NCBI GenBank assembly: GCA_944323955.1
Contig: CALUUK010000011.1
Location: 1-64,000 of the forward strand
Source: Candidatus Gastranaerophilales bacterium
GTDB taxonomy: Bacteria > Cyanobacteriota > Vampirovibrionia > Gastranaerophilales > Gastranaerophilaceae
Direction of reading: 5' to 3'
Length of the DNA stretch: 64,000 bases
The translations under genes and the position numbers were made by a program. The notes under the pieces are model-generated. The model searched no databases and was not told the origin of the DNA. It saw nothing but the letters and a program-made list of their open reading frames with translations. This document shows, in pieces, positions 1 to 64,000 of the stretch; the stretch's first letter is position 1, and each line of letters starts with the position of its first letter.

Positions 1-35
1 ATATGTCTCGGTTATTGGTTTTATATAACAGGGGA

Positions 36-1808
36 TTAGAATACCCTGCTGATTATTGGCTGATGATATTCAACCGAATTTATGGAATGAATATCTGTTA
101 TAACGGACGGAGGTAATATATGCCATTTATATACGGCACATTTTGATTTCCAAAAGAATTTATTTATCCATTCTGTTTTTTGTTCGGTTGTAAGGCTGTG
201 TTTTTTCTCATATAAGAAAGTATGATGCATTAAATCATTAAAACCGTATCCGGAATTTTCAACAAACCAAATTATCTCATCCAGAAATTCATAAGGCATA
301 TTATCTTCTTCCGCGCATACTGTTTTACCCGTTTCAGGATTTATTTTTAATTCCGCACCCGGTGGTTTAATCAGGACGGATTGCGGTATAACATTTTTAT
401 TTTCCCGATTTTTATTCATATAATCGGCAAGAGCAAATAATTTTGTTTTCGTGACATCCGCAATTGGAGCAAATCCGCCGGACATATCTCCGTTTACCGT
501 TGCATATCCTATATATGCTTCCGATTTATCACTTGTTGCAATGGGCAGCATATACTTATATTCATTGGATATACTCCATAGGATTGTTGCTCTTAATCTT
601 GCCTGTAGATTTTCTATGGTTGTAGGTTTATCGTATTTATCGGTTTTTATATTGTCAAATGAAAAGTTAAGCATTGATTTCATTTTTTCAATTGTATCAG
701 CGAGCGGAACTTCAAAGAAATTTATGCCAAGATTTTCCGCCAGTACCTTTGCATCATTTTTGCTTTCACCGGATGTTATTTTGCTTGGCATTGATATTCC
801 CCATACATTTTCTTTGCCGAGTGCATCAGCAAGAAGCACTGCACATACAGAAGAATCAAGCCCGCCCGAAAGTCCGAGAACCGCTTTTGAAAATCCGTTT
901 TTAGAAAAATATTCTTTTATTGCAAAAACAATGGTTTTATAAGTACGTTCCAAATCATTTTGATAATCCATACTAAAGTCATTTATAGCGACTTTTTTAT
1001 CCATACCTGAAGGAATAGGGTTAATTTCGGCTTTATAGTTTTCTGTAAGGAAATATTCTTCTTCAAAAGATTTGGCTCTTGCCGTAAGAATACCGTCTTT
1101 ATTATATATTCTTGATGTTCCGTCAAAGCATAAGTTATCAGCATATCCTGACTGATTAACGTATATATAATTCACGCCGTATTTTTTTGCTATAGAAGAA
1201 AATAAAGTATTTTTTATAAATTCTTTGCCGTTTCTGGACGGTGAACAAGAGCAATTGATAATTGTTTGGGGCTTTTGTTTCATCAATTGTTCAATAGGGT
1301 CAATTTCATAAATACTGTTTTGTTGAAAGAATGATTTATCATTAAAACTGTCTTCGCAAACAATAATACCGTATACTTCTCCGTCAATTTCAAATACTTT
1401 TTGTTCCTCATGAGACGGTTCAAAATATCTGTAATCATTAAATTCGCTATAATTAGGCAATAATCTTTTTCTTACCGTATTAATAATTTTACCGTCTTGA
1501 ATTACTGCAACCGAATTAAAAAAAGGTTTTTGTCCCTCATTTTTGTTGGGTTCTGCGAAACCAATCAAGGCAGTAATACCTGTTGTTTCTTTTTTAATAT
1601 CATTTAATTCTTCCAACTGCCTGTCAATAAGCGATTTATGCCTTATAAAAATATCACCGAAAGGATATCCGATAAGAGATAATTCGGGAAAAACAATTAA
1701 TTCGGCATTGTCTTGTTTTGCTCTCAAAATATATTCTTTTATTTTTACGGCATTACCTTTTATGTCACCCGCAAGTGTGTTAATTTGTGCTAAAACAATC
1801 TTTCTCAT
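36..1808 (-). CDS. nadE: Glutamine-dependent NAD+ synthetase
   Basis: This enzyme makes NAD+ from deamido-NAD+, ATP and ammonia released from glutamine, the last step of NAD synthesis in the cytoplasm. The 590-residue protein has the two-domain glutamine-using layout. The N-terminal nitrilase-type glutaminase carries the Glu-Lys-Cys triad at E42 (FPELSLIGYP), K114 and C151 (IIVCEDSF). The C-terminal synthetase domain has the ATP pyrophosphatase loop SGGLDSS at 314-320 and the ATSDKSEAYIGY motif. The length is normal for a cyanobacterial or proteobacterial type. It is divergent from glnA across a 278 bp intergenic region. The nadB-nadC pair of the same pathway lies about 55 kb away. No terminator is clear in the 35 bases beyond the stop. 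Confidence 0.95.
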   Translation of the reverse strand: MRKIVLAQINTLAGDIKGNAVKIKEYILRAKQDNAELIVFPELSLIGYPFGDIFIRHKSLIDRQLEELNDIKKETTGITALIGFAEPNKNEGQKPFFNSVAVIQDGKIINTVRKRLLPNYSEFNDYRYFEPSHEEQKVFEIDGEVYGIIVCEDSFNDKSFFQQNSIYEIDPIEQLMKQKPQTIINCSCSPSRNGKEFIKNTLFSSIAKKYGVNYIYVNQSGYADNLCFDGTSRIYNKDGILTARAKSFEEEYFLTENYKAEINPIPSGMDKKVAINDFSMDYQNDLERTYKTIVFAIKEYFSKNGFSKAVLGLSGGLDSSVCAVLLADALGKENVWGISMPSKITSGESKNDAKVLAENLGINFFEVPLADTIEKMKSMLNFSFDNIKTDKYDKPTTIENLQARLRATILWSISNEYKYMLPIATSDKSEAYIGYATVNGDMSGGFAPIADVTKTKLFALADYMNKNRENKNVIPQSVLIKPPGAELKINPETGKTVCAEEDNMPYEFLDEIIWFVENSGYGFNDLMHHTFLYEKKHSLTTEQKTEWINKFFWKSKCAVYKWHILPPSVITDIHSINSVEYHQPIISRVF

Positions 1809-1909
1809 AAATCAATTATCTGATTTAGAAAAAAATAGTCAAGATTTTTTTAAAAAATGCAAATCTCTCTAAAATATATAATCTTTTTATAAAAATGTTA
1901 TTTTTTATG

Positions 1910-1959
1910 AAAAATGCATTAAAAAATTGACATTTTTATTAAATTTTTTATGCATTTTT
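1910..1959. promoter_or_regulatory. Inverted repeat in the nadE-glnA intergenic region
   Basis: The ten-base arms AAAAATGCAT (1910-1919) and ATGCATTTTT (1950-1959) are perfect reverse complements 30 bases apart. They lie between the divergent nadE and glnA starts, upstream of the likely glnA promoter. A TTGACA (1927-1932) lies between the arms. The dyad could be an operator, but the region is so AT-rich that chance is possible. Confidence 0.3.
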
Positions 1960-1979
1960 ATTAAAAATTAAAAAATAAC

Positions 1980-2007
1980 TTGTTTTTTATATTGAATATT
2001 ATATAAT
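1980..2007 (+). promoter_or_regulatory. Likely sigma-70 promoter of glnA
   Basis: TTGTTT at 1980-1985 and a perfect TATAAT at 2002-2007 are separated by 16 bases, about 80 bases upstream of the glnA start. The leader then runs to a purine-rich ribosome site (agagaggga) just before the ATG. I see no consensus NtcA box (GTA-N8-TAC) at the expected position. Confidence 0.5.
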
Positions 2008-2086
2008 AAATGAATTAGCAAAAGTGTCCGAACAAAACGAACAGCAGAGCTTAATGCAGCACCGGATTAATTAGAGAGGGAAGAAT

Positions 2087-3424
2087 ATGACCGCAAAAAG
2101 AAAATACACGGCAGAGGAGATAAAGAAAATTATTAAAGACGAAAAAGTGGAATTTATTAAATTACAATTCTGCGATATTAACGGACATATTAAAAACCTT
2201 TCCGTGCCGTCTTCTCAGGTAGATAAAGTTTTAAATAACGAATATATGCTGGACGGTTCATCTATAAAAGGATTTAGAAACATTGAAACTTCAGATATGA
2301 ATTTCTATCCTGACTTGTCAACATTTGCAATACTTCCAAATAAATCAACATCTGTAAATGCAAGACTGATTTGCGATATTTATAACACGGACGGAACTCC
2401 CTTTGAAGGCTGCCCGCGCGCAAATTTAAAACGCGTTATTCAAAAGGCAAAAGATAAAGGAATGGTAATGAATGTGGGACCTGAGGCAGAATTCTTTTTG
2501 TTTAAAAGAGACGACAACGGGCAGCTGACACTAAATACTCATGACAATGCTCATTATTATGATGCTGCTCCGGATGATATGGGGGAATATATAAGAACCC
2601 AAATCGTAAGAACAATTTCTGATTTAGGGTTTGATGTTGAAGCAAGTCATCACGAAAGCGCAAAAGGCCAGCATGAAATTGATTTCAAATATGCTGATGC
2701 TCTTACCAGTGCCGATAATATAATTACTTTCAGATATGTAGTAAAAGCTATAGCAAGAGCTAACGGACAGCATGCAACTTTTATGCCAAAACCGATTGCC
2801 GGTATTAACGGCTCGGGTATGCATTGCAATTTATCCATATTTAAAGATGGTGAGAATACTTTCTACGACCCGTCGCGGGCACATTTGTTGTCAGAAACGG
2901 CATTATATTCAATCGGCGGACTGCTTGAACATGTTAAACAGTTTACGGCAGTGACAAATCCTACAATTAACAGTTATAAAAGATTAGTTCCGGGATATGA
3001 AGCACCGGTTTACCTTGCATGGTCTCTTGCAAACCGCTCCGCGTTGATTAGAGTTCCGCTGAAAAAAGGTAATGCAACAAGAGTTGAACTTCGTTCTCCT
3101 GATCCGTCATGCAATCCTTATCTGGCTTTTGCGGTAATATTGGAAGCCATGCTTGACGGTATTGAAAATAAAATAAAACCGCCGTTAGATATAGATAAAA
3201 ATATTTATAAAATGGATGACAGAGAGCGTAAACGTGCTAAAATTGAAACCCTTCCCGGTTCATTGTATGAAGCATTGATGTTTATGAAAAAAAGTCATCT
3301 TGTTAAATCAGCACTGGGAGAGCATATTTTTAAAGAGTTTATGCAATCTAAACTTAAAGAGTGGGAAGGCTACAGAACTACAGTTACGCAATATGAACTC
3401 GACAGATATCTTGAAAAGTATTAA
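2087..3424 (+). CDS. glnA: Glutamine synthetase, type I (alpha)
   Basis: This enzyme forms glutamine from glutamate, ammonia and ATP and is the main entry of ammonia into metabolism. The 445 residues hold the expected blocks: DGSSIKGF (56-63), GPEAEFFLF, NGSGMHCNLS, the ATP-site block around NPTINSYKRLVPGYEAP, and RVELRSPDPSCNPYLA. The length and the NIYKM segment match the short GSI-alpha class of Bacillus and Thermotoga, which is not adenylylated, rather than the roughly 470-residue adenylylated class. The position of B. subtilis Arg62, used in glutamine feedback, aligns by eye with Asn65 (GFRNIETSD), with an Arg one place earlier. A strong terminator follows directly, so the gene is probably transcribed alone. 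Confidence 0.96.
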   Translation: MTAKRKYTAEEIKKIIKDEKVEFIKLQFCDINGHIKNLSVPSSQVDKVLNNEYMLDGSSIKGFRNIETSDMNFYPDLSTFAILPNKSTSVNARLICDIYNTDGTPFEGCPRANLKRVIQKAKDKGMVMNVGPEAEFFLFKRDDNGQLTLNTHDNAHYYDAAPDDMGEYIRTQIVRTISDLGFDVEASHHESAKGQHEIDFKYADALTSADNIITFRYVVKAIARANGQHATFMPKPIAGINGSGMHCNLSIFKDGENTFYDPSRAHLLSETALYSIGGLLEHVKQFTAVTNPTINSYKRLVPGYEAPVYLAWSLANRSALIRVPLKKGNATRVELRSPDPSCNPYLAFAVILEAMLDGIENKIKPPLDIDKNIYKMDDRERKRAKIETLPGSLYEALMFMKKSHLVKSALGEHIFKEFMQSKLKEWEGYRTTVTQYELDRYLEKY

Positions 3425-3428
3425 AAAA

Positions 3429-3457
3429 AGAGCCTGAATCATCAGGCTCTTTTTTTG
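3429..3457 (+). terminator. Intrinsic terminator of glnA
   Basis: Nine-base arms AGAGCCTGA (3429-3437) and TCAGGCTCT (3442-3450) enclose a 4-base loop and are followed by a run of T. It sits five bases after the glnA stop codon. Confidence 0.9.
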
Positions 3458-3512
3458 TTTGAACAAAACAGTTGAAAAAAACATATGTTTATATTAAAGT
3501 TAATTTGCAAAT

Positions 3513-3589
3513 GGCGGGTGTCGCCAAGCGGTTAAGGCCCCGGATTGTGGTTCCGGTATTCGTGGGTTCGAATCCCATCTCCCGCCCCA
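3513..3589 (+). tRNA. tRNA-His (GTG)
   Basis: A cloverleaf can be folded with anticodon GTG at 3547-3549, T-loop TTCGAAT and a 3' CCA encoded in the DNA (3587-3589). The extra 5' G at 3513 pairs with discriminator C, as is characteristic of tRNA-His. The acceptor stem has one T-T mismatch at pair 6. The rest of the gap up to the hcp remnant holds only the regulatory region described separately. Confidence 0.93.
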
Positions 3590-3759
3590 TTTACAAATTG
3601 CCTATATTTTAACGCCCATTTTGAAAAATTAAATATTAACAGCTAAAATGCTAAATAATATTATGACAAAAATATTAAAAACGATTTTATTTTGAGCATA
3701 AACCTAATCATTTGTTAAAAGTTTAACCTTAAGAATTGTCTGTTTTCCTCTAAAAAAAT

Positions 3760-3807
3760 CAACAGCTGCTGTTGTATAATGAAACCGCTGTTAACATCTA
3801 TCAACAG
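3760..3807 (+). promoter_or_regulatory. Promoter with two CAACAG/CTGTTG dyads upstream of the hcp remnant
   Basis: A perfect TATAAT lies at 3775-3780. A six-base-arm dyad, CAACAG-CTG-CTGTTG (3760-3774), abuts it upstream. A second dyad, CTGTT-N9-CAACAG (3788-3807), lies just downstream around the expected transcription start. Half-sites overlapping the promoter on both sides look like a repressor operator. Hcp genes are commonly controlled by nitric-oxide or redox regulators (FNR/CRP family, NsrR). Which family would bind this motif is not clear from sequence. Confidence 0.5.
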
Positions 3808-3871
3808 TATATTTATGAATTTTATGTCAACGCATGAGATAAGTAACATAAAATTGTAAGGAGAAATAATT

Positions 3872-4251
3872 ATGAAAATGTTTTGTTTTCAATGCGAACA
3901 AACTGCTAAAGCTACAGGCTGCACAGAGGCCGGAGTATGCGGCAAATCAGCAGATACAGAAATTTACAGGATAAATTAACAAGCAGTGTTATTGAACTTG
4001 CAAATTGCAATGAAACAAATGACGAAAATACAAATTTAATTATCAAAGGACTTTTCGCAACAATAACAAATGTAAATTTTGATGATATATCAATAAAAGA
4101 GCTTACGAAAAAAGTAAGGAATAAAATTCCGTACGGGTGGAGCCTGGTTAGCGAAGGCAAAAGCAAACGGCAGCGCAGCGAAGTTTGCGACTGCATGAGC
4201 GAAAGGAATTTCAAGACAGACGGCGACAAACTGCGACACTGGATTAAATAA
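3872..4251 (+). pseudogene. hcp: Hybrid-cluster protein (hydroxylamine/NO reductase) remnant
   Basis: An ATG behind AAGGAG opens a frame reading [20 protein letters not shown] and then [10 protein letters not shown]. This is the cysteine-rich N-terminus of hybrid-cluster protein, with the spaced cysteines that bind its first Fe-S cluster. That frame ends at a TAA near 3979. The homology continues in another frame ([13 protein letters not shown], later LIIKGLFATITNVNFDD), which matches the next Hcp segment, so one base has been gained or lost near 3965. After about 4115 the reading becomes unrelated, more GC-rich sequence up to 4251. Roughly 450 residues of the usual ~540 are missing. The gene is certainly non-functional, although its promoter region looks intact. 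The remnant runs tail-to-tail into the DXS-like gene. Confidence 0.88.
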
Positions 4252-5998
4252 GATGTTTATTTACAATGTCTGATAAGATTAATTCTTTAGTTAAATGATA
4301 GCGCTCATATAGTTCTTCAACGGGCACCCTATCGGTAAATTCTTTTTTTGCACCGTAGTTTAAGACTTTCATTTCAGAGGCGCCGTAAAATCTTGAAATT
4401 TTTTCACCGAAACCGCCGTCCAAAACACCGTCTTCAAGTGTAATTACAAGTTGATGATCTTTTTTCAGTTCATTTAATAATTTTTCATCTTGTCCCGTGA
4501 TAAATTTAGGGTTTATTAAAGAAGCATTTATACCGCACTTTAAAGAAAGTTCTTTCTTCACTTCACAGGCAAGAGGATACATTGTACCCAGTCCCAAAAT
4601 TGCAACTTTTTCACCTTTTTCGACAATTTCATATTTATTTAAAATATTATAATCGGTTTTATCCTCTTTTCCTGTTGAAATAAGCCCGTTTGACGGTACC
4701 CTGATTGCAACGGGATATTGGTTTTGGTTAACTGACCACTCAAGCATAGCGAAATATTCTTCTTTATGTGTCGGGGCTAAATAAACAATATTCGGGATAT
4801 TAGAAATCAACGGAATATCAAACACGCATAAGTGAGTAGCATCGGCGCCTGAAATTCCTCCCCAATAAACAAGTATAGTCAGCGGGGAATTGTTTAGGCA
4901 CAAATCTTGTGAAAGCTGGTCATAAGTTCTTTGAACAAAAGAACTCATTATTGCCAGAACCGGTTTTGCTCCTTGTTTTGCCAAAGCTGATGAGAACGCA
5001 ACGGCATGTTCTTCTGCAATACCGACATCACAATATTGTTCGCCAAGAGCATCTCTAAAGTCTTTTGTAAAACCGAAAACACCCGGAGTTGCAGCATTCA
5101 CTGTTATAAATGTCTTATCTTCTTTTGCCTTTTTCAAAATATAATCACATGTTAAGGATTCATAACATTCACCCATAACCCTTTCAATCTTGTCATTATC
5201 AAGTGTATGAGGAAGCATCCAGTGAAATTTTTCTTTATTTTCTTCCGCAGCTTTAAGTCCTGCCCCTTTCAAAGTACAGATATGAACAATAACGGGTTTT
5301 TTACTGTCTTTAACTTTATTAAAAGCCTCAATAAGTTTTTCAATATTGTTGCCTTCTTTAACAAAGAGATAATCAAATCCGACAGCTTTAAAGAAATTAC
5401 ATTCAGCTTTGCCGTCAGTTTCTTTTAACAGTTTCAGATTATCATAAATTCCGCCGTGATTTTCGGCAATAGACATACCATTATCATTGACAACAATAAT
5501 CATATTGGAATTTAAACAAGCTGCATTATTAAGGCCCTCAAGTGCTTCTCCGCCCGTTAAAGAACCGTCTCCTATGATTGCAATTACATTTCCTTTTTCA
5601 CCCTTTAAATCTCTTGCCTTTGCAACACCTGCAGCCAAACTTACCGAAGTCGAAGTATGACCTACTTTAAATAAATCATGTTCGCATTCTTCAGGTGCGG
5701 TATATCCTGTATATTTGTAATATTTATCAGGAGAAAGAAAACCCTCTTTTCTGCCCGTAATTATTTTATGAGGGTAACATTGATGAGAAACGTCAAAAAC
5801 AATTTTATCAACGGGTGAATTAAAAACATAGTGAAGAGCGATGCTTGTCTCTACCATTCCGAGGTTCGGCCCCATATGCCCGCCTGTTGCATTAACTTTT
5901 TTTATAATTATTTCGCGCATTTCAGACGCTAATTTTTCCATTTCTTTTATGGATAATTGTTTTAAATCTTCCGGTATACTCACTTTATCTAAAATCAT
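4244..5998 (-). CDS. 1-deoxy-D-xylulose-5-phosphate synthase-like, TPP-dependent transketolase family
   Basis: The 584-residue protein has the DXS order of domains. The N-terminal TPP half has TGGHMGPNLG (H41), GDGSLTGGEALEGLNNA (143-159) and NDNGMSIAEN. The pyrimidine-binding half has the catalytic Glu in GIAEEHAV (E329), followed by a transketolase C-terminal domain. Canonical DXS joins pyruvate and glyceraldehyde-3-phosphate at the head of the MEP isoprenoid pathway. This copy is shorter than usual (about 620) and diverges at conserved sites: DVSHQCYPHK, and YWGGISGADATH where DXS normally has DRAG. The Arg that helps bind the acceptor phosphate is therefore replaced by W379. It is either the cell's only, divergent DXS or a paralogue with another acceptor. 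It is the last gene of a minus-strand run with a nitrilase-family enzyme and two acyltransferases. Confidence 0.8.
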   Translation of the reverse strand: MILDKVSIPEDLKQLSIKEMEKLASEMREIIIKKVNATGGHMGPNLGMVETSIALHYVFNSPVDKIVFDVSHQCYPHKIITGRKEGFLSPDKYYKYTGYTAPEECEHDLFKVGHTSTSVSLAAGVAKARDLKGEKGNVIAIIGDGSLTGGEALEGLNNAACLNSNMIIVVNDNGMSIAENHGGIYDNLKLLKETDGKAECNFFKAVGFDYLFVKEGNNIEKLIEAFNKVKDSKKPVIVHICTLKGAGLKAAEENKEKFHWMLPHTLDNDKIERVMGECYESLTCDYILKKAKEDKTFITVNAATPGVFGFTKDFRDALGEQYCDVGIAEEHAVAFSSALAKQGAKPVLAIMSSFVQRTYDQLSQDLCLNNSPLTILVYWGGISGADATHLCVFDIPLISNIPNIVYLAPTHKEEYFAMLEWSVNQNQYPVAIRVPSNGLISTGKEDKTDYNILNKYEIVEKGEKVAILGLGTMYPLACEVKKELSLKCGINASLINPKFITGQDEKLLNELKKDHQLVITLEDGVLDGGFGEKISRFYGASEMKVLNYGAKKEFTDRVPVEELYERYHLTKELILSDIVNKHLI

Positions 5999-6040
5999 AC
6001 TTTACTCCTATCTGTCATATTTTACATTTTATAAAAAAAA

Positions 6041-6919
6041 TTATTCAATACAAAATTCAAGTAATTTTTTATAAAATGCAGGTTTCCAATCACCCTTAAA
6101 TATCGGAATATCAGTATTTTTATCAGCAAGAGATAAATCAATGTCTCCGATAAAAATACCTTCTTTATCAGCGTCTTTTTCCCCAAAAAATTTACCCAGA
6201 TATATTTTATATCCTTTACCTGTTTTATCGGGGCCGATTACGGAACTTCCGCCTTTAAAAACACTTCTTTTATCTTTTCCGCACAAATTTGAAGATGCAA
6301 TAAAAATATAATTAATGTATGCATAACAGGGCAAAGAAAGTTTTGCCGCTGCCATTGTACAATCAATATCAGGACATGCCGTTACATTTAATAAAAGTCT
6401 TGCCCCTTTTGCGCGGTAATAACGAATGAGTTCCGGAAAACAATATGTATCATAACAAATACTTATACCTATATTTCCCCAGGGACTTTTTATTATTTTT
6501 GGTTCATTGGCTTCTAAAGCCCATTCTTTTTCATCAAACGGTAAATGTATTTTTCTGTATGCTTCAATTTCTCCGTCAGGATAAATGATTGCGGCGGAAT
6601 TATATACAGTATCAGGATTTTTCATATCTTTTTCGGGCATGCCGAAAATAACATACATATTATATTTTTTTGCAATTTCGGAAATTTGCCGTGTTGATTC
6701 GCCTGTTATTGATTCGGCAAGTCTTACGTGCATTTTTTCAGCATAATTATTTTCAATATCATTATCATATCCCGTTAAACATGTTTCCGGAAATAATATA
6801 AGATTTACATTATTGCTGCCTGCAATCTTACAATATTTTTTTATTTCAGATAAATTTGCCTGTTTATCGCCCCAATTAGATTTAAAATTTACAACCGCTA
6901 TTTTTATATTATTTTTCAT
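6041..6919 (-). CDS. Carbon-nitrogen hydrolase (nitrilase superfamily)
   Basis: This 292-residue protein is a single nitrilase domain. It would hydrolyse a C-N bond of an amide, nitrile or carbamoyl compound; the substrate is not readable. The full catalytic triad is visible: E45 in FPETCLTGYD, K123 in YRKIHLPF and C155 in GISICYDTYCFPEL. It starts one base before the end of the membrane acyltransferase gene and is followed by the DXS-like gene 42 bases on, so it is very likely co-transcribed with both. No signal peptide is present, so it is cytoplasmic. Confidence 0.85.
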   Translation of the reverse strand: MKNNIKIAVVNFKSNWGDKQANLSEIKKYCKIAGSNNVNLILFPETCLTGYDNDIENNYAEKMHVRLAESITGESTRQISEIAKKYNMYVIFGMPEKDMKNPDTVYNSAAIIYPDGEIEAYRKIHLPFDEKEWALEANEPKIIKSPWGNIGISICYDTYCFPELIRYYRAKGARLLLNVTACPDIDCTMAAAKLSLPCYAYINYIFIASSNLCGKDKRSVFKGGSSVIGPDKTGKGYKIYLGKFFGEKDADKEGIFIGDIDLSLADKNTDIPIFKGDWKPAFYKKLLEFCIE

Positions 6920-6920
6920 T

Positions 6921-7991
6921 TTATTTCTCTCTTATAAATTTTTTAATAAAACCTAATCTGATAATTTTAGCCAATTCTCCTATATAAGTCGGAATAATTA
7001 TACCCGCAAGAAAATAAAAATAAGTCGTTTTTAACGGTGAATAAAACCAATAAATATCCGCATTGTTTTTTATATCAAAAGGAACACCTTTTATCATTAA
7101 AATCGAATAAGTTATGATATTAAAAATCAATAAATGGTTTGCCATTATATGATAGGTATTATGTCCGATTTTATGAAGGAATTTCCAATCTTTGATTTTA
7201 TCAAAGATAAGTTCAACAAGGAACAAACTCATCCATATTCCCGTTATGCTTGTCAGTATAGGGACAAGCAGGTTATTATATTCACCCCATACAAGAAGAA
7301 AATGCAAGCCGATTCCGTCTTGAGGTGTATAATCCTTGTTTGTCAGCCATAGAAGCGATTGCAGTATTAAAACAAACGAAAAAATTTTACCGGAAAAAAT
7401 ATTTAGCTTTCCTTCCGTGCAGTTTTTATACAAATAACCGAGATGAACAAAAAACAGTGCAAACATGGTTCTGAATAACCATAAAAAATTTATGTCCCGT
7501 GAATATTGTTGAAAATATATTGCACAGACAGCAAGAATGAAATAAATTAACAGTTTTAATCGGTCAGAAAGTTTTATATATGAAAATATTTTATATACGA
7601 TAAGCGTTATAAAAAGGCAAGGAACAAACCACATGGGGGCTGTTAAATCCAGCTGATGTCCTGTCAGAAAGGGAAGAATTAATTCATTTTTTAATGTTAC
7701 GGGTACACCCCAGAATTTACCCAGAAAAGGTGCGGCGGCAATTGTAATTCCCAGATAGATAAAAGAATATATAAAATACGGTATAAGAAGGCTTTTTATC
7801 CTCTTTTTTACAAAAAGAAAAAAAGAATAATTTTCGTTATAAAGCATACCTGCAATGAAGAAAAATAACAGCACCTGAAAAGAATACGGAGGAAACATCG
7901 GAATCAAAGAAAATTCCAGATGTCCCGCAACCATTATCATAATAGCAAGAGCTTTTAGAAGATTAATTTTGTTGTTAAATACACCCTGCAT
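6921..7991 (-). CDS. Membrane acyltransferase (acyltransferase_3 family)
   Basis: This 356-residue integral membrane protein has about ten hydrophobic segments. The N-terminus NLLKALAIMIMVAGHLEFS carries the Lys/Arg and His (H24) typical of acyltransferase_3/OatA/NodX-like enzymes, which move acyl groups onto extracytoplasmic sugars or peptidoglycan. It lies 14 bases after the hexapeptide acetyltransferase gene and just before the nitrilase-family gene, in the same orientation. The acceptor is unknown. A second member of this family lies at 10292-11422. Confidence 0.82.
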   Translation of the reverse strand: MQGVFNNKINLLKALAIMIMVAGHLEFSLIPMFPPYSFQVLLFFFIAGMLYNENYSFFLFVKKRIKSLLIPYFIYSFIYLGITIAAAPFLGKFWGVPVTLKNELILPFLTGHQLDLTAPMWFVPCLFITLIVYKIFSYIKLSDRLKLLIYFILAVCAIYFQQYSRDINFLWLFRTMFALFFVHLGYLYKNCTEGKLNIFSGKIFSFVLILQSLLWLTNKDYTPQDGIGLHFLLVWGEYNNLLVPILTSITGIWMSLFLVELIFDKIKDWKFLHKIGHNTYHIMANHLLIFNIITYSILMIKGVPFDIKNNADIYWFYSPLKTTYFYFLAGIIIPTYIGELAKIIRLGFIKKFIREK

Positions 7992-8005
7992 ATTTTACCT
8001 GTATA

Positions 8006-8563
8006 CTATTTTATCTGTTTTATAACTTTACACGGGCTGCCAACTGCAATGACGTTTGAAGGAATATCTTTTGTAACAATACTCCCTGCCCCTATAACTG
8101 TATTATCACCGATTGTTACACCGCCCAAAACAACTACATTCCCGCCAAACCATACATTATTACCGACTTTTATCGGTTTTGCATATTCCAGTCCCTGATT
8201 TCTTGTCTCTGCGTCCGTCGGATGTTCCGCCGTATAAAATCCGCAATTTGGGCCGATAAATACATTATCTCCAAATTCAACTTTACCGGGGTCAAGAATA
8301 ATTAAGTTGTGGTTTGAATAAAAGTTTTCGCCAAGGCTGATATTATATCCGTAATCACATTGAAAAGGTTGTTCCATATGGTAATTGTTTTTTACTGAGC
8401 CGAGAAGCTGTTTCAGAAGAGCTTTCCTCTCCTCTGTCTTTTCAGGGGGAAGATTATTATATTTATAACAAAGGCTTTTACATTTTATTCTTTCTTCAAA
8501 AAGAAGTTTGTCATAATTGGCATCATATAATAATCCGTTCAGCATTTTTTCTTTTTCATTCAT
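8006..8563 (-). CDS. Sugar O-acetyltransferase (maltose/galactoside acetyltransferase type)
   Basis: This 185-residue protein begins with the small helical Mac domain (KMLNGLLYDANYDKLLFEER). It continues into a left-handed beta-helix of hexapeptide repeats ending GNNVWFGGNVVVLGGVTIGD. The catalytic His is in YTAEHPTD. The family transfers acetyl from acetyl-CoA to a sugar hydroxyl in the cytoplasm. It is the first gene of the minus-strand run that continues with a membrane acyltransferase, a nitrilase-family enzyme and the DXS-like enzyme. The sugar is not identifiable. Confidence 0.88.
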   Translation of the reverse strand: MNEKEKMLNGLLYDANYDKLLFEERIKCKSLCYKYNNLPPEKTEERKALLKQLLGSVKNNYHMEQPFQCDYGYNISLGENFYSNHNLIILDPGKVEFGDNVFIGPNCGFYTAEHPTDAETRNQGLEYAKPIKVGNNVWFGGNVVVLGGVTIGDNTVIGAGSIVTKDIPSNVIAVGSPCKVIKQIK

Positions 8564-8718
8564 ATTGTGATTAACCCCTTTTATCTTTGTCTTTTATTAT
8601 TACATATTTGTTAATACCGTTAAAATTATATGAAAAAATGTAAAAATAATTTCTTTTTCTTTATATTTTTATCAATAAGGATTTTTTATGCTTTTTAAAA
8701 AAGCAAAAGGCAGGGGTA

Positions 8719-9345
8719 ATGACAAATATATCATTTGGAAGTAATTACAGATTTAATGCAGGGAGTCAATATCCCGCTGCGGTTCTGAGAAGATTATCAA
8801 GATGCGAAATCCCGGGAGCTTTATTAACAAGCGAATTTACATCACCAAAAGAAGCAATGGAAACAGGAATATATGAAAAATTTATTTTTTCGGTCCCTGA
8901 TAGATTTGACAAGAATATAGATGCATTTTTTAAAGCAAACAATATAAACTTTCAGAAACAATCTCTCAGTGAGGCAATGGACCCTGCCAATATAAAAAGC
9001 AGAATTCGTTTATCGGAAACAGATGCCGAATTCGGATATCTTCTTGTAGAATTTGATACGGATAAACTTGATGAATTATTTAAAAAAGATGAAATTTCAT
9101 ACATTGAACCGGGAGGAAAAAACGGAATCGGGAACAGATATAAAGGTGTTTCGGATTTTTTAAAGACAGGGCAAGCTATTAATGCAGTTCGTGTTTGTTT
9201 TCGTGAAGATGACGGAAAGTTAAAAGCATCAATTATAGACGGACGGCACAGATTTGCTTTTATGCGTGATATAGGACTCAGAAAAATTCCCGTATCAATA
9301 GAAGAATCATCATACAATATTGCTAAAAAATACGGGCTTTGCTAA
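8719..9345 (+). CDS. ParB/sulfiredoxin-fold-like protein of unknown role
   Basis: This 208-residue protein of unknown function has DGRHRFAFMRDIGLRKIPV at about 174-192. That is the nucleotide-binding signature of ParB N-terminal/sulfiredoxin-like folds, as also seen in single-domain ParB-like proteins of phages and toxins. No helix-turn-helix follows, so it is not a chromosome-partition ParB. The first residues, MTNISFGSNYR, resemble the short 'ISFG' starts I associate with gut Melainabacteria proteins; this is from memory and not verified. The start is supported by AAAAGG eight bases upstream. It stands alone, convergent with the beta-barrel gene two bases away. Confidence 0.55.
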   Translation: MTNISFGSNYRFNAGSQYPAAVLRRLSRCEIPGALLTSEFTSPKEAMETGIYEKFIFSVPDRFDKNIDAFFKANNINFQKQSLSEAMDPANIKSRIRLSETDAEFGYLLVEFDTDKLDELFKKDEISYIEPGGKNGIGNRYKGVSDFLKTGQAINAVRVCFREDDGKLKASIIDGRHRFAFMRDIGLRKIPVSIEESSYNIAKKYGLC

Positions 9346-9346
9346 T

Positions 9347-10273
9347 TCACAGATAACGCCGTAAACCCAGTGAAAGAACAATACCGTTTCTTCCGCCGTT
9401 TCTGATAGTTGCCTGAACATATCCCGAATATTTTTCTCCGTCTGTTTTTTGAACACCGATACCGTATTGTACATAAGGCTTTACACTTATGTCTCCAACG
9501 CTTACATCATTTGCGGAAAAGTTTGATTCGTTCATTAAATTCCAGACGGTCTGAATACCAAAATAAGGTTCCCATCCGTTATCAAAGTTTCCTGTAAATT
9601 TAATTCCGGGCATAAGCTGTATGGAGTGAACCGGTTCCGATTTAACCATAACATTATCACCGTTAAGGTAATCAAACGTATTTACAAATAAATATGCGCA
9701 TAAAAAACTAGGTTGCACCATGAGTTTTTTATTTAAAAGTTCAAAATTATAACCTGCCTTTATCGCACTTGCCGAATTAAGCATCGCAAAATTTATGTTC
9801 TCCGAATCACTGTGTGATTCGGCATTTGCTGCGCCTATATTCGTCAAAAAACCGATATAAAAATTTTTTCTGAAAAATACTCCCGATACACCTATTTGTC
9901 CTCCATTCTGGACGATGTTGCGTCCTTTATATATTTGTCTTGAACCTGTATAACCGGTATGAAAAGTAAATACGGAATCCCAGTCGGGGTTTAATTCTAT
10001 AACATTTGTGTCATATCCTATGTATGCTCCATATCCGGTATTATGTACTTTGTTTTTATTTTCCAACTCTATTGTTTCAAAAGAAGAATAAGGTCTTATC
10101 CACAGACTTTCCGTTCTTGATGAGCGCTGTTCCGGAGAAAATGTTGATACAGAAGAATTCGGAACCGTTACCGCTTTTACATCCGGCAAAAATAAAAACA
10201 CAGCAAAGAATAAAAGAATATGTGCATACAATTTTTTATTCACAAATTTCGACCTTTTGGTCAAATTTAACAT
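9347..10273 (-). CDS. Outer-membrane beta-barrel (autotransporter-domain type), no passenger
   Basis: The 308-residue reading frame has a signal peptide (NKKLYAHILLFFAVFLFLP, cleaved near VKA). A short linker and about 250 residues of alternating polar/aromatic strands follow, ending in LGLRRYL. This matches an autotransporter beta-domain, including GYGAYIGYD and aromatic-girdle repeats. No passenger domain precedes the barrel. A GTG at 10243 directly before the signal peptide, with AAAGG upstream, may be the true start rather than the ATG at 10273. It lies 18 bases after the acyltransferase gene and is probably co-transcribed with it. It implies a Gram-negative envelope. Confidence 0.72.
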   Translation of the reverse strand: MLNLTKRSKFVNKKLYAHILLFFAVFLFLPDVKAVTVPNSSVSTFSPEQRSSRTESLWIRPYSSFETIELENKNKVHNTGYGAYIGYDTNVIELNPDWDSVFTFHTGYTGSRQIYKGRNIVQNGGQIGVSGVFFRKNFYIGFLTNIGAANAESHSDSENINFAMLNSASAIKAGYNFELLNKKLMVQPSFLCAYLFVNTFDYLNGDNVMVKSEPVHSIQLMPGIKFTGNFDNGWEPYFGIQTVWNLMNESNFSANDVSVGDISVKPYVQYGIGVQKTDGEKYSGYVQATIRNGGRNGIVLSLGLRRYL

Positions 10274-10291
10274 TAAATTATAAAAAATATA

Positions 10292-11422
10292 TTACTCTTT
10301 TGAGCGTATTAAGCTCTTTAATCTGTCATATATAAATGAAATAAGTAAAGGAATAAGAACTCCTGCTGTAAGATATAATAACCACCATCCGTTTTTCCAT
10401 TCCAAAATGGTAAAGGAAGCAAGCATATAATCAGGCTTATTTAAAATAAGCAATTGAATATAAGTGATTATTTTGAATGCAATCAGGTGAAATAATAAAA
10501 TACTTATTGTATGTCTTCCGATGTAAGATAATATACTGTTTAATATACCTGTTTTACTAATAAATTTTGATATACTCAATATAAATATAAATCCCGAAAC
10601 AGATGAAATAATCAACCAGACAGGATTAGAGTATTTGTTTGCCGACAAATTAACCGTATTGGCCGTATAATAATATGAAATTAAAAGAACAAACAAACTG
10701 CATATGAATGACATAACATTAATATTTATTCTTTCTTTGTATTTCTGATATAAAATTCCCAAGTAATATAAGAATGCACATGAGAGCATTGCTCCGATTG
10801 TATAAAAATTAAAATCCGCCCTTTGGCAGATAAAACCTATGATTAGAGCAGCGGAATATATAACAAATCTTACAACATTAAAGTATTTATCGTTTTTGAT
10901 AAATTTTCGGGCAATATAATGTCCGAAACAACTTGCAATTGAAATCCAGAATAGTACTCTTAAAAACCATGTGGCTCCCGCAAGCTGCTCTCCATGTCCC
11001 ATCAAAAGAGTTGAAATTATTAATTTGAAAATTTTTGACGGTGAATAATATTCATAAAAAAGATAATTATTATTATCCTCCGGAGATACAAGTTCAGGAT
11101 TGCTTATATAAACATTTATATTTAGTAAAAAATTATGTATTAATATTAAAAATATATTGAATAATGCAAAAGGAAAATATAATCTTTGTATTTTTCCGGC
11201 TGAAAATTTTATTAAACTCGAGGCGCTTTCATATTGTTTTTCTTTAAAAAATACTCCGGAACAAATAAAGAATATTGCCATATGAAATAAGCCAATAAAA
11301 CTTCTCGCACCGCACATTCCCAAACCGTGCCCCAATACCATAAGGATGATACCTATTCCTTTTAAAATGTCAAAAACATCATCCCGCTTTTTATTCAACC
11401 GATACTCTTTTACTATGTTCAT
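10292..11422 (-). CDS. Membrane acyltransferase (acyltransferase_3 family), second copy
   Basis: This 376-residue protein has about ten hydrophobic segments. The diagnostic N-terminus FDILKGIGIILMVLGHGLGM includes H32, followed by a conserved IFFICSGVFFKEK segment. The family O-acylates cell-surface glycans. It is upstream of and co-directional with the barrel-only autotransporter, suggesting both belong to envelope modification. It is only distantly similar to the 6921-7991 copy. Confidence 0.82.
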   Translation of the reverse strand: MNIVKEYRLNKKRDDVFDILKGIGIILMVLGHGLGMCGARSFIGLFHMAIFFICSGVFFKEKQYESASSLIKFSAGKIQRLYFPFALFNIFLILIHNFLLNINVYISNPELVSPEDNNNYLFYEYYSPSKIFKLIISTLLMGHGEQLAGATWFLRVLFWISIASCFGHYIARKFIKNDKYFNVVRFVIYSAALIIGFICQRADFNFYTIGAMLSCAFLYYLGILYQKYKERININVMSFICSLFVLLISYYYTANTVNLSANKYSNPVWLIISSVSGFIFILSISKFISKTGILNSILSYIGRHTISILLFHLIAFKIITYIQLLILNKPDYMLASFTILEWKNGWWLLYLTAGVLIPLLISFIYDRLKSLIRSKE

Positions 11423-11553
11423 AATCTAATAAATTGATATTTACTTAATATTTATCTATGAATACTATAAATAATTTCCCAATGCAATATTTTTAGAAAT
11501 TATACATCCTTACAAAAAGATATTTTAGATTGTATCTTTAAAAAGAGGCTGTA

Positions 11554-11871
11554 ATGAAAGAAATAAAATATTTACTCGGACAAAGAATAAAAGAGCTGCG
11601 GAATAAAAAGAAATATTCGCAGCAGCAGTTGGCAGAACTTATCAATATTGACCAACGTAATCTGAGTAATATTGAATGCGGAAATACATTTCCGGCGAAG
11701 TCGCTTTTTTCAATTGCGGAGGCACTTAACATTTCTCTTCCCGAATTGTTTGATTTCGATTATATTCCCAAAAATGTTGATGAAATGAAGAGCTATATAT
11801 CTAAAAATATTGATAATTTAGAGGATAATGATATAAAGACAATGTATCGAATAATTAAATCAATGCTTTAG
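11554..11871 (+). CDS. XRE-family helix-turn-helix regulator
   Basis: This 105-residue DNA-binding protein has a Cro/C1 helix-turn-helix at about 7-60 (IKELRNKKKYSQQQLAELIN, then RNLSNIECGNTFPA) and a short acidic C-terminus. Such proteins usually repress a local promoter. It lies just upstream of tRNA-Ser and the integrated element but outside the repeats that bound the element. It may be chromosomal, or a leftover from an earlier insertion. Confidence 0.88.
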   Translation: MKEIKYLLGQRIKELRNKKKYSQQQLAELINIDQRNLSNIECGNTFPAKSLFSIAEALNISLPELFDFDYIPKNVDEMKSYISKNIDNLEDNDIKTMYRIIKSML

Positions 11872-11935
11872 GCTTATATTCTTTAAAATTCGATTGTTGA
11901 AAAAAATAAGTTCTTATAGGATAATCTAAGAAAAT

Positions 11936-12022
11936 GGAGAGATGTCCGAGCGGTTTAAGGTGCAAATCTCGAAAATTTGTGAAGGGGTAACTCTTCCGAG
12001 GGTTCGAATCCCTCTCTCTCCG
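11936..12022 (+). tRNA. tRNA-Ser (CGA)
   Basis: This 87-base class II tRNA has acceptor arms GGAGAGA and TCTCTCC, discriminator G, anticodon CGA at 11970-11972, a long variable arm and T-loop TTCGAAT. CCA is not encoded. Its last 16 bases (12007-12022) begin a 37 bp sequence repeated on the far side of the inserted element. Confidence 0.95.
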
Positions 12023-12043
12023 TTTTTTTGATTTTAAATAAAA
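12007..12043. repeat. Left copy of the 37 bp tRNA-Ser 3'-end repeat (attL-like)
   Basis: This stretch covers the last part of the tRNA-Ser T arm and acceptor and continues 21 bases past the gene. It matches 19178-19214 in direct orientation at 36 of 37 positions; the single difference is T at 12029 against C at 19200. A tRNA 3' end duplicated at the far border is the classic mark of a site-specific integrative element. Confidence 0.8.
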
Positions 12044-12063
12044 TGAAAAAAGGGATGAGAACC

Positions 12064-12402
12064 TGTATTTTTTGAGGTAGTTTAGGAATTCGGGACAGTT
12101 TGCGAATTTTGCCCCAAAGTATTTGTAGTTTTTTGAGTAGTTTAATTTTGACAGATGGTTTGATTATTTTGGGCTGTGGCCGTTTTGAAATTTATCTAAA
12201 TTTGCCGGGATTTTTTACTAAAAAATTTAAAAAAATTTTATTGATACGAAATCGACGCAATGCTCGGAAGTAGTGTTCCAATCCTTTATCTTCAGAGTTA
12301 ATGTGTTCGTACCACGGCGGATTTTGACAAGGCTGAGCGTTAGCGAACGCCGTCCCAGTGAAAAATCTGACGGAATGTAGTTTTTACGAAAGGAAAAACG
12401 AA
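12064..12402 (+). repeat. Left transposon end and non-coding leader
   Basis: This gap contains the transposase-site-like blocks AGTTTAGGAATT (12079-12090) and ACAGTTTGCGAATTTT (12095-12110). Weaker copies follow (AGTAGTTTAATTTTG near 12136 and GGTTTGATTATTTTG near 12157). From about 12240 the sequence becomes less AT-rich and holds no gene until the MuA remnant at 12403. Several transposase sites in the same direction at an end are typical of Mu/Tn7-type elements. Confidence 0.65.
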
Positions 12403-13746
12403 ATGGAGTTTAAAGATTTTGAACCATCAATAATCCAAGACAAAAACGAATATATTAATATAAAAGAAATCGCACAAGTTAAGGGTTTGAAAAGCACTCG
12501 TTCAATCTGAATGGAAATCAACAAACCCGAAAGCAAATATATTTCAAGAGAGGTCAAAGTCAACGGCGGAACATCTTACGAAATCTTGTTTTCAAGTTTA
12601 GAGCCCGAATTACAACAAAAACTCCGAGAATCTGAAATAAAATCAACAGCACTTGTTGGTTATGAAATAATGATGTCAGAAAATACTCAATGTATTGCCT
12701 CAGCTTTACGAAACGTAATTTTAAATCTCGGTTTAATTTCAAAAGTTGTGTATCAAGATAACGGAAAGGCTTTTAAATCTAAATATTTTCAGCATTGTGA
12801 TTTTGAAGAGGGGAAATTTAACGGAGTGTATGCCAATTTAGGTATTCACTCCGTTTTTGCTAAACCATACAATGCAAGAGCAAAAGTCATTGAGAGGTTT
12901 TTCTTTGAATTTCAAGAAGAGTTTGAAAAATTAATGCCAAGTTAAATCGGGACTTCAATTGAAAACCGCCCTGCGTAGATGAACAGAAATGAAAAACTCC
13001 ACCTCCAAATTCATGAGAAACAAACTGGTGGAAAAATTCTAACGGTACAGGAAGTGATTAAATACATTTGTTGGCTTGAATTTCACAATCAGAAACCTTG
13101 TCCTAATGACCGTTCAAGAAGTATTCAAGAAATGTTGGATAGCGTTCAAAGACAAGATATTAATAAATCAGCGCTTGATTATATGATGATGAAAACTGAG
13201 GGCAGAACAATAAATAAGCACGGAATCACATTCTTGAATATGCATTACAGAAGCGATGCAATTCTCGGACTCAGAGATAAAATTTATATCCGATATAGTT
13301 TGTCTGACCTTTCAAAAGTCTATGTTTATTCGGCTAAAGGCGAGTTTTTATTCGTTGCACACAGGGTGCAAAAAGTTCACCCGATGGCGAGAGTCTTGGG
13401 GACTGTTAAGGATATGGAAGAATACAATCAGCAATACAAAAAGCAACAACAAATCAAAAGCCGACTGATTAAGAAAGTCAAATCGCATTACAAATCCGAA
13501 GATATTCCACTCTTGGAAATTGAGCTGGAGCCTGTTTTAGAAATGCTTGAGAAACAACCAAAACCTAAGAAAGAACGCAAGCAAACACCTCGTGAACAGC
13601 AGATGAACAAGCCAATTTTTGCAGATGAGATTGAGCATTTTGAATGGCTGATGAAACATGGCACAACATGTTCAGAAGATAGAAACTTTTTAGAAAACTT
13701 TTTTAAAAGCGACCAGTACAACTTATTATATGGAGATAAACTATGA
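12403..13746 (+). pseudogene. MuA/TnsB-like DDE transposase, degenerate
   Basis: One frame can be followed through three in-frame stops: TGA at 12508, TAA at 12943 and TAG at 12976. The N-terminal part (EYINIKEIAQVKGL, then SREVKVNGGTSYEILFSSL) is the Mu-type DNA-binding region. The catalytic-core end has VVYQDNGKAFKSKYF and FAKPYNARAKVIERFFFEF, which carry the second Asp and the Glu of the DDE triad. After the last stop comes the Mu transposase C-terminal barrel (about 12979-13746). Between ALV and GYEIMMSEN roughly 180 residues, including the first catalytic Asp, seem deleted. All three stop types occur, so this is decay and not recoding. Confidence 0.85.
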
Positions 13747-14105
13747 AAACAGAATTTATTATAACAAGAAATGTTAAAAAATTTGTGGCTCTAATGACAG
13801 AGTTGCAGAGTTTACCGCCTAATATTCCCAAAATGGCACTTGTATATGGAGAGCCCGGTCTTGGGAAATCTGAAACAGTTGCAAAATGGGCATTCAAAAA
13901 CCCTTGCGTATATGTTCGGGCAAAACAGGGAATGACAACAGGGTGGCTGCTTGCCGAAATTGTAAACGAGTTAGAACTTGAAGCCTGCTGGCATATTGAC
14001 GATACTTTCAACGAAAGCAAAAAAGCCCTTGCGAATAAAAGTTTTACAATAATTATTGATGAAGTTGACTATTTGATTGAAAAGAAATCTATTGAAACAC
14101 TATGA
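13743..14105 (+). pseudogene. MuB-like transposition ATPase, truncated
   Basis: This 120-residue frame overlaps the end of the MuA remnant by four bases (ATGA). It has a Walker A motif, GEPGLGKSET (about 39-48), and a Walker B motif, TIIIDEVDYL, as in the MuB/TnsC AAA+ ATPases that deliver target DNA to the transposase. It stops soon after Walker B, where a normal protein would continue for well over 100 residues with sensor motifs. It is therefore truncated and presumed inactive. Confidence 0.75.
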
Positions 14106-14254
14106 GATACAAGATTGAAAAACTTGCAAAAACTAATGAAATTGATGTTTTAGAAGAAATTTTGAATTACAATGAGCCGGATGAGCAAAAGAAAGTCCAA
14201 AACAAGCGAAATTGCGAAATACGCAAAGAGATTATTGAACAGTATTATAAATAA
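14102..14254 (+). CDS. Small ORF of 50 residues after the MuB remnant
   Basis: A 50-residue frame starts at an ATG overlapping the MuB stop (ATGA). It is charged and helical (MRYKIEKLAKTNEIDVLEEI and on), with no motif I recognise. It may be the tail of another transposon gene joined by the deletion that truncated MuB. The 142 bases between it and the specificity-subunit gene show nothing further. Confidence 0.3.
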   Translation: MRYKIEKLAKTNEIDVLEEILNYNEPDEQKKVQNKRNCEIRKEIIEQYYK

Positions 14255-14396
14255 AGTTAAAATTTTAATCTTATTATACCAATGTTATTTTAAGATTAGA
14301 TGTGTTTATGATAATAAGTATCAAGTTGCAAATTAAATTCAATAGAAAGCCTGTTGAACACTTTTTGAACTGCTAGTGATTAATGTTAAATCATAT

Positions 14397-15479
14397 TTAT
14401 AATATAAAGTCTTTGTTTATTAAATTTTTTAAATTATTTTGTGCACGAATAAGAGTTTCTTGTAATGAAATCAATTTCTCATATTTTTTTGCAATAAAGT
14501 TTTGTTCTTCTATCGATGGAATATCGATATATGTATGTTCAAAAAAACCAGTCATATTCCATGTGCCATTGTCACTATTAGATGAATATTCTAAAAATGT
14601 TTTACGATAGGCAATAGCTAACCATTGTAAATTTATTTTATATTTACATTCTTTTTTTACATATAGGATATATGCATGGTCATTTATTGTGTATTTACCT
14701 TTTTGTAAAAATTTCGTATGTCCAGCTTTTCCATTTCTTGTTACTAAAAGACCTTCTTTATTTTCAAAAACTTTAAGTTTCTTTCCTTTAATTGTTATTT
14801 GTGAAATACTTCCCATGTTCGTATTATCTTCAGTAGATGACGATAAAATTTTATATTTTATACCAGTCTTTTGAAGATTTCTATATATAAACTCTTCAGT
14901 TAGTCCACTATTGCCGCTTAAATAATCAAGTATATTTTTAATAGGTTCATTCTTTTTTTGAAAAGTTTTATAATATTCAATCAACTCTTGGCTGCATAAA
15001 ATTTTATCAATTTTTTGCATATTTTGTTCTATACTTTTAAGATTTTTTTCATATTTTGAGTTTATTTCAATAACATGATTTTGAATTTCGTCATTTGGAA
15101 TTTCAATATCTATTTCTTCTACAATTTCTCGATTTAAATAACTTATATTTTCTTTACTTGTCATAGCTTTTAAAAATTTATGTCTTAATAAATATTTAAT
15201 ATATTCCAATTTTACAAGATCTTTTTTTCCTTCTTTAAAATAAAGTACAGCTGTATTATTTGCGTCAAACAAAGAATCTTGAATGAATAAATTACCAGAA
15301 AATCCCTTGGTAGGGTATGTCAAACATGGTAGATCTTTTTCACTAACAATACTTTTATTCCAATATCCTTTTATATCATTATTCCCGGTATATATTGGAA
15401 TTCTACCGAGACTATTATATATTTCTTCATCGGTAATTTGATGTCCTTGATTAATATAGAATATATCTTTTAATTTCAT
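14397..15479 (-). CDS. DNA specificity subunit (HsdS / BcgI-B type)
   Basis: This 360-residue protein has two target-recognition halves (about 1-160 and 175-360). Each ends in a helical stretch, as in type I HsdS (NEIQ-like IPNDEIQNHVIEIN; IPSIEEQNFIAKKYEKL). It picks the bipartite DNA site for the partner subunit. Its ATG overlaps the partner's stop (15476-15479), so translation is coupled. The size is near the roughly 340 residues of the BcgI specificity subunit. Confidence 0.85.
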   Translation of the reverse strand: MKLKDIFYINQGHQITDEEIYNSLGRIPIYTGNNDIKGYWNKSIVSEKDLPCLTYPTKGFSGNLFIQDSLFDANNTAVLYFKEGKKDLVKLEYIKYLLRHKFLKAMTSKENISYLNREIVEEIDIEIPNDEIQNHVIEINSKYEKNLKSIEQNMQKIDKILCSQELIEYYKTFQKKNEPIKNILDYLSGNSGLTEEFIYRNLQKTGIKYKILSSSTEDNTNMGSISQITIKGKKLKVFENKEGLLVTRNGKAGHTKFLQKGKYTINDHAYILYVKKECKYKINLQWLAIAYRKTFLEYSSNSDNGTWNMTGFFEHTYIDIPSIEEQNFIAKKYEKLISLQETLIRAQNNLKNLINKDFIL

Positions 15480-17512
15480 TTGAGTACCTTCTTTAGTGAA
15501 ACAATAATATCTGACAACTTTTTGTCAAATTCTTGTAAAGTAATATATTCCGCCTCATACGGTCTTAAATAATATTCTGGTAATAATGTATAATAATTAT
15601 CGTTTAATATTGTAGCTATATCTATATTCCCACCTTTTCTTAAACTTATTCTTTCTCCTTTTTCATCTATCCATACTGTACCTTTTTTGTCCTTATCATC
15701 AAAACATAGCCATCTGGATTCCAAAAGTCCTGGCATTTCTTCACCTTCTGGACTAACCCAACCTGAGATTTCATCATGCATCCAGCCATTTCTATTATTT
15801 CTTAATTTTGTTGGGAATCTTTTATCCGAATTTGCTAAACCATCATTGTCTATTATATACATCCATATTGGTTTTGATTGGATTTTGGTAGTTTCTTCAC
15901 TTCGTTTTGTTACAAAAACAGCATAAGTTTTCTCTTTTGTATATGGAGCAAATGCAAATTTTGGAAGCGATATAATTGCATCTATGTTACATTTTTCCAG
16001 TAACTCATACCTTAACTTTTTTAAGGTAGGATTTTCTAAAACTCCATCTGGAATAATTATACATGCTTTTCCTCCAATCTCTAATAGCTCAACAATTTTA
16101 CACATAAATGCGATTTCACATCTTGTAGAAGATATACTAGACGTATTTGCTTTTATAGTACCATTACCATAAGGTGGATTGGTAAGCACATATTGATATT
16201 TTTTATTTAATAATTTTGTAGTATTTTTCTTTTGGGGTTGCAGAGAATTATCATTGTACATATTTGTATGCCCGTCTCCAACAAGAAACATATTAAGTCT
16301 TGTTCTTGAAATATTTTCACCTCTTACATCTATGCCATAAAAACATTCTTCAGATAGAAATTTTTTTGCATTCTCATCTAGAGTTCCCGATTTTTCCCAA
16401 TTATTTTTTAATACTTTAAAGCTTTCTGTGAGAAATCCACCTGTGCCACAGGCTGGATCTATTATATTAAATTTACGATTCCTGTTAAAAAATAATTCAT
16501 CTTGCAATAAGAGTTTTGAAAATATATGTGTATAATGTCTACGAGTAAAATATTCTCCAAAATCTTTCTTTTCCTTTGCATTGGCAAACATTTCATATAC
16601 CGCACCAAACAAATCAAATCCCGTGCCATGTAATGGTTTCATTCCATCAATTGTTTCATATATCAATTTAACGTCTTTCTTGCTTATAAGAGGTTTTTCT
16701 CCATTAATACCACTTATTAAATTTTTCACTATATCCATTAAATTTTTAAATTCACCAAAAGAGGTCTCTTGTTCAAGGTTTGAGATATATGCACAAATAT
16801 TTCCTACTAATTTTGTGTCATTAGTATCGTTACATTCACTCCAATATATTTTACTATTATCTTTTTTACAATCTATTATTTCTTTTTCTTCAAAATATTC
16901 TAATGCTATAAAACCAATTGTAAAGTCTATTTTTTGTACATTATCTTTAAAATTAATTCCCCTATAAATATTTGCTAATTCCCATAATTTCTTATTAAAA
17001 ATCGCTTCAGATATTGCTGATATCGAATCAACATTTGTTAAAATGTTTGTTAATTCGGCGTCTTTTGTTAATCTATTTTTAATTAATCTAAATATATCAA
17101 TAGTTTGAAATTCTCTTATTGGATTTCCATTTAAAGAAATTTCATTTAAATTTTTTGAGTTATAAAATATTGTTTTTTTACAATTAGTTACTATAAAATA
17201 TGGCAAATTAAGTTTTTTAGATTTTATAATTCCTTGTTTTTTTGCATCTTCCCAATCTTTGTCGCCAATAACACAATCATCTTTAGCCTCTGCATATGCA
17301 ACTAAATTCTCTATATATTGTTTATCATTAGTTCCATCATATTCAAATTCAGATATTAATATATCAGGTCTTTTAGAACCTGTATATTTAGAAAATGTTG
17401 TATCATTAACAATTTGTCTAAAAGGTATACTTAATTGATTTACTAGAACTTCATTAATTAATCTTGAAACAGATAAGGCTTCTTGTTTCTTTTGCTTGTT
17501 TTTCATTGCCAT
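15476..17512 (-). CDS. Fused restriction endonuclease / N6-adenine methyltransferase (BcgI-A type)
   Basis: One chain carries both cutting and methylation. The N-terminus is an HsdR-like PD-(D/E)xK nuclease (RPDILI with D50, then E75-A-K77; numbering from the ATG at 17512). The middle has the HsdM helical region and GEYFTRRHYTHIF. The SAM-binding motif is DPACGTGGF (352-360) and the catalytic motif is NPPY (445-448). No helicase/translocase domain is present, so it is not a type I R subunit. A chain of this kind with a separate S subunit matches BcgI-like type IIB/IIG systems, which cut on both sides of a bipartite site. An ATG 12 bases upstream is possible, but the ATG at 17512 has better spacing from AAAGGA. 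It follows the ATPase gene by one base. Confidence 0.85.
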   Translation of the reverse strand: MAMKNKQKKQEALSVSRLINEVLVNQLSIPFRQIVNDTTFSKYTGSKRPDILISEFEYDGTNDKQYIENLVAYAEAKDDCVIGDKDWEDAKKQGIIKSKKLNLPYFIVTNCKKTIFYNSKNLNEISLNGNPIREFQTIDIFRLIKNRLTKDAELTNILTNVDSISAISEAIFNKKLWELANIYRGINFKDNVQKIDFTIGFIALEYFEEKEIIDCKKDNSKIYWSECNDTNDTKLVGNICAYISNLEQETSFGEFKNLMDIVKNLISGINGEKPLISKKDVKLIYETIDGMKPLHGTGFDLFGAVYEMFANAKEKKDFGEYFTRRHYTHIFSKLLLQDELFFNRNRKFNIIDPACGTGGFLTESFKVLKNNWEKSGTLDENAKKFLSEECFYGIDVRGENISRTRLNMFLVGDGHTNMYNDNSLQPQKKNTTKLLNKKYQYVLTNPPYGNGTIKANTSSISSTRCEIAFMCKIVELLEIGGKACIIIPDGVLENPTLKKLRYELLEKCNIDAIISLPKFAFAPYTKEKTYAVFVTKRSEETTKIQSKPIWMYIIDNDGLANSDKRFPTKLRNNRNGWMHDEISGWVSPEGEEMPGLLESRWLCFDDKDKKGTVWIDEKGERISLRKGGNIDIATILNDNYYTLLPEYYLRPYEAEYITLQEFDKKLSDIIVSLKKVLK

Positions 17513-17513
17513 T

Positions 17514-18824
17514 TTAAATACCATCCTTTAAAATTTCATCTAACTTACCTGCCATGTACAATGGAATATTATAAAGCCCATTGTTTATCTCAAAATCAGC
17601 AAGTGAAGTTCTTATGCTTATCTCTGGTTCAAATTTCTCTCGATAAACCTTAAGACTTTTTGCTTGTAAATTTGTATTAGCTTTCACTTCGACAGGAATT
17701 ACATACCCGTCAGTTTGAATAATAAAATCAATCTCAGCATTTCCAGACTTACTTATCCAATAAGCAATTTCCATATCTTCAATAGTTTTTAATTGTTGCA
17801 ATACATACTGCTCTGCTAAAGCACCGTTAAATTCTGTAAAAATTTTATCTCCTTCAATCAAAGTTCTTGCAGGAAGCTTACTTAATGCAGATAATAAACC
17901 TACGTCTAAAATAAATAATTTAAATGCTTTAGTGTCTTCATATGCTTTTAATGGTAAAGCAGGTTTTGTAATACGGTTTATTTTATAAACCAGTCCACAA
18001 TTAATGAGCCAAGATAAAGCTTCCTCAAACTCATCTGCTCTTGCTCCGGATTTCATTTTTTTATAAACAAACTTCTTCCTTTCTTGAGTTAATTGACTTG
18101 GAATTGACTCCCATAATAAATCAATTTTCAACTTGCCAGTAGAAGATATATGTTTTGAAAAATCCCTTGTATATGCATCTAAAATATTTTCTTGAATCTT
18201 ACGAACTTTTTGAAAATCATTTGTTTCGATGTAAGTGCCAACAACTTCAGGCATTCCGCCTATATAATAATATTTTTTTAGCCACTCAATATACTTTTCT
18301 TTAAAAACTTTTATATTAGGAGATTTAGGACTTTTTAGTAATTCTGTAAAATTACTTTCACCAATGGCATCTAAAAATTCTGAAAATGATAGAGGATATA
18401 AATCAAGAAAATCTACTTTTCCAACCGGAAAAGAAACATTTTCATGAATAGCCACTCCCAATAAACTGCCAGCTGCAATAATATTATATTCCGGAGTGTT
18501 TTCATAAAAATATTTAAGAGCCGTTAATGCTTTTGGGCATTCTTGAATTTCATCAAGTATTATTAGTGTATTTTGGGCATCAATTTTAGAATGGGTTAAC
18601 TCCAAACCTTCAATAATTCTTTTTGTATCAAAATCTATTGAAAACAGATCACACATTAACTTGTCTAATTCAAAGTTTATATAAATAACCTTTTTGTATT
18701 CAGTTTTGCCAAACTCTTTCATTAACCAGGTTTTACCAACTTGACGAGATCCTCTGATTATCAAAGGTTTTCGTTTTGAATTATTCTTCCATTCTATGAG
18801 TTTATTTATTGCGTATCGTTTCAT
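17514..18824 (-). CDS. AAA ATPase with DUF4143 C-terminal domain
   Basis: This 436-residue protein has an N-terminal AAA_14 domain with Walker A GSRQVGKT (25-32) and Walker B LIILDEIQE. The DUF4143 domain carries a nuclease-fold-like end (NAEIDFIIQTDGYVIPVEVK) with PD-(D/E)xK-type acidic residues and Lys. Such ATPases are common cargo in gut bacteria and their role is unknown. It is the first gene of the transposon's minus-strand operon and may regulate or aid the restriction pair, but that is only inference from position. Confidence 0.85.
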   Translation of the reverse strand: MKRYAINKLIEWKNNSKRKPLIIRGSRQVGKTWLMKEFGKTEYKKVIYINFELDKLMCDLFSIDFDTKRIIEGLELTHSKIDAQNTLIILDEIQECPKALTALKYFYENTPEYNIIAAGSLLGVAIHENVSFPVGKVDFLDLYPLSFSEFLDAIGESNFTELLKSPKSPNIKVFKEKYIEWLKKYYYIGGMPEVVGTYIETNDFQKVRKIQENILDAYTRDFSKHISSTGKLKIDLLWESIPSQLTQERKKFVYKKMKSGARADEFEEALSWLINCGLVYKINRITKPALPLKAYEDTKAFKLFILDVGLLSALSKLPARTLIEGDKIFTEFNGALAEQYVLQQLKTIEDMEIAYWISKSGNAEIDFIIQTDGYVIPVEVKANTNLQAKSLKVYREKFEPEISIRTSLADFEINNGLYNIPLYMAGKLDEILKDGI

Positions 18825-19064
18825 TCAATCTCTCTCAGTATATAACTTAACAAAAATTAACAATAAATAACTCATCCAAAAATACGATTCTACATTTTTC
18901 CAAACGACTTTTATGGGACTTGGAACATTATATCTAACGACTTTGAATGGTAATATTACATTTCTATTAACTACTTTTTCTAAAAATAAAGTTACTTAAA
19001 AATAACGTTGCCCGAAATTCTCAAACTGTCTGTTAAAAATTCCTAAACTGTTTGTAAATTTACA
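18825..19064 (-). repeat. Right transposon end
   Basis: There is no gene here. GAAATTCTCAAACTGT (19014-19029) and AAAATTCCTAAACTGT (19036-19051) are reverse complements of the left-end blocks, in mirrored order and with the same distance to the terminal TACA. The rest is AT-rich and probably holds the promoter of the ATPase operon. Confidence 0.65.
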
Positions 19065-19177
19065 ACCCTCACAAAACGGAGTTTTGTAAAAGGTTCGAGC
19101 GCGAGTGAGCAGAGGCTGCAGCAGCGGAGACGATGAGGCTTCGATGCGGAACGCCGTTTAATGCGAACGAGAAAGAC

Positions 19178-19214
19178 AATCCCTCTCTCTCCGTTTTTTC
19201 GATTTTAAATAAAA
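19178..19214. repeat. Right copy of the 37 bp tRNA-Ser 3'-end repeat (attR-like)
   Basis: This is a direct repeat of 12007-12043 with one mismatch. The 113 bases between the transposon end and this copy are more GC-rich than the surroundings and hold no gene. They may be what is left of an integrative element that first used tRNA-Ser. Confidence 0.8.
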
Positions 19215-19240
19215 AAACGACCTTTAATAAGGTCGTTTTT
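19213..19240 (-). terminator. Intrinsic terminator after the coiled-coil/CHAP-like gene
   Basis: Twelve-base arms, AAAAACGACCTT (19213-19224) and AAGGTCGTTTTT (19229-19240), enclose loop TAAT. On the minus strand the arm ends in a T run. It sits just beyond the stop of the gene at 19253. Confidence 0.8.
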
Positions 19241-19252
19241 TGTTAAACACTT

Positions 19253-21205
19253 TTAACCTACGGGAATATGTACGCTCATTGACGAATATGAATCTTTATA
19301 CCAGTCACCGATCGCATTGGTGCCGTCACTTATTTCGTTGCCTTTTCCATCCATAATCATAACGTGTCCGTAAGGATGTCCCGAGGTCGCGCCGAAGGAA
19401 ACAACCGTACCTGCAGGCAGTGAATATAAGAATTCCTGAACCTGACCGGCACTCATACTGTTAAAGTCAAAATCAGTATACTCTTCAAAGTCGCTTCTTC
19501 CTCGCATTACATTTGTATAATCACATCCGTTGCCCCAGGTTCTTGGTTGTCCGGTTGCTAACTCAAGCGAATCTGCAACGCCGCCCGCACACATACCGCC
19601 AAACCCGCTGTTAGGATATAAAGACGCTGCCGCATCAGCTAAGTTTTGACCGTACTCTGCGTTATACATTGAAAGAGCGTCCATTGCATTTTCTCTTTGA
19701 ATTTCTTTTGCTTTCGCTTCATTCAACTTTTCGTTAATTTCGTTAAGCTCATTTTGCTTTGTTTCAACAACTTCGTTTGCTTTTTCGAGCTCTTGAGTTT
19801 TAACTGTTTCAACATTTTCTTTCGCTTCCTCATAGGCTTCTTTTACCGACATGAGTTCATCGCTGTTTTCCAGCTTTTCTATATCAGCTTCTATTTGTGC
19901 TTTGCCGCGCGGTTCGCCTTCATTGCTGTTTAATTTTTCAAGTTCACCTTCTTTTTCTTCAAGTGTTGTTTCTAATGCGGACAAATCGTTTTCCATTGTT
20001 TGAAGGTCATTTTTTTGCGTTTCAAGTTCTGCGTTCAATGTTTCAATTTGATCTTTTACCGATTGAATTTGACTGTCAATTTTAGCCTGTTTTTCTGAAT
20101 CGTCAGAACTGAGTCCTTCAAGCGAAGATAATGAAGATTCAAGCGCGGATATGCTTGATTCTGTTGATGTTATTGCTGCTTCCTGATTTGATATTTCAGC
20201 TTCTTTATCATTAATTGATACTTTTGTATCATCAATTTCCTGTTCTTTTGAAGAAATGTTGTTCAAACAGGTTTCAAGCTCATTACCTAATCCTTCATCG
20301 GCTTCTTTAACCGCATCAATATAGTCTTGCTTTTTTGTTTCACAATCTTCTTGTGCAGATGCAACAGCTTCATTTTGCCCGTTATGAACACTGTTTACGT
20401 CCTCACGTGCAGAGTTTAGTTCTTCTTGTTTTGCTGCTTTTTGTTCTTCAAGTTCTTCAACTGACATGGTTTCAAATTCATTTGCAGACTGTATATTACC
20501 TGATGATGTTGAACCGCTGCTTCTGCCTGTTGAACCGCCTGTTCTTGAGGCTCCGGTTGTCCCGGAAGAACGTGAAGGGGTTGAACTTTGTGCTCTTTCA
20601 GCTTTTTGAGCTTCTTCAAGCGCCTTTTGTCTTTCTTCCTCTTCTTTTGCCGCTATTTCATCAGGATACAAAAACTTGCCGTTTTGAATATCTTCCAAAG
20701 CGGATACAATATCTTCCAGAGATATTGATCTGCTATTACCGTCATAATCTTTAATTGCATCATAAAATTCGGAAACTTCGCTGTCTGTAACTTCACCGTC
20801 TTCATCTCTGTCAATAAATTCGGCAAAACTTTTATCCTGCAACAGTTCATTTAATATTCCGACAACGGCATTTTGAGAGTTCATAGCATCGGTATTCTGC
20901 GGTTCTTCACCTTCAACATCTGTCGTTTCATCCGTTTCTGACGGTGCCGCTTCTGCCGTATCCTTGTCTACAAGTTGTCCGTCTACAATTTCATATTTTC
21001 TTAAGTGTTTTATATTTTGTATCAGTTCTGATGCCTGCGAAGAATCCAGATTTAGCTCTTTTTTGATATATTCGCTAAATTCATCAATATTGCTGAAAAT
21101 GCTGACATCTATATCAGCTCTTTCATTAGCTTCACTGCCGGAGTTCTCATACTGTTTACTTAGCAGATATTGTTCAAAACCGAGCTTAAGTTCACCGAAA
21201 TTCAT
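19253..21205 (-). CDS. Coiled-coil protein with EF-hand and a C-terminal CHAP/NlpC-like cysteine-peptidase-type domain
   Basis: This 650-residue protein starts MNFGELKLGFEQYLLSKQYE and has no signal peptide that I can see. A canonical EF-hand loop (D132, D134, D136, G137, E143) suggests calcium binding. A Ser/Thr/Gly linker (about 200-235) precedes a long Glu/Gln/Ser-rich coiled coil (about 245-510). The last ~110 residues (GFGGMCAGGVADSLELATG with C539, then GHPYGHVMIMD with H610 and H614) look like a papain-like amidase or peptidase of the CHAP/NlpC type. The coiled coil plus cell-wall-type domain resembles peptidoglycan-cleaving division factors. The lack of a signal peptide leaves export unexplained. 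Confidence 0.6.
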   Translation of the reverse strand: MNFGELKLGFEQYLLSKQYENSGSEANERADIDVSIFSNIDEFSEYIKKELNLDSSQASELIQNIKHLRKYEIVDGQLVDKDTAEAAPSETDETTDVEGEEPQNTDAMNSQNAVVGILNELLQDKSFAEFIDRDEDGEVTDSEVSEFYDAIKDYDGNSRSISLEDIVSALEDIQNGKFLYPDEIAAKEEEERQKALEEAQKAERAQSSTPSRSSGTTGASRTGGSTGRSSGSTSSGNIQSANEFETMSVEELEEQKAAKQEELNSAREDVNSVHNGQNEAVASAQEDCETKKQDYIDAVKEADEGLGNELETCLNNISSKEQEIDDTKVSINDKEAEISNQEAAITSTESSISALESSLSSLEGLSSDDSEKQAKIDSQIQSVKDQIETLNAELETQKNDLQTMENDLSALETTLEEKEGELEKLNSNEGEPRGKAQIEADIEKLENSDELMSVKEAYEEAKENVETVKTQELEKANEVVETKQNELNEINEKLNEAKAKEIQRENAMDALSMYNAEYGQNLADAAASLYPNSGFGGMCAGGVADSLELATGQPRTWGNGCDYTNVMRGRSDFEEYTDFDFNSMSAGQVQEFLYSLPAGTVVSFGATSGHPYGHVMIMDGKGNEISDGTNAIGDWYKDSYSSMSVHIPVG

Positions 21206-21324
21206 AGCTACCCCTTTTTTCCATGTACCATAAAGTTATCGGCATAAAATCCCTATATATTTAGGTGATTTGAACTTAAGGTTACAAAAGTTTACATATT
21301 AACAAAGTATAAGCGTATCAAAAA

Positions 21325-22536
21325 CTATTTAATATTATTATAGATTTCAGTCAGTCTTTTACAGTATTTTTCTTCAGTATATTCATCAGAGGCTTTTTTA
21401 TAAGCATTTTTTCCGTGTTCAACGACCAGAGATGGATTATTTATATACTTTAAAATACATTCTTTTAATTGTGCTTCATCTCCTGCAGTAAATAATAATC
21501 CGTTAATACCGTCGTCTACTATTTCCGGAATCCCGCCGATACGTGAAGCAATAACCGGTTTCCCGTTTATAAATGCTTCTATATTTATCATTCCGAATAT
21601 TTCAAACCAATTTGACGGAACAATTACGGCAATACAATTTTGATATTCTTTTATAAGTTCTTCTCTACTAAGTTTGCCTAAAAGTTTAACATTGGTTAAT
21701 GAATTTTTAAATATAAAATCTTTATATTTATTTTCGTCTTTTCCTCCGCCTGCGATATGAAAATTAATATTCCGCGGCAGCATTTTGACAGCATTTAAAA
21801 GAATATTTACACCCTTTATATCCAAAAGTCCTCCTACGTATAAAAAATATCCGTCATTTCCATAATTAGGAGAAACCGATTCAAAAACATTGTCTAACGA
21901 ATTCGGCACACATTCGATATTTTGAATATTAAAACATGAATCAATGTAATTTTTTAAAGCATTACTCGGTGTAATATAACAATTTGCATAATATTTTTTA
22001 TTAATAATTTTGCTTATATAAAATTTTAACATTACATACAAACTGCATAAGTAATTGTTTCTTGAACATTTATGTTTCAAACAATTAAGAATATCAGATG
22101 CACAAAGTTGGCAAAGATTATATTTAGTGCCCATAACAGGACATGCAAATCCCCCGTCGTGAACTGTCATAACGTACGGAATATTTTTCTTTTTAATTGC
22201 AATTAATACAGACGGACTCAGTTCAAGAAGAGAGTGAACATGCACAATATCAGGTTTAATTTCATCCAAAAGTTTTTCTAAATTTCGGCGTGCTGTATGA
22301 TTATATACGGAATTTAAACGATATTTAACCGAATTTATGATTCCGCCTTTAGTGATATGCGATGGCGGAAACAAATTCTCAAACGGCTGTTTATAAAGAT
22401 AAGGAGGGTTTTGCATCGCATAAAAGAAAACTTCATGCCCCGCTTTTTTCATTGCATTATAAGAATTAAAAGCAACAATGTTCGCTCCGTTTTTTTGCGT
22501 ATCAGTAAAGTATTCATGTATATATAAAATTCGCAT
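21325..22536 (-). CDS. Glycosyltransferase family 4
   Basis: This 403-residue GT-B fold retaining glycosyltransferase adds a sugar from a nucleotide-sugar donor. The N-terminal domain has HVHSLLELSP and MTVHDGGF. The C-terminal donor domain has EIFGMINIEAFINGKPVIAS (the E-x7-E motif) and GGIPEIVDDGINGLLF. A cysteine-rich insert (CPVMGTKYNLCQLC and on) is typical of one GT4 subgroup. It is divergent from the flippase gene, and together they suggest glycan export for the cell surface. Confidence 0.9.
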   Translation of the reverse strand: MRILYIHEYFTDTQKNGANIVAFNSYNAMKKAGHEVFFYAMQNPPYLYKQPFENLFPPSHITKGGIINSVKYRLNSVYNHTARRNLEKLLDEIKPDIVHVHSLLELSPSVLIAIKKKNIPYVMTVHDGGFACPVMGTKYNLCQLCASDILNCLKHKCSRNNYLCSLYVMLKFYISKIINKKYYANCYITPSNALKNYIDSCFNIQNIECVPNSLDNVFESVSPNYGNDGYFLYVGGLLDIKGVNILLNAVKMLPRNINFHIAGGGKDENKYKDFIFKNSLTNVKLLGKLSREELIKEYQNCIAVIVPSNWFEIFGMINIEAFINGKPVIASRIGGIPEIVDDGINGLLFTAGDEAQLKECILKYINNPSLVVEHGKNAYKKASDEYTEEKYCKRLTEIYNNIK

Positions 22537-22626
22537 TCTTGTATCCTTAAATGTATTTTAATAATTTATTATATATTGTATTTTTTATAGGTTGTAAAAT
22601 CATAACTTTTATTTTAACTTAATCAT

Positions 22627-23886
22627 ATGACAAGCATAAAATCTTTATTTGAAAATTTTTTATCATTAAGCTTATTGCAAATTTTTTCATATGTTTTCCC
22701 TCTGTTTGTATATTCATATCTTGTCTATGTTATAGGTGCAGAAAAATTTGGACTTATATTCCTTATATTTTCCTTTATTCAGTATTTTATTATCCTGTGT
22801 GATTATGGTTTTGATTTGTCAGCTACGAGAGAAATTGCATTAAACAGACATAACAAAAACAGTTTGTCTAATATATTCAATTCTGTTATTTTATTAAAAA
22901 TAATTTTTGTTTTACTTTCTTTTATTGTATTATTGGTCCTTGTTTTGACAATAGACAGATTTGAAAAAGACAAGATTCTGTTTTTTACATCGTTCGGAAT
23001 GGTTATTGCAAGTGCAATATTTCCTGTATGGTTTTTTCAGGGTATGGAGAAGATGAAATATATTTCATCACTTAAGATTATTTCCCAAGTATTATTTTTT
23101 ATTTCGGTTTTTCTGTTTATAAAAAAAGATTATGATTTTATATATGTTCCCGCATTAAATTCATTATGTTGTTTGTTATCTGCTACGGCAGCTTTATATT
23201 TTGCATTAAAAAAGTTTAATATTAGATTTTACATTCCTAAATACACTTCCTTAAAAAAACAATTTTTATACAGTTCTGAGTTCTTCTTATCTAAAGTTTC
23301 ATTATCTTTTTGTACAAATACAAATACTTTTTGTCTGGGATTGATTTCGGGCGATATTATTGCAGGACTTTATGTTTCAGCAGAGAAAATATATATAGCT
23401 CTTAAAAGTTTATGGATGCCGGTGCATAATGTTTTTTATCCTTATGTCGCAAAAACACAAGATGTCGCCTTATATAAAAAGGTTTTAAAATACGGTATTT
23501 TATTAAATACAATAATCTGCTTTTTAGTTTATAAATATGCCGAAAATATTGTCCTTTTATTTTTTGGTTCTGCAATGCAGGAATCTGCGGAAATTCTTCG
23601 TATTTTTTCTTTTATTTTATTCGTAACTGTTCCTTCAATTATGATAGGATATCCGTTATTAGGCACCCGGAAGGAAGAAGAAACAGGATACAAAATTGTT
23701 AATAACAGCATTTTGATTGCTACATTATTTCACTCTTTTTCTCTGATGATTCTCTATATTTATTCAAAATTAAACATTTATTCAGTAAGTTATCTGCTTT
23801 TAGTTACAGAAACTCTTTTATTGTTGTACAGATTATTTTATGTTTTAAAATTGAACATTTTAAGACATAATAATAGTGAAGGATAA
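22627..23886 (+). CDS. Polysaccharide flippase (Wzx/oligosaccharide-flippase family)
   Basis: This 419-residue membrane protein has about twelve hydrophobic segments. The N-terminus matches the polysaccharide-biosynthesis flippase family (LSLLQIFSYVFPLFVYSYLV, then DYGFDLSATREIALNRHNKN). It would move lipid-linked oligosaccharides from the cytoplasmic to the periplasmic face. The kinase-like gene follows after two bases, so the two are co-transcribed. Confidence 0.9.
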   Translation: MTSIKSLFENFLSLSLLQIFSYVFPLFVYSYLVYVIGAEKFGLIFLIFSFIQYFIILCDYGFDLSATREIALNRHNKNSLSNIFNSVILLKIIFVLLSFIVLLVLVLTIDRFEKDKILFFTSFGMVIASAIFPVWFFQGMEKMKYISSLKIISQVLFFISVFLFIKKDYDFIYVPALNSLCCLLSATAALYFALKKFNIRFYIPKYTSLKKQFLYSSEFFLSKVSLSFCTNTNTFCLGLISGDIIAGLYVSAEKIYIALKSLWMPVHNVFYPYVAKTQDVALYKKVLKYGILLNTIICFLVYKYAENIVLLFFGSAMQESAEILRIFSFILFVTVPSIMIGYPLLGTRKEEETGYKIVNNSILIATLFHSFSLMILYIYSKLNIYSVSYLLLVTETLLLLYRLFYVLKLNILRHNNSEG

Positions 23887-23888
23887 TA

Positions 23889-25058
23889 ATGAAACAATTC
23901 TGGATTATAACATTTGTTCTTATTTTTGCTTTGTGCTCCGGTTTTTATATAACCGCTGCCATTAATAATGAAGACATTATTAATGCCGGGCTGATACAGA
24001 TAAAATTTCATGACGAAATAATTAATTATGTAAAGAACAGTAAACCTATAGCTTCAAGTTATAAAAACAAATCAAGTTTTTATAAATATAAAGATTTCGG
24101 AATAACATTAACAAAAAAAGAAGAAAAAATAAAAGAAATTTCCGTAATGAAATATTTAAGAAAACATAATGTGCGAAAGAATTTAAAGAAATATAATAAC
24201 TACTTTCGCTTAAACGGGGATATATACATAATATCAGAATACATAAACGGAATCAGCATTCATAAAGCGAATGTGGATGACAATCATATAAAACAGTTAA
24301 TGAATTTATTTTTTTTATTGGATAAGGCATTATTATATAATCGGGATTTAAGCCCGCAAAATATGCTGATTGATAAAGATGATGTATATCTGATAGATTT
24401 TGATTATATAAATTTCATAAACAATAAAGGATGCATTGCAAAATCAGGTATGGAATATGATTTTTGTAAGGATATTGATGATTGTTTGAAAAAGTATATA
24501 CAAGAGAATTCTTTTTATGAAGACAAAGACAATCCGTATCATGATATAAATTTACCGTTTCCATCCAATCTTAATAATTTTGAGTACCGAACGTTATCTG
24601 ATATTTTACATAATAAGAGGGAAGAAAATAATGAAAAAGAAACATTATTCTTTAAAAATTATCTGAAACAAAAAGCAAAATATCATAAAAAACGATATAA
24701 AGAGTATAAAAGAATATTTGATACCCACACCCCGATAAGTCAAAAATTAAAAAAAGGTCTGGAAAAGGAGAATGCAGCGGCAAATGTATTAAAAATTGAT
24801 AATCATTATATATATAACATTGAATATAAAAAAATAATAATTAAATTTCTTTCTTATTCATTCAGACATGGAAATGACGGACAAACTGACGGGAAGAAGC
24901 AGAAAGATAAAACAAACAAGAGAATAAAAGAATTATTCAATGATATAGAAATGAACTTGAAAAGATTAGAAAATCAAAAAGAAATAAATGATGATATAAA
25001 TTTATATGTACAAACTCAATATGAATGGGTTAATTATTGGAAAGATTATAATAACTAA
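23889..25058 (+). CDS. Membrane-anchored protein-kinase-fold protein
   Basis: The 389-residue protein begins with one hydrophobic segment (FWIITFVLIFALCSGFYITA), read as a signal anchor. The body has a kinase-like centre. A hinge-like ISEYINGISI is followed by the catalytic loop NRDLSPQNML (D153, N158) and the metal-binding YLIDFDY (D170), as in APH/LPS-kinase/Ser-Thr kinase folds. The glycine-rich loop is not clear. The last 150 residues are very Lys-rich and helical. If the anchor is oriented conventionally the kinase would face the periplasm, where ATP is absent, so the topology or activity is puzzling. Coupling with the flippase suggests action on a surface glycan or its lipid carrier. 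Confidence 0.55.
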   Translation: MKQFWIITFVLIFALCSGFYITAAINNEDIINAGLIQIKFHDEIINYVKNSKPIASSYKNKSSFYKYKDFGITLTKKEEKIKEISVMKYLRKHNVRKNLKKYNNYFRLNGDIYIISEYINGISIHKANVDDNHIKQLMNLFFLLDKALLYNRDLSPQNMLIDKDDVYLIDFDYINFINNKGCIAKSGMEYDFCKDIDDCLKKYIQENSFYEDKDNPYHDINLPFPSNLNNFEYRTLSDILHNKREENNEKETLFFKNYLKQKAKYHKKRYKEYKRIFDTHTPISQKLKKGLEKENAAANVLKIDNHYIYNIEYKKIIIKFLSYSFRHGNDGQTDGKKQKDKTNKRIKELFNDIEMNLKRLENQKEINDDINLYVQTQYEWVNYWKDYNN

Positions 25059-25174
25059 ACAGATAATCAAAATATAAAAAATTAAAAAATATTAACGGAA
25101 CCGTTTCTATGGATTTACATTAAATAACATGATAAAATTGATAGGTTAGTCAGCAATAAAAAAGGAGAAAAATT

Positions 25175-25717
25175 ATGACATCAAATAAATATGCGGGAAC
25201 AAAAACCGAAAAAAATCTTCTTGAAGCATTTGCCGGTGAATCTCAGGCAAGAAATAAATATACATATTTTGCTTCCGCTGCGAAAAAAGCAGGATATGAA
25301 CAAATAGCCGATTTCTTTTTAAAGACGGCTGAAAACGAAAAGGAACATGCAAAATTATGGTTTAAAGAACTTGGCATGCTTAACGGAGTTGAAGAAAATC
25401 TTTTATCTGCAGCGGCAGGTGAAAACTATGAATGGACTGACATGTATGAAAGGATGGCAAGAGAAGCCGAAGAAGAAGGTTTTAATGAACTTGCAGGAAA
25501 ATTCAGACTTATTGCACATATCGAAAAACACCATGAAGAACGTTATCGCAAATTACTTCAAAATGTTGAAACAAAACAGGTATTTAAAAAACCCGAAGAA
25601 AAGGTTTGGGAATGCAGAAACTGCGGACACAGACATTTTGGGGAATCGGCTCCCGAGATATGTCCGGCATGTAACCATCCTTTGGCGTTTTTTGAAGTAT
25701 ATAATCAAAACTACTAA
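25175..25717 (+). CDS. rbr: Rubrerythrin
   Basis: This 180-residue peroxide-scavenging protein of anaerobes reduces hydrogen peroxide with electrons from rubredoxin or NADH routes. The N-terminal ferritin-like four-helix bundle has the diiron ligands ([21 protein letters not shown]; and later IEKHHEERY). The C-terminus is a rubredoxin domain with ECRNCGH and ICPACNHP, four cysteines for one iron. A strong AAAGGAG site precedes the ATG. It stands alone before a bidirectional terminator. Confidence 0.96.
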
Positions 25718-25735
25718 ATATATTTTTATAAATAA

Positions 25736-25765
25736 ATAAAAAGACCGCATATGCGGTCTTTTTAT
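25736..25765. terminator. Bidirectional terminator between rubrerythrin and the Asp-repeat gene
   Basis: The palindrome AAGACCGCATATGCGGTCTT (25741-25760) has A and T tracts on its two sides. It serves the two convergent genes. Confidence 0.85.
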
Positions 25766-25770
25766 TTAAA

Positions 25771-27195
25771 TTAGACATCCGGTCTTTCTTCCTGTACAAT
25801 CTCATCTTCTGCTGCAGTGTCATCACATCCGGTGTCAACAGCAGGCGGTGTATCAGGTGTTTCATCCACAGGCGGTGTATCGGGTGTATCGTCAACTGGC
25901 GGTGTATCAGGTGTTTCATCCACAGTTGGTGTATCCGGTGTTTCATCCACAGTTGGTGTATCAGGTGTTTCATCCACAGTTGGTGTATCCGGTGTTTCAT
26001 CTGCTGTCGGTGTATCCGGTGTATCGTCAACAGGCGGCGTTACAACATCTGAAGGATCTACGGGATCTACTTCATCACCCATACCCGGATCGGGAAGATC
26101 AGGTATTGTTACATCATCATCAGTGTCTGTATCGACATCCGTATCAACATCTACGTCAGTATCTGTATCAATATCCACGTCGGTATCAACGTCTATATCA
26201 GTATCTGTGTCAATATCCACGTCGGTATCAACGTCTATATCAGTATCTGTGTCAACATCTGTGTCCGTATCAACGTCAACGTCAGTATCTACGTCTATAT
26301 CTGTATCAACGTCAACATCAGTATCTGTGTCAACATCTGTGTCCGTATCAACGTCAACGTCAGTATCTACGTCTATATCAGTATCTGTGTCAACATCCAC
26401 GTCGGTATCAACGTCTATATCAGTATCTGTGTCAACATCTGTGTCCGTATCAACGTCAACATCAGTATCCACATCTATGTCCGTATCGGTATCAATATCT
26501 ATATCCGTATCTATATCCACATCAGAGTCGGTATCATTATCACCCGGATCTAAAATTTCAGTACTACCGTCTTCATTCAGTTTATAAATTTCGGTTTTAC
26601 CTACGGCAGTACCTTCTTGAATTGTAGTATGTACAATCAAGGTGCTTCCGTCACCGTTTTTCAATGCTTTAATACATTCATTTGTTTCGGGATTATTAAA
26701 ATATACCCCTTCATTGCCGTCTTCATCCGTATACGGTCTCGGTTCATATTTGGAAATATCAAGACCGGCTTTTTCAAAGACTTTTCTTTGATCTTCTTCC
26801 GAAATCATTTCTTCGTTGTATATAAGAGATTGTACAGTCAAGTCATTAGCAGCCTGTTCGTTAACATTTCCGTTAACATATTCTGCAATTTTTGTATAAT
26901 CTTTAAGTTTTAAATCTTCGCCGACCAGATCTTCCACTTTTAAATCCGTATTATCACCGAGATTATTCAGCGCCTGGTCTATTTCTTCAATCATGGTTTC
27001 CCATTCTTCACCGTCAAGTTTATTAATATTACCTTCATCGGCAGAAATACGTGTAGATTGTCCCAGTTCTTGCAAATCATTATTTTGAAATATAGAAGTC
27101 AGTTCTTCTTTACTAAGTCCGTCTTTTCTGGCTTCATTTAATTGATTTGCTATATCAGGATTGCTGCTGATAATTTTTTGAAAGTTAATATCCAT
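25771..27195 (-). CDS. Acidic repeat protein with conserved N-terminal domain (paralogue 1)
   Basis: I recognise no functional family. The first ~210 residues are a unique domain (MDINFQKIISSNPDIANQLN and on). It is strongly similar to the next gene, including long identical stretches such as YNNPETNEC-type segments and GDGSTLIVHTTIQEGTAVGK. A region of about 140 residues follows, built almost only of Asp-Thr-Asp and Asp-Val-Asp steps. Then come repeats of a 9-residue unit (TPDTPTVDE). No signal peptide or membrane segment is seen. The ATG at 27195 (AAGGAG eight bases upstream) is better than the one at 27201. The Asp array could bind calcium and the Pro/Thr tail looks like a surface stalk, but that is inference. 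Confidence 0.6.
   Translation of the reverse strand: MDINFQKIISSNPDIANQLNEARKDGLSKEELTSIFQNNDLQELGQSTRISADEGNINKLDGEEWETMIEEIDQALNNLGDNTDLKVEDLVGEDLKLKDYTKIAEYVNGNVNEQAANDLTVQSLIYNEEMISEEDQRKVFEKAGLDISKYEPRPYTDEDGNEGVYFNNPETNECIKALKNGDGSTLIVHTTIQEGTAVGKTEIYKLNEDGSTEILDPGDNDTDSDVDIDTDIDIDTDTDIDVDTDVDVDTDTDVDTDTDIDVDTDVDVDTDTDIDVDTDVDVDTDTDVDTDTDVDVDTDIDVDTDVDVDTDTDVDTDTDIDVDTDVDIDTDTDIDVDTDVDIDTDTDVDVDTDVDTDTDDDVTIPDLPDPGMGDEVDPVDPSDVVTPPVDDTPDTPTADETPDTPTVDETPDTPTVDETPDTPTVDETPDTPPVDDTPDTPPVDETPDTPPAVDTGCDDTAAEDEIVQEERPDV
25835..26035 (-). repeat. 27 bp tandem repeats coding TPDTPTVDE
   Basis: About seven copies of a 27 bp unit encode DTP(T/P)VDETP-like steps near the C-terminus of the acidic repeat protein. 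The copies are in frame and close to each other in sequence, so their number could change by slippage or recombination. Confidence 0.8.
26110..26541 (-). repeat. Asp-Thr/Val-Asp coding minisatellite
   Basis: About 430 bases of nested repeats (units of 6, 12 and roughly 40 bases) encode D-T-D, D-V-D and D-I-D steps. Higher-order blocks of several tens of bases recur nearly unchanged. The opposite strand is open in this region only because of the repeat composition. Confidence 0.85.
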
Positions 27196-27328
27196 AAACA
27201 TCTCCTTTTACCTATACAACTTTTTTATCGACAATTATTTTTTTTACTTTAGTAGTTCTTCAAAAATATTAACTTTTGTAAAAATTATTATTTTTGATAA
27301 ATTCTAAACATCTTACTAATCAAGTAAA

Positions 27329-27350
27329 AGAGACCGCAAATGCGGTCTCT
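27329..27350 (-). terminator. Terminator after paralogue 2
   Basis: Arms AGAGACCGCA (27329-27338) and TGCGGTCTCT (27341-27350) form a perfect hairpin with a T run on the minus strand. It lies just past the stop at 27363. The core resembles the terminator at 25736, in keeping with duplication of the whole unit. Confidence 0.8.
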
Positions 27351-27362
27351 GATTTATTGATT

Positions 27363-28568
27363 TTATTCGGGTCTTTCTTCATCTACCCAATTATCTGTAT
27401 ATGATTTATCATCACATGGTGCATCATTTTCGGAATCATTTGCCGGAGCATCATTTTCAGATGTGGTGTTGTCCCCTGTATCATCTGCTGCCGGCGGGAT
27501 TTCGTCCGGTGTATCATCAAAAACCGGAGTATCATCAGCCGTATCATCTGCTATAGGAGGTGCGGCAGGCGTTTCATCTGCATTTGGAGTATCCGAATCA
27601 CCCGGGTTTACGGGATCTACTTCATCACCAAGGTCGGAATCAGGCAGATCGGGCTGCGTTGTCGGAGCAGGCTCCGGTTCTGTCGTCGGAGCAGGATCCG
27701 GTTCTGTCGTCGGAGCAGGCTCCGGTTCTGTCGTCGGAGCAGGCTCCGGTTCCGTTGTTGGAGCAGGCTCCGGTTCCGTTGTCGGAGCAGGCTCCGGTTC
27801 CGTTGTTGGAGCAGGATCCGGTTCTGTCGTCGGAGCAGGTTCAGGTTCTGCCGTCGGAAGAGGTTCGGGTGTATAGTCAGGGAAGTAATCATCACTATCA
27901 TCCGAATCATCAGTATAATCTCTGATAGTATACGACGGCTCTTCTTCATTCATTTTATAGATCTCGGTTTTACCTACGGCAGTACCTTCTTGAATTGTAG
28001 TATGTACAATCAAAGTGCTTCCGTCGCCGTTTATCAATGCTTTAATACATTCATTTGTTTCGGGGTTATTAAAATATACCCCTTCATTGCCGTCTTCATC
28101 CGTATACGGTCTCGGTTCATATTTTGAAATATCAAGACCGGCTTCTTCAAAAACTTTTCTTTGTTCTTCCTCCGAAATAATTTTCTCATTGTATATGAGA
28201 GATTGTACAGTTAAGTCATTAGCAGCATCTTCATTAACATTTCCGTTAATATATTCTGCTATTTTTGTATAATCGTTGAGTTTTAAATCTTCACCTTCTA
28301 AATCATTTATATCCCACAGTGCATAATCACCGAGATTTTCCATTGCCTGGTCTATTTCACTAATCATTATTTCCAACTCTTCATTACTTAATGAGGATAT
28401 ATCACCGTCTTCTGCAGATATTCCGGTAGATTCACCGAGTTCGGTTAAATCTTTACTGTCAAAAATAGAATTAACATCATTTGCTGTAAGTCCGTCTTCT
28501 CTTGCTTTATTCACTTCTTTTACGGTATCTTTGTTTGATGTGATAATCTGCTGAAAATTGATATCCAT
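27363..28568 (-). CDS. Pro/Glu/Thr repeat protein with conserved N-terminal domain (paralogue 2)
   Basis: This 401-residue protein's first ~210 residues are closely similar to paralogue 1 (MDINFQQIITSN; identical over GDGSTLIVHTTIQEGTAVGK). Its repeat region is different: an 8-residue unit TTEPEPAP or TTEPDPAP repeated about nine times, then an acidic Asp/Ala/Thr tail. Both copies share LPDS/DLGDEVDPV after the repeats. So a common head and tail flank exchangeable repeats. No signal peptide is visible. Function unknown. Confidence 0.6.
   Translation of the reverse strand: MDINFQQIITSNKDTVKEVNKAREDGLTANDVNSIFDSKDLTELGESTGISAEDGDISSLSNEELEIMISEIDQAMENLGDYALWDINDLEGEDLKLNDYTKIAEYINGNVNEDAANDLTVQSLIYNEKIISEEEQRKVFEEAGLDISKYEPRPYTDEDGNEGVYFNNPETNECIKALINGDGSTLIVHTTIQEGTAVGKTEIYKMNEEEPSYTIRDYTDDSDDSDDYFPDYTPEPLPTAEPEPAPTTEPDPAPTTEPEPAPTTEPEPAPTTEPEPAPTTEPEPAPTTEPDPAPTTEPEPAPTTQPDLPDSDLGDEVDPVNPGDSDTPNADETPAAPPIADDTADDTPVFDDTPDEIPPAADDTGDNTTSENDAPANDSENDAPCDDKSYTDNWVDEERPE
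27652..27868 (-). repeat. 24 bp tandem repeats coding TTEPEPAP
   Basis: About nine in-frame copies of a 24 bp unit lie in paralogue 2, with small differences (Glu/Asp swaps and a few silent changes). Confidence 0.85.
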
Positions 28569-28654
28569 AATAATCCTCCATTTTTTCTGTTTAGTCAGAT
28601 TATCGGCATATAAGTGTTTTACTTTAGAATGTATTTTAAAAATTTAAATAAATG

Positions 28655-29524
28655 TTAAGCTAAAAACTGTTTTTTTACTTTTTTGTAAAACTCAATATTG
28701 TGCATTCTCGCATCTTGTATTGCCTCGGGATAATTTTTTGCTTCTTTTAGTTTCTCTTCTAGAAAATTTTCAATACCTTCAAATGAATCTATGTAAACCG
28801 GCTTATATTTTAATGTCAAAAACTTATCACTGAATTTTATATTTCCGTCTTTTGAAAAGGGTAATACTATTACTTTTCTGTTTAATAAAGTTGCCCAATA
28901 TGCACCATGAAATGAATTCGTAATAATATATTCGGCTTCCGATAAAAACCTTATCGCTTTTTCAAGTGCATTTTTTCTTTTGTAATCTTGATTATTTGTA
29001 TATGTTTCAAAAGAATTTATTAAAAATTCAGGAAAATCATATGCAGAATTGATATAGCATCTGATTTTTGTTTTTGGCTTTTTTAATCTGTATTTATCAA
29101 AATGTTTTGACATGCAAGATACACAGGGAACATAATTATATTGTGTGTTAAAATCTCGTATACCGATGAGGTCGGCTCCTTCCAGTATTAATGTATTAAA
29201 AGTTCCGCCTACGGGAGTATTATCAAGACCCGCACCCCAAAATATTATTTTATTATTACCTTTATGTTGAATAATACTTTTAAGCGGTTCTTCAAAGTAT
29301 TCCTGTAAAAGTCCGCCGCCGCCGATTATTAATGTTTTACTCTCATTGCCGAAAAAAAAGGAGTTTTTTATTTCAAATTCCTTGCATTTTTTAAATTCTT
29401 TAAAATATGTTTTGGGACAGCAGTATAAATCTCCGATGTTATCGGTTGTAATAAAATGAAGAAATATTACATTGTATTTTATATTATTTTTAAATAATTT
29501 ATAAAAAATGTTCTTAAAATACAT
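28655..29524 (-). CDS. Polysaccharide pyruvyl transferase family protein
   Basis: This 289-residue protein of the CsaB-like family ketal-links pyruvate to surface sugars, though some members have other roles. Visible marks are LIIGGGGLLQEYFEEP, FWGAGLDN, the C-terminal ITNSFHGAYWATLLNRKVIV (conserved SFHG) and a final helix. Its ATG overlaps the stop of the 35-residue membrane ORF, so it is transcribed after nfeD. It fits with the nearby glycosyltransferase and flippase as a surface-glycan function. Confidence 0.8.
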   Translation of the reverse strand: MYFKNIFYKLFKNNIKYNVIFLHFITTDNIGDLYCCPKTYFKEFKKCKEFEIKNSFFFGNESKTLIIGGGGLLQEYFEEPLKSIIQHKGNNKIIFWGAGLDNTPVGGTFNTLILEGADLIGIRDFNTQYNYVPCVSCMSKHFDKYRLKKPKTKIRCYINSAYDFPEFLINSFETYTNNQDYKRKNALEKAIRFLSEAEYIITNSFHGAYWATLLNRKVIVLPFSKDGNIKFSDKFLTLKYKPVYIDSFEGIENFLEEKLKEAKNYPEAIQDARMHNIEFYKKVKKQFLA

Positions 29525-29631
29525 TATATAACCTTGTTTACCCGAAAATTATAAACAATAATAATCCCTTTTACTATATAAATAATCACACCTATTACAA
29601 GAAATATCGTAAAACCTAAATAACTTGTCAT
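29524..29631 (-). CDS. Small single-span membrane protein (35 residues)
   Basis: An ORF behind AGGA encodes a mostly hydrophobic peptide (GFTIFLVIGVIIYIVKGIII) with a basic end. It starts nine bases after the nfeD stop, and its own stop overlaps the ATG of the pyruvyl transferase gene (TAATG). The tight packing on both sides supports a real gene. Function unknown. Confidence 0.5.
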   Translation of the reverse strand: MTSYLGFTIFLVIGVIIYIVKGIIIVYNFRVNKVI

Positions 29632-29639
29632 TTCGCATC

Positions 29640-30068
29640 CTATATCTTCTCTACAAACATTACCAAACCTTCGTTTCTGACTATTTTTACCTCTGCCCCG
29701 GCGGGAATTTCTTCACCTTCTGCTGCCAATCTGGCATCCCATCTTTCATCATATATAGTTACGGCACCTGAATGAATTGTTATTGTTTCAATACATTTAA
29801 CTACTTTTCCTATATATTGGTCGTGGAAATCGCCTTTTTCTCCCTTTCTCAACATCTTTGCAAGCAATGGTCTTATAAAAATAATTGAAACCAAAGATAA
29901 TACGGCAAATAAAATGAATAATTTTAAAAGCCCGACATTCCAGAAAATAGATATAATCGCGGTTAAAACGCCTGCAAACGCAAAATTAATGCAAAACATT
30001 GTCGGAATAAAAATTTCAACCACAACCGCAATAATCGCAATCATTAAAAACCAAATCCAAATTTCCAT
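29640..30068 (-). CDS. NfeD family membrane protein
   Basis: This 142-residue protein has three or four hydrophobic segments (IWFLMIAIIAVVVEIFIPTM and on). A soluble OB-fold domain follows at the C-terminus (IGKVVKCIETITIHSGAVTI, then DERWDARLAAEGEEIPAGAE). The short NfeD form normally works with an SPFH/stomatin protein in membrane quality control. No SPFH gene is next to it here; instead a 35-residue membrane protein follows. Confidence 0.88.
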   Translation of the reverse strand: MEIWIWFLMIAIIAVVVEIFIPTMFCINFAFAGVLTAIISIFWNVGLLKLFILFAVLSLVSIIFIRPLLAKMLRKGEKGDFHDQYIGKVVKCIETITIHSGAVTIYDERWDARLAAEGEEIPAGAEVKIVRNEGLVMFVEKI

Positions 30069-30128
30069 AGTTTTCCTTTCATTTTACATTCAATCAGTAT
30101 AGCATTTTTTATGCTGATGTCAAAAGAA

Positions 30129-30148
30129 AGAGCCTCTTTCGAGGCTCT
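30129..30148 (-). terminator. Terminator after the AsmA-like gene
   Basis: Arms AGAGCCTC and GAGGCTCT enclose loop TTTC. A T-rich tract follows on the minus strand just after the stop at 30151. Confidence 0.85.
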
Positions 30149-30150
30149 TT

Positions 30151-33100
30151 TTATTCTGATTTTGTTTCCGTTTGAGATGGTTCCGTAACAGCTTGTTTTG
30201 CTTGTTCTTTTAATTGCTGCAATGCATTTTTTCCTGTTTGGTTCAAGCGATCTTTTAAAGAAGTTCCCTCAGATGTTCCTGTCGTTCCGAAAAGTGACTT
30301 AACCGTATTTAATGTCTGTGATTCAGCATCGTCCGTTTTCCCGGTTCCGTCCGAAACAAGCCCTTTTATAAGGTCTTTTGCCTGCTGTTTTACTTCATCC
30401 ATATTAGATGGTATTGTCAGATTCCCGGTTGAAGAAAGAATTTTCTTTGCTTCATTAATATCTGACTCTAATGCAAGCCATTTAAATGATTTGATTAATT
30501 TAGCAGGCTGAGCCGCATCTCCGTTTATCACAATTTGAAAATTAGCGGCAGAACTTTCTTTTGCTATATCCGGTATTTGATTTAATTCATCTTCACTTAC
30601 CTGTTCACACATTTTTAACAGCAGACTTCCAAGCACTATATTCATCCCCGACGAAGATTTTACAATATTAACCGGATTAATTGCGGCAAGTTGTCCCATT
30701 GATGCTGTTGCTTTAGAACCTAATTTCCCTCTGAGTTTCATATCTGCGGTATTCTTAAGAATATTGAAGTTACCGAAAATATACGCACTCATATAATCTC
30801 CAGCAGAAGTTATGGGATTAATTTGTGCAATTCCGTCACTAAACGTCAAATGACCCTTCAATGTATTATATTTACTTGTATCTACCGTCGATTTTAAAAC
30901 ACCTCCGGCAACAGTATTTAAAAGAGCAACGCTTCTTATATTATCCGCAGCCACAAGATTTTCTAATTTACCGACAGGACCTAAACTTCCGTCTTTCATA
31001 TTGAAATTAACATCTCCCTGAAGAGTTTTCATTTGTTCTTCATATGTTGCACCTTTTAAAGACAGGTTCGCATCGAAGTCCATAGTTCCGGTTAGAGTAT
31101 CTTTCATACCTGCAGCTTCCGCCAATGTTTGTTCAACATCAAGTCCTGAGCCCTTTACATTCGCTTTTATTTCTCCCGAAACAATGTTCATGGCAACATT
31201 TCCCGAAATACGTCCGTTAAATCCCGTAGTTACAAGATTATTTAAATAAAATATATTTTTGGCAAGTGATATTTTCCCCGTTGTTTCATTTAAAGTAATT
31301 CCGCCTGATTTAATTTGCTTTATATCAATACTTCCGTCCTTAATAATTACGGGAATATCTGAGTTGGTTTGCGCAGATACCGAAGAAGATGATGATGCGC
31401 CCGTCTGCGGTGTCGTGTATTTAATTGCGGCATCGGATACTTTCATTAATTTATCCGCATCCGTCAAGTTTGATTTAAGGTTCAAATTTCTGATAACAAA
31501 GTCAGAAGAAGGCGTTAAATCCGCATTCATTAATATATCAAAGTCTGAGCCGTTTGCTATCAAGCCTGAAATATCAACATCCAGATCTTTGCCTTCAAAC
31601 TTGGCAGCTGCATTTTTCATTGTTATATAAAGCTCGGGAATTGACATATTTGAAATATTCAAATCACCTTTTATTTTTGGCTGCTTTACATCACCCGAAA
31701 CAAATATACTGCTTTTTGCCGTTAATTTTGATTGAGGAAAAACAACAAGCGATGCCGTGATTTCCTTTGGCATTTTAAGTTTTATAAGATTAATGCTCGG
31801 GTTTTCGGTATTTAGTTTAGTTATTGTTCCGTCAATACCTATAATTTCTTCGGTTGAAGAACCGTTTTTAACGAATAATCCCGTGTCTTTAATTTTTAAA
31901 CTGTCACCTTTAATATCAATAACCGTTTGCAATGTTGTATTTTTGTTAATTGCATTAGCGATATTAATAAATGTAATATAGTTATCTTTATCCGCATCAA
32001 TGGCGGCTTTTAAAGTCTGCAGTTTATTATCGCCGTTTATCGATAGTTTTAAAGGTAATGTACCGTTTCCGTTTATATATAAAGCCAAGTCGGGACCGAG
32101 CAGTTGTTTAAGATCTTTGACAATTAACCGTCCGTCTGCATTAACACTGAATTGTGGTTTGTCAGTATAATTTTTAACATCACCGGAGAAATTGATAATT
32201 GTTGATTTATTTATTTTGATTTCGGAAGGTTCAATAAGTATGTTTTTATCATCAACCGAAAGCACAAATTTATCACAATCAACTGATGCTCCGTTCATTG
32301 TCAGTTTAAAATCAGAGTTTTGTATTTCACCGTTATACGTTTTAAAATCACTGTTGAAATTAACTGAAAATAAATTGTTCAAATAGTTTATTTTGTTAAC
32401 TTTATCGGTCAATGCAAGATTTTTAACTGTTAATTTAATATCTGCTACGGCTTTTTTAAGTTCACCGTTTATTTTTGCAACAAGGTCAATGCTTCCGGAG
32501 TTTACATCATAATTTTGATTTATATCCGCAGGTGCAAATAAAGCAAATATTTTTTGAACGGGCATTTTTTCCATAAAGATGGATATATCGGCTTTTGAAT
32601 TTTCATCAACGGTTCCGTCAATCTGAAATACCGCATCCAAAATTTCTATATATGTATCTACAAATCTTAGAATATTATTATCTAATGATAAAACAGAATT
32701 AACTCTGGCAAGCCTTTTATTGTCTTTAATATTTCTGACTATGCAATTATATACAGTTATGTTACCTTCTGATTCAAGTTTTTTGAAGTTGGTTTTAAAA
32801 TCAGCATCTGTTTTAAAATAACCTTCTCCTTTAAAATCAGATAAGTTATTTTGTATATTTGCGGTATCAAGCACTGCTTTTGCCAGTTTTAAAATGTTAT
32901 CAAGATGAATTTCATTTGACTTAACTTTCATTTGCAAGGCAGGTGATTTTGAATGATTAATCATTCCTTCAAGAGAAATCTTCTCGTCTTCCGTAATAAA
33001 CAAGTCGGAAATAATGTTTTCCGCAGTTCCTTTTGAAGTAATATGCAATTTGCTTTCAGGAAGCTGTATTCCGCCTATATTTAAAGTCAGATTATCTATA

Positions 33101-33942
33101 TTCATATATCCGTTTGAGACAATCTGGTTTTTCTTTTGTCTTACTTTTAGTTTTGAATTGATATTTGTTTTTAAATCATATGCCATATAAGCAGCAACAG
33201 GATTTATAAAAGGTATTTCTTCTTTTTGTTCGGTTTGTACATTTTCACTTGCTGTCATTTCCGGCAGGAAGGTATCAATATCAATGTTTGCCGTAATATT
33301 TTTGCTTTCATTAACAAAAAGTTCTGCAAGTGTTTTTATATATGCCGATTTCCCGTTGTTATATCCGAGTAAAAGCTCATCTCCTCTTAAATTAAGAAAA
33401 TTTTTTGTTTTAAGGTCGTTTACAATAACTGAATAATTTGTTAGTTTGACTTTGGGTACGGCAATTTTTATCGAAGAAGGATCTATTGAGGGACTTTGAG
33501 CCGTATTTAAAGATGTTTGTTCCGGTTGTTTAGATAAAACATCTTCAAGTACTTTTACGATTTTATATTCTTTACCGTTTACTATATCTATATTAATTTT
33601 TGGATTTTGCACTTCAGCTTTTGAAACTTTTACAGTAAGAGAAACAAGATGCGGAAGCGAAATATATGTTATTAATTTGTCCGTTGTTATAAGGTCGGAA
33701 TTATCCGGCAATTTTACAACTGCTTTATCTGCCTTAAGTCCTATTCCGAGCATAGGGATTGTTACAATCTTAGGATTTTCAACGTTAATAATTAAGTTTG
33801 TTTGCTCCTTTACTAATTTTTGTATGTCCGGCATATATTTATCCAAGTTAACAGCATTCGGAATCACAAATAAAAATGCCGCATACAATACAACCAGTAA
33901 TGAAATTATTGTAATACCCGTTAGTTTTAAAATTCTTTTCAT
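30151..33942 (-). CDS. AsmA-family protein (large envelope assembly/lipid-transport type)
   Basis: This protein of about 1,263 residues has one N-terminal membrane anchor (MKRILKLTGITIISLLVVLY) and a very long periplasmic body of beta-strand repeats. It begins with the AsmA signature (NLDKYMPDIQKLVKEQTNLI) and ends in the AsmA_2 block (LQGDVNFNMKDGSLGPVGKL). AsmA/TamB/YhdP-type proteins bridge inner and outer membranes and are linked to phospholipid transport and porin assembly. The ATG at 33942 has GGAG eight bases upstream and starts at the anchor; an ATG at 33990 would add 16 unlikely residues. The last 60 residues are Gln/Lys/Thr-rich. The gene is presumably monocistronic with its own terminator. 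Confidence 0.85.
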   Translation of the reverse strand: MKRILKLTGITIISLLVVLYAAFLFVIPNAVNLDKYMPDIQKLVKEQTNLIINVENPKIVTIPMLGIGLKADKAVVKLPDNSDLITTDKLITYISLPHLVSLTVKVSKAEVQNPKINIDIVNGKEYKIVKVLEDVLSKQPEQTSLNTAQSPSIDPSSIKIAVPKVKLTNYSVIVNDLKTKNFLNLRGDELLLGYNNGKSAYIKTLAELFVNESKNITANIDIDTFLPEMTASENVQTEQKEEIPFINPVAAYMAYDLKTNINSKLKVRQKKNQIVSNGYMNIDNLTLNIGGIQLPESKLHITSKGTAENIISDLFITEDEKISLEGMINHSKSPALQMKVKSNEIHLDNILKLAKAVLDTANIQNNLSDFKGEGYFKTDADFKTNFKKLESEGNITVYNCIVRNIKDNKRLARVNSVLSLDNNILRFVDTYIEILDAVFQIDGTVDENSKADISIFMEKMPVQKIFALFAPADINQNYDVNSGSIDLVAKINGELKKAVADIKLTVKNLALTDKVNKINYLNNLFSVNFNSDFKTYNGEIQNSDFKLTMNGASVDCDKFVLSVDDKNILIEPSEIKINKSTIINFSGDVKNYTDKPQFSVNADGRLIVKDLKQLLGPDLALYINGNGTLPLKLSINGDNKLQTLKAAIDADKDNYITFINIANAINKNTTLQTVIDIKGDSLKIKDTGLFVKNGSSTEEIIGIDGTITKLNTENPSINLIKLKMPKEITASLVVFPQSKLTAKSSIFVSGDVKQPKIKGDLNISNMSIPELYITMKNAAAKFEGKDLDVDISGLIANGSDFDILMNADLTPSSDFVIRNLNLKSNLTDADKLMKVSDAAIKYTTPQTGASSSSSVSAQTNSDIPVIIKDGSIDIKQIKSGGITLNETTGKISLAKNIFYLNNLVTTGFNGRISGNVAMNIVSGEIKANVKGSGLDVEQTLAEAAGMKDTLTGTMDFDANLSLKGATYEEQMKTLQGDVNFNMKDGSLGPVGKLENLVAADNIRSVALLNTVAGGVLKSTVDTSKYNTLKGHLTFSDGIAQINPITSAGDYMSAYIFGNFNILKNTADMKLRGKLGSKATASMGQLAAINPVNIVKSSSGMNIVLGSLLLKMCEQVSEDELNQIPDIAKESSAANFQIVINGDAAQPAKLIKSFKWLALESDINEAKKILSSTGNLTIPSNMDEVKQQAKDLIKGLVSDGTGKTDDAESQTLNTVKSLFGTTGTSEGTSLKDRLNQTGKNALQQLKEQAKQAVTEPSQTETKSE

Positions 33943-34058
33943 AAAGTTATCTCCAAAACCGTAGCCAGAAAAATTATAATTCAAAACCAAAAATTAAAAT
34001 ATTATCCTTTAACTTATGTAAAGGATAATTACCCGATTGGAAAACAGTTTCAAAACTG

Positions 34059-35033
34059 TTAATATGTACCTTTTTTCATTAACGCCAGAGACGTGGCATT
34101 TTTATGAAGAATTAGTCCGAGTTCTCTGCATTTGTTTTCCGCATAATCAAAAAGCTCATAATTATAATCTTCTACCTTTTTTCCCGCTTTTGTTTTTGTT
34201 CCCCAGCAAAATTCCATACTTATTTCAAAATACTTAAGTCCGGCTTTTACTCCTTCCTTCAGCCACTTATCAATCTCTTCACAATTATTGTTAAACCCCT
34301 CCAAAATTATAAATTTTGATATAACCCGCTCAAGATTATTGGGATTTTGTTTGTGCTTTTTTGTAGCTTTAACATATTTTTTTAAAGTAGACATAACCTG
34401 TTTATATTTATCACGCTGTTTGATTTTTTTGTATACATCGGCAGAACCCGCACATACTGCTACCGTTAATCCGCCTTTGCCTTTTTTTAAGACCTTGTCT
34501 AATGCTCTCAGATGTTTTATCCCCGATGTCTCACACCAGATATTATGAACATCATGCTTTAAAAACAAATCAATGAGTTTTGGAAATTCTTTAAGGACAC
34601 CTATTTCTCCGCCGCCGAAAATAACTTCCAGATTGGAATTGTCTATTTTATTGGCCTTATAAAGTTCTTTAATTGTTTCATATATTTTTGGATTACCGTA
34701 TTTTACTTTGTCACTGTATTCCCCTTTTGTTTCGTCTCTGTATGTACAATAAAAACATCTGCAATTGCAGTGATACCAGTAGAACAAATCAATTCTCGTT
34801 ATTTTGTCCGTTACAATGCTTGTTTCATCTTTGTAAATACAATTTGTGCACTCATCGGGAATTTTTGATGCAGCCTCTTTTTTTATCTGCAGGATTTTTT
34901 TTACCAGCTCCTTTGGCGTTTCAGCATATTCCGACACAATCGGCCCGGTTTGATTTGTTGTACAAAATCTGACATTATGTTGATGAAAACTTAATCCGTT
35001 AACAAGTAATTTGCAATAATCTTTTGATTCCAT
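34059..35033 (-). CDS. Radical SAM protein with N-terminal twitch-like Cys module (copy 1 of 6)
   Basis: In this 324-residue protein the radical SAM cluster motif is CNCRCFYC (C89, C93, C96), followed by a GGE motif in EVIFGGGEIGVLKEF. Ahead of the core are four more cysteines, C7, C24, C62 and C65, with the spacing of a SPASM/twitch half-domain (C-x16-C, later CxxC). They likely bind an auxiliary Fe-S cluster. The C-terminus lacks a SPASM cluster. I believe this matches what databases call N-terminal twitch radical SAM proteins, but I could not check. The substrate is unknown. It lies upstream of and divergent from rpsB. Confidence 0.82.
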   Translation of the reverse strand: MESKDYCKLLVNGLSFHQHNVRFCTTNQTGPIVSEYAETPKELVKKILQIKKEAASKIPDECTNCIYKDETSIVTDKITRIDLFYWYHCNCRCFYCTYRDETKGEYSDKVKYGNPKIYETIKELYKANKIDNSNLEVIFGGGEIGVLKEFPKLIDLFLKHDVHNIWCETSGIKHLRALDKVLKKGKGGLTVAVCAGSADVYKKIKQRDKYKQVMSTLKKYVKATKKHKQNPNNLERVISKFIILEGFNNNCEEIDKWLKEGVKAGLKYFEISMEFCWGTKTKAGKKVEDYNYELFDYAENKCRELGLILHKNATSLALMKKGTY

Positions 35034-35212
35034 AGCCTAAATATAACATAAAATGATATCGTTTTACTTTTTTTTTGTTTGTAATAACATGTCAGTAAGC
35101 TGTTAAGCCGATAGGTTAAAATTTACATACAAAATGTAAAAACGACTTAGTCTTTGTAAAAAAAAGATTGGAAAGCAGCTTAAAGGTTACTAAGAAAAAA
35201 AGGAGAAAAACG

Positions 35213-36019
35213 ATGCCGGTAGCATCAATGATTGAATTACTTGACGCAGGTGTACACTTCGGTCACCAAACACAAAGATGGAACCCAAAAATGAAACCGT
35301 ATATTTACGGCGCAAGAAACGGGATTTACGTATTAGATTTAAGAAAAACTTCAGAAAAACTCGATGAAGCATATAATGCCGTCAGAGATATTGCTGCAAA
35401 AGGCAAAAATGTTGTTTTTGTAGGTACAAAAAAACAAGCTGTTGACGTTGTTGCAGAAGAAGCAGCAAGAGCAGGCGCATACTATGTTAACAGAAGATGG
35501 CTCGGCGGTATGTTAACTAACTTTGAAACAATAAGAGGAAGAGTTAATAAACTAAGAGAAATTGAAGAGTTTGCAAATTCCGGTCAAATGGAAAAATTAC
35601 CTAAAAAAGAAATTGCTCAAATGATGAGAAAACTCTCTAAATTAAATAAAACATTGGGCGGTATTAAAGAAATGAGAGGAATGCCCGACCTTCTAGTGGT
35701 TATTGACCAGAAAAAAGAAGCCATTGCCATTGCTGAAGCAAATAAATTAAATATTCCGGTTATATGTCTGGCTGATACAAATGCAGACCCGGACGGAATT
35801 GATTATATTGTTCCCGGTAATGATGATGCTATTCGTTCTATCAAATTAGTTTGTTCAAAACTTGCCGACGCGGTTCTTGAAGGTAAACAATTAAGAGAAA
35901 ATAAAGCTAATCAAATGTCAAAAATTCAGGCTATAAAAGCTGAAGATGCAGGCGTTGCGGAAGAAGTTAAGAACGAAACGGAAAAAGCTGCAGAAGAAGT
36001 TGCTTCTGCCGAAGAATAA
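35213..36019 (+). CDS. rpsB: 30S ribosomal protein S2
   Basis: This 268-residue structural protein of the small subunit starts [20 protein letters not shown], with the cyanobacterial MPV opening and the universal [13 protein letters not shown] and [12 protein letters not shown] blocks. It later has [13 protein letters not shown] and [14 protein letters not shown] lies eight bases before this ATG. A longer frame starting at 35168 would add 15 unlikely residues. A C-terminal acidic Ala/Glu tail is present. It pairs with tsf 18 bases downstream, the usual bacterial order. Confidence 0.97.
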
Positions 36020-36037
36020 TCGAAAGGATATATAACT

Positions 36038-36901
36038 ATGACAGTTACAGCGATAATGGTTAAAGAACTCAGAGAAAAAACCGGCGCAGGTTTTATGGAT
36101 GCAAAAAAAGCTCTTGAACAGTGCGACGGTAATATGGACAAAGCAATGGAATTTTTGAGACAAAAAGGGATTGCTTCTGCTGATAAAAAACAAAACAGAA
36201 TTGCCGCAGAAGGAAGAATTGCAACTTATATTGAGAACGGTGTCGGCGCAATTGTTGAAGTTAACTGTGAAACAGACTTTGTTGCAAAAAATGAAAACTT
36301 CACAAATTCCGTAAACAATCTTGCAAAACATATTGTTAATGTAAAACCAAAAGATAATGATGAATTAAATGCATCTTTAATTCCGGATTCTACAATGACA
36401 ATTGCCGATTCCTTTAAAGAAAAAATAGCTACATACGGCGAAAAAATCAGTCTCAGAAGATTTAAAATTCTTGAAGGCAATCTTGCTACATATGTTCATA
36501 ACGGAAAAATCGGTGTTTTGATTTCTGCAAGTGCACAAGATGAAGCATTATTAAAAGATATTGCTCTTCATATTGCATCTTCTGCTCCTGAATTTGTTTC
36601 AAGAGCTCAAATTCCACAGTCAGTTATTGACGAAGAAACAAGAATTGAAATGGGAAAAGAAGATTTGGCGAAAAAACCCGAAAATATCAGAGCTAAAATT
36701 GTCGAAGGCCGTGTAAATAAACTTATGGCGCAAAAATGTTTATTGGAACAGCCCTTTGTTAAAAATCCGGATCAAACGGTTCAGGATTTGATTAACGGAA
36801 AACTTGAAATTAAAGAATTTATCCGTTGGACGCTGGGTGAAGGACTTGAAAAAAGACAAGATAACTTTGCCGAAGAAGTTATGAATCAAATGGTAAAATA
36901 A
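36038..36901 (+). CDS. tsf: Elongation factor Ts
   Basis: This 287-residue nucleotide exchange factor of EF-Tu has an N-terminal UBA-like helix set (VKELREKTGAGFMDAKKALE), the conserved NCETDFVAKNENF segment and the C-terminal dimerisation part (CLLEQPFVKNPDQTVQDLI). It is in an operon with rpsB and ended by a strong terminator. Confidence 0.97.
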   Translation: MTVTAIMVKELREKTGAGFMDAKKALEQCDGNMDKAMEFLRQKGIASADKKQNRIAAEGRIATYIENGVGAIVEVNCETDFVAKNENFTNSVNNLAKHIVNVKPKDNDELNASLIPDSTMTIADSFKEKIATYGEKISLRRFKILEGNLATYVHNGKIGVLISASAQDEALLKDIALHIASSAPEFVSRAQIPQSVIDEETRIEMGKEDLAKKPENIRAKIVEGRVNKLMAQKCLLEQPFVKNPDQTVQDLINGKLEIKEFIRWTLGEGLEKRQDNFAEEVMNQMVK

Positions 36902-36912
36902 TTTCAATAATT

Positions 36913-36947
36913 AAAAAAACAGAGGAGATTATCTCCTCTGTTTTTTT
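36913..36947 (+). terminator. Terminator of rpsB-tsf
   Basis: Nine-base arms CAGAGGAGA (36920-36928) and TCTCCTCTG (36932-36940) with a short loop are followed by seven T. An A tract on the other side lets it also serve the convergent radical SAM gene. Confidence 0.9.
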
Positions 36948-37953
36948 ATGTCGGTTCCCATAATTCAGGATAAAATTGTTCTAAAAGCTGTATATAATTT
37001 AATTGTTCATATATAAGATTGTATGTATTTTCTGTTTGATATTTTGCATATTTTACAAGTTTAATAAGATGTTTGATTATCTCTTCATCCGGTTCTACCT
37101 GTAAGATATGAAGGTCTTTTACTTCTATGTCAAAAATGACTTTTTTTATTCCTATTTCTTTTGACTTTTCAAGGAAAAGATCTATTTGTTTTTTTGTATC
37201 ATTAATTCCTCTATATATGATAAATTTTGTTTTTACCTGTAATTTGTTTTCGTTTTGTGCATTGATATAACGTATTAAATTACCGAAAAATCTGTCATAA
37301 GTATCCGCTTGCTTCATTTTTATAAAAGTTTCTCTGTCTCCCGCATCCGGTGATACTATTAATTCACACTGTCCGTAGCCCAATGCTTCTTCCATTTCTG
37401 CACTGTATCTCAGACAGGAAGTATATACCTTAAAACGCCTGAAACCGTTATCCAATAAATAACGAAAAATTTTATCAAATTCATCATGCAGCGTAAATTC
37501 ACCGCCTCCGAATTCCATAAGTGCATTTTCCGCAATAACACCTTTTTTTATAAGTGTTTTTAACTGGTCGAAAAATAATCTGTCGGGATTTACATTATCT
37601 ACTTTATCGCAGCAATATATACACTTTGCGTTACACTTTTTGCTCAAACGAAAATGTATATGATAAATTTTATCACATTTTCCGGGCCATTCTTTCTTAA
37701 CAAGATCCTTGCATCCAATACAGCCTTTATGTATTTTACCTTTTTTATGTGCTTTTATAATATCTCTTTTGGTTTTAAGAAAAGTCTTGTAATCAAATCC
37801 TTTTTTATCATCCCAATAAAAAATCGGTCTATATAAAGCATCTAAATGCCCGAACATGGAACAAATACTATACCAGTCACGGTGCAAAACAACATTTTCT
37901 TCAAGGTCTGCACAGCTATAATAACTTTTATCTTTTTTTGCCCAAAATCCCAT
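36946..37953 (-). CDS. Radical SAM protein with N-terminal twitch-like Cys module (copy 2 of 6)
   Basis: This 335-residue protein has the core motif CNAKCIYC (C107, C111, C114) and GGE in MEFGGGEFTLHDEF. Upstream cysteines C14, C31, C78 and C81 repeat the C-x16-C plus CxxC pattern of copy 1. The middle has DAGDRETFIKMKQADTYDRF, the family's typical strand-helix block. No C-terminal cluster is seen. It is tail-to-tail with tsf and divergent from the histidine kinase. Substrate unknown. Confidence 0.82.
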   Translation of the reverse strand: MGFWAKKDKSYYSCADLEENVVLHRDWYSICSMFGHLDALYRPIFYWDDKKGFDYKTFLKTKRDIIKAHKKGKIHKGCIGCKDLVKKEWPGKCDKIYHIHFRLSKKCNAKCIYCCDKVDNVNPDRLFFDQLKTLIKKGVIAENALMEFGGGEFTLHDEFDKIFRYLLDNGFRRFKVYTSCLRYSAEMEEALGYGQCELIVSPDAGDRETFIKMKQADTYDRFFGNLIRYINAQNENKLQVKTKFIIYRGINDTKKQIDLFLEKSKEIGIKKVIFDIEVKDLHILQVEPDEEIIKHLIKLVKYAKYQTENTYNLIYEQLNYIQLLEQFYPELWEPT

Positions 37954-38025
37954 ATATCACATATTATATTGATAAATATATACTGTCAATCAACATTAAT
38001 TAAAGATTTGTGATATTATTGCTGT

Positions 38026-39024
38026 ATGGATTTTTTATTTATTAATATTTTTTTAGCTATATTCTGTCTTATTCTAATTGTTGCAGTTCTAATAAATACA
38101 AATAAGTATAATAAAACAATAAGAGATGTTAATAAAATTTCTCTTGCAATCAAAAGAGTAAGATACGGCGATATATATATAAGAGTGAAAAACCTGAACA
38201 ATAAAGAGTTGGAAACCGCTGCAAATCGTCTTTTTGAAACTATCTATGACAGGGAAATGATGATAAAGGAATATCAAACAACTCTGGCAAAAAAAAATCT
38301 TTCACTTGAAAAAATTATAAAACAGGAAAAACAATTACAACTGTTTAAAGAAGAATTTGCCGCAACATTGACTCATGATATGAAAGTACCGGTTATTGCA
38401 GAATTAAATTCTATCAATTATCTTCTGGAAGGAAGATTTGGTGAATTGAACGAAAAGCAATCAGAAATTTTAAATTTAATGAAAACATCAAACAATGATT
38501 TAAAAGAGCTTATCGAAAACATGCTTGAAATATATAAATTAGAGCAAAAAGACCTTAATTTAAATATAACGGAACAAAATTTCAATGATTTTATAAATAC
38601 TGTTATTGCCGAAATGACACCTATTATTAATACAAGTGAACATATCATAACGTCCGATACGGAAGAAACAAAAGAAATATTTATTGAATTTGATAAAATG
38701 CAGTTAAAACGCGTTATCAAAAATCTTATACAAAATGCCCTCAGCTACAGTCCCAATAAGTCTGAAATTGCAATAAAAACGTACATTTCAATGGATTGTA
38801 TTAAATTTGTTATTTCAAATCAAAGTATAGGAATGTCAAAAGAAGATTTATCAAAGATATTTAATAAATACTATTCACTGCATTCAAAATATAAAAGCAG
38901 CGGCACAGGGCTCGGACTATATCTTTCACAGCAAATAGCAATTGCCCATAACGGCAAAATAGAAGCCGATTGCAATGAAGACGGTCTTACTTCTTTTACG
39001 TTAACTCTTCCTTTAAAACATTAA
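38026..39024 (+). CDS. Sensor histidine kinase (orphan)
   Basis: This 332-residue protein has one N-terminal membrane span (LFINIFLAIFCLILIVAVLI), a short HAMP-like linker and a coiled coil. The HisKA domain has phospho-acceptor H117 (TLTHDMKVP). The HATPase domain has N-box NLIQNALSYS and G2-box GTGLGLYLS. The G1 box reads SNQSIGMS instead of DNGxGI, a substitution seen in some active kinases. No periplasmic sensor domain and no response regulator gene adjoin it, so the partner is elsewhere. Confidence 0.9.
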   Translation: MDFLFINIFLAIFCLILIVAVLINTNKYNKTIRDVNKISLAIKRVRYGDIYIRVKNLNNKELETAANRLFETIYDREMMIKEYQTTLAKKNLSLEKIIKQEKQLQLFKEEFAATLTHDMKVPVIAELNSINYLLEGRFGELNEKQSEILNLMKTSNNDLKELIENMLEIYKLEQKDLNLNITEQNFNDFINTVIAEMTPIINTSEHIITSDTEETKEIFIEFDKMQLKRVIKNLIQNALSYSPNKSEIAIKTYISMDCIKFVISNQSIGMSKEDLSKIFNKYYSLHSKYKSSGTGLGLYLSQQIAIAHNGKIEADCNEDGLTSFTLTLPLKH

Positions 39025-39025
39025 T

Positions 39026-39952
39026 CTAAACTTCGCCCGAAGAAGAATTTTTATCATCTTCATACTGTTTTATATCAATTATTTCTTCGGTTTGCATTGA
39101 AGCATAACTGTATGACGGCGAGTTTTCAGTATCTATTTCAATATTTACTTCTGTATCAATCATTTCAACATCACCGGAGGGAAATTCTTTAATCTTTCCG
39201 TCCGATAATTTCACTGATACTTTATTTGTTAAAATATTTAAGGCGCAAACTTTTCCGACACCTTCTTCGGTCATAACGCCAGAACCAATAGGCACCATTT
39301 CTTTTGCGGTTTCTATATAGTTTTTATATTCATAATTCAGACAGCATAACAACCTGCCGCAGGTACCCGATATTTTACTCGGTGTAATAGGCATACCCTG
39401 ATCATGTGCCAATTTTATATTAATCAAATCAAACTGCCTTTTGAAAGAACAGCAGCAAAACGGTCTTCCGCATAAACCCGAGCCGGTGCACAATGACGTT
39501 TCATCTCTCACTCCGATATGTTTTAAATCAATTCTTATATGTCTGAAAACTCTGGTCAAATCTTTGAGCAAATTTCTAAAATCTACTCTCTCGGGTGCGG
39601 TATAATAAAAAGTTACTTTTTTTCTGTCGAATGTGTATTTACATTGAACCAAATTCATCTGCAGGTTATGTTGTTTAACAAGTTCAAGACAGTCCTTAAA
39701 CCCTTGAGCTTCAAGATTTTGCAGTTCTTTATAAGAAGATAAATCCTCCTGCGTCATCACTCTTATACATTTTACGGAAGGAATTTTTTTTCTTATAAAA
39801 CTGCTTGCAACCTGAGGCGGAACCAATACTGCCTTAGCCGCTTCTTCTCCTTTATCGGTAAGGACAAGCACCATATCATTATTTTTAACCTCTATCCCCT
39901 CGGGAATTTCAAGCGGTGTCTGCTTATTTTTGACTAATGAAACTATAAACAT
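39026..39952 (-). CDS. ricT: PSP1/RicT-family regulatory protein
   Basis: This 308-residue protein has the PSP1 C-terminal domain rich in cysteines: CTGSGLCGRPFCCCSFKRQF and ISGTCGRLLCCLNYEYKNYI. B. subtilis RicT (YaaT) carries such motifs and, with RicA and RicF, binds Fe-S clusters and affects RNA processing and development. RicA and RicF are not next to it here. It is convergent with the histidine kinase gene, one base apart. Confidence 0.85.
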   Translation of the reverse strand: MFIVSLVKNKQTPLEIPEGIEVKNNDMVLVLTDKGEEAAKAVLVPPQVASSFIRKKIPSVKCIRVMTQEDLSSYKELQNLEAQGFKDCLELVKQHNLQMNLVQCKYTFDRKKVTFYYTAPERVDFRNLLKDLTRVFRHIRIDLKHIGVRDETSLCTGSGLCGRPFCCCSFKRQFDLINIKLAHDQGMPITPSKISGTCGRLLCCLNYEYKNYIETAKEMVPIGSGVMTEEGVGKVCALNILTNKVSVKLSDGKIKEFPSGDVEMIDTEVNIEIDTENSPSYSYASMQTEEIIDIKQYEDDKNSSSGEV

Positions 39953-40063
39953 AACTATATTCTAACATAATTTATTAAGTTGTGATAATTTAAAGGCAAT
40001 TTTTATTAATAAAAATACTTTATATAAAAGTACAGGCAGTAATTTATTTAATGGGGTAGTTTA

Positions 40064-40219
40064 ATGAGTCCGATATTAGCTAAGATAACAATTGAGATGC
40101 AGCTTGAAGAAAAACGTGAGAAAAAAGCTAAATATATTTCGTTCAAAAAAGGCGGCGGGAAAAAAATATATAATTTTCTAAAGGCTGCATTTGTACCTAT
40201 TCCCATTAACAAAGACTAA
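40064..40219 (+). CDS. Small basic ORF (51 residues)
   Basis: This ORF has GGGG seven bases before its ATG. It encodes MSPILAKITIEMQLEEKREK, then a KKGGGKKIYNF segment and an end VPIPINKD. It has no homology I recognise. It lies alone between ricT and the membrane glycosyltransferase-like gene, in the middle of the radical SAM set. It could be a small basic protein or a peptide substrate, and it could also be spurious. Confidence 0.4.
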   Translation: MSPILAKITIEMQLEEKREKKAKYISFKKGGGKKIYNFLKAAFVPIPINKD

Positions 40220-40469
40220 ATTTACAATATTTTCTCAAAAAAAAGCCGTCCTTCAAATTAAGGCGGCTACTAGACTTTTGGGGAGGGAGGTTTTATGAAG
40301 GGGTTTTAATTACCCCTGACAAATTATTTATCGGAGTTTAAAAAAATAACTTTAGTTTTTTCTTTAATATTTTTTCTGAAAAAATAAAGAATCCCGTAAA
40401 ATCAGCACTTTGGGGATTTACATTTGTTTACAATGTGACTTTTTCCGTCTTGCAACTTACTATAGAAAT
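40220..40469 (+). other. Non-coding stretch with two hairpins and a four-codon leader
   Basis: A hairpin (AGCCGTCCTT / AAGGCGGCT with one bulge, 40243-40268) has its A/T tract on the side that suits minus-strand termination, yet no minus-strand gene reads into it. Next come a very strong ribosome site, GGGAGGGAGG (about 40283-40292), and ATG AAG GGG TTT TAA. The AGGGGT / ACCCCT hairpin at about 40298-40316 overlaps it. The rest is AT-rich without other signals. Confidence 0.35.
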
Positions 40470-41972
40470 ATGAAAAATATTCTGAAAATATATAAATCCG
40501 ACATTTTGTTTTACATCTTTATTTTCATTTTTATATCAATTTTGACGCTGAGTTATAATACGATTGATATGGACTTGTGGGCAAGACTGATTCAGGGAAA
40601 TGCTTTCTTGCAGACAGGACATATACTAAAAGAAGACCTGTTTTCCTATATTCCGACTCATATCTGGATTGACCATGAATGGGGTTCTAGCATAGTATTT
40701 TCTTTTGTTCTGAAACATTTTGGATTCAACGGTATATTATTGCTAAGAGCAGCAATTATTTTTTTAATGTTTTTTTTCATTTTTCAAACAATAAAACTTT
40801 ACACAGAAAAACAAAATACATGTTTAAATGTTTTATATTTTACGGCAGCGGTGTATGCGGTGCCGACTCTGTCACAATCAGGGTTAAGATGCCATTTTTT
40901 TACATTTTTATTTTTTACGGTATTTTTATATGTTTTGGAGCTGGTCCGAAAAAGAAATAAAAATAAATTGCTGATTATTTTGCCCATAATAATGCTTTTC
41001 TGGGCAAATATGCACGGCGGCTGTGTATCAGGCTTAGGTTTAATAGGAATATACGCTGCGGGTGAATTTTTAAATAAAAGGCCGTTTAAAAAGTATATTT
41101 ATACACTCTTAGCTTGTCTTTTAATGCTTTTTATAAATCCTTACGGTTTTGATTATGTAAAATTTATATTTATGGCGTCAACTATGCCGCGTCCTTTTGT
41201 AACAGAGTGGATAAGTCCTTTCATTCATCCCGATTGGAATTTTTTAATAGAATTTAAGGTTTTATATATATTAAATTTAATAATTTTATTATTTAATCTG
41301 AAACATTTTAAAACAGACTGTACAAAATATATTCTGCTTTCTGCTTGTGCGGTTTTATCTGCAATGTATGTTAAAAATACGCCGTTTTTCATAATTGTTT
41401 CAATGATTTTTCTGTATGAAAATATACTTGTCCTTTTAAATTCATTTATAGAAAAACATACGAAAAAAATATATTTATTTTTTGCTTCATTAATATTATT
41501 ATTTCCGCTAAAACAATGTTTTGAAAATATTACATATACCCCGTTAAGCCAGCAGCCGGTAAGAGCGGTAGAGTTCTTCAGAATAAATAAACTGAGCGGA
41601 AATATTCTTGCTCCTTTTGATTACGGAAGCTATATAATATATAAACTCTATCCGAATAATCTTATTTATATGGACGGAAGGTATGAAGAGGTATATTATA
41701 CGGAGCAGAAAGAATTGATTGATAATTTTTATAACCTGAAAGGCAATTGGGCAAAGATACTTGATAATGCTCAACATGATTATATAATTGTACCTTCGGA
41801 TGCATTATTAAATGACTTTCTTTTCCGTATAAAAGATTATGTATTAATTTATAATGACGGCGAAAACTGTATTTACGGCAAAAAAGCCGGATTGCTAAAA
41901 CAATACAAAATCCCGTCCAAAGATTATAACTATTATTTTAAACACACGTTTGATACAAATATAAGATTTTAA
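40470..41972 (+). CDS. Multi-span membrane protein, GT-C glycosyltransferase-like
   Basis: This protein of about 500 residues has ten or more hydrophobic segments. The first periplasmic loop carries DMDLWARLIQG and later DLFSYIPTHIWIDHEWGSS. Acidic residues in that loop are the pattern of GT-C enzymes, which take sugars from lipid carriers. The C-terminal soluble part has DYGSYIIYKLYPNNLIYMDG. The ATG at 40470 is chosen over a TTG at 40410, which would add a non-membrane stretch. No clear ribosome site precedes either. It is tail-to-tail with radical SAM copy 3. The enzyme's donor and acceptor are unknown. Confidence 0.6.
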   Translation: MKNILKIYKSDILFYIFIFIFISILTLSYNTIDMDLWARLIQGNAFLQTGHILKEDLFSYIPTHIWIDHEWGSSIVFSFVLKHFGFNGILLLRAAIIFLMFFFIFQTIKLYTEKQNTCLNVLYFTAAVYAVPTLSQSGLRCHFFTFLFFTVFLYVLELVRKRNKNKLLIILPIIMLFWANMHGGCVSGLGLIGIYAAGEFLNKRPFKKYIYTLLACLLMLFINPYGFDYVKFIFMASTMPRPFVTEWISPFIHPDWNFLIEFKVLYILNLIILLFNLKHFKTDCTKYILLSACAVLSAMYVKNTPFFIIVSMIFLYENILVLLNSFIEKHTKKIYLFFASLILLFPLKQCFENITYTPLSQQPVRAVEFFRINKLSGNILAPFDYGSYIIYKLYPNNLIYMDGRYEEVYYTEQKELIDNFYNLKGNWAKILDNAQHDYIIVPSDALLNDFLFRIKDYVLIYNDGENCIYGKKAGLLKQYKIPSKDYNYYFKHTFDTNIRF

Positions 41973-43251
41973 TTAACAGTTTTATAACCGGATTTTTAGA
42001 CATTATTGTTGAGTTGCTTGTTTTTAATATTTCAATTATGTATTTGTCAAGAATAAAGCGATTCAACGTTACATCAAAATCAAACCCCAGTCTCAGCAAC
42101 TTCATTATTTTATCTTGATTTTGTTTAGTATATTCAACTTTAATTCTGCGTTTTGGTGAAAATTTATCATCTTGAACCATTTTTTCAAGTTCATGTTCAT
42201 TAATATCCAAAATATTTTCATAAATCGTATCTTCAACCGCATTATATTTTTCAATCTGCTGTTGATATATAGCTTTTGCCCTGTTCATAAATGCCAAATA
42301 CGAATTTACTTTAATATTATATTCCTTTGCAGATTGCTCTGTGTATCTCAGCATTTTTAAAGTTCTGTTTATATAATGTTTATTTTCGCATTCTTCGGAT
42401 GATGATACGGAATGTTCCGCATCAAACTGAACTTCAACCAATCCAATATTTTTACAGGTTTTAAGCCATTTATCAATTTCCTCATGCGAATCATTATAAT
42501 TTGGCAGCAGTATATATTTTGATATTACAAAATCTTTTTTTCGGGAATGAGAAAGATATGTTTTCATATTTTTTAAAACAACATTATAAAATCGGGTGCC
42601 TTTTATTTTTTGGAATGTTTCTTGTCTGCCCGAATCAACACTTATAACAATTGCGGCACTATTAACTTTTTCAAGTGCATTACAAAGACTTTTTGAAAGT
42701 CTTATACCTGAAGTCGGAACATAAATTTCGGGAACATTATGAGAAGAAAATAAATCTGTGAGCCAATCAAATTCTTTTATTAAAGTCGGTTCTCCTCCGA
42801 CAAATCTTAATGAACCGTCAAATCTAAGCAGATTTTTCGCAATTAAATCTTCAACAAGAGGTTTAATATCATATTCCTGCTCTCTTTCATGCCATTCTTT
42901 TATCCTGCCGGTAGGACAATAGATACAGCGGGAATTGCATTTCATTATATGCCCTGCAGTCAAATGAGATATGTAGTCTTCATCATCCCATTCTCTTTCC
43001 GTCAGTTCAAAACAACCCTGGCATTGCGAAGGATATATTCCCATTTTTGCATTTTCTCTGAGTTTTCTTTTTTGCTTGAAAATATAATCCCAATCTAATT
43101 TCTCGTTTTTCAAATCAAAATACAAATATAATCTGTCATTAAAATTAAGATGATCCGAATTACAGCAATGTCCGGCAATCAGTCTTTGAGTTCCGGGGTC
43201 ATGATATATATAAATTCCATGCTCTAACAGTCTGCAGCTTTTGTATCGCAT
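41938..43251 (-). CDS. Radical SAM protein with N-terminal twitch-like Cys module (copy 3 of 6, extended)
   Basis: This 437-residue protein is the longest copy, with about 100 extra C-terminal residues of helical, charged sequence without Cys clusters. The core is CNSRCIYC (C105, C109, C112), and GGEP lies in RFVGGEPTLIKEF. The N-terminal module has C6, C29/C30, C77 and C80. The end overlaps the last 35 bases of the convergent membrane-protein gene. It is divergent from copy 4, 79 bases away. Confidence 0.82.
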   Translation of the reverse strand: MRYKSCRLLEHGIYIYHDPGTQRLIAGHCCNSDHLNFNDRLYLYFDLKNEKLDWDYIFKQKRKLRENAKMGIYPSQCQGCFELTEREWDDEDYISHLTAGHIMKCNSRCIYCPTGRIKEWHEREQEYDIKPLVEDLIAKNLLRFDGSLRFVGGEPTLIKEFDWLTDLFSSHNVPEIYVPTSGIRLSKSLCNALEKVNSAAIVISVDSGRQETFQKIKGTRFYNVVLKNMKTYLSHSRKKDFVISKYILLPNYNDSHEEIDKWLKTCKNIGLVEVQFDAEHSVSSSEECENKHYINRTLKMLRYTEQSAKEYNIKVNSYLAFMNRAKAIYQQQIEKYNAVEDTIYENILDINEHELEKMVQDDKFSPKRRIKVEYTKQNQDKIMKLLRLGFDFDVTLNRFILDKYIIEILKTSNSTIMSKNPVIKLLIKILYLYQTCV

Positions 43252-43330
43252 AAGTTAATGTTAGCATCAAAAGTATTTTCGGACAAACAGTTGTGATATA
43301 ATTTCTAAGCAGGGCACAAAAGGTAAGAAA

Positions 43331-44341
43331 ATGACAAAAATGTACAGATGCAGATATTTGGCTCACGGGCTTTATATACATTATGACTGTTTTCGCCATT
43401 GTCATCTGTCTATACATTCTCCGGGTGAAAGAAATAATAACTTTATTGTTCCTTATAAAGGCAAGAAAGATAAAATTAACTGGGATGAAGTTTTTGGCAT
43501 AAAAAATAAACTTGTAAAAGAGATGCGAAACGGCAAAATACCGCCATTTTGCAAAGGCTGCCACTGGATTGAAGAGTTTGATGAAACTTCATCCGAACAA
43601 TTTCTATCCGACTTTGATAATTATATTGATATGATATGGATAGGACATTCAAATGAATGTAATGCCAATTGCATATATTGTTTTTCATATAAAGAAATAG
43701 AAAAGCACAAAACGGTTAAGGGATATGATATTTTCCCGTTATTTAAAGAATTAATTGATAAAAAAATATATAATTTAGAAAAAAATCCTTATGCCCACGT
43801 ATCTTTCGCAATGGGAGAACCGACTATTCTCAAAAAGTTTGATGATATTATAAAAATATTTGTAAAAGGCGGAAATAAATATTTTGCTCTGTATACAAAC
43901 GGCATTCATTTCAGCAAAATGACGGAAGAAGTATTAGCAAGAAAAGATGTGGAAATAAAAGTCATAATATCACTTGACGCGGGAAGCCGTGAAGTATTTA
44001 AGAGAATTAAAAAAGTTGATAAATTTAAAGATGTATGTAAAAACATAAAAAAATATGCACTTGCGGCTAGAAAATCCGTCCCCTCTCATTTGGGAGTTAA
44101 ATACATAATTATACCAAAGGTAAATGATACAAAAGAAGAAATTGATAAATGGCTTAATCTGTGTATAAATGAGCTTGAAGTAAAATATTTAATTGCGGAT
44201 ATTGAAGAAAAATGGTTTGTACATAATAACGGCGAAGTTCCTGAATATGTGAAAGACCAATTGCGTTATATAAGACAAAGATGCATCGATGAAGATATAG
44301 AATTTGAATTTTTTGACAGAGCACTTGTTTTAAATCTTTAA
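43331..44341 (+). CDS. Radical SAM protein with N-terminal twitch-like Cys module (copy 4 of 6)
   Basis: This 336-residue protein has the core CNANCIYC (C110, C114, C117). The GGE motif is altered to MGEP (SFAMGEPTILKKF). The N-terminal module has C7, C24, C74 and C77, with an additional C20. It forms an operon with copy 5, which begins 9 bases later behind AAAGGA. The change in the GGE motif, which normally positions the SAM amino group, keeps the Glu. Confidence 0.82.
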   Translation: MTKMYRCRYLAHGLYIHYDCFRHCHLSIHSPGERNNNFIVPYKGKKDKINWDEVFGIKNKLVKEMRNGKIPPFCKGCHWIEEFDETSSEQFLSDFDNYIDMIWIGHSNECNANCIYCFSYKEIEKHKTVKGYDIFPLFKELIDKKIYNLEKNPYAHVSFAMGEPTILKKFDDIIKIFVKGGNKYFALYTNGIHFSKMTEEVLARKDVEIKVIISLDAGSREVFKRIKKVDKFKDVCKNIKKYALAARKSVPSHLGVKYIIIPKVNDTKEEIDKWLNLCINELEVKYLIADIEEKWFVHNNGEVPEYVKDQLRYIRQRCIDEDIEFEFFDRALVLNL

Positions 44342-44350
44342 AGGAATTTT

Positions 44351-45346
44351 ATGAGCGGACAAAAATTATATTTCTGTGATGAATTAAATAATGTGCTTTC
44401 GTGTTTTCATGACCGTATTATGTCATGCTGCTCGGGGCAAATAGGGCCTGTATATTATGAAAATTACAGAGGAGAAAAAATAGATTGGGAGGCATTCAGA
44501 AAAATCAAAACTGATGCTTTTGATATGCTTACTTCAGAAAATATTGAAAAATCACCTTGTAAAGATTGTTTTTTCTTAAGGAAAAGAACAAGCGAAGATA
44601 CTATAAAAGAATGTTTCACCACATTAAACATAAGCCACTGGACTCACTGCAACTGCGGATGTATATATTGTGCAAGAATGCTCCATTCAAAAGGAAAAAT
44701 AGAAACTAAAGTAAAAAAAAGCGAATATTATGATATGCTTCCTCTTTTAAAGCAATTATACAAGCAAGAGCTTTTGGACAGAGAAAACCTTATGGCAGCT
44801 GTTCAAGGCGGGGATATTTCAGTTCTGAAAGAATTTGAACCCATTGTTAAAGAATGTCTTAAAAGCGGAGTTAAAAGTTTTTATATATTATCAAATAATA
44901 TTAAATATCAACCGGTAATAAAAAAATTGCTTGATTTAAATAAAACTACTTTTACAACATCCCTTGATTGTGCAAGCCGCGGCGTTTTCTATAAATTAAA
45001 AAGAGTTGATAAGTTCAATGACTCTGTAAACAATCTGAAAAAATATGCAAAAAGCAAATATCCGGAGAACATTGTTGTAAAGTATATTTTAATAGAACAT
45101 ATAAATGACAATATTGAAGAAGTAACAAAATTTGTTAACTTAATGTCCGATATAGGCATTCAAAAAATAGAATTTATGATTGATAATAAGTATGCAATGT
45201 TCACTGATTTGGACAAAACTCCTTTGCCCGAGCATTACGGCAGATTGTATTTGACATTCAAAAACTTATGCAGGCAAAAGGACATCCAATTACAATTATG
45301 GTCTAAAACACAGCACATTATTGATACATATGCACTAAAAAATTAA
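44351..45346 (+). CDS. Radical SAM protein with N-terminal twitch-like Cys module (copy 5 of 6)
   Basis: This 331-residue protein has the core CNCGCIYC (C100, C104, C107). The GGE position reads GGDI (AVQGGDISVLKEF). The N-terminal module has C9, C26 or C27, C70 and C73. The doublet CNCxC in the core motif is shared with copy 1, suggesting those two are closest. It is convergent with copy 6, and the two stop codons share the bases TTAA. Confidence 0.82.
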   Translation: MSGQKLYFCDELNNVLSCFHDRIMSCCSGQIGPVYYENYRGEKIDWEAFRKIKTDAFDMLTSENIEKSPCKDCFFLRKRTSEDTIKECFTTLNISHWTHCNCGCIYCARMLHSKGKIETKVKKSEYYDMLPLLKQLYKQELLDRENLMAAVQGGDISVLKEFEPIVKECLKSGVKSFYILSNNIKYQPVIKKLLDLNKTTFTTSLDCASRGVFYKLKRVDKFNDSVNNLKKYAKSKYPENIVVKYILIEHINDNIEEVTKFVNLMSDIGIQKIEFMIDNKYAMFTDLDKTPLPEHYGRLYLTFKNLCRQKDIQLQLWSKTQHIIDTYALKN

Positions 45347-46359
45347 TCGTGATAAAAGTTTTTGTTAAATTTTGCATATACAAGTTCAATGTTAGGAAAC
45401 GATATGTAATATATTTTTTCTTTTCTTGCATATTCTTTAAAAAATTCGCCGAGATTATATAAATGCCTTAAAAGATTTTCGTCATATTCCATATTATTTA
45501 AAAGCTGATTATACACATTGATTGCAACATGTGTTGCCCCGTGTTTTTTAGACTGCTTTATAAATTCTTTTATTTCTTTTTTACTGTCGTTTATGCCGGG
45601 TACTATAACATATTTTGTGCACAGTTTCATCGTATAATTTTCGGGTTTTGATTTTGAATAAGTTTTAAAATTTTTCCAAACCCTGTCAAAAGACTTAACT
45701 CTTTTAACTTTTTCATGGCATTTTTTAGTACCAGCGTCGATTGAAATCATAAGACTGATTGCATTTAATTTAATACCTTTTTCAACGGCTTTTGAATATT
45801 GGATATTATTTGTATGGATAATAATATTTTTATAATTATTATCCAATAATAAATCAATAATTTCATCAAACCTCGGATACAAAGTGGGTTCGCCGCCTGC
45901 AAAATCAAACTCTGCATTTTCTGCAAGAACATTTTTTTCAATCATATCTTTTAAAATTGAAACTATATCATAGGGTTCAACCAGTTTTTTATAATCAGGA
46001 TTGTCGGGAGAAACAGGCTGTTCATGCCCGAGACAGTATATGCAGTCAGAATTACAAATCTGCCAGGGAGAGAGAAGAACATATCTTATTTTTTTATCAT
46101 CAATAAAATCAAGATTTTCTATCCTGTGACAATTTCTGCATTCTTCCTGTTCCTTGGAATTTTTCATATCCTCGATAAGTTTAGCCCTTTGAAGAAAGAA
46201 TTTATCCCAATTAATAACACCTTCGTTAAAAACAGCAGCAGAAAGTTTAGGCCACCCTTTGCCGTTAGAAGCATTAGTTAAAGTACAATATGTAATACCG
46301 ATATCATAACCGTTAAAACATATTGAAGTATTAAGATTATCACAAGCCCTGAATGCCAT
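45343..46359 (-). CDS. Radical SAM protein with N-terminal twitch-like Cys module (copy 6 of 6)
   Basis: This 338-residue protein has the core CNSDCIYC (C102, C106, C109) and GGEP in FDFAGGEPTLYPRF. The N-terminal module has C6, C25, C74 and C77. The later block reads MISIDAGTKKCHEKVKRVKS. It is preceded by a 67-residue ORF three bases upstream in the same direction, the only copy with a small gene directly ahead of it. Confidence 0.82.
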   Translation of the reverse strand: MAFRACDNLNTSICFNGYDIGITYCTLTNASNGKGWPKLSAAVFNEGVINWDKFFLQRAKLIEDMKNSKEQEECRNCHRIENLDFIDDKKIRYVLLSPWQICNSDCIYCLGHEQPVSPDNPDYKKLVEPYDIVSILKDMIEKNVLAENAEFDFAGGEPTLYPRFDEIIDLLLDNNYKNIIIHTNNIQYSKAVEKGIKLNAISLMISIDAGTKKCHEKVKRVKSFDRVWKNFKTYSKSKPENYTMKLCTKYVIVPGINDSKKEIKEFIKQSKKHGATHVAINVYNQLLNNMEYDENLLRHLYNLGEFFKEYARKEKIYYISFPNIELVYAKFNKNFYHD

Positions 46360-46362
46360 TAA

Positions 46363-46566
46363 TTAATCACTTTCGGCAACAACCGTTACAATCTGGTTCC
46401 CGTAGCTGTCAACATGCCCGTCAGTTTTTTCAATGATATATCTCAGACCTTCTTTTCCTTCAATTGCTTTTTGTGCAACTTCAAGCGCTTTTTCAAATTT
46501 CGAATACTCACCTATCTGTTTTCTTGAAAACTCTGAATAATCCTTTTCGGTTATAACGTGAAACAT
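46363..46566 (-). CDS. Small protein (67 residues) coupled to radical SAM copy 6
   Basis: The ORF has a strong ribosome site (AAAAGGAG) upstream and stops three bases before the radical SAM start. The sequence MFHVITEKDYSEFSRKQIGE continues with a helical EKALEVAQKAIEGK and ends HVDSYGNQIVTVVAESD. I know no family for it. It may be a folded small protein that acts with the enzyme, or a peptide substrate. It lacks the short Gly/Cys-rich core common in modified peptides. Confidence 0.6.
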   Translation of the reverse strand: MFHVITEKDYSEFSRKQIGEYSKFEKALEVAQKAIEGKEGLRYIIEKTDGHVDSYGNQIVTVVAESD

Positions 46567-46651
46567 ATCGTTCTCCTTTTTATGATTATATAATACTACA
46601 AACTTGTGTATAATGATTTAAATTGTTATCATAATTAAAAGTGAGGTAACT

Positions 46652-47533
46652 ATGAAAAAAATAAGTTTTAAGGTAGACGAACAAAAGTGTGTACACTGCG
46701 GATTATGTGTTCAAGAGTGTATTGTAAATGTATTGGAGTTTGATAGAAACGGTTTTCCAAATGCCGTGCGTGAAAAAAATTGTATAGGCTGTCAGCATTG
46801 TCTTAGTGCCTGCCCTGTCGGAGCAATTTCAATTTTTGATAAAAACCCTGATGACTCAGGAAAAGTTTTTGCACAAAATCCTGATATGATTTTAAATTTA
46901 ATTCAAACAAGACGAAGCGTAAGAAAATATAAGCAGGAAAATGTATCTCCCGAAATTATCCAAAAACTTAAAGATATGCTTAAATGGGTGCCTACGGGAT
47001 GTAACTATCACAGACTTCATTTTTCATTTATAGATGATATAAATGTAATGAATAAATTCAGAAATCATGTAAATGAAAAAATAATTCATGCTTTGACTAA
47101 AACCCCGATAAAAGCTGTTGCGGATAAATTTGCAGCTTATACACAGGCCTTTATTGATGGTGAAGATGTTATTTTCAGAGGTGCACCGCACATGCTTGTT
47201 GTTTCAAATTCGGTTAAAGCACCTTGTCTGCCTGAAGACCCTATTATTGCATTAAGTTATTTTGAACTTTATGCACAAAGTCTCGGACTTGGAACCTGTT
47301 GGTGCGGTTACGGACAAATGTGTATGAAATTGTTCCCCGAATTAAGTGAATTTTTAGATATTCCCGATGGTTATAAAAGCGGTTATGTAATGCTTTTTGG
47401 ACCTAAAGATATAAATTATCCCAGAGCCACCCAGCCGTTTGATTATTTAATAACATCTGCAAAAGACAGAGATTTTGCGGAATTATCCATAAAAGATAAA
47501 GCAAAACGTTATTTCTGGAACTTCTTCAGATAA
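46652..47533 (+). CDS. Ferredoxin-nitroreductase fusion protein
   Basis: This 293-residue protein has two [4Fe-4S] sites at the N-terminus (C13, C16, C19, C23 and C44, C47, C50, C54). A flavin-binding nitroreductase domain follows (RRSVRKYKQENVSPEIIQKL, then PTGCNYHRLHFSF). It likely passes electrons from ferredoxin-type centres to FMN and on to nitro-compounds, quinones or other acceptors. The fusion is common in strict anaerobes. It is divergent from the 67-residue ORF, with an 85-base promoter region between. Confidence 0.92.
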   Translation: MKKISFKVDEQKCVHCGLCVQECIVNVLEFDRNGFPNAVREKNCIGCQHCLSACPVGAISIFDKNPDDSGKVFAQNPDMILNLIQTRRSVRKYKQENVSPEIIQKLKDMLKWVPTGCNYHRLHFSFIDDINVMNKFRNHVNEKIIHALTKTPIKAVADKFAAYTQAFIDGEDVIFRGAPHMLVVSNSVKAPCLPEDPIIALSYFELYAQSLGLGTCWCGYGQMCMKLFPELSEFLDIPDGYKSGYVMLFGPKDINYPRATQPFDYLITSAKDRDFAELSIKDKAKRYFWNFFR

Positions 47534-47568
47534 TTGTGTTAGAATAATTAAAAACCGGAGAATATATT

Positions 47569-48051
47569 ATGCGTGAAGAACTTCTTGCTTTAATAGAAAA
47601 AAACAGCAAAATAGGGTTAAAAGACCTTGCCGCGATGCTTGATAAATCCGAAATGGATATAGCAAACGAAATAACACAAATGGAAAAAGAAGGTGTTATT
47701 TGCGGCTATCATACACTTATTGATTGGGAAAAAACATCAATAGAAAAAGTAACCGGACTGATTGAAGTAAGAGTCACTCCGCAAAGAGGTCAAGGGTTTG
47801 ACAAAATAGCGGAGCGCATATACAATTATCCCGAAGTTCGCGCTGTGTACCTTATTTCAGGCGGATATGACCTTTTGGTTATAATTGAAGAAAAATCTTT
47901 AAGAGAAATAGCAAACTTTGTGTCCGATAAATTATCCACTCTGGATAATGTCATAAGTACAGCAACTCACTTTATTTTGAAAAAATATAAAGACCACGGC
48001 ACAATTATGGCAAAAAAACACGAAGATGAAAGAGAAATAATAACGCCATGA
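47569..48051 (+). CDS. Lrp/AsnC-family transcriptional regulator
   Basis: This 160-residue protein has an N-terminal winged helix (NSKIGLKDLAAMLDKSEMDI) and a C-terminal RAM ligand-binding domain (KVTGLIEVRVTPQRGQGFDK). Such regulators sense amino acids. The last four bases overlap the start of the aminotransferase gene. This pairing is common in anaerobes and suggests it regulates or serves that enzyme. Confidence 0.92.
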   Translation: MREELLALIEKNSKIGLKDLAAMLDKSEMDIANEITQMEKEGVICGYHTLIDWEKTSIEKVTGLIEVRVTPQRGQGFDKIAERIYNYPEVRAVYLISGGYDLLVIIEEKSLREIANFVSDKLSTLDNVISTATHFILKKYKDHGTIMAKKHEDEREIITP

Positions 48052-49214
48052 CAAAAGAGCTCTCAGAAAAAGTTATAAATATAAAACCGTCAGGAATAAG
48101 AAAGTTTTTTGATTTGGTTACCGAGATGGGAGATGTTATATCATTAGGCGTCGGTGAGCCGGATTTTGATACACCCTGGCATATCCGAGATGAAGGAATC
48201 TATGCACTTGAAAAAGGTAAGACTTTTTATACTGCAAATTCAGGTTTAAAAGAACTCAGACGTGAAATATCAAATTATATAAAAAGAACCCAAAATATAG
48301 AATATAATCCGAATAATGAGATAATTGTAACAGTCGGCGGCTCTGAAGCCATTGATATAGGGCTGCGTGCACTTATAAATGACGGGGATGAAGTTATAAT
48401 TCCCCAGCCGTCTTATGTTTCATATGAGCCTTGTGCTATACTTGCAAATGCAAAGCCTGTAATTATTAACTTAAAATCAGAAAATAATTTCCGTCTGACA
48501 CCGGATGAACTTTCAAAAGCAATAACAGATAAAACAAAAGTTCTTATTCTTCCTTATCCGAATAACCCCACAGGTGCAATTATGGACAGAGAAGATCTTG
48601 AAAAAATTGCAAGAATAATAAAAGAAAAAGATATATATGTTATGTCTGATGAAATATATTCGGAGCTTTCTTATAAAGAAAAACATGTTTCTATTGCTTC
48701 TTTGGAAGGAATGAGGGAAAGAACCATTCTTATAAACGGATTTTCAAAAGCATATGCAATGACCGGCTGGAGATTGGGTTATGCCTGTGCACCGAAAGAA
48801 ATAATTAAACAAATGAATAAAATTCATCAGTATGCAATAATGTGCGCACCGACAACAAGCCAATATGCAGCAGTTGATGCATTAAAAAACGGTGATAAAG
48901 ATATTGAATTTATGAGAAAATCTTATGATCAGAGAAGAAGATATCTTTTAAATGCTTTTAAACAAATGGATATTGAATGTTTTGAGCCTTTTGGTGCATT
49001 TTATGTTTTTCCTTGCATTAAAGAATTTGGTATGACAAGTGAAGAATTTGCAACCAGATTTTTAGAAGAAGAAAAAGTTGCACTTATTCCGGGTACTGCT
49101 TTTGGTGAAAGCGGAGAATATCATCTTAGAATATCTTATGCTTATTCTCTTGATAATTTAAAGATTGCAATGGAGCGATTATCCCGTTTTGTAAACAGGC
49201 TCAGAAAACATTAA
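48048..49214 (+). CDS. PLP-dependent class I/II aminotransferase
   Basis: This 388-residue fold-type I aminotransferase has IKPSGIRKFFDLVTEMGDVI at the start, YPNNPTGAI (N173), D201 and the PLP lysine K234 in FSKAYAMTGWRLGY. It moves amino groups between an amino acid and a 2-oxo acid. The family includes aspartate, aromatic and LL-DAP types and the substrate is not readable. It is translation-coupled to the Lrp-type gene. Its stop shares TTAA with the convergent metW. Confidence 0.92.
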   Translation: MTKELSEKVINIKPSGIRKFFDLVTEMGDVISLGVGEPDFDTPWHIRDEGIYALEKGKTFYTANSGLKELRREISNYIKRTQNIEYNPNNEIIVTVGGSEAIDIGLRALINDGDEVIIPQPSYVSYEPCAILANAKPVIINLKSENNFRLTPDELSKAITDKTKVLILPYPNNPTGAIMDREDLEKIARIIKEKDIYVMSDEIYSELSYKEKHVSIASLEGMRERTILINGFSKAYAMTGWRLGYACAPKEIIKQMNKIHQYAIMCAPTTSQYAAVDALKNGDKDIEFMRKSYDQRRRYLLNAFKQMDIECFEPFGAFYVFPCIKEFGMTSEEFATRFLEEEKVALIPGTAFGESGEYHLRISYAYSLDNLKIAMERLSRFVNRLRKH

Positions 49215-49837
49215 TCTTTAGATATAACGAAAATTGCTTCTTCCGCAAAGAAATTTGAAAATCTTCTGTAGCGGATTCCTTTTCTGATTGCTGCCCTTGT
49301 TGTATATATTCCGCTTTGAATTTTAAAATTATGTTTTTGCGCAAACTCAAAAAAATCTTTTATTGTTAAAAGATGTATGTTCGGCGTGTTATACCATTCA
49401 AACGGAAGAACCTTTGATTTTGGCATATTTCCGGTAAAAAAATAATTAAATCTGACCCGCCAATATGCAAAATTGGGAAAACTTACAATACATTTTTTAC
49501 CCACACGCAGCATTTCTTCTATAACAAACTCCGGATTATTTGTTGACTGCAGTGTTTGATTTAATATGACATAATCATATGATTTATCCTGAAATTGCTT
49601 TAAACCCTCATCAATATTACCCTGAATTACGGATAAACCTTTTTCAAGACATTGAATAACCTCTTTTTGGGATATTTCTATTCCGTTACCTTTAATATTT
49701 CTTTTGTCTTTTAAAAGTTTGAGTAAATAACCGTCACCGCAGCCCAAATCAAGCACTCTGGAGTTATTTTCAATTATATCGGCAATTAAAGAATAATTGA
49801 GATGAAGCCCTTTTGATATACCATAATTACTATTCAT
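49211..49837 (-). CDS. metW: Methionine biosynthesis protein MetW
   Basis: This 208-residue SAM-methyltransferase fold protein has the motif [18 protein letters not shown] (about 33-50) and the MetW-specific [20 protein letters not shown], then [19 protein letters not shown]. MetW accompanies MetX in many bacteria and is thought to act with it in O-acylhomoserine formation; its own reaction is not settled. The start overlaps the metX end by eight bases, so the pair is coupled. Confidence 0.93.
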
Positions 49838-50960
49838 TACAGCTCTCCGTTATATGGTCGTTTAAAAAACTTTTTATTATTTTAGATTGAACATCATACT
49901 CAAGTAAAAATGCATCATGCCCGCAGGGTGATTTAATCTCACAATAAGAAACATCCTTGCCTAAATTCATAAGAGTATTAACAATTTCTTTTGATTGGGA
50001 AGAAGGAAACAACCAGTCGGAGTCGAAAGAAATAATTAAATATTTTGCATCGGATTTTTTAAATGCATTCTGTAAAGAACCGTATTTAGAGGCAGGATCA
50101 AAGTAGTCAACGGCTTTGGTTATATATAAATAACTGTTTGCATCAAATCTGTCAACAAAGATTTGGCCTTGATGCTGCAAGTAGCTTTCAACCTGAAAAT
50201 CCACATCAAAGTTAAAATCATAATGATCTTTATCCTGAAGTTTTCTTCCAAACTTATTATACATTGCTTCTTCGCACAAATAAGTTATATGACCTATCAT
50301 CCTTGCATTAGAAAGCCCCCGGTCAGGCTTATTGCTTTTATCATAATATTCGCCGTTATTCCAGTTTGGATCAGAGATAATAGAGTTTCTGCCTACGGCA
50401 TTAAAAGCAATACCCTGAGGCGACAATCTTGATGTTGTAGCAATTAATATTGCAGATTTAACCATATCGGGATACGAGATAACGAACTGCATAGCCTGCA
50501 TACCGCCCATTGACCCTCCCGCAACTGCATAAAGAGTTTCAATGCCTAAATAATTCAACAGTTCTTTTTGAACTTTGACGGTATCTTCAATTGTAAAAAC
50601 AGGAAATGAAAGCCCGTAGGGTTTTCCCGTTTCGGGATTGATACTTGAAGGCCCGGTTGTTCCCGAACATCCGCCTAAAATATTTGTTGATATTACATAA
50701 TATTTATCAGTATCAAATGCTTTACCGGAGCCTATTAAATCATCCCACCAGCCCGGTTTTTTATCATTTTCATTATGATACCCCGCCGCATGCGCATCGC
50801 CTGTCAGAGCATGCACGACAAGTATCGCATTGTCTTTAGCTTCATTCAGTCTGCCATATGTTTCATAAGCAACAGTAACCGGCCCAAATTCAACTCCGCT
50901 TTCAAATTTTATTTTTTTATCTATTGTATAAAATTCTGTTTGAACTATTTGTTTCGGCAT
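49830..50960 (-). CDS. metX: Homoserine O-acetyltransferase
   Basis: This 376-residue alpha/beta hydrolase-fold enzyme transfers an acetyl (or, in some lineages, succinyl) group to homoserine. The catalytic triad is visible: S150 in [13 protein letters not shown]315 in FDSDWLFPS and H348 in CGHDAFL. Family marks [13 protein letters not shown] and [11 protein letters not shown] are present. Its ATG follows the metY stop without a gap, giving metY-metX-metW. Confidence 0.94.
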
Positions 50961-52226
50961 TTATTTTCTCGAAATCTTAATTGCGTTATCAATATCCTCT
51001 ATAATATCATTAATATTTTCAAGTCCGACAGAAGCTCTCATATAATCCTTTGAAATGTCTGCAGCAATAAGCTGTTCGTCAGAGAGCTGTCTGTGCGTTG
51101 TTCCTGCGGGATATGTAATAATAGAGCGTACATCACCGAGATTTGTTGCATGTATGAAAAGTTTTAACGCTTCAATGAATTTTGTTCCGTCGCCGTCAAC
51201 TCCAAATCCCAGAAGTGAAGAAGCACCATGTTTTAAATATTTTTGTGCCGCGGCATAATCCGAACTGCTTTTTAAATACGGATATTTGACAAAGTTTATA
51301 TGAGGGTGATTTTCAAGATACTGCGCAAGTTTTAGTGCATTTTCACAGTGTCTGTCCATTCTTACATGCAGCGTTTCAAGTCCCAAATATGTTAAATATG
51401 AATTAAAAGGACTTTGGCAGCAGCCCAAATCTCTTACAAGATGTGCCCTTGTTTTTGCGATATATGCGGCATTTTTAAACTCTTTTGTATATATAATACC
51501 GTGATAACTTTCATCAGGTTCGGTAAGCATCGGAAATTTACCGCTTTTTTCCCAGTCAAATTTTCCTGAATCAACAATTATACCGCCCATTGCATTTCCG
51601 TGTCCCGATAAATATTTTGTTGTTGAATGGATTACAATATCCGCCCCGAATTCAAACGGTCTGCATAAATAAGGGGTCGGAACAGTATTATCAACAATCA
51701 AAGGAATACCGTATTTGTGTGCAAGTTTTGCCAATTCTTCCATATCGGCAATTTTAATACTCGGATTTCCGATTGATTCGGCATATATACATTTTGTTTT
51801 TTCAGTTATAACCTTTTCATAATCTTCAATGTTATCAGTATTAACAAGATTGGCTTTTATTCCCATTTGTTTGAATGTTTTATTAAAAAGATTATAAGTG
51901 CCGCCGTATATTTTTGCGGAAGAAACAATTTCATCGCCTGCGCCGGCTATATTTAAAATTGCGATTAATGCCGCAGACATACCCGATGATGTTGTAAGTG
52001 CGCCAACCCCGCCTTCTAATGCGGCAATTCTTTGTTCAACAATATCATTTGTAGGATTTGACAGTCTTGAATAAATATCTCCCCCTGTTTTTAAATCAAA
52101 CAAATCAATTGCATGCTGCACACTGTCAAAGCTGTATGCGGTATTTGCATATATCGGAGCGGATACGGCGTGGTTTTGTTTTTGTAAATCAATAAAACCA
52201 TGTGCTGCTATTGTTTCAAATTCCAT
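50961..52226 (-). CDS. metY: O-acetylhomoserine sulfhydrylase
   Basis: This 421-residue Cys/Met-metabolism PLP enzyme forms homocysteine from O-acetylhomoserine and sulfide. The PLP lysine is K204 in IHSTTKYLSGHGNAMGG. Other marks are YSRLSNPTNDIVEQRIAALE and IVDNTVPTPYLCRPFEFGAD. The length of about 420 and the motif set favour MetY over the shorter cystathionine gamma-synthase MetB. It is 11 bases from the MFS gene upstream, with no room for a SAM riboswitch. Confidence 0.93.
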   Translation of the reverse strand: MEFETIAAHGFIDLQKQNHAVSAPIYANTAYSFDSVQHAIDLFDLKTGGDIYSRLSNPTNDIVEQRIAALEGGVGALTTSSGMSAALIAILNIAGAGDEIVSSAKIYGGTYNLFNKTFKQMGIKANLVNTDNIEDYEKVITEKTKCIYAESIGNPSIKIADMEELAKLAHKYGIPLIVDNTVPTPYLCRPFEFGADIVIHSTTKYLSGHGNAMGGIIVDSGKFDWEKSGKFPMLTEPDESYHGIIYTKEFKNAAYIAKTRAHLVRDLGCCQSPFNSYLTYLGLETLHVRMDRHCENALKLAQYLENHPHINFVKYPYLKSSSDYAAAQKYLKHGASSLLGFGVDGDGTKFIEALKLFIHATNLGDVRSIITYPAGTTHRQLSDEQLIAADISKDYMRASVGLENINDIIEDIDNAIKISRK

Positions 52227-52237
52227 TATTCTTCCTT

Positions 52238-53626
52238 CTATATTTTCTTTTCTTTAATTGTCAATGATGCAATTGCTGCACAAAACAGAACTAATGCACC
52301 GATAAAGAAAGCATATTCCCAGTGGTAGAATGTACCTGTTTCTCTCAGTATAGTGCTGTGATTGATTATTCCTGCAACAAGAGTGCATACAACAACCTGA
52401 GGACCCGCTATAAATATATTAAATATACCCATAACGGAACCTTCGCTTCCCGGTTTAATATATTCCGAGAGCATAGCAAACGGAAGAGAAAGAATAGAAG
52501 CCCAGCCGATACCGGCAAGTCCGATACCTAGAACAACCATAAGTCTTGTTTGGGCAAAACCTAAAATTAAATATGCCGCCGCCATTGATAAAAGAGCAGC
52601 ACAGTGAACATATTTATTTCCGAATTTTGTTGATAAAAATCCAATCGGTATTGAAACTAAGAAGCAAACAAGATTGAATAGTGCCATACAAATAAGAGCA
52701 AAGTTAGTACCGGATAATCTTACGGCATCATATACCGATGCATCTGTACCTTCTGCAATAATATCAGGAACTCCGTACAAATTATGCACTACAAACAAAG
52801 TGAAATACAATAACAAACACATTGTTCCAATCCAGGTGAAAAACTGCAGCATACATATTTTAACTATTTCAGGTGATGTTGTTAAAAAATCTTTTAAGGA
52901 ATCCCAAAAAGAAGGTTTATTTTCATTTGTTTCGTCTTTCTTTTCAGGTATATACTGTTTTTCTTCAATTGCAATGCAGGTAACAATCATTGCTCCCGTA
53001 AAAGCGATAGCTGCCATTAAAAACTGAGCAGGTATCGGCATTGTAATTCCGAAAAATTTACTTAATACAGGAGGAGTTGCTGCTGCAACAACAGAACCTA
53101 ATCCTATTGCAAAACTCAAATAAGAATTTGCTATAGCATGCTGTTCTCTGGGTACAACGTCAGGAATTAAAGCACGGTATGGACCTTGTGCAATATTAAC
53201 GCAGGCATCAATAATCCAAATCATAATACCGGCTAAAACAAGACCCGCAAGTGGAGCAACCGCAATGCCGAATGAATTTCCGAAAAATTCAACTATTGTT
53301 CCCGAATTAGGGAAAACCCAGAGAGCCAGAGAAGCAAGTATTGCACCGCCTAATAAATAAGGTCTTCTTCTTCCGAAACGGGAAGTGGTTCTGTCGCTTA
53401 ATGCACCGATTATAGGTTGAACAACCATACCCGAAAACGGTCCCGCCAGCGAAATAAGTCCGTAAATCAAAGGATCCGCACCGAGTTCTTCGGTCACAGG
53501 CCCTGATAGCGCCAATCTCATCTGCCAGGCAAATTGGAGTCCGAAAAATCCTAGGCAGAACATCAGTAATTGCATTGTCGAAAACGGCTTTAATCTATTT
53601 TCGGCTATCGTTATTTCATTGCTCAT
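52238..53626 (-). CDS. MFS transporter, SLC45/sucrose-type
   Basis: This 462-residue protein has twelve hydrophobic segments. The N-terminal half has LGADPLIYGLISLAGPFSGM, VVQPIIGALSDRTTSRFGRR and RPYLLGGA, typical of glycoside-pentoside-hexuronide/SLC45 carriers such as sucrose-H+ symporters. The substrate is unproven. Its start overlaps the etfA end by 11 bases and metY follows it by 11, so it lies within a long minus-strand operon. Confidence 0.85.
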   Translation of the reverse strand: MSNEITIAENRLKPFSTMQLLMFCLGFFGLQFAWQMRLALSGPVTEELGADPLIYGLISLAGPFSGMVVQPIIGALSDRTTSRFGRRRPYLLGGAILASLALWVFPNSGTIVEFFGNSFGIAVAPLAGLVLAGIMIWIIDACVNIAQGPYRALIPDVVPREQHAIANSYLSFAIGLGSVVAAATPPVLSKFFGITMPIPAQFLMAAIAFTGAMIVTCIAIEEKQYIPEKKDETNENKPSFWDSLKDFLTTSPEIVKICMLQFFTWIGTMCLLLYFTLFVVHNLYGVPDIIAEGTDASVYDAVRLSGTNFALICMALFNLVCFLVSIPIGFLSTKFGNKYVHCAALLSMAAAYLILGFAQTRLMVVLGIGLAGIGWASILSLPFAMLSEYIKPGSEGSVMGIFNIFIAGPQVVVCTLVAGIINHSTILRETGTFYHWEYAFFIGALVLFCAAIASLTIKEKKI

Positions 53627-54629
53627 TTTTTACCTCTTTATCTTTATCAACTTCCGCTATAAATTCGGGAAGAATTTTGAATAAATCCCCAATAATTCCG
53701 ATGTCTGCATATTTAAATATGGGAGCATTTTTATCATTATTTATAGCTATTATTTTACCGCTGTTTTTTATTCCTGCCAAATGCTGATCTGCGCCGGAGA
53801 TACCGACGGCTATATATAGTTTTGGTGCAACTATTTTGCCTGTTTGCCCTGTCTGTTGAGATTTCGTAATATATCCTCTCTCATATGCTTCTCTGGAACC
53901 TGCAACCATTGCATTAAGTTTAGCCGCAAGTTCATAAATCAAAGCAAAACCGTTATCACGGCAGGCGCCAAGTCCTCCGGCAACAATGATATCCGCATTT
54001 GAAATATCATTTGATGAATGATTTTTAGTTGTTTTATTTATAACTTCAATTTTATTTTCTATTTTGTCTATATCAATCCAGTTAAATACAGCCGTTGCTT
54101 TATGTTCCGTTTTTTCTGATTTAAATATATTCTGCTGTACTGTTGCCATTTGAGGAAATGTTTTACATAATATGTCTGCTGTTAATTTGCCGCCGAATGT
54201 CGGTCTTGTTGAAACAAGAAGACAGCTTTTATCGTCAATATCCAGGTCTGTACAATCGGCAGTAAGACCAGTTTCAAGTTTTGTTGAAGTATATGCCGCA
54301 ATATCTTTACCTTGAACGGTTGCTCCTACTAATATTATTCTTGGAGGATATTGTTTTGCAATTTGGGTAAAAATTTCAGAATAGTAAATTTTATTATAAT
54401 CTTTAAGTCTGTCGTCCGAAACAATTATTACTTCATCTGCCCCGTATGAGCCAAGCTCGTTTATTATGTTTTCGTAATTTATTCTCTCTCCGATAACGCA
54501 GACTGTTATTCTCTGGTTCCAAAGTTTTTCTTTTAAAAAGCGGGCTTTTGTAAGCAATTCCTTCACAACAGGTTCAATTCTGTTGTTTTCGTCTTTTTGT
54601 GCATATATAAGAATACCGTTTGGTTCCAT
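53616..54629 (-). CDS. etfA: Electron transfer flavoprotein, alpha subunit
   Basis: This 337-residue FAD-binding subunit has the C-terminal signature GQTGKIVAPKLYIAVGISGA and then AINNDKNAPIFKYADIG. It binds FAD and passes electrons from a dehydrogenase partner to an acceptor. It abuts etfB. No acyl-CoA dehydrogenase or Fix-type partner is encoded within the window. Confidence 0.94.
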   Translation of the reverse strand: MEPNGILIYAQKDENNRIEPVVKELLTKARFLKEKLWNQRITVCVIGERINYENIINELGSYGADEVIIVSDDRLKDYNKIYYSEIFTQIAKQYPPRIILVGATVQGKDIAAYTSTKLETGLTADCTDLDIDDKSCLLVSTRPTFGGKLTADILCKTFPQMATVQQNIFKSEKTEHKATAVFNWIDIDKIENKIEVINKTTKNHSSNDISNADIIVAGGLGACRDNGFALIYELAAKLNAMVAGSREAYERGYITKSQQTGQTGKIVAPKLYIAVGISGADQHLAGIKNSGKIIAINNDKNAPIFKYADIGIIGDLFKILPEFIAEVDKDKEVKNEQ

Positions 54630-55409
54630 TTATAGTACTTTCTTTATCTCTTTATATATCTCTTGAAAATCTGTTTCATCTGAATTGTACACTTTGCCGT
54701 TTCTTGTATCTTCACACTTAAATACTTTGGATACATACGTAGGTGACCCTTTTAAACCTGCATCCTGTTCCATAATATTGATATCGTACATATTATATGT
54801 GATGTAATTATAATCCTGAGCGTTCATATAACCGCAAACTCGCGGAATACGCGGAGGGAAAATATAATTATGGATACAAATAACCGCAGGGAGTGTTATT
54901 TTAAATGTTGTGCTTTCTTTCTCGCACTCGGAAATCACAATTAAGTAGTTATCACCTATTTCAACAATTTCTGAGACATGACCGATACATGGCATATTAA
55001 GCCTTGCCGCAACACAGGGACCTGTTTGTCCGGTTTCCCCGTCTGCAGCACTTTGTCCGAATATAATAATATCAGTATCAGGTAAAAGCTCGCGGATACT
55101 TGCGGATAAAATTTTGGAAGTTGCAAGTGTGTCTGAACCTGCGAACTTGGAATCACAAAGTAAAAAAGCATCATCAGCACCCATTGCAACAGCTTCTTTT
55201 AGAATATCTTCCGCTTTTTTAGGCCCCATTGTTATTACTGTTACTTTAGCACCATGCTGTTCTTTTATTCTCAATGCCGCTTCAATTGCTTCTTTATCAA
55301 CCGGATTTAAGACAGAATCCATCTTTGACCTGTCTATATTGTTATTTGGTGTCCATTTAACATCGGTTGTATCGGGAACCTGCTTAATAAATACGGCAAT
55401 CTTCAACAT
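54630..55409 (-). CDS. etfB: Electron transfer flavoprotein, beta subunit
   Basis: This 259-residue partner of EtfA has IAVFIKQVPDTTDVKW at the start, DAIEAALRIKEQHG-like NPVDKEAIEAALRI, and the conserved GQSAADGETGQTGPCVAARL nucleotide-binding segment. In bifurcating Etf complexes this subunit holds a second FAD; in others it holds AMP. Which type this is cannot be settled by eye. A strong AAGGGG precedes the ATG. Confidence 0.94.
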   Translation of the reverse strand: MLKIAVFIKQVPDTTDVKWTPNNNIDRSKMDSVLNPVDKEAIEAALRIKEQHGAKVTVITMGPKKAEDILKEAVAMGADDAFLLCDSKFAGSDTLATSKILSASIRELLPDTDIIIFGQSAADGETGQTGPCVAARLNMPCIGHVSEIVEIGDNYLIVISECEKESTTFKITLPAVICIHNYIFPPRIPRVCGYMNAQDYNYITYNMYDINIMEQDAGLKGSPTYVSKVFKCEDTRNGKVYNSDETDFQEIYKEIKKVL

Positions 55410-55434
55410 TTAACCCCTTATATATCATTATTTT

Positions 55435-55458
55435 GCAACAAAAACAGCCTGTTTGCAA
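55435..55458 (-). terminator. Possible weak terminator between nadC and etfB
   Basis: AAACAG/CTGTTT arms with an outer TTGCAA pair lie between the nadC stop and the etfB start. A T run follows on the minus strand. The stem is short, so readthrough into etfB is likely. Confidence 0.3.
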
Positions 55459-55463
55459 TTTTT

Positions 55464-56306
55464 TTACATATCTAAAGCAATATCAAGAGTCTTTGCTTTT
55501 GCTACAATAGCACTTGAAGAGATAACATCAACGCCCGTTTCGGCAATTTGTCTTACCGTATCAATTGTCACATTTCCGCTTGCTTCAAGCATTATCTTTC
55601 CGTCAACCAGCTTAACGCATTCTTTCATCATTTCGCAGGGCATATTATCAAGTAAAATGATATCAACCCCGGCAGATACGGCTTCTTTTACCTGTTCAAC
55701 AGTATCGCATTCAACTTCAATCTTATGTGTGTGAGAAAGATTTTCTTTTATTTTATTTACCGCGTTTGTAATTGAACCTGCAAATGCAATATGATTATCT
55801 TTAATCATAACGCAGTCAGACAAATTAAATCTGTGCAATCTTGCACCTCCTGTCGATACGGCATATTTTTCAAATATTCTGAACCCGGGTGTAGTTTTTC
55901 TTGTGTCTGTTATGCGTGCTTTATTTTGGCCGATTGCTTCCTGGTATTTTCTTGTTTCCGTAGCAATACCGCTCATTCTTTGAATATAGTTAAGTGCAGT
56001 CCTTTCAGCTATCAATATGGCTCTCGCACTTCCTTCAATTATTGCAATCGTATCACCTTTTTTTATTGTATCTCCGTCTTTAAAAAATTTTTCAAATTTG
56101 ATATCTTTTGAAAGTATTTTAAAAACTAACTCCGCAACATCAATACCGCATAAGATACCGTCTTGTCTTGTATTTAATTTAGCCTTAATTATTTCATTAT
56201 CGGATACAAGATAATCTGTCGTTATATCGCCAAAACCGATATCTTCTTCAAGTGCGTTTTTAATATATTTTTCAATTATAAATTTGTGCAGCTGCAAATG
56301 TTGCAT
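55464..56306 (-). CDS. nadC: Nicotinate-nucleotide pyrophosphorylase (quinolinate phosphoribosyltransferase)
   Basis: This 280-residue enzyme converts quinolinate and PRPP to nicotinate mononucleotide in de novo NAD synthesis. Marks are RTALNYIQRMSGIATETRKY, ITDTRKTTPGFRIFEKYAV, GGARLHRFNLSD and KDNHIAFAGSI. It starts 14 bases after the nadB stop. The middle enzyme NadA is not in this window. Confidence 0.95.
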   Translation of the reverse strand: MQHLQLHKFIIEKYIKNALEEDIGFGDITTDYLVSDNEIIKAKLNTRQDGILCGIDVAELVFKILSKDIKFEKFFKDGDTIKKGDTIAIIEGSARAILIAERTALNYIQRMSGIATETRKYQEAIGQNKARITDTRKTTPGFRIFEKYAVSTGGARLHRFNLSDCVMIKDNHIAFAGSITNAVNKIKENLSHTHKIEVECDTVEQVKEAVSAGVDIILLDNMPCEMMKECVKLVDGKIMLEASGNVTIDTVRQIAETGVDVISSSAIVAKAKTLDIALDM

Positions 56307-56320
56307 ATTTTCACTCTCCT

Positions 56321-57913
56321 TTATACTATTGACTGCTGAGATTTTGCTATCATTTCCCTGTCCGGGAAATCCTCTCTATAGTGTGCGCCTCTTGATTCTT
56401 TTCTGTTAAGTGCAAAATCAACTATAATTTTTGCAACAGAGAGCATATTTCTTAGTTCATATTCATGTCTTGAATTACATTTATATGTACGGCCTAGTTC
56501 GATAAACATTTTATCTATTTCTTCTTTAGCGCAGATTAGTTTTTCTTCGTTTCTCACAATGCCGGCTTTTTCCCACATAAGATTTTTTAAACGCGAAAAC
56601 ATATTTTCTATATCAACAGATTTATTATTTTGAACATCCGCCTTATAAAAATCTATTGTTCTTTTTATTTTTTCATCTTCAATTTGTTTAACGGATAAAT
56701 CAACGATTTTCAAATAATTAACAAGTTCATAAGCCGTAACCGCACATTCAAGAATTGAATTTGAAGCCAGTCTGTTAGCTCCGTGAAGACCTGTACATGC
56801 TGCTTCTCCTATTGCATATAAGCCTTTAATTGAAGTTGTTCCGTTTATTTTTGTTTTTATTCCGCCCATAAAGTAGTGCGCGGAAGGTGAAACGGGAATA
56901 TAATCCCCGGACGGATTAATACCGTATTCCAGACAGGTAGCATAAATCGTAGGAAATCTTTTTTCAAATTTCTTTTCGGGTATATGTGTTGCATCAAGAT
57001 AAACATTCTTTGCACCTGTTTCTTTTGTTTCATTAAATATGGCTCTGGTTACAATATCTCTCGGGGCAAGTTCGAGGCGTTTATCATACTTTTCCATAAA
57101 AGTTTTGCCATGCCTGTCAACAAGTTTAGCTCCTTCCCCTCTTACGGCTTCCGAAATTAAAAACATAGTACCTTTTTCGGACAGTGCAAACGCTGTAGGG
57201 TGGAACTGCACAAATTCCATATCTTTGACAACGGCACCGATTCTGTATGCAAGCGCAATACCGTCTCCTGTTGTAATATCGGGATTTGTTGTAAATTTAT
57301 AAAGCTGCCCTATACCGCCTGTTGCAATAATTACCGCAGGAGCTTCAACAACTTCGTATTCATTTTTTTCACAATTATAAGCGATAACGCCTCTTACTGT
57401 ATTATTTGAATCTTTCAATATTTCAACTGCAAGTGTTTCTTCATATACATCAATGTCTTTACGGCTTAAAACATACTGAACAAGAGCATTTTCTATACAA
57501 AAACCCGTTGCATCACCGCCTGCGTGTAAAATTCTGTTTACACTATGAGCCGCTTCTTTTGTAAATTTCAATCTGTTATTTTCATCTCTGTCAAAGTCAA
57601 CACCAAAACTCTGTAGTTCTTTGACAACGGCAGCACTGTTTTTAGATATAAATTCCGCCACTTTTCTGTCGGTAAGCCCTGCTCCTGCCTGAATGGTATC
57701 TTCTATATGCAAGGTACATGAATCAAGTTTATTTTCGGGCATTACGCAGACCATTCCGCCCTGAGCATACTTGGAATTTGATTCTATCAGCTGGGTTTTT
57801 GTTATTATCAGTATTTTATTCGGAAGAGCGGCCTCTTTTTGCAGTTTTATTGCCGCATATAATCCTGCAATACCGCTGCCGACAATTATGGCGGAATATT
57901 TTGTATGCTTCAT
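56321..57913 (-). CDS. nadB: L-aspartate oxidase
   Basis: This 530-residue flavoprotein oxidises aspartate to iminoaspartate, the first step of NAD synthesis, using oxygen or fumarate as acceptor (fumarate in anaerobes). The FAD loop VGSGIAGLYAAIKL lies near residue 12. The active-site block is EGAKLVDRHGKTFMEKYD. SAHYFMGGIKT and GANRLASNSILECAV are typical of the NadB/SdhA family. The C-terminal helical domain ends without the extra region of SdhA. It is co-transcribed with nadC. Confidence 0.95.
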   Translation of the reverse strand: MKHTKYSAIIVGSGIAGLYAAIKLQKEAALPNKILIITKTQLIESNSKYAQGGMVCVMPENKLDSCTLHIEDTIQAGAGLTDRKVAEFISKNSAAVVKELQSFGVDFDRDENNRLKFTKEAAHSVNRILHAGGDATGFCIENALVQYVLSRKDIDVYEETLAVEILKDSNNTVRGVIAYNCEKNEYEVVEAPAVIIATGGIGQLYKFTTNPDITTGDGIALAYRIGAVVKDMEFVQFHPTAFALSEKGTMFLISEAVRGEGAKLVDRHGKTFMEKYDKRLELAPRDIVTRAIFNETKETGAKNVYLDATHIPEKKFEKRFPTIYATCLEYGINPSGDYIPVSPSAHYFMGGIKTKINGTTSIKGLYAIGEAACTGLHGANRLASNSILECAVTAYELVNYLKIVDLSVKQIEDEKIKRTIDFYKADVQNNKSVDIENMFSRLKNLMWEKAGIVRNEEKLICAKEEIDKMFIELGRTYKCNSRHEYELRNMLSVAKIIVDFALNRKESRGAHYREDFPDREMIAKSQQSIV

Positions 57914-57962
57914 TGTAATATCCTCTTATATATATTTTAGGGCAAACAAAAAATTGTTAAAA

Positions 57963-59510
57963 CTATTTATACAGTCTTTTATTTTTATATCCGTATCCGA
58001 TATAAATAGCAAGACCGATTATTACCCACAATAGGAAATAAAGAGAAGAATCTCCTCCGATGATAAAACTTTTATATATCATAAATGAACTGCACATTAT
58101 TATGCCCAATATGGGAAAAAGCGGACAAAACGGAACTTTAAAAGGTCTGGGTCTATTCGGATCCGTTTTTCTCAGAATTAAAACTTCAATACATATAATT
58201 ACGAAAGATGCAAAAGTACCGTAATTACAAAGCTCGGCAGATATATTCAAATCCATAAATAAAGAACCTATAATAACTATTAATCCGGAAATCCATGTTA
58301 TTATATGGGGGGTCTTAAATTTAGGATGTATTTTCATTATACTTCTCGGGAAAAAATTATCTCTTGCGATGGAATAAAAAATCCTTGTTGTTCCGAGTTG
58401 ATATACAAGAAGAACCGAAGTTAAAGCACATAGTGCCCCTACGGAAATCGCAAGTGCATACCAGCCTTTTCCTATGCTTCTCATTGCATGAGCCAAAGGT
58501 GCCTGTGTATCAATGGCTCCGTCCGGTATTATTCCGGTAAGTACAAGTGCAACCGAGATATATAATACTGTACAAAATATTAATGTTCCTATAATGGCCA
58601 CAGGTAAATCTCTCTGCGGATTTTTTGTTTCCTCTGCAGCGGTTGAGATAGCATCAAAACCTATATATGCAAAAAAGATTATAAAAGTGCCGGATAATAT
58701 ACCTTCAACTCCTTTCCAGAAAAAAGGCGACGGAGCAAAAGGCTGCCAGTTTTCAGGCATGACGTAGTGTGAGCCGACTATTACAAAAAGAAGTATAATT
58801 GACAGGTTAACAAATACCATAATACTTGCAACTCTTGTAGATTCTTTTACACCTTTTATTAACAATATTGTAAGCAATAAAACAATAAAAATTGCGGGAA
58901 TATTAATTGCAACAGGCATTTCAATTCCGAACGGAAAATGTATAAACGGCATTTTGTCATGAACATCCCATCCGTATTTATCACATATTGCATACATTGA
59001 ACGAAAATCATTCCTTAACCATAAAGGAAAATTTACTGCAAAATCGGGTAAAACATGACGGAATCCTTTCAAAAGCTGCGTTAAATATCCCGTCCAGGCT
59101 GTTGCCACAGTAATATTTCCGATTGCATATTCAAGCATCAATACCCAGCCGACCATCCATGCCATAAACTCACCCATTGTCGCGTAGGTAAATGTGTATG
59201 AACTTCCTGATACCGGTATCATTGCAGCAATTTCAGAATAAGAAAGAGCCGAAAATAAACTTGCAATTGCAGCAATAAGCATTGAAATGATAACAGCCGT
59301 GCCCGCACCGGTCCCGCCTGCTCCGCCTACTATTGCACTGCCTATTATTGTAAAAATTCCCGTTCCGACAACCGCACTTATTCCTAATATTAATAAATCA
59401 AATATATTTAGTGTTTTCTTTAATTCCGTAGCATTACTTTCCGCAATAAAATCATCTGTTGATTTTTTGCTGAGCATATTCTTTATTACGGTCAGTGCTT
59501 TTTGTTTCAT
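57963..59510 (-). CDS. Amino acid permease (APC superfamily, cationic-amino-acid type)
   Basis: This 515-residue membrane protein has twelve to fourteen hydrophobic segments. The unwound-helix motif is GISAVVGTGIFTIIGSA. Other family marks are MIPVSGSSYTFTYATMGEFM and FFAYIGFDAISTAAEETKNP, as in CAT-type permeases. The C-terminal stretch RPFKVPFCPLFPILGIIMCS is also typical. It imports an unidentified amino acid. It is upstream of nadB with a 49-base gap. Confidence 0.9.
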   Translation of the reverse strand: MKQKALTVIKNMLSKKSTDDFIAESNATELKKTLNIFDLLILGISAVVGTGIFTIIGSAIVGGAGGTGAGTAVIISMLIAAIASLFSALSYSEIAAMIPVSGSSYTFTYATMGEFMAWMVGWVLMLEYAIGNITVATAWTGYLTQLLKGFRHVLPDFAVNFPLWLRNDFRSMYAICDKYGWDVHDKMPFIHFPFGIEMPVAINIPAIFIVLLLTILLIKGVKESTRVASIMVFVNLSIILLFVIVGSHYVMPENWQPFAPSPFFWKGVEGILSGTFIIFFAYIGFDAISTAAEETKNPQRDLPVAIIGTLIFCTVLYISVALVLTGIIPDGAIDTQAPLAHAMRSIGKGWYALAISVGALCALTSVLLVYQLGTTRIFYSIARDNFFPRSIMKIHPKFKTPHIITWISGLIVIIGSLFMDLNISAELCNYGTFASFVIICIEVLILRKTDPNRPRPFKVPFCPLFPILGIIMCSSFMIYKSFIIGGDSSLYFLLWVIIGLAIYIGYGYKNKRLYK

Positions 59511-59555
59511 CTTTTCATCGTTCCGTCAATGAATTATATTATAAAACAAACAAAA

Positions 59556-60686
59556 TTATTGTAAATTTTCAAGATAATTTTTTGCCGCTTGCTCCTGACG
59601 GTATATATTTATTGTATTTTTCATATTCTCATATAATGATTTAAGCCGATTACTGTCAAGCAGCATGATTTTTTTTATTATATCTTTAAGTTCTTCGGGG
59701 TTTGGTGAAATTAAAAAAGCATTTTCTTCATTTTTTAAAATACCGTCTATTCCGTCATTTTTTAAGGCAATTACTATGTTCATAGCTGCCATTGCCTCAA
59801 GATAGCTTAATCCGAATGTTTCATTCTCACTTAACAGAACAAACAAAGAAGATTGCTTTAAGTAATTAAAAACTTCTTTTCGCGGAATTTCTCCGGTAAA
59901 TTTAATATTTTTCTCTAGTCCTAATTGTTTTGTAAGTTTTTGCAGATTTTCTCTCTCCTCACCGTCACCTATAATGCGCAGAAAAAAGTTCTTATCTTTA
60001 AAATCGGCTAATCCTTTAATTAATACATCTATATTCTTCCTTTTTATCAATGATGCGACAGTTGTTATTGTTAAATCTCTGTCGTGGATAAAATCAAGAC
60101 ATTTTGCACCGTATTGTTCAATTTCATCGGCAAGTTCGTTATCAACTCCCGAGTATGCAACAAAAGTTTTTCCGCATGTATCAGGGATTAAATCTTCAAT
60201 CTTCTTTTTTAAGACCGGACTTCTTGCCGCAATAAAATCAGCTGTTTTGTACGCACTTTTAAGTTTTTGTCTGAAAAATATTTTATAAGGATTATTTGTC
60301 AGAACAGTTATATCTGATGAATGTACCGCGCAGCAGTATCTTATTTTATCTCTTTTCAGAAGTTTCTGAGCCATTAAAGCACCGCATGGCATATGAGAAA
60401 TTAAAATATCATAGTTTTTAAGCGAAAAATCCGCAGGTAATTTTTTGTATACGTTAAAGAAAAACGGAGTATTAAAATTCAGATTATATATTTTTATTCC
60501 GTGTTCATTATATATTCCTTCTTTTTGGATTCTTCTGCCGCGTAATTTTGTATTCGGCACAAAATTAGAACGAATAACTTCAATAATATGCCCTTGTTTT
60601 TTCCACTCCTGCACAAAGTAATAAAGCGCTTTTGCTATTTTTTCTTCGCCTAACGGGTATAAATCTGTTACAAAAAGTATTTTCAT
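59556..60686 (-). CDS. Glycosyltransferase family 4 (second)
   Basis: This 376-residue GT-B enzyme starts with KILFVTDLYPLGEEKIAKAL. The donor domain has IKRKNIDVLIKGLADFKDKN, GDGEERENLQKLTKQLGL and ENETFGLSYLEAMAAMNIVI (E-x7-E type). It probably builds surface glycan. It is separated from the permease gene by 45 bases on the same strand and is divergent from mrnC. Confidence 0.9.
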   Translation of the reverse strand: MKILFVTDLYPLGEEKIAKALYYFVQEWKKQGHIIEVIRSNFVPNTKLRGRRIQKEGIYNEHGIKIYNLNFNTPFFFNVYKKLPADFSLKNYDILISHMPCGALMAQKLLKRDKIRYCCAVHSSDITVLTNNPYKIFFRQKLKSAYKTADFIAARSPVLKKKIEDLIPDTCGKTFVAYSGVDNELADEIEQYGAKCLDFIHDRDLTITTVASLIKRKNIDVLIKGLADFKDKNFFLRIIGDGEERENLQKLTKQLGLEKNIKFTGEIPRKEVFNYLKQSSLFVLLSENETFGLSYLEAMAAMNIVIALKNDGIDGILKNEENAFLISPNPEELKDIIKKIMLLDSNRLKSLYENMKNTINIYRQEQAAKNYLENLQ

Positions 60687-60733
60687 ATAGTCTATATTAC
60701 TATATTATTTAATAAAGTATAGAGGAATTAATT

Positions 60734-61117
60734 TTGAAAGAATTAAACATAAAAAATTATGCCCATATAGGTGATGCCGTATACGAGGTCTTTATTCGTG
60801 AAAAAACAATTATGATGACCTCAAATTTAAACAAATTGCATAAACTGACGGTCAGTTATGTTAATGCGGGATTTCAAACAGAACTGCTTGAAAAACTAAC
60901 TCCGTTCTTGACGGATGCAGAGCTTGAACTTTCAAGGCGTGCAAGAAATATTCCGATATCTTCTTCAAGAAGAACAGACAGAACACTTCACGCAAGTGCA
61001 ACTTCTCTTGAAGTCATTTTCGGATACAACTATATTCACAACAAAGAACGATTTTATGAATTATGCCGTCTTTCGGAAGATATAATGGGTTTTTCTAATG
61101 AAAAAGGAAAAATATAA
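60734..61117 (+). CDS. mrnC: Mini-ribonuclease III
   Basis: This 127-residue RNase III catalytic domain lacks the double-stranded RNA-binding domain. It matures 23S rRNA ends in bacteria that have it. Marks are AHIGDAVYEVFIREKTI (the acidic metal-binding start), ELSRRARNIPISSSRRTDRT and HASATSLEVIFGYNYI. The start is TTG with AGAGGAA upstream; no ATG is available before the conserved helix. Confidence 0.9.
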   Translation: MKELNIKNYAHIGDAVYEVFIREKTIMMTSNLNKLHKLTVSYVNAGFQTELLEKLTPFLTDAELELSRRARNIPISSSRRTDRTLHASATSLEVIFGYNYIHNKERFYELCRLSEDIMGFSNEKGKI

Positions 61118-61176
61118 AAACGGATAATAAGAAATTGAAATAAATCTTTACTTTTAAAAATTGCATATTATGATAT

Positions 61177-61221
61177 TATAATAATATGTTGATTAGAGAA
61201 ACGGAAATCCGTTTCTTTTTT
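61177..61221 (+). terminator. Terminator-like hairpin, possibly an attenuator ahead of rimP-nusA
   Basis: Arms AGAAACGG (61197-61204) and CCGTTTCT (61209-61216) are followed by a T run. This lies 80 bases after the mrnC stop. A TATAAT (61177-61182) stands just upstream, so a transcript starting there would meet the hairpin at once. It is either the mrnC terminator or a leader terminator for the nusA operon. Confidence 0.5.
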
Positions 61222-61264
61222 ATTTAATAAGAGTTGTATCTGTTTAGAAGAAAGGAGCAGTCAC

Positions 61265-61798
61265 GTGGCAAGAGATAAATATAACAAGTCTCAGCAAAAT
61301 AATAATGCTCCTTTGGAGTATGTAAATAAAAGAGAACTTATGGAAAAACTGGAACCTTTAATTGACAATACTCTTATGCGTTTCGGTTTGATTCCGGTTG
61401 AAACGGAACTTGTTAAAGAAAATCACAGATGGTTCTTAAGAATATTTATATATTCAAAAGATCGTGAGGTCGGAATTGATGATTGCGAAAACGTTTCAAG
61501 AAGTTTATCCGATTTTCTGGAAGAATTAATTCCTTTTAAATATTATCTGGAAGTAAGTTCTCCCGGAATAGAGAGAAAACTCAAATCGGATAAGGAATAT
61601 ATTATCTTCAACGGAAAAGATATAAGCCTGAAATTAAGAGAGGCTGTAGATGAATCAGGCGAAAAACAATTTGTTGCCAAAATTGTTGATTTTGATGAGG
61701 CCGAAGGTTTAACTGTTTATTCATACAAGGATAAAAAAGAAATCTTAATCAAAAAAGATAATATAATATCAGCAAAATTATATTCGAGTGAAATATAG
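61265..61798 (+). CDS. rimP: Ribosome maturation factor RimP
   Basis: This 177-residue protein assists late 30S subunit assembly. It starts at GTG behind AAAGGAG. The N-terminal domain has DNTLMRFGLIPVETELVKEN and the conserved DCENVSRSLSDFLEE, then YYLEVSSPGIERKLKSDKEY. It is coupled with nusA, whose ribosome site overlaps its stop, the standard bacterial order. Confidence 0.94.
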   Translation: MARDKYNKSQQNNNAPLEYVNKRELMEKLEPLIDNTLMRFGLIPVETELVKENHRWFLRIFIYSKDREVGIDDCENVSRSLSDFLEELIPFKYYLEVSSPGIERKLKSDKEYIIFNGKDISLKLREAVDESGEKQFVAKIVDFDEAEGLTVYSYKDKKEILIKKDNIISAKLYSSEI

Positions 61799-61808
61799 GA
61801 GAAGGACA

Positions 61809-63044
61809 ATGATTAAAATAGGGACAGCCCTTTTTGAGGCTTGTGAAGAACTTGAAAGAGAAAAAGGAATATCAAAAGAGGTTATAATTTCATCTCTTTG
61901 CGACGCTATGGTTGCAGCATATAAAAAACATATAAAACAAAAAGAAGTCAATAATGTTGAAGCAATACTTGATGAACAATCCGGTGAAATAGGTGTATTC
62001 AGAACCAAGCTGGTGGTTGAAAATGTTGAAGATCCCGATATGGAAATATCTTTGGAAGATGCAAAAGAAATAGATGATGAAGTTGAACTTGAAGATGAAG
62101 TTAAAATAGAAGTTACACCCGAAAACTTCGGACGTATTGCCGCTCAAAGCGCTAAACAGGTCATTACTCAAAGAATACGCGAAGCGGAAAGAAATCTTGT
62201 ACTTAATGAATTTTTGGAAAAGAAAGGTACTCTTACAACAGGTATTATTCAGCGTGTGGAAAACAGAAATGTTATAGTTAACATCGGAAAAACTGATGCT
62301 ATAATGCCTCAAAAAGAACAAATCCCTGGTGAATACTATAAACCGGGAAACAGAATAAGAGTATTTGTTCTTAATGTAAAAGAAACACCAAGATTGCCTC
62401 AGGTTATTGTGTCTCATGCACATTCGGAAATTGTAAGAGAACTGTTTGAACTTGAAGTTCCCGAAATTGAAGACGGAATAGTTGAAATTAAATCTATTTC
62501 AAGAGAAGCCGGCTACAGAACAAAAATCGCAGTTGCAAGTAATGACCCCGATGTTGATTCGGTAGGCGCCTGCATAGGACCCAGAGGAAGCAGAATTCAG
62601 ACTATTATCGGCGAGCTTAAAAATGAAAAAATTGATATTGTAAGATATTCCGACAATCCTGTCGAATATATAGTAAACGCATTATCTCCCGCAAGAATAG
62701 TATCTGTAGATATTTTGGCAGATGATGAGTATTCAAAAGAGGCGTTTGTTATTGTTCCGGATGATCAATTAAGTCTTGCTATAGGACGTGACGGTCAAAA
62801 TGTAAGACTCGCCCATAAATTAACGGGATGGAAAATTGATATCAAGAGCCAGTCTCAGGCGGAAAAAATGGATTATACCGCAAATAATCAACCTGCAGAA
62901 GAAAATTATGATGAACATGAAGATGAAGTTGACGAAATTGCGGAAGAAATCAGAGAAGAACAAGAATATGCAGTTGATGAAGATGATGTTGCATCTTTAG
63001 AAAATAATGACGATACTCAAGAATCAGAAGAAATCGTTGAATAA
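61809..63044 (+). CDS. nusA: Transcription termination/antitermination factor NusA
   Basis: This protein of about 411 residues binds RNA polymerase and affects pausing and termination. Domains in order: N-terminal polymerase-binding (EELEREKGISKEVIISSLCD), S1 (GTLTTGIIQRVENRNVIVNI), KH1 with CIGPRGSRIQTIIGELKNEK and KH2 with AIGRDGQNVRLAHKLTGWKI. A Glu/Asp-rich tail replaces the C-terminal repeats of E. coli. The ATG at 61809 has AGGAGAAGG upstream; a frame from 61788 would add seven basic residues. Confidence 0.96.
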   Translation: MIKIGTALFEACEELEREKGISKEVIISSLCDAMVAAYKKHIKQKEVNNVEAILDEQSGEIGVFRTKLVVENVEDPDMEISLEDAKEIDDEVELEDEVKIEVTPENFGRIAAQSAKQVITQRIREAERNLVLNEFLEKKGTLTTGIIQRVENRNVIVNIGKTDAIMPQKEQIPGEYYKPGNRIRVFVLNVKETPRLPQVIVSHAHSEIVRELFELEVPEIEDGIVEIKSISREAGYRTKIAVASNDPDVDSVGACIGPRGSRIQTIIGELKNEKIDIVRYSDNPVEYIVNALSPARIVSVDILADDEYSKEAFVIVPDDQLSLAIGRDGQNVRLAHKLTGWKIDIKSQSQAEKMDYTANNQPAEENYDEHEDEVDEIAEEIREEQEYAVDEDDVASLENNDDTQESEEIVE

Positions 63045-63074
63045 TATTTTGTTTGATATATAATAAAAACATAT

Positions 63075-63145
63075 TCCCCTTTCGTCTAATGGTAGGACGC
63101 AACACTCTGGATGTTGCTATCGAGGTTCGAATCCTTGAGGGGGAG
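63075..63145 (+). tRNA. tRNA-Gln (CTG)
   Basis: A 71-base cloverleaf with acceptor arms TCCCCTT and AGGGGGA (U1-A72, usual for Gln), discriminator G, anticodon CTG at 63107-63109 and T-loop TTCGAAT. CCA is not encoded. Confidence 0.9.
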
Positions 63146-63174
63146 TATGTTTTTTAAATATAAGGAGTTCTTTT

Positions 63175-63912
63175 ATGCAGATTAAAGATTATCAGGTTGT
63201 TCTTTTAGGTGTTATGATTGCTTTGGGCTGTGTTTTTTCCACATATATTCTTTCAAAGTCAATTATTGAATTTCAAAAACTTCAAACTCAAACAATCAGA
63301 GTAACCGGAAGCGCAAGTCAAAATGTTACATCGGACTCCTCTTCATGGGTTATTAATCTCAGAACAAGAACCGCTACATTAAAAGACGGTTATGCAAAAC
63401 TCAATTCAGACTCAAAAAAAATAAAAGAATTCCTGCTTGCTAACGGTATAGAAGAGAAAAATATTTCATTTTCTTCCATAGGAAGCTATGAAAATTATAA
63501 AAGAACGGTTAACGGCAATACTACAAATGAAGTTGAAAGCTATACCGTTTATCAGGGCGTTACCGTTAAATCAAACGAAACAGCCAAGTTGACGGAACTT
63601 TCAAAAAAAACCGATGAATTAATCAATCAAGATATAAATATGAATGCTGAAAATGTTCAATATTATGTTTCAAATCTGGATGATATAAAAGTTAAAATGG
63701 TCGGTGAAGCTGCAAAAAATGCCAAACAAAGAGCTCAGAGTATGGTTAAAGGAACAAATGGTCATATCGGCGCCATGAACAGCGCGAAGATGGGTGTATT
63801 CCAAATTGTTCCAGTTGATTCAACAGAAGTTTCCGACTACGGATATAATGATACTTCTGCTATTGAGAAGAAAGTTGTTGCAACCGTAAGCGCGACATTT
63901 ACGGTTAAATAA
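63175..63912 (+). CDS. SIMPL-domain (DUF541) membrane-anchored protein
   Basis: This 245-residue protein has an N-terminal anchor (VVLLGVMIALGCVFSTYIL) and an exported SIMPL domain with VTGSASQNVTSDSSSW, then NVQYYVSNLDDIKVKMVGEA and AAKNAKQRAQSM. The family (including BP26/OOP-like proteins) forms periplasmic assemblies, and its molecular role is not established. It has its own AAGGAG and follows tRNA-Gln by 29 bases. Confidence 0.88.
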   Translation: MQIKDYQVVLLGVMIALGCVFSTYILSKSIIEFQKLQTQTIRVTGSASQNVTSDSSSWVINLRTRTATLKDGYAKLNSDSKKIKEFLLANGIEEKNISFSSIGSYENYKRTVNGNTTNEVESYTVYQGVTVKSNETAKLTELSKKTDELINQDINMNAENVQYYVSNLDDIKVKMVGEAAKNAKQRAQSMVKGTNGHIGAMNSAKMGVFQIVPVDSTEVSDYGYNDTSAIEKKVVATVSATFTVK

Positions 63913-63940
63913 AGGCTTGAAATACAACCGGTTTTAGAAG

Positions 63941-64000
63941 CTATTTTTTTTCAAAAAGTGCACTGATAAAATCATCGGGATTAAAGAGCTTTAGATCTTC
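63941..64000 (-). CDS. C-terminal end of an unidentified gene (partial)
   Basis: On the minus strand an open frame enters from the window edge and ends at TAG (63941-63943). Its last residues read EDLKLFNPDDFISALFEKK. Too little is present to name it. It is convergent with the SIMPL gene. Confidence 0.45.
   Translation of the reverse strand, partial: EDLKLFNPDDFISALFEKK

What the first reader, a model, noticed from the sequence alone, without database searches (positions are those of the whole stretch)
12064..19064. Complete Mu-like transposon with readable ends and restriction-modification cargo
TGTA and TACA termini each lie exactly 15 bases from an AGTTTAGGAATT block, and further transposase-like sites follow inward. 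Dead MuA/MuB genes lie on one side and a BcgI-type R-M operon with an ATPase on the other. This gives exact borders of 7,001 bp for a non-phage Mu-type element with defence cargo, frozen because its transposase is broken.
Basis: partly seen in the sequence, partly recalled or inferred. Interest (0 to 1): 0.65.

Follow-up and report, generated by a model that had tools for sequence, protein, structure and literature searches.

The report
tRNA-adjacent Mu-like transposon with restriction cargo
A dead jumping element carrying a restriction-modification operon sits just behind a serine tRNA gene in a gut bacterium (Gastranaerophilales lineage), and its relatives show that this branch of Mu-type transposons inserts again and again just behind tRNA genes, always in the same orientation, which suggests a built-in aiming system.

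Summary
Observation confirmed. Ends at 12064 (TGTA) and 19064 (TACA), each 15 nt from AGTTTAGGAATT, are the only such pair in the 1.96-Mb genome; MuA and MuB are dead; an intact methylase/specificity/ATPase operon is inside. Congeners keep the empty site (GGGATGAGAACC|CTCACAAAACG), so the borders hold, but only 3 bp (ACC) are duplicated, whereas relatives show 5-bp duplications. The element is a mosaic: a second left end starts at 12124. Relatives show the cause: newer copies insert inside the left end of older ones.

New point: the position 40 nt behind tRNA-Ser is not chance. Of 60 MuA relatives with enough upstream sequence, 41 have a tRNA or tmRNA within 1.5 kb, all same-strand with the 3' end facing the element (control ORFs 4/325; p = 7e-36). 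Left ends begin 42-118 nt after the tRNA. Intact relatives encode MuA, MuB and a third protein: a conserved winged helix fused to interchangeable C-terminal parts (unknown domain; integrase core-binding domain; tyrosine recombinase, sometimes catalytically dead). I infer that this is the target selector, parallel to TnsF of Tn6022 and CasMuC. R-M cargo recurs. No description of tRNA-directed Mu-family transposons was found in the papers searched.

The parts
11935..12023 (+). tRNA-Ser (CGA), the landmark next to which the element sits; 40 nt between tRNA 3' end and element
   Evidence: ARAGORN, Rfam tRNA 50.5 bits
12064..12123 (+). outer left end, TGTA...AGTTTAGGAATT...ACAGTTTGCGAATTT, cut to 60 nt
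   Evidence: empty-site border
12124..12175 (+). second (inner) left end, TGTAGTTTTTTGAGTAGTTTAATTTTGACAGATGGTTTGATTATTTTGG; start of a newer element inserted inside the older left end (inferred)
   Evidence: alignment; same arrangement in L179 (8979/9066), proven nesting in L185 and L238
12403..13746 (+). MuA pseudogene: N-terminal part to about 12636, then about 190 residues missing (first catalytic Asp), then DDE C-part and Mu-transpos_C with internal stops
   Evidence: Pfam PF09299; 67% identity to intact MuA P0001 over residues 295-664 with TAG and TAA inside; A1 alignment
13743..14105 (+). MuB remnant (first 120 of about 250 residues; AAA_22)
14397..15479 (-). specificity subunit (Methylase_S, two stretches)
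15476..17524 (-). 682-aa N6-adenine methylase with an N-terminal extension holding a PD-(D/E)xK-like motif (RPDILI...AEAK, read by eye): candidate combined restriction-methylation protein
   Evidence: absent from 40 congeners
17514..18824 (-). AAA_14-DUF4143 ATPase, first gene of the cargo operon
   Evidence: PADLOC candidate PDC-S01
19014..19064 (-). right end, TGTAAATTTACAAACAGTTTAGGAATTTTTAACAGACAGTTTGAGAATTT read inward
19065..19214 (+). host flank: tRNA-Ser-linked repeat that ends in a copy of the tRNA 3' end (19178-19214); already present in element-free congeners

Best explanation
12064-19064 is a dead, mosaic member of a MuA/MuB transposon family of Candidatus Gastranaerophilales that inserts 42-118 nt downstream of tRNA and tmRNA genes with its left end towards the tRNA 3' end. 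Shown: ends, empty site, dead transposition genes, intact R-M cargo, and the orientation-locked tRNA association, nested insertions and 5-bp target duplications in relatives. Inferred mechanism: MuA binds paired sites at the ends and joins them to target DNA with a 5-bp stagger; MuB is the AAA+ bridge; the third gene (winged helix plus a variable, often integrase-derived, C-terminal part) recognises the target and recruits MuB. Repeated visits to one tRNA put new copies into the left ends of older ones. In the window one such nested insertion, followed by deletion of the third gene, parts of MuA/MuB and the inner right end, left a frozen R-M operon between family termini.
For: Empty site in congeners. 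End pattern unique to the two borders. tRNA association 41/60, 0 opposite, control 4/325, p 7e-36; genus survey, 17 loci, all same strand; offsets 42-118 nt, median 58. Nested insertions with exact 5-bp duplications CTGAA (L185) and CTGAT (L238), and a 15,018-bp element with CTGAA on both sides. MuA profile hits Mu transposase in PDB at E 3e-10, ahead of TnsB at 1e-5; MuB = AAA_22/TniB. Third gene conserved after MuB with variable C-terminus. R-M cargo also in L199 (HsdR/M/S) and L177 (DpnII plus two methylases).
Against: The window itself shows only a 3-bp repeat (ACC) at its borders. The window has no third gene, so its own targeting cannot be read. More divergent MuA (<60% identical) are mostly not next to tRNAs (4 of 15), and some loci with the unknown-domain third gene have no tRNA in view. 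No experiment shows that the third gene selects targets.
Confidence: 0.8

Rival explanations
1. The two outer termini come from different insertions in a stack at the same tRNA: the right end (flank ACCCT) is the remnant of the oldest copy, the left end at 12064 belongs to a later copy inserted 2 bp further left, and deletions fused them. The 7,001 bp are then a scar of several elements, not one transposon.
For: With 5-bp duplications as in relatives the right flank ACCCT predicts a left flank ACCCT, but GAACC is found; two left ends in tandem point to more than one insertion; stacks are common in relatives.
Against: The outer left and right ends share the AGTTTAGGAATT subtype exactly, which occurs nowhere else in the genome at this spacing; a 2-bp loss at the left junction explains the mismatch as well.
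Confidence: 0.35
2. A genomic island integrated by a tyrosine recombinase at the tRNA-Ser 3' end, with the 37-bp direct repeats 12007-12043 and 19178-19214 as attL and attR.
For: Direct repeats of the tRNA 3' end flank the region at 97% identity.
Against: Element-free congeners carry the same arrangement tRNA - repeat - tRNA 3' copy, so the repeats predate the element; no integrase gene inside; the inserted DNA begins and ends at TGTA/TACA, inside the repeat unit.
Confidence: 0.05
3. A decayed Mu-like prophage of this family that lost its phage genes and picked up an R-M operon.
For: Many relatives carry MuA-MuB-third gene followed by a second MuA/MuB pair, a phrog_286 protein and an endolysin, some on 38-kb viral contigs.
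Against: No phage gene remains in the window; relatives L199, L177, L188 and L217 have R-M, methylase or other non-phage cargo in the same place, so non-phage members exist as such.
Confidence: 0.15
4. The tRNA association is only survival bias: insertions near tRNA genes are harmless and persist.
For: tRNA flanks are common safe sites for mobile DNA (general knowledge).
Against: Survival bias does not fix orientation: 41 same-strand, 0 opposite, while control ORFs in the same loci show 4 same and 20 opposite; insertions also land within a narrow 42-118 nt range and inside older left ends next to the tRNA.
Confidence: 0.07

Closest known systems
Bacteriophage Mu / MuA-MuB transposition
   Same: MuA-type DDE transposase with Mu-transpos_C and Mu I-gamma-like domain, AAA+ partner, TG..CA ends with paired sites, 5-bp target duplication in relatives
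   Different: Orientation-locked insertion behind tRNA genes, a conserved third gene, R-M cargo and no phage genes in the window; Mu itself inserts widely and avoids mature tRNA sequences (PMC7350765)
CasMu-I / CasMu-V (CRISPR-associated Mu transposons, PMC10910872)
   Same: Mu transposases with co-opted target selection; CasMu-I has an HTH protein and an inactivated MuA paralog (CasMuC); one third gene here also contains a Mu I-gamma-like domain (L241)
   Different: No CRISPR array or Cas gene seen in the window element; the selector is presumably a protein; targets are tRNA flanks
Tn7-like elements homing to tRNA genes (e.g. CyCAST, CAST I-B2; PMC10293859)
   Same: Insertion downstream of tRNA genes (CyCAST 30-33 nt after tRNA-Leu), TnsC-like ATPase, target duplication, cargo genes
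   Different: No TniQ/TnsD found by family searches; transposase closer to MuA than to TnsB
Tn6022 TnsF target selector (PMC10293859)
   Same: A tyrosine-recombinase-derived protein without catalytic residues used for target choice; here L104 and L097 have lost the catalytic arginines and L086/L098 keep only the core-binding domain
   Different: Here fused to a winged helix and placed in a MuA-MuB operon, not with TniQ; function inferred
BcgI-like R-M (combined A subunit plus B specificity subunit)
   Same: Architecture and sizes (from memory for BcgI): 682-aa methylase with N-terminal extension and 360-aa specificity subunit
   Different: Cleavage, recognition site and subunit requirement unknown; best family matches are to type I methylases in general

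Membership tests
Mu-family transposon (MuA/MuB) | MuA-type DDE transposase | tested here: met
   Window C-part hits Mu-transpos_C at 1.5e-14; intact relatives hit phrog_310 at 2.7e-117 and Mu transposase 4fcy at 3e-10
Mu-family transposon (MuA/MuB) | AAA+ MuB partner encoded next to MuA | tested here: met
   AAA_22 remnant in the window; intact partner phrog_296 at 1.4e-48
Mu-family transposon (MuA/MuB) | TG..CA ends with paired binding sites | tested here: met
Mu-family transposon (MuA/MuB) | 5-bp target duplication | tested here: inconclusive
   Exact 5 bp in three relatives; only ACC in the window
Bacteriophage Mu proper | broad, low-specificity target choice | tested here: not met
   41/60 relatives behind same-strand tRNA/tmRNA
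Tn7-like transposon | TniQ/TnsD target selector next to TnsC | tested here: inconclusive
   Third gene matches no TniQ family in Pfam, NCBIfam, PHROGs or PADLOC; a distant relation is not excluded
CRISPR-associated transposon (CAST or CasMu) | CRISPR array and Cas effector in the element | tested here: not met
   No CRISPR-like repeat array in 11900-19300 and no Cas gene among the ORFs; relatives not searched
BcgI-like type IIB R-M | nuclease fused to N6-methylase plus separate specificity subunit | tested here: inconclusive
   N6_Mtase and Methylase_S found, PADLOC type IIG model at 1e-18; nuclease motif read by eye only
BcgI-like type IIB R-M | cuts on both sides of its recognition site | not testable with these tools
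   needs an enzyme assay
Tyrosine-recombinase island at a tRNA | tRNA 3' end duplicated only when the island is present | tested here: not met
   duplication already present in element-free congeners

The most novel reading that the evidence does not exclude
A branch of Mu-family transposons and Mu-like phages uses a protein target selector encoded behind MuB, built from a conserved winged helix plus interchangeable C-terminal modules, several derived from phage integrases with lost catalytic residues, to insert at a limited distance and in one orientation behind tRNA genes: protein-guided Mu transposition, an independent counterpart of TniQ/TnsF-guided Tn7.
Probability: 0.5. Interest if true: 0.78.

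Novelty: new variant of a known kind. Interest (0 to 1): 0.62.

Why it matters
Phage Mu is the textbook low-specificity transposon; directed insertion is known mainly for Tn7-like elements, and for Mu relatives only through CRISPR (CasMu). A Mu branch that homes to tRNA flanks by a protein would show how directed transposition arises in this clade, would link integrases (which use tRNA 3' ends as attachment sites) to transposase targeting, and would explain why R-M operons collect behind tRNA genes in these gut bacteria. The window is a fossil of the process with the nesting preserved.

Tried and rejected
Integrase island at the tRNA (direct repeats 12007/19178): rejected, the repeats exist in element-free congeners. 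The 12-mer block alone as evidence: rejected, chance level; the spaced pattern was used instead. A broad regular expression for all ends gave mostly noise and was replaced by stricter ones; few right ends were recovered that way. Folding of the 19065-19200 repeat: no structure beyond shuffles (z 0.73). The unknown C-terminal domain of the third protein: no Foldseek match in PDB at E <= 0.001; VIA-align rows cover only the winged helix, residues 1-55; the domain was not folded alone, so there is no claim that it is a new fold. BFVD matches are a 225-aa uncharacterised siphovirus protein (32% identity) and, over a part, a phage 'integrase'. Cargo in plasmids: only the ATPase matches weakly. Literature searches for Gastranaerophilales transposons or tRNA-directed Mu elements gave nothing on point; the library lacks most subscription papers and all preprints, so prior description is not excluded.
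Full report
WHAT IS IN THE WINDOW. The two termini are as described. TGTA starts at 12064 and TACA ends at 19064 (7,001 bp); each is 15 nt from an exact AGTTTAGGAATT. Two-mismatch hits to the 12-mer are at chance level in the window, but the spaced pattern TGTA-N9-15-AGTTTAGGAATT occurs in the whole 1.96-Mb genome only at these two borders, facing inward, and 3 times in 40 congeners. The first 70 nt of the ends align far better than shuffles (32 against at most 24). Between them lie, on the + strand, a MuA pseudogene (12403-13746) and a MuB remnant (13743-14105), and on the - strand three intact overlapping ORFs: AAA_14-DUF4143 ATPase, N6-adenine methylase of 682 aa, specificity subunit of 360 aa. 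Compared with intact relatives, MuA lacks about 190 residues including the first catalytic Asp (D268 of P0001) and has internal stops; MuB ends after about half.

BORDERS. Congeners with the same tRNA-Ser keep the element-free sequence ...GGGATGAGAACCCTCACAAAACGAAGTTTTGT..., a repeat unit behind tRNA-Ser that ends in a copy of the tRNA 3' end; the window reads GGGATGAGAACC[12064..19064]ACCCTCACAAAACGG. The borders are therefore confirmed, and the 37-bp tRNA-end repeats at 12007 and 19178 are older than the element. The flanks share only ACC. In relatives I found exact 5-bp duplications: CTGAA in L185, CTGAT in L238, and CTGAA around a 15,018-bp element in genome G025 with intact MuA and the same AGTTTAGGAATT block at its right end. 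The window is thus 2 bp short of a proper duplication: either a small loss, or the two termini belong to different insertions.

A NESTED SECOND LEFT END. The 'further sites' are a second left end beginning at 12124, TGTAGTTTTTTGAGTAGTTTAATTTTGACAGATGGTTTGATTATTTTGG, of the type found in many relatives. L185 and L238 show how this arises: a newer element has inserted inside the left end of an older one, with a 5-bp duplication, leaving old-left-part, new left end, new element, new right end, old-left-rest. L179 has the same tandem as the window: an AGTTTAGGAATT-type outer end and a GTTTGATTA-type inner end. In the window the inner right end is gone. That the inner element inserted into the outer one is inference by analogy.

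THE FAMILY GOES TO tRNA GENES. The host is a Candidatus Gastranaerophilales bacterium, judged from close relatives. A genus survey found 17 MuA loci (of 49 looked at, the window included) behind a tRNA or tmRNA, all with the 3' end facing MuA. A second set from public genomes, partly overlapping the first (80 loci kept of at least 514): of 60 with 1.5 kb upstream, 41 have a same-strand tRNA or tmRNA within 1.5 kb and none has an opposite one; control ORFs in the same loci give 4 same and 20 opposite of 325 (Fisher p 7e-36). Eleven of the remaining 19 have a same-strand tRNA 1.8-9.3 kb upstream, as expected for stacks. The loci are not all independent (some near-duplicates; related genomes), so the p-value is nominal, but Ser, Met, Arg, Phe, Asn, Gln, Asp, Ala and tmRNA genes are all used in this set, so shared descent of one insertion does not explain it. 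Left ends start 42-118 nt after the tRNA 3' end, median 58 (33 loci); the window has 40 nt. MuA at least 60% identical to P0001: 39 of 55 tRNA-linked; below 60%: 4 of 15.

THE THIRD GENE. Intact elements read MuA - MuB - third gene. In most tRNA-linked elements it encodes about 225 aa without a family match; AlphaFold with 30 sequences gives pLDDT 88, a winged helix at 1-55 and a second part without a confident match. In other members the same winged helix is joined to different C-terminal parts: integrase core-binding domain alone (L086 behind tRNA-Arg, L098 behind tRNA-Gly), core-binding plus partial catalytic domain (L102, L117), a tyrosine recombinase that looks intact (L241) or nearly so (L253), or one whose catalytic arginines are gone (L104, L097: TGASIPEL, SDLQHNF, read by eye); L241 also has a Mu I-gamma-like domain. 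A conserved head with exchangeable DNA-binding tails in a MuA-MuB operon is what a target selector should look like, as in TnsF of Tn6022, an inactivated tyrosine recombinase (PMC10293859), and CasMuC, an inactivated MuA paralog (PMC10910872). That the third gene directs targeting is inferred. The correlation is not clean: several loci with the unknown-domain type have no tRNA in view.

CARGO AND PHAGE VERSIONS. L199 (behind tRNA-Arg) carries type I HsdR/M/S and L177 (behind tRNA-Ser) a DpnII endonuclease, two methylases and an OLD-like ATPase; right borders were not determined for these, so membership of the cargo is by position. Other relatives continue with a second MuA/MuB pair, a phrog_286 protein and an endolysin, some on 38-kb viral contigs: Mu-like phages with the same front module.

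HOW IT PROBABLY WORKED. MuA brings the ends together; MuB and the third protein choose the site behind a tRNA; strand transfer gives 5-bp duplications; the element sits with its left end to the tRNA, sparing the gene. New arrivals at the same tRNA land in the old left end. In the window such layering and deletion removed the mobility genes; the R-M operon stayed open, possibly because it is useful or addictive (inference). The operon is absent from the other 40 genomes of the genus at E 1e-60, which fits recent arrival.

VERDICT. Observation right, interpretation partly right. As a single object the window element is an ordinary dead transposon with R-M cargo; the family behind it, tRNA-directed Mu-type elements with a modular candidate target selector, is the interesting part and was not found described in the literature I could search.

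Noticed in passing
window 19065-19214; also G016:C96, G012:C11, G019:C6 and others: A repeat of about 150 bp behind tRNA-Ser genes ends in a copy of the tRNA 3' end (AATCCCTCTCTCTCCG) and is dispersed in most of the 41 congeners, sometimes in tandem; nature unknown, no significant RNA fold in the window copy.
   Followed up: partly
L185 about 9555-9627; L238 about 8440-8512: Just inside the right end of two nested elements lies a tRNA 3' fragment (T arm and acceptor strand) in the orientation of the target tRNA. It could be a captured target, a decoy site or something functional.
   Followed up: no
L204, L207/L255, L223 and about 20 similar loci: Mu-like phages of this lineage carry two different MuA/MuB pairs in tandem, with the tRNA-linked pair and third gene first.
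   Followed up: partly
L253:12671-13777 and L241:4489-6216: Third genes with seemingly intact or nearly intact tyrosine recombinase domains inside MuA-MuB operons; could resolve cointegrates instead of selecting targets.
   Followed up: no
L087:10255 and L088:6955 (same genome as the window): Further right-end-like sequences (TGTAAAAGAACAC-TGGTTTGATT) without a nearby MuA of this family: remnants of more elements in this genome.
   Followed up: no
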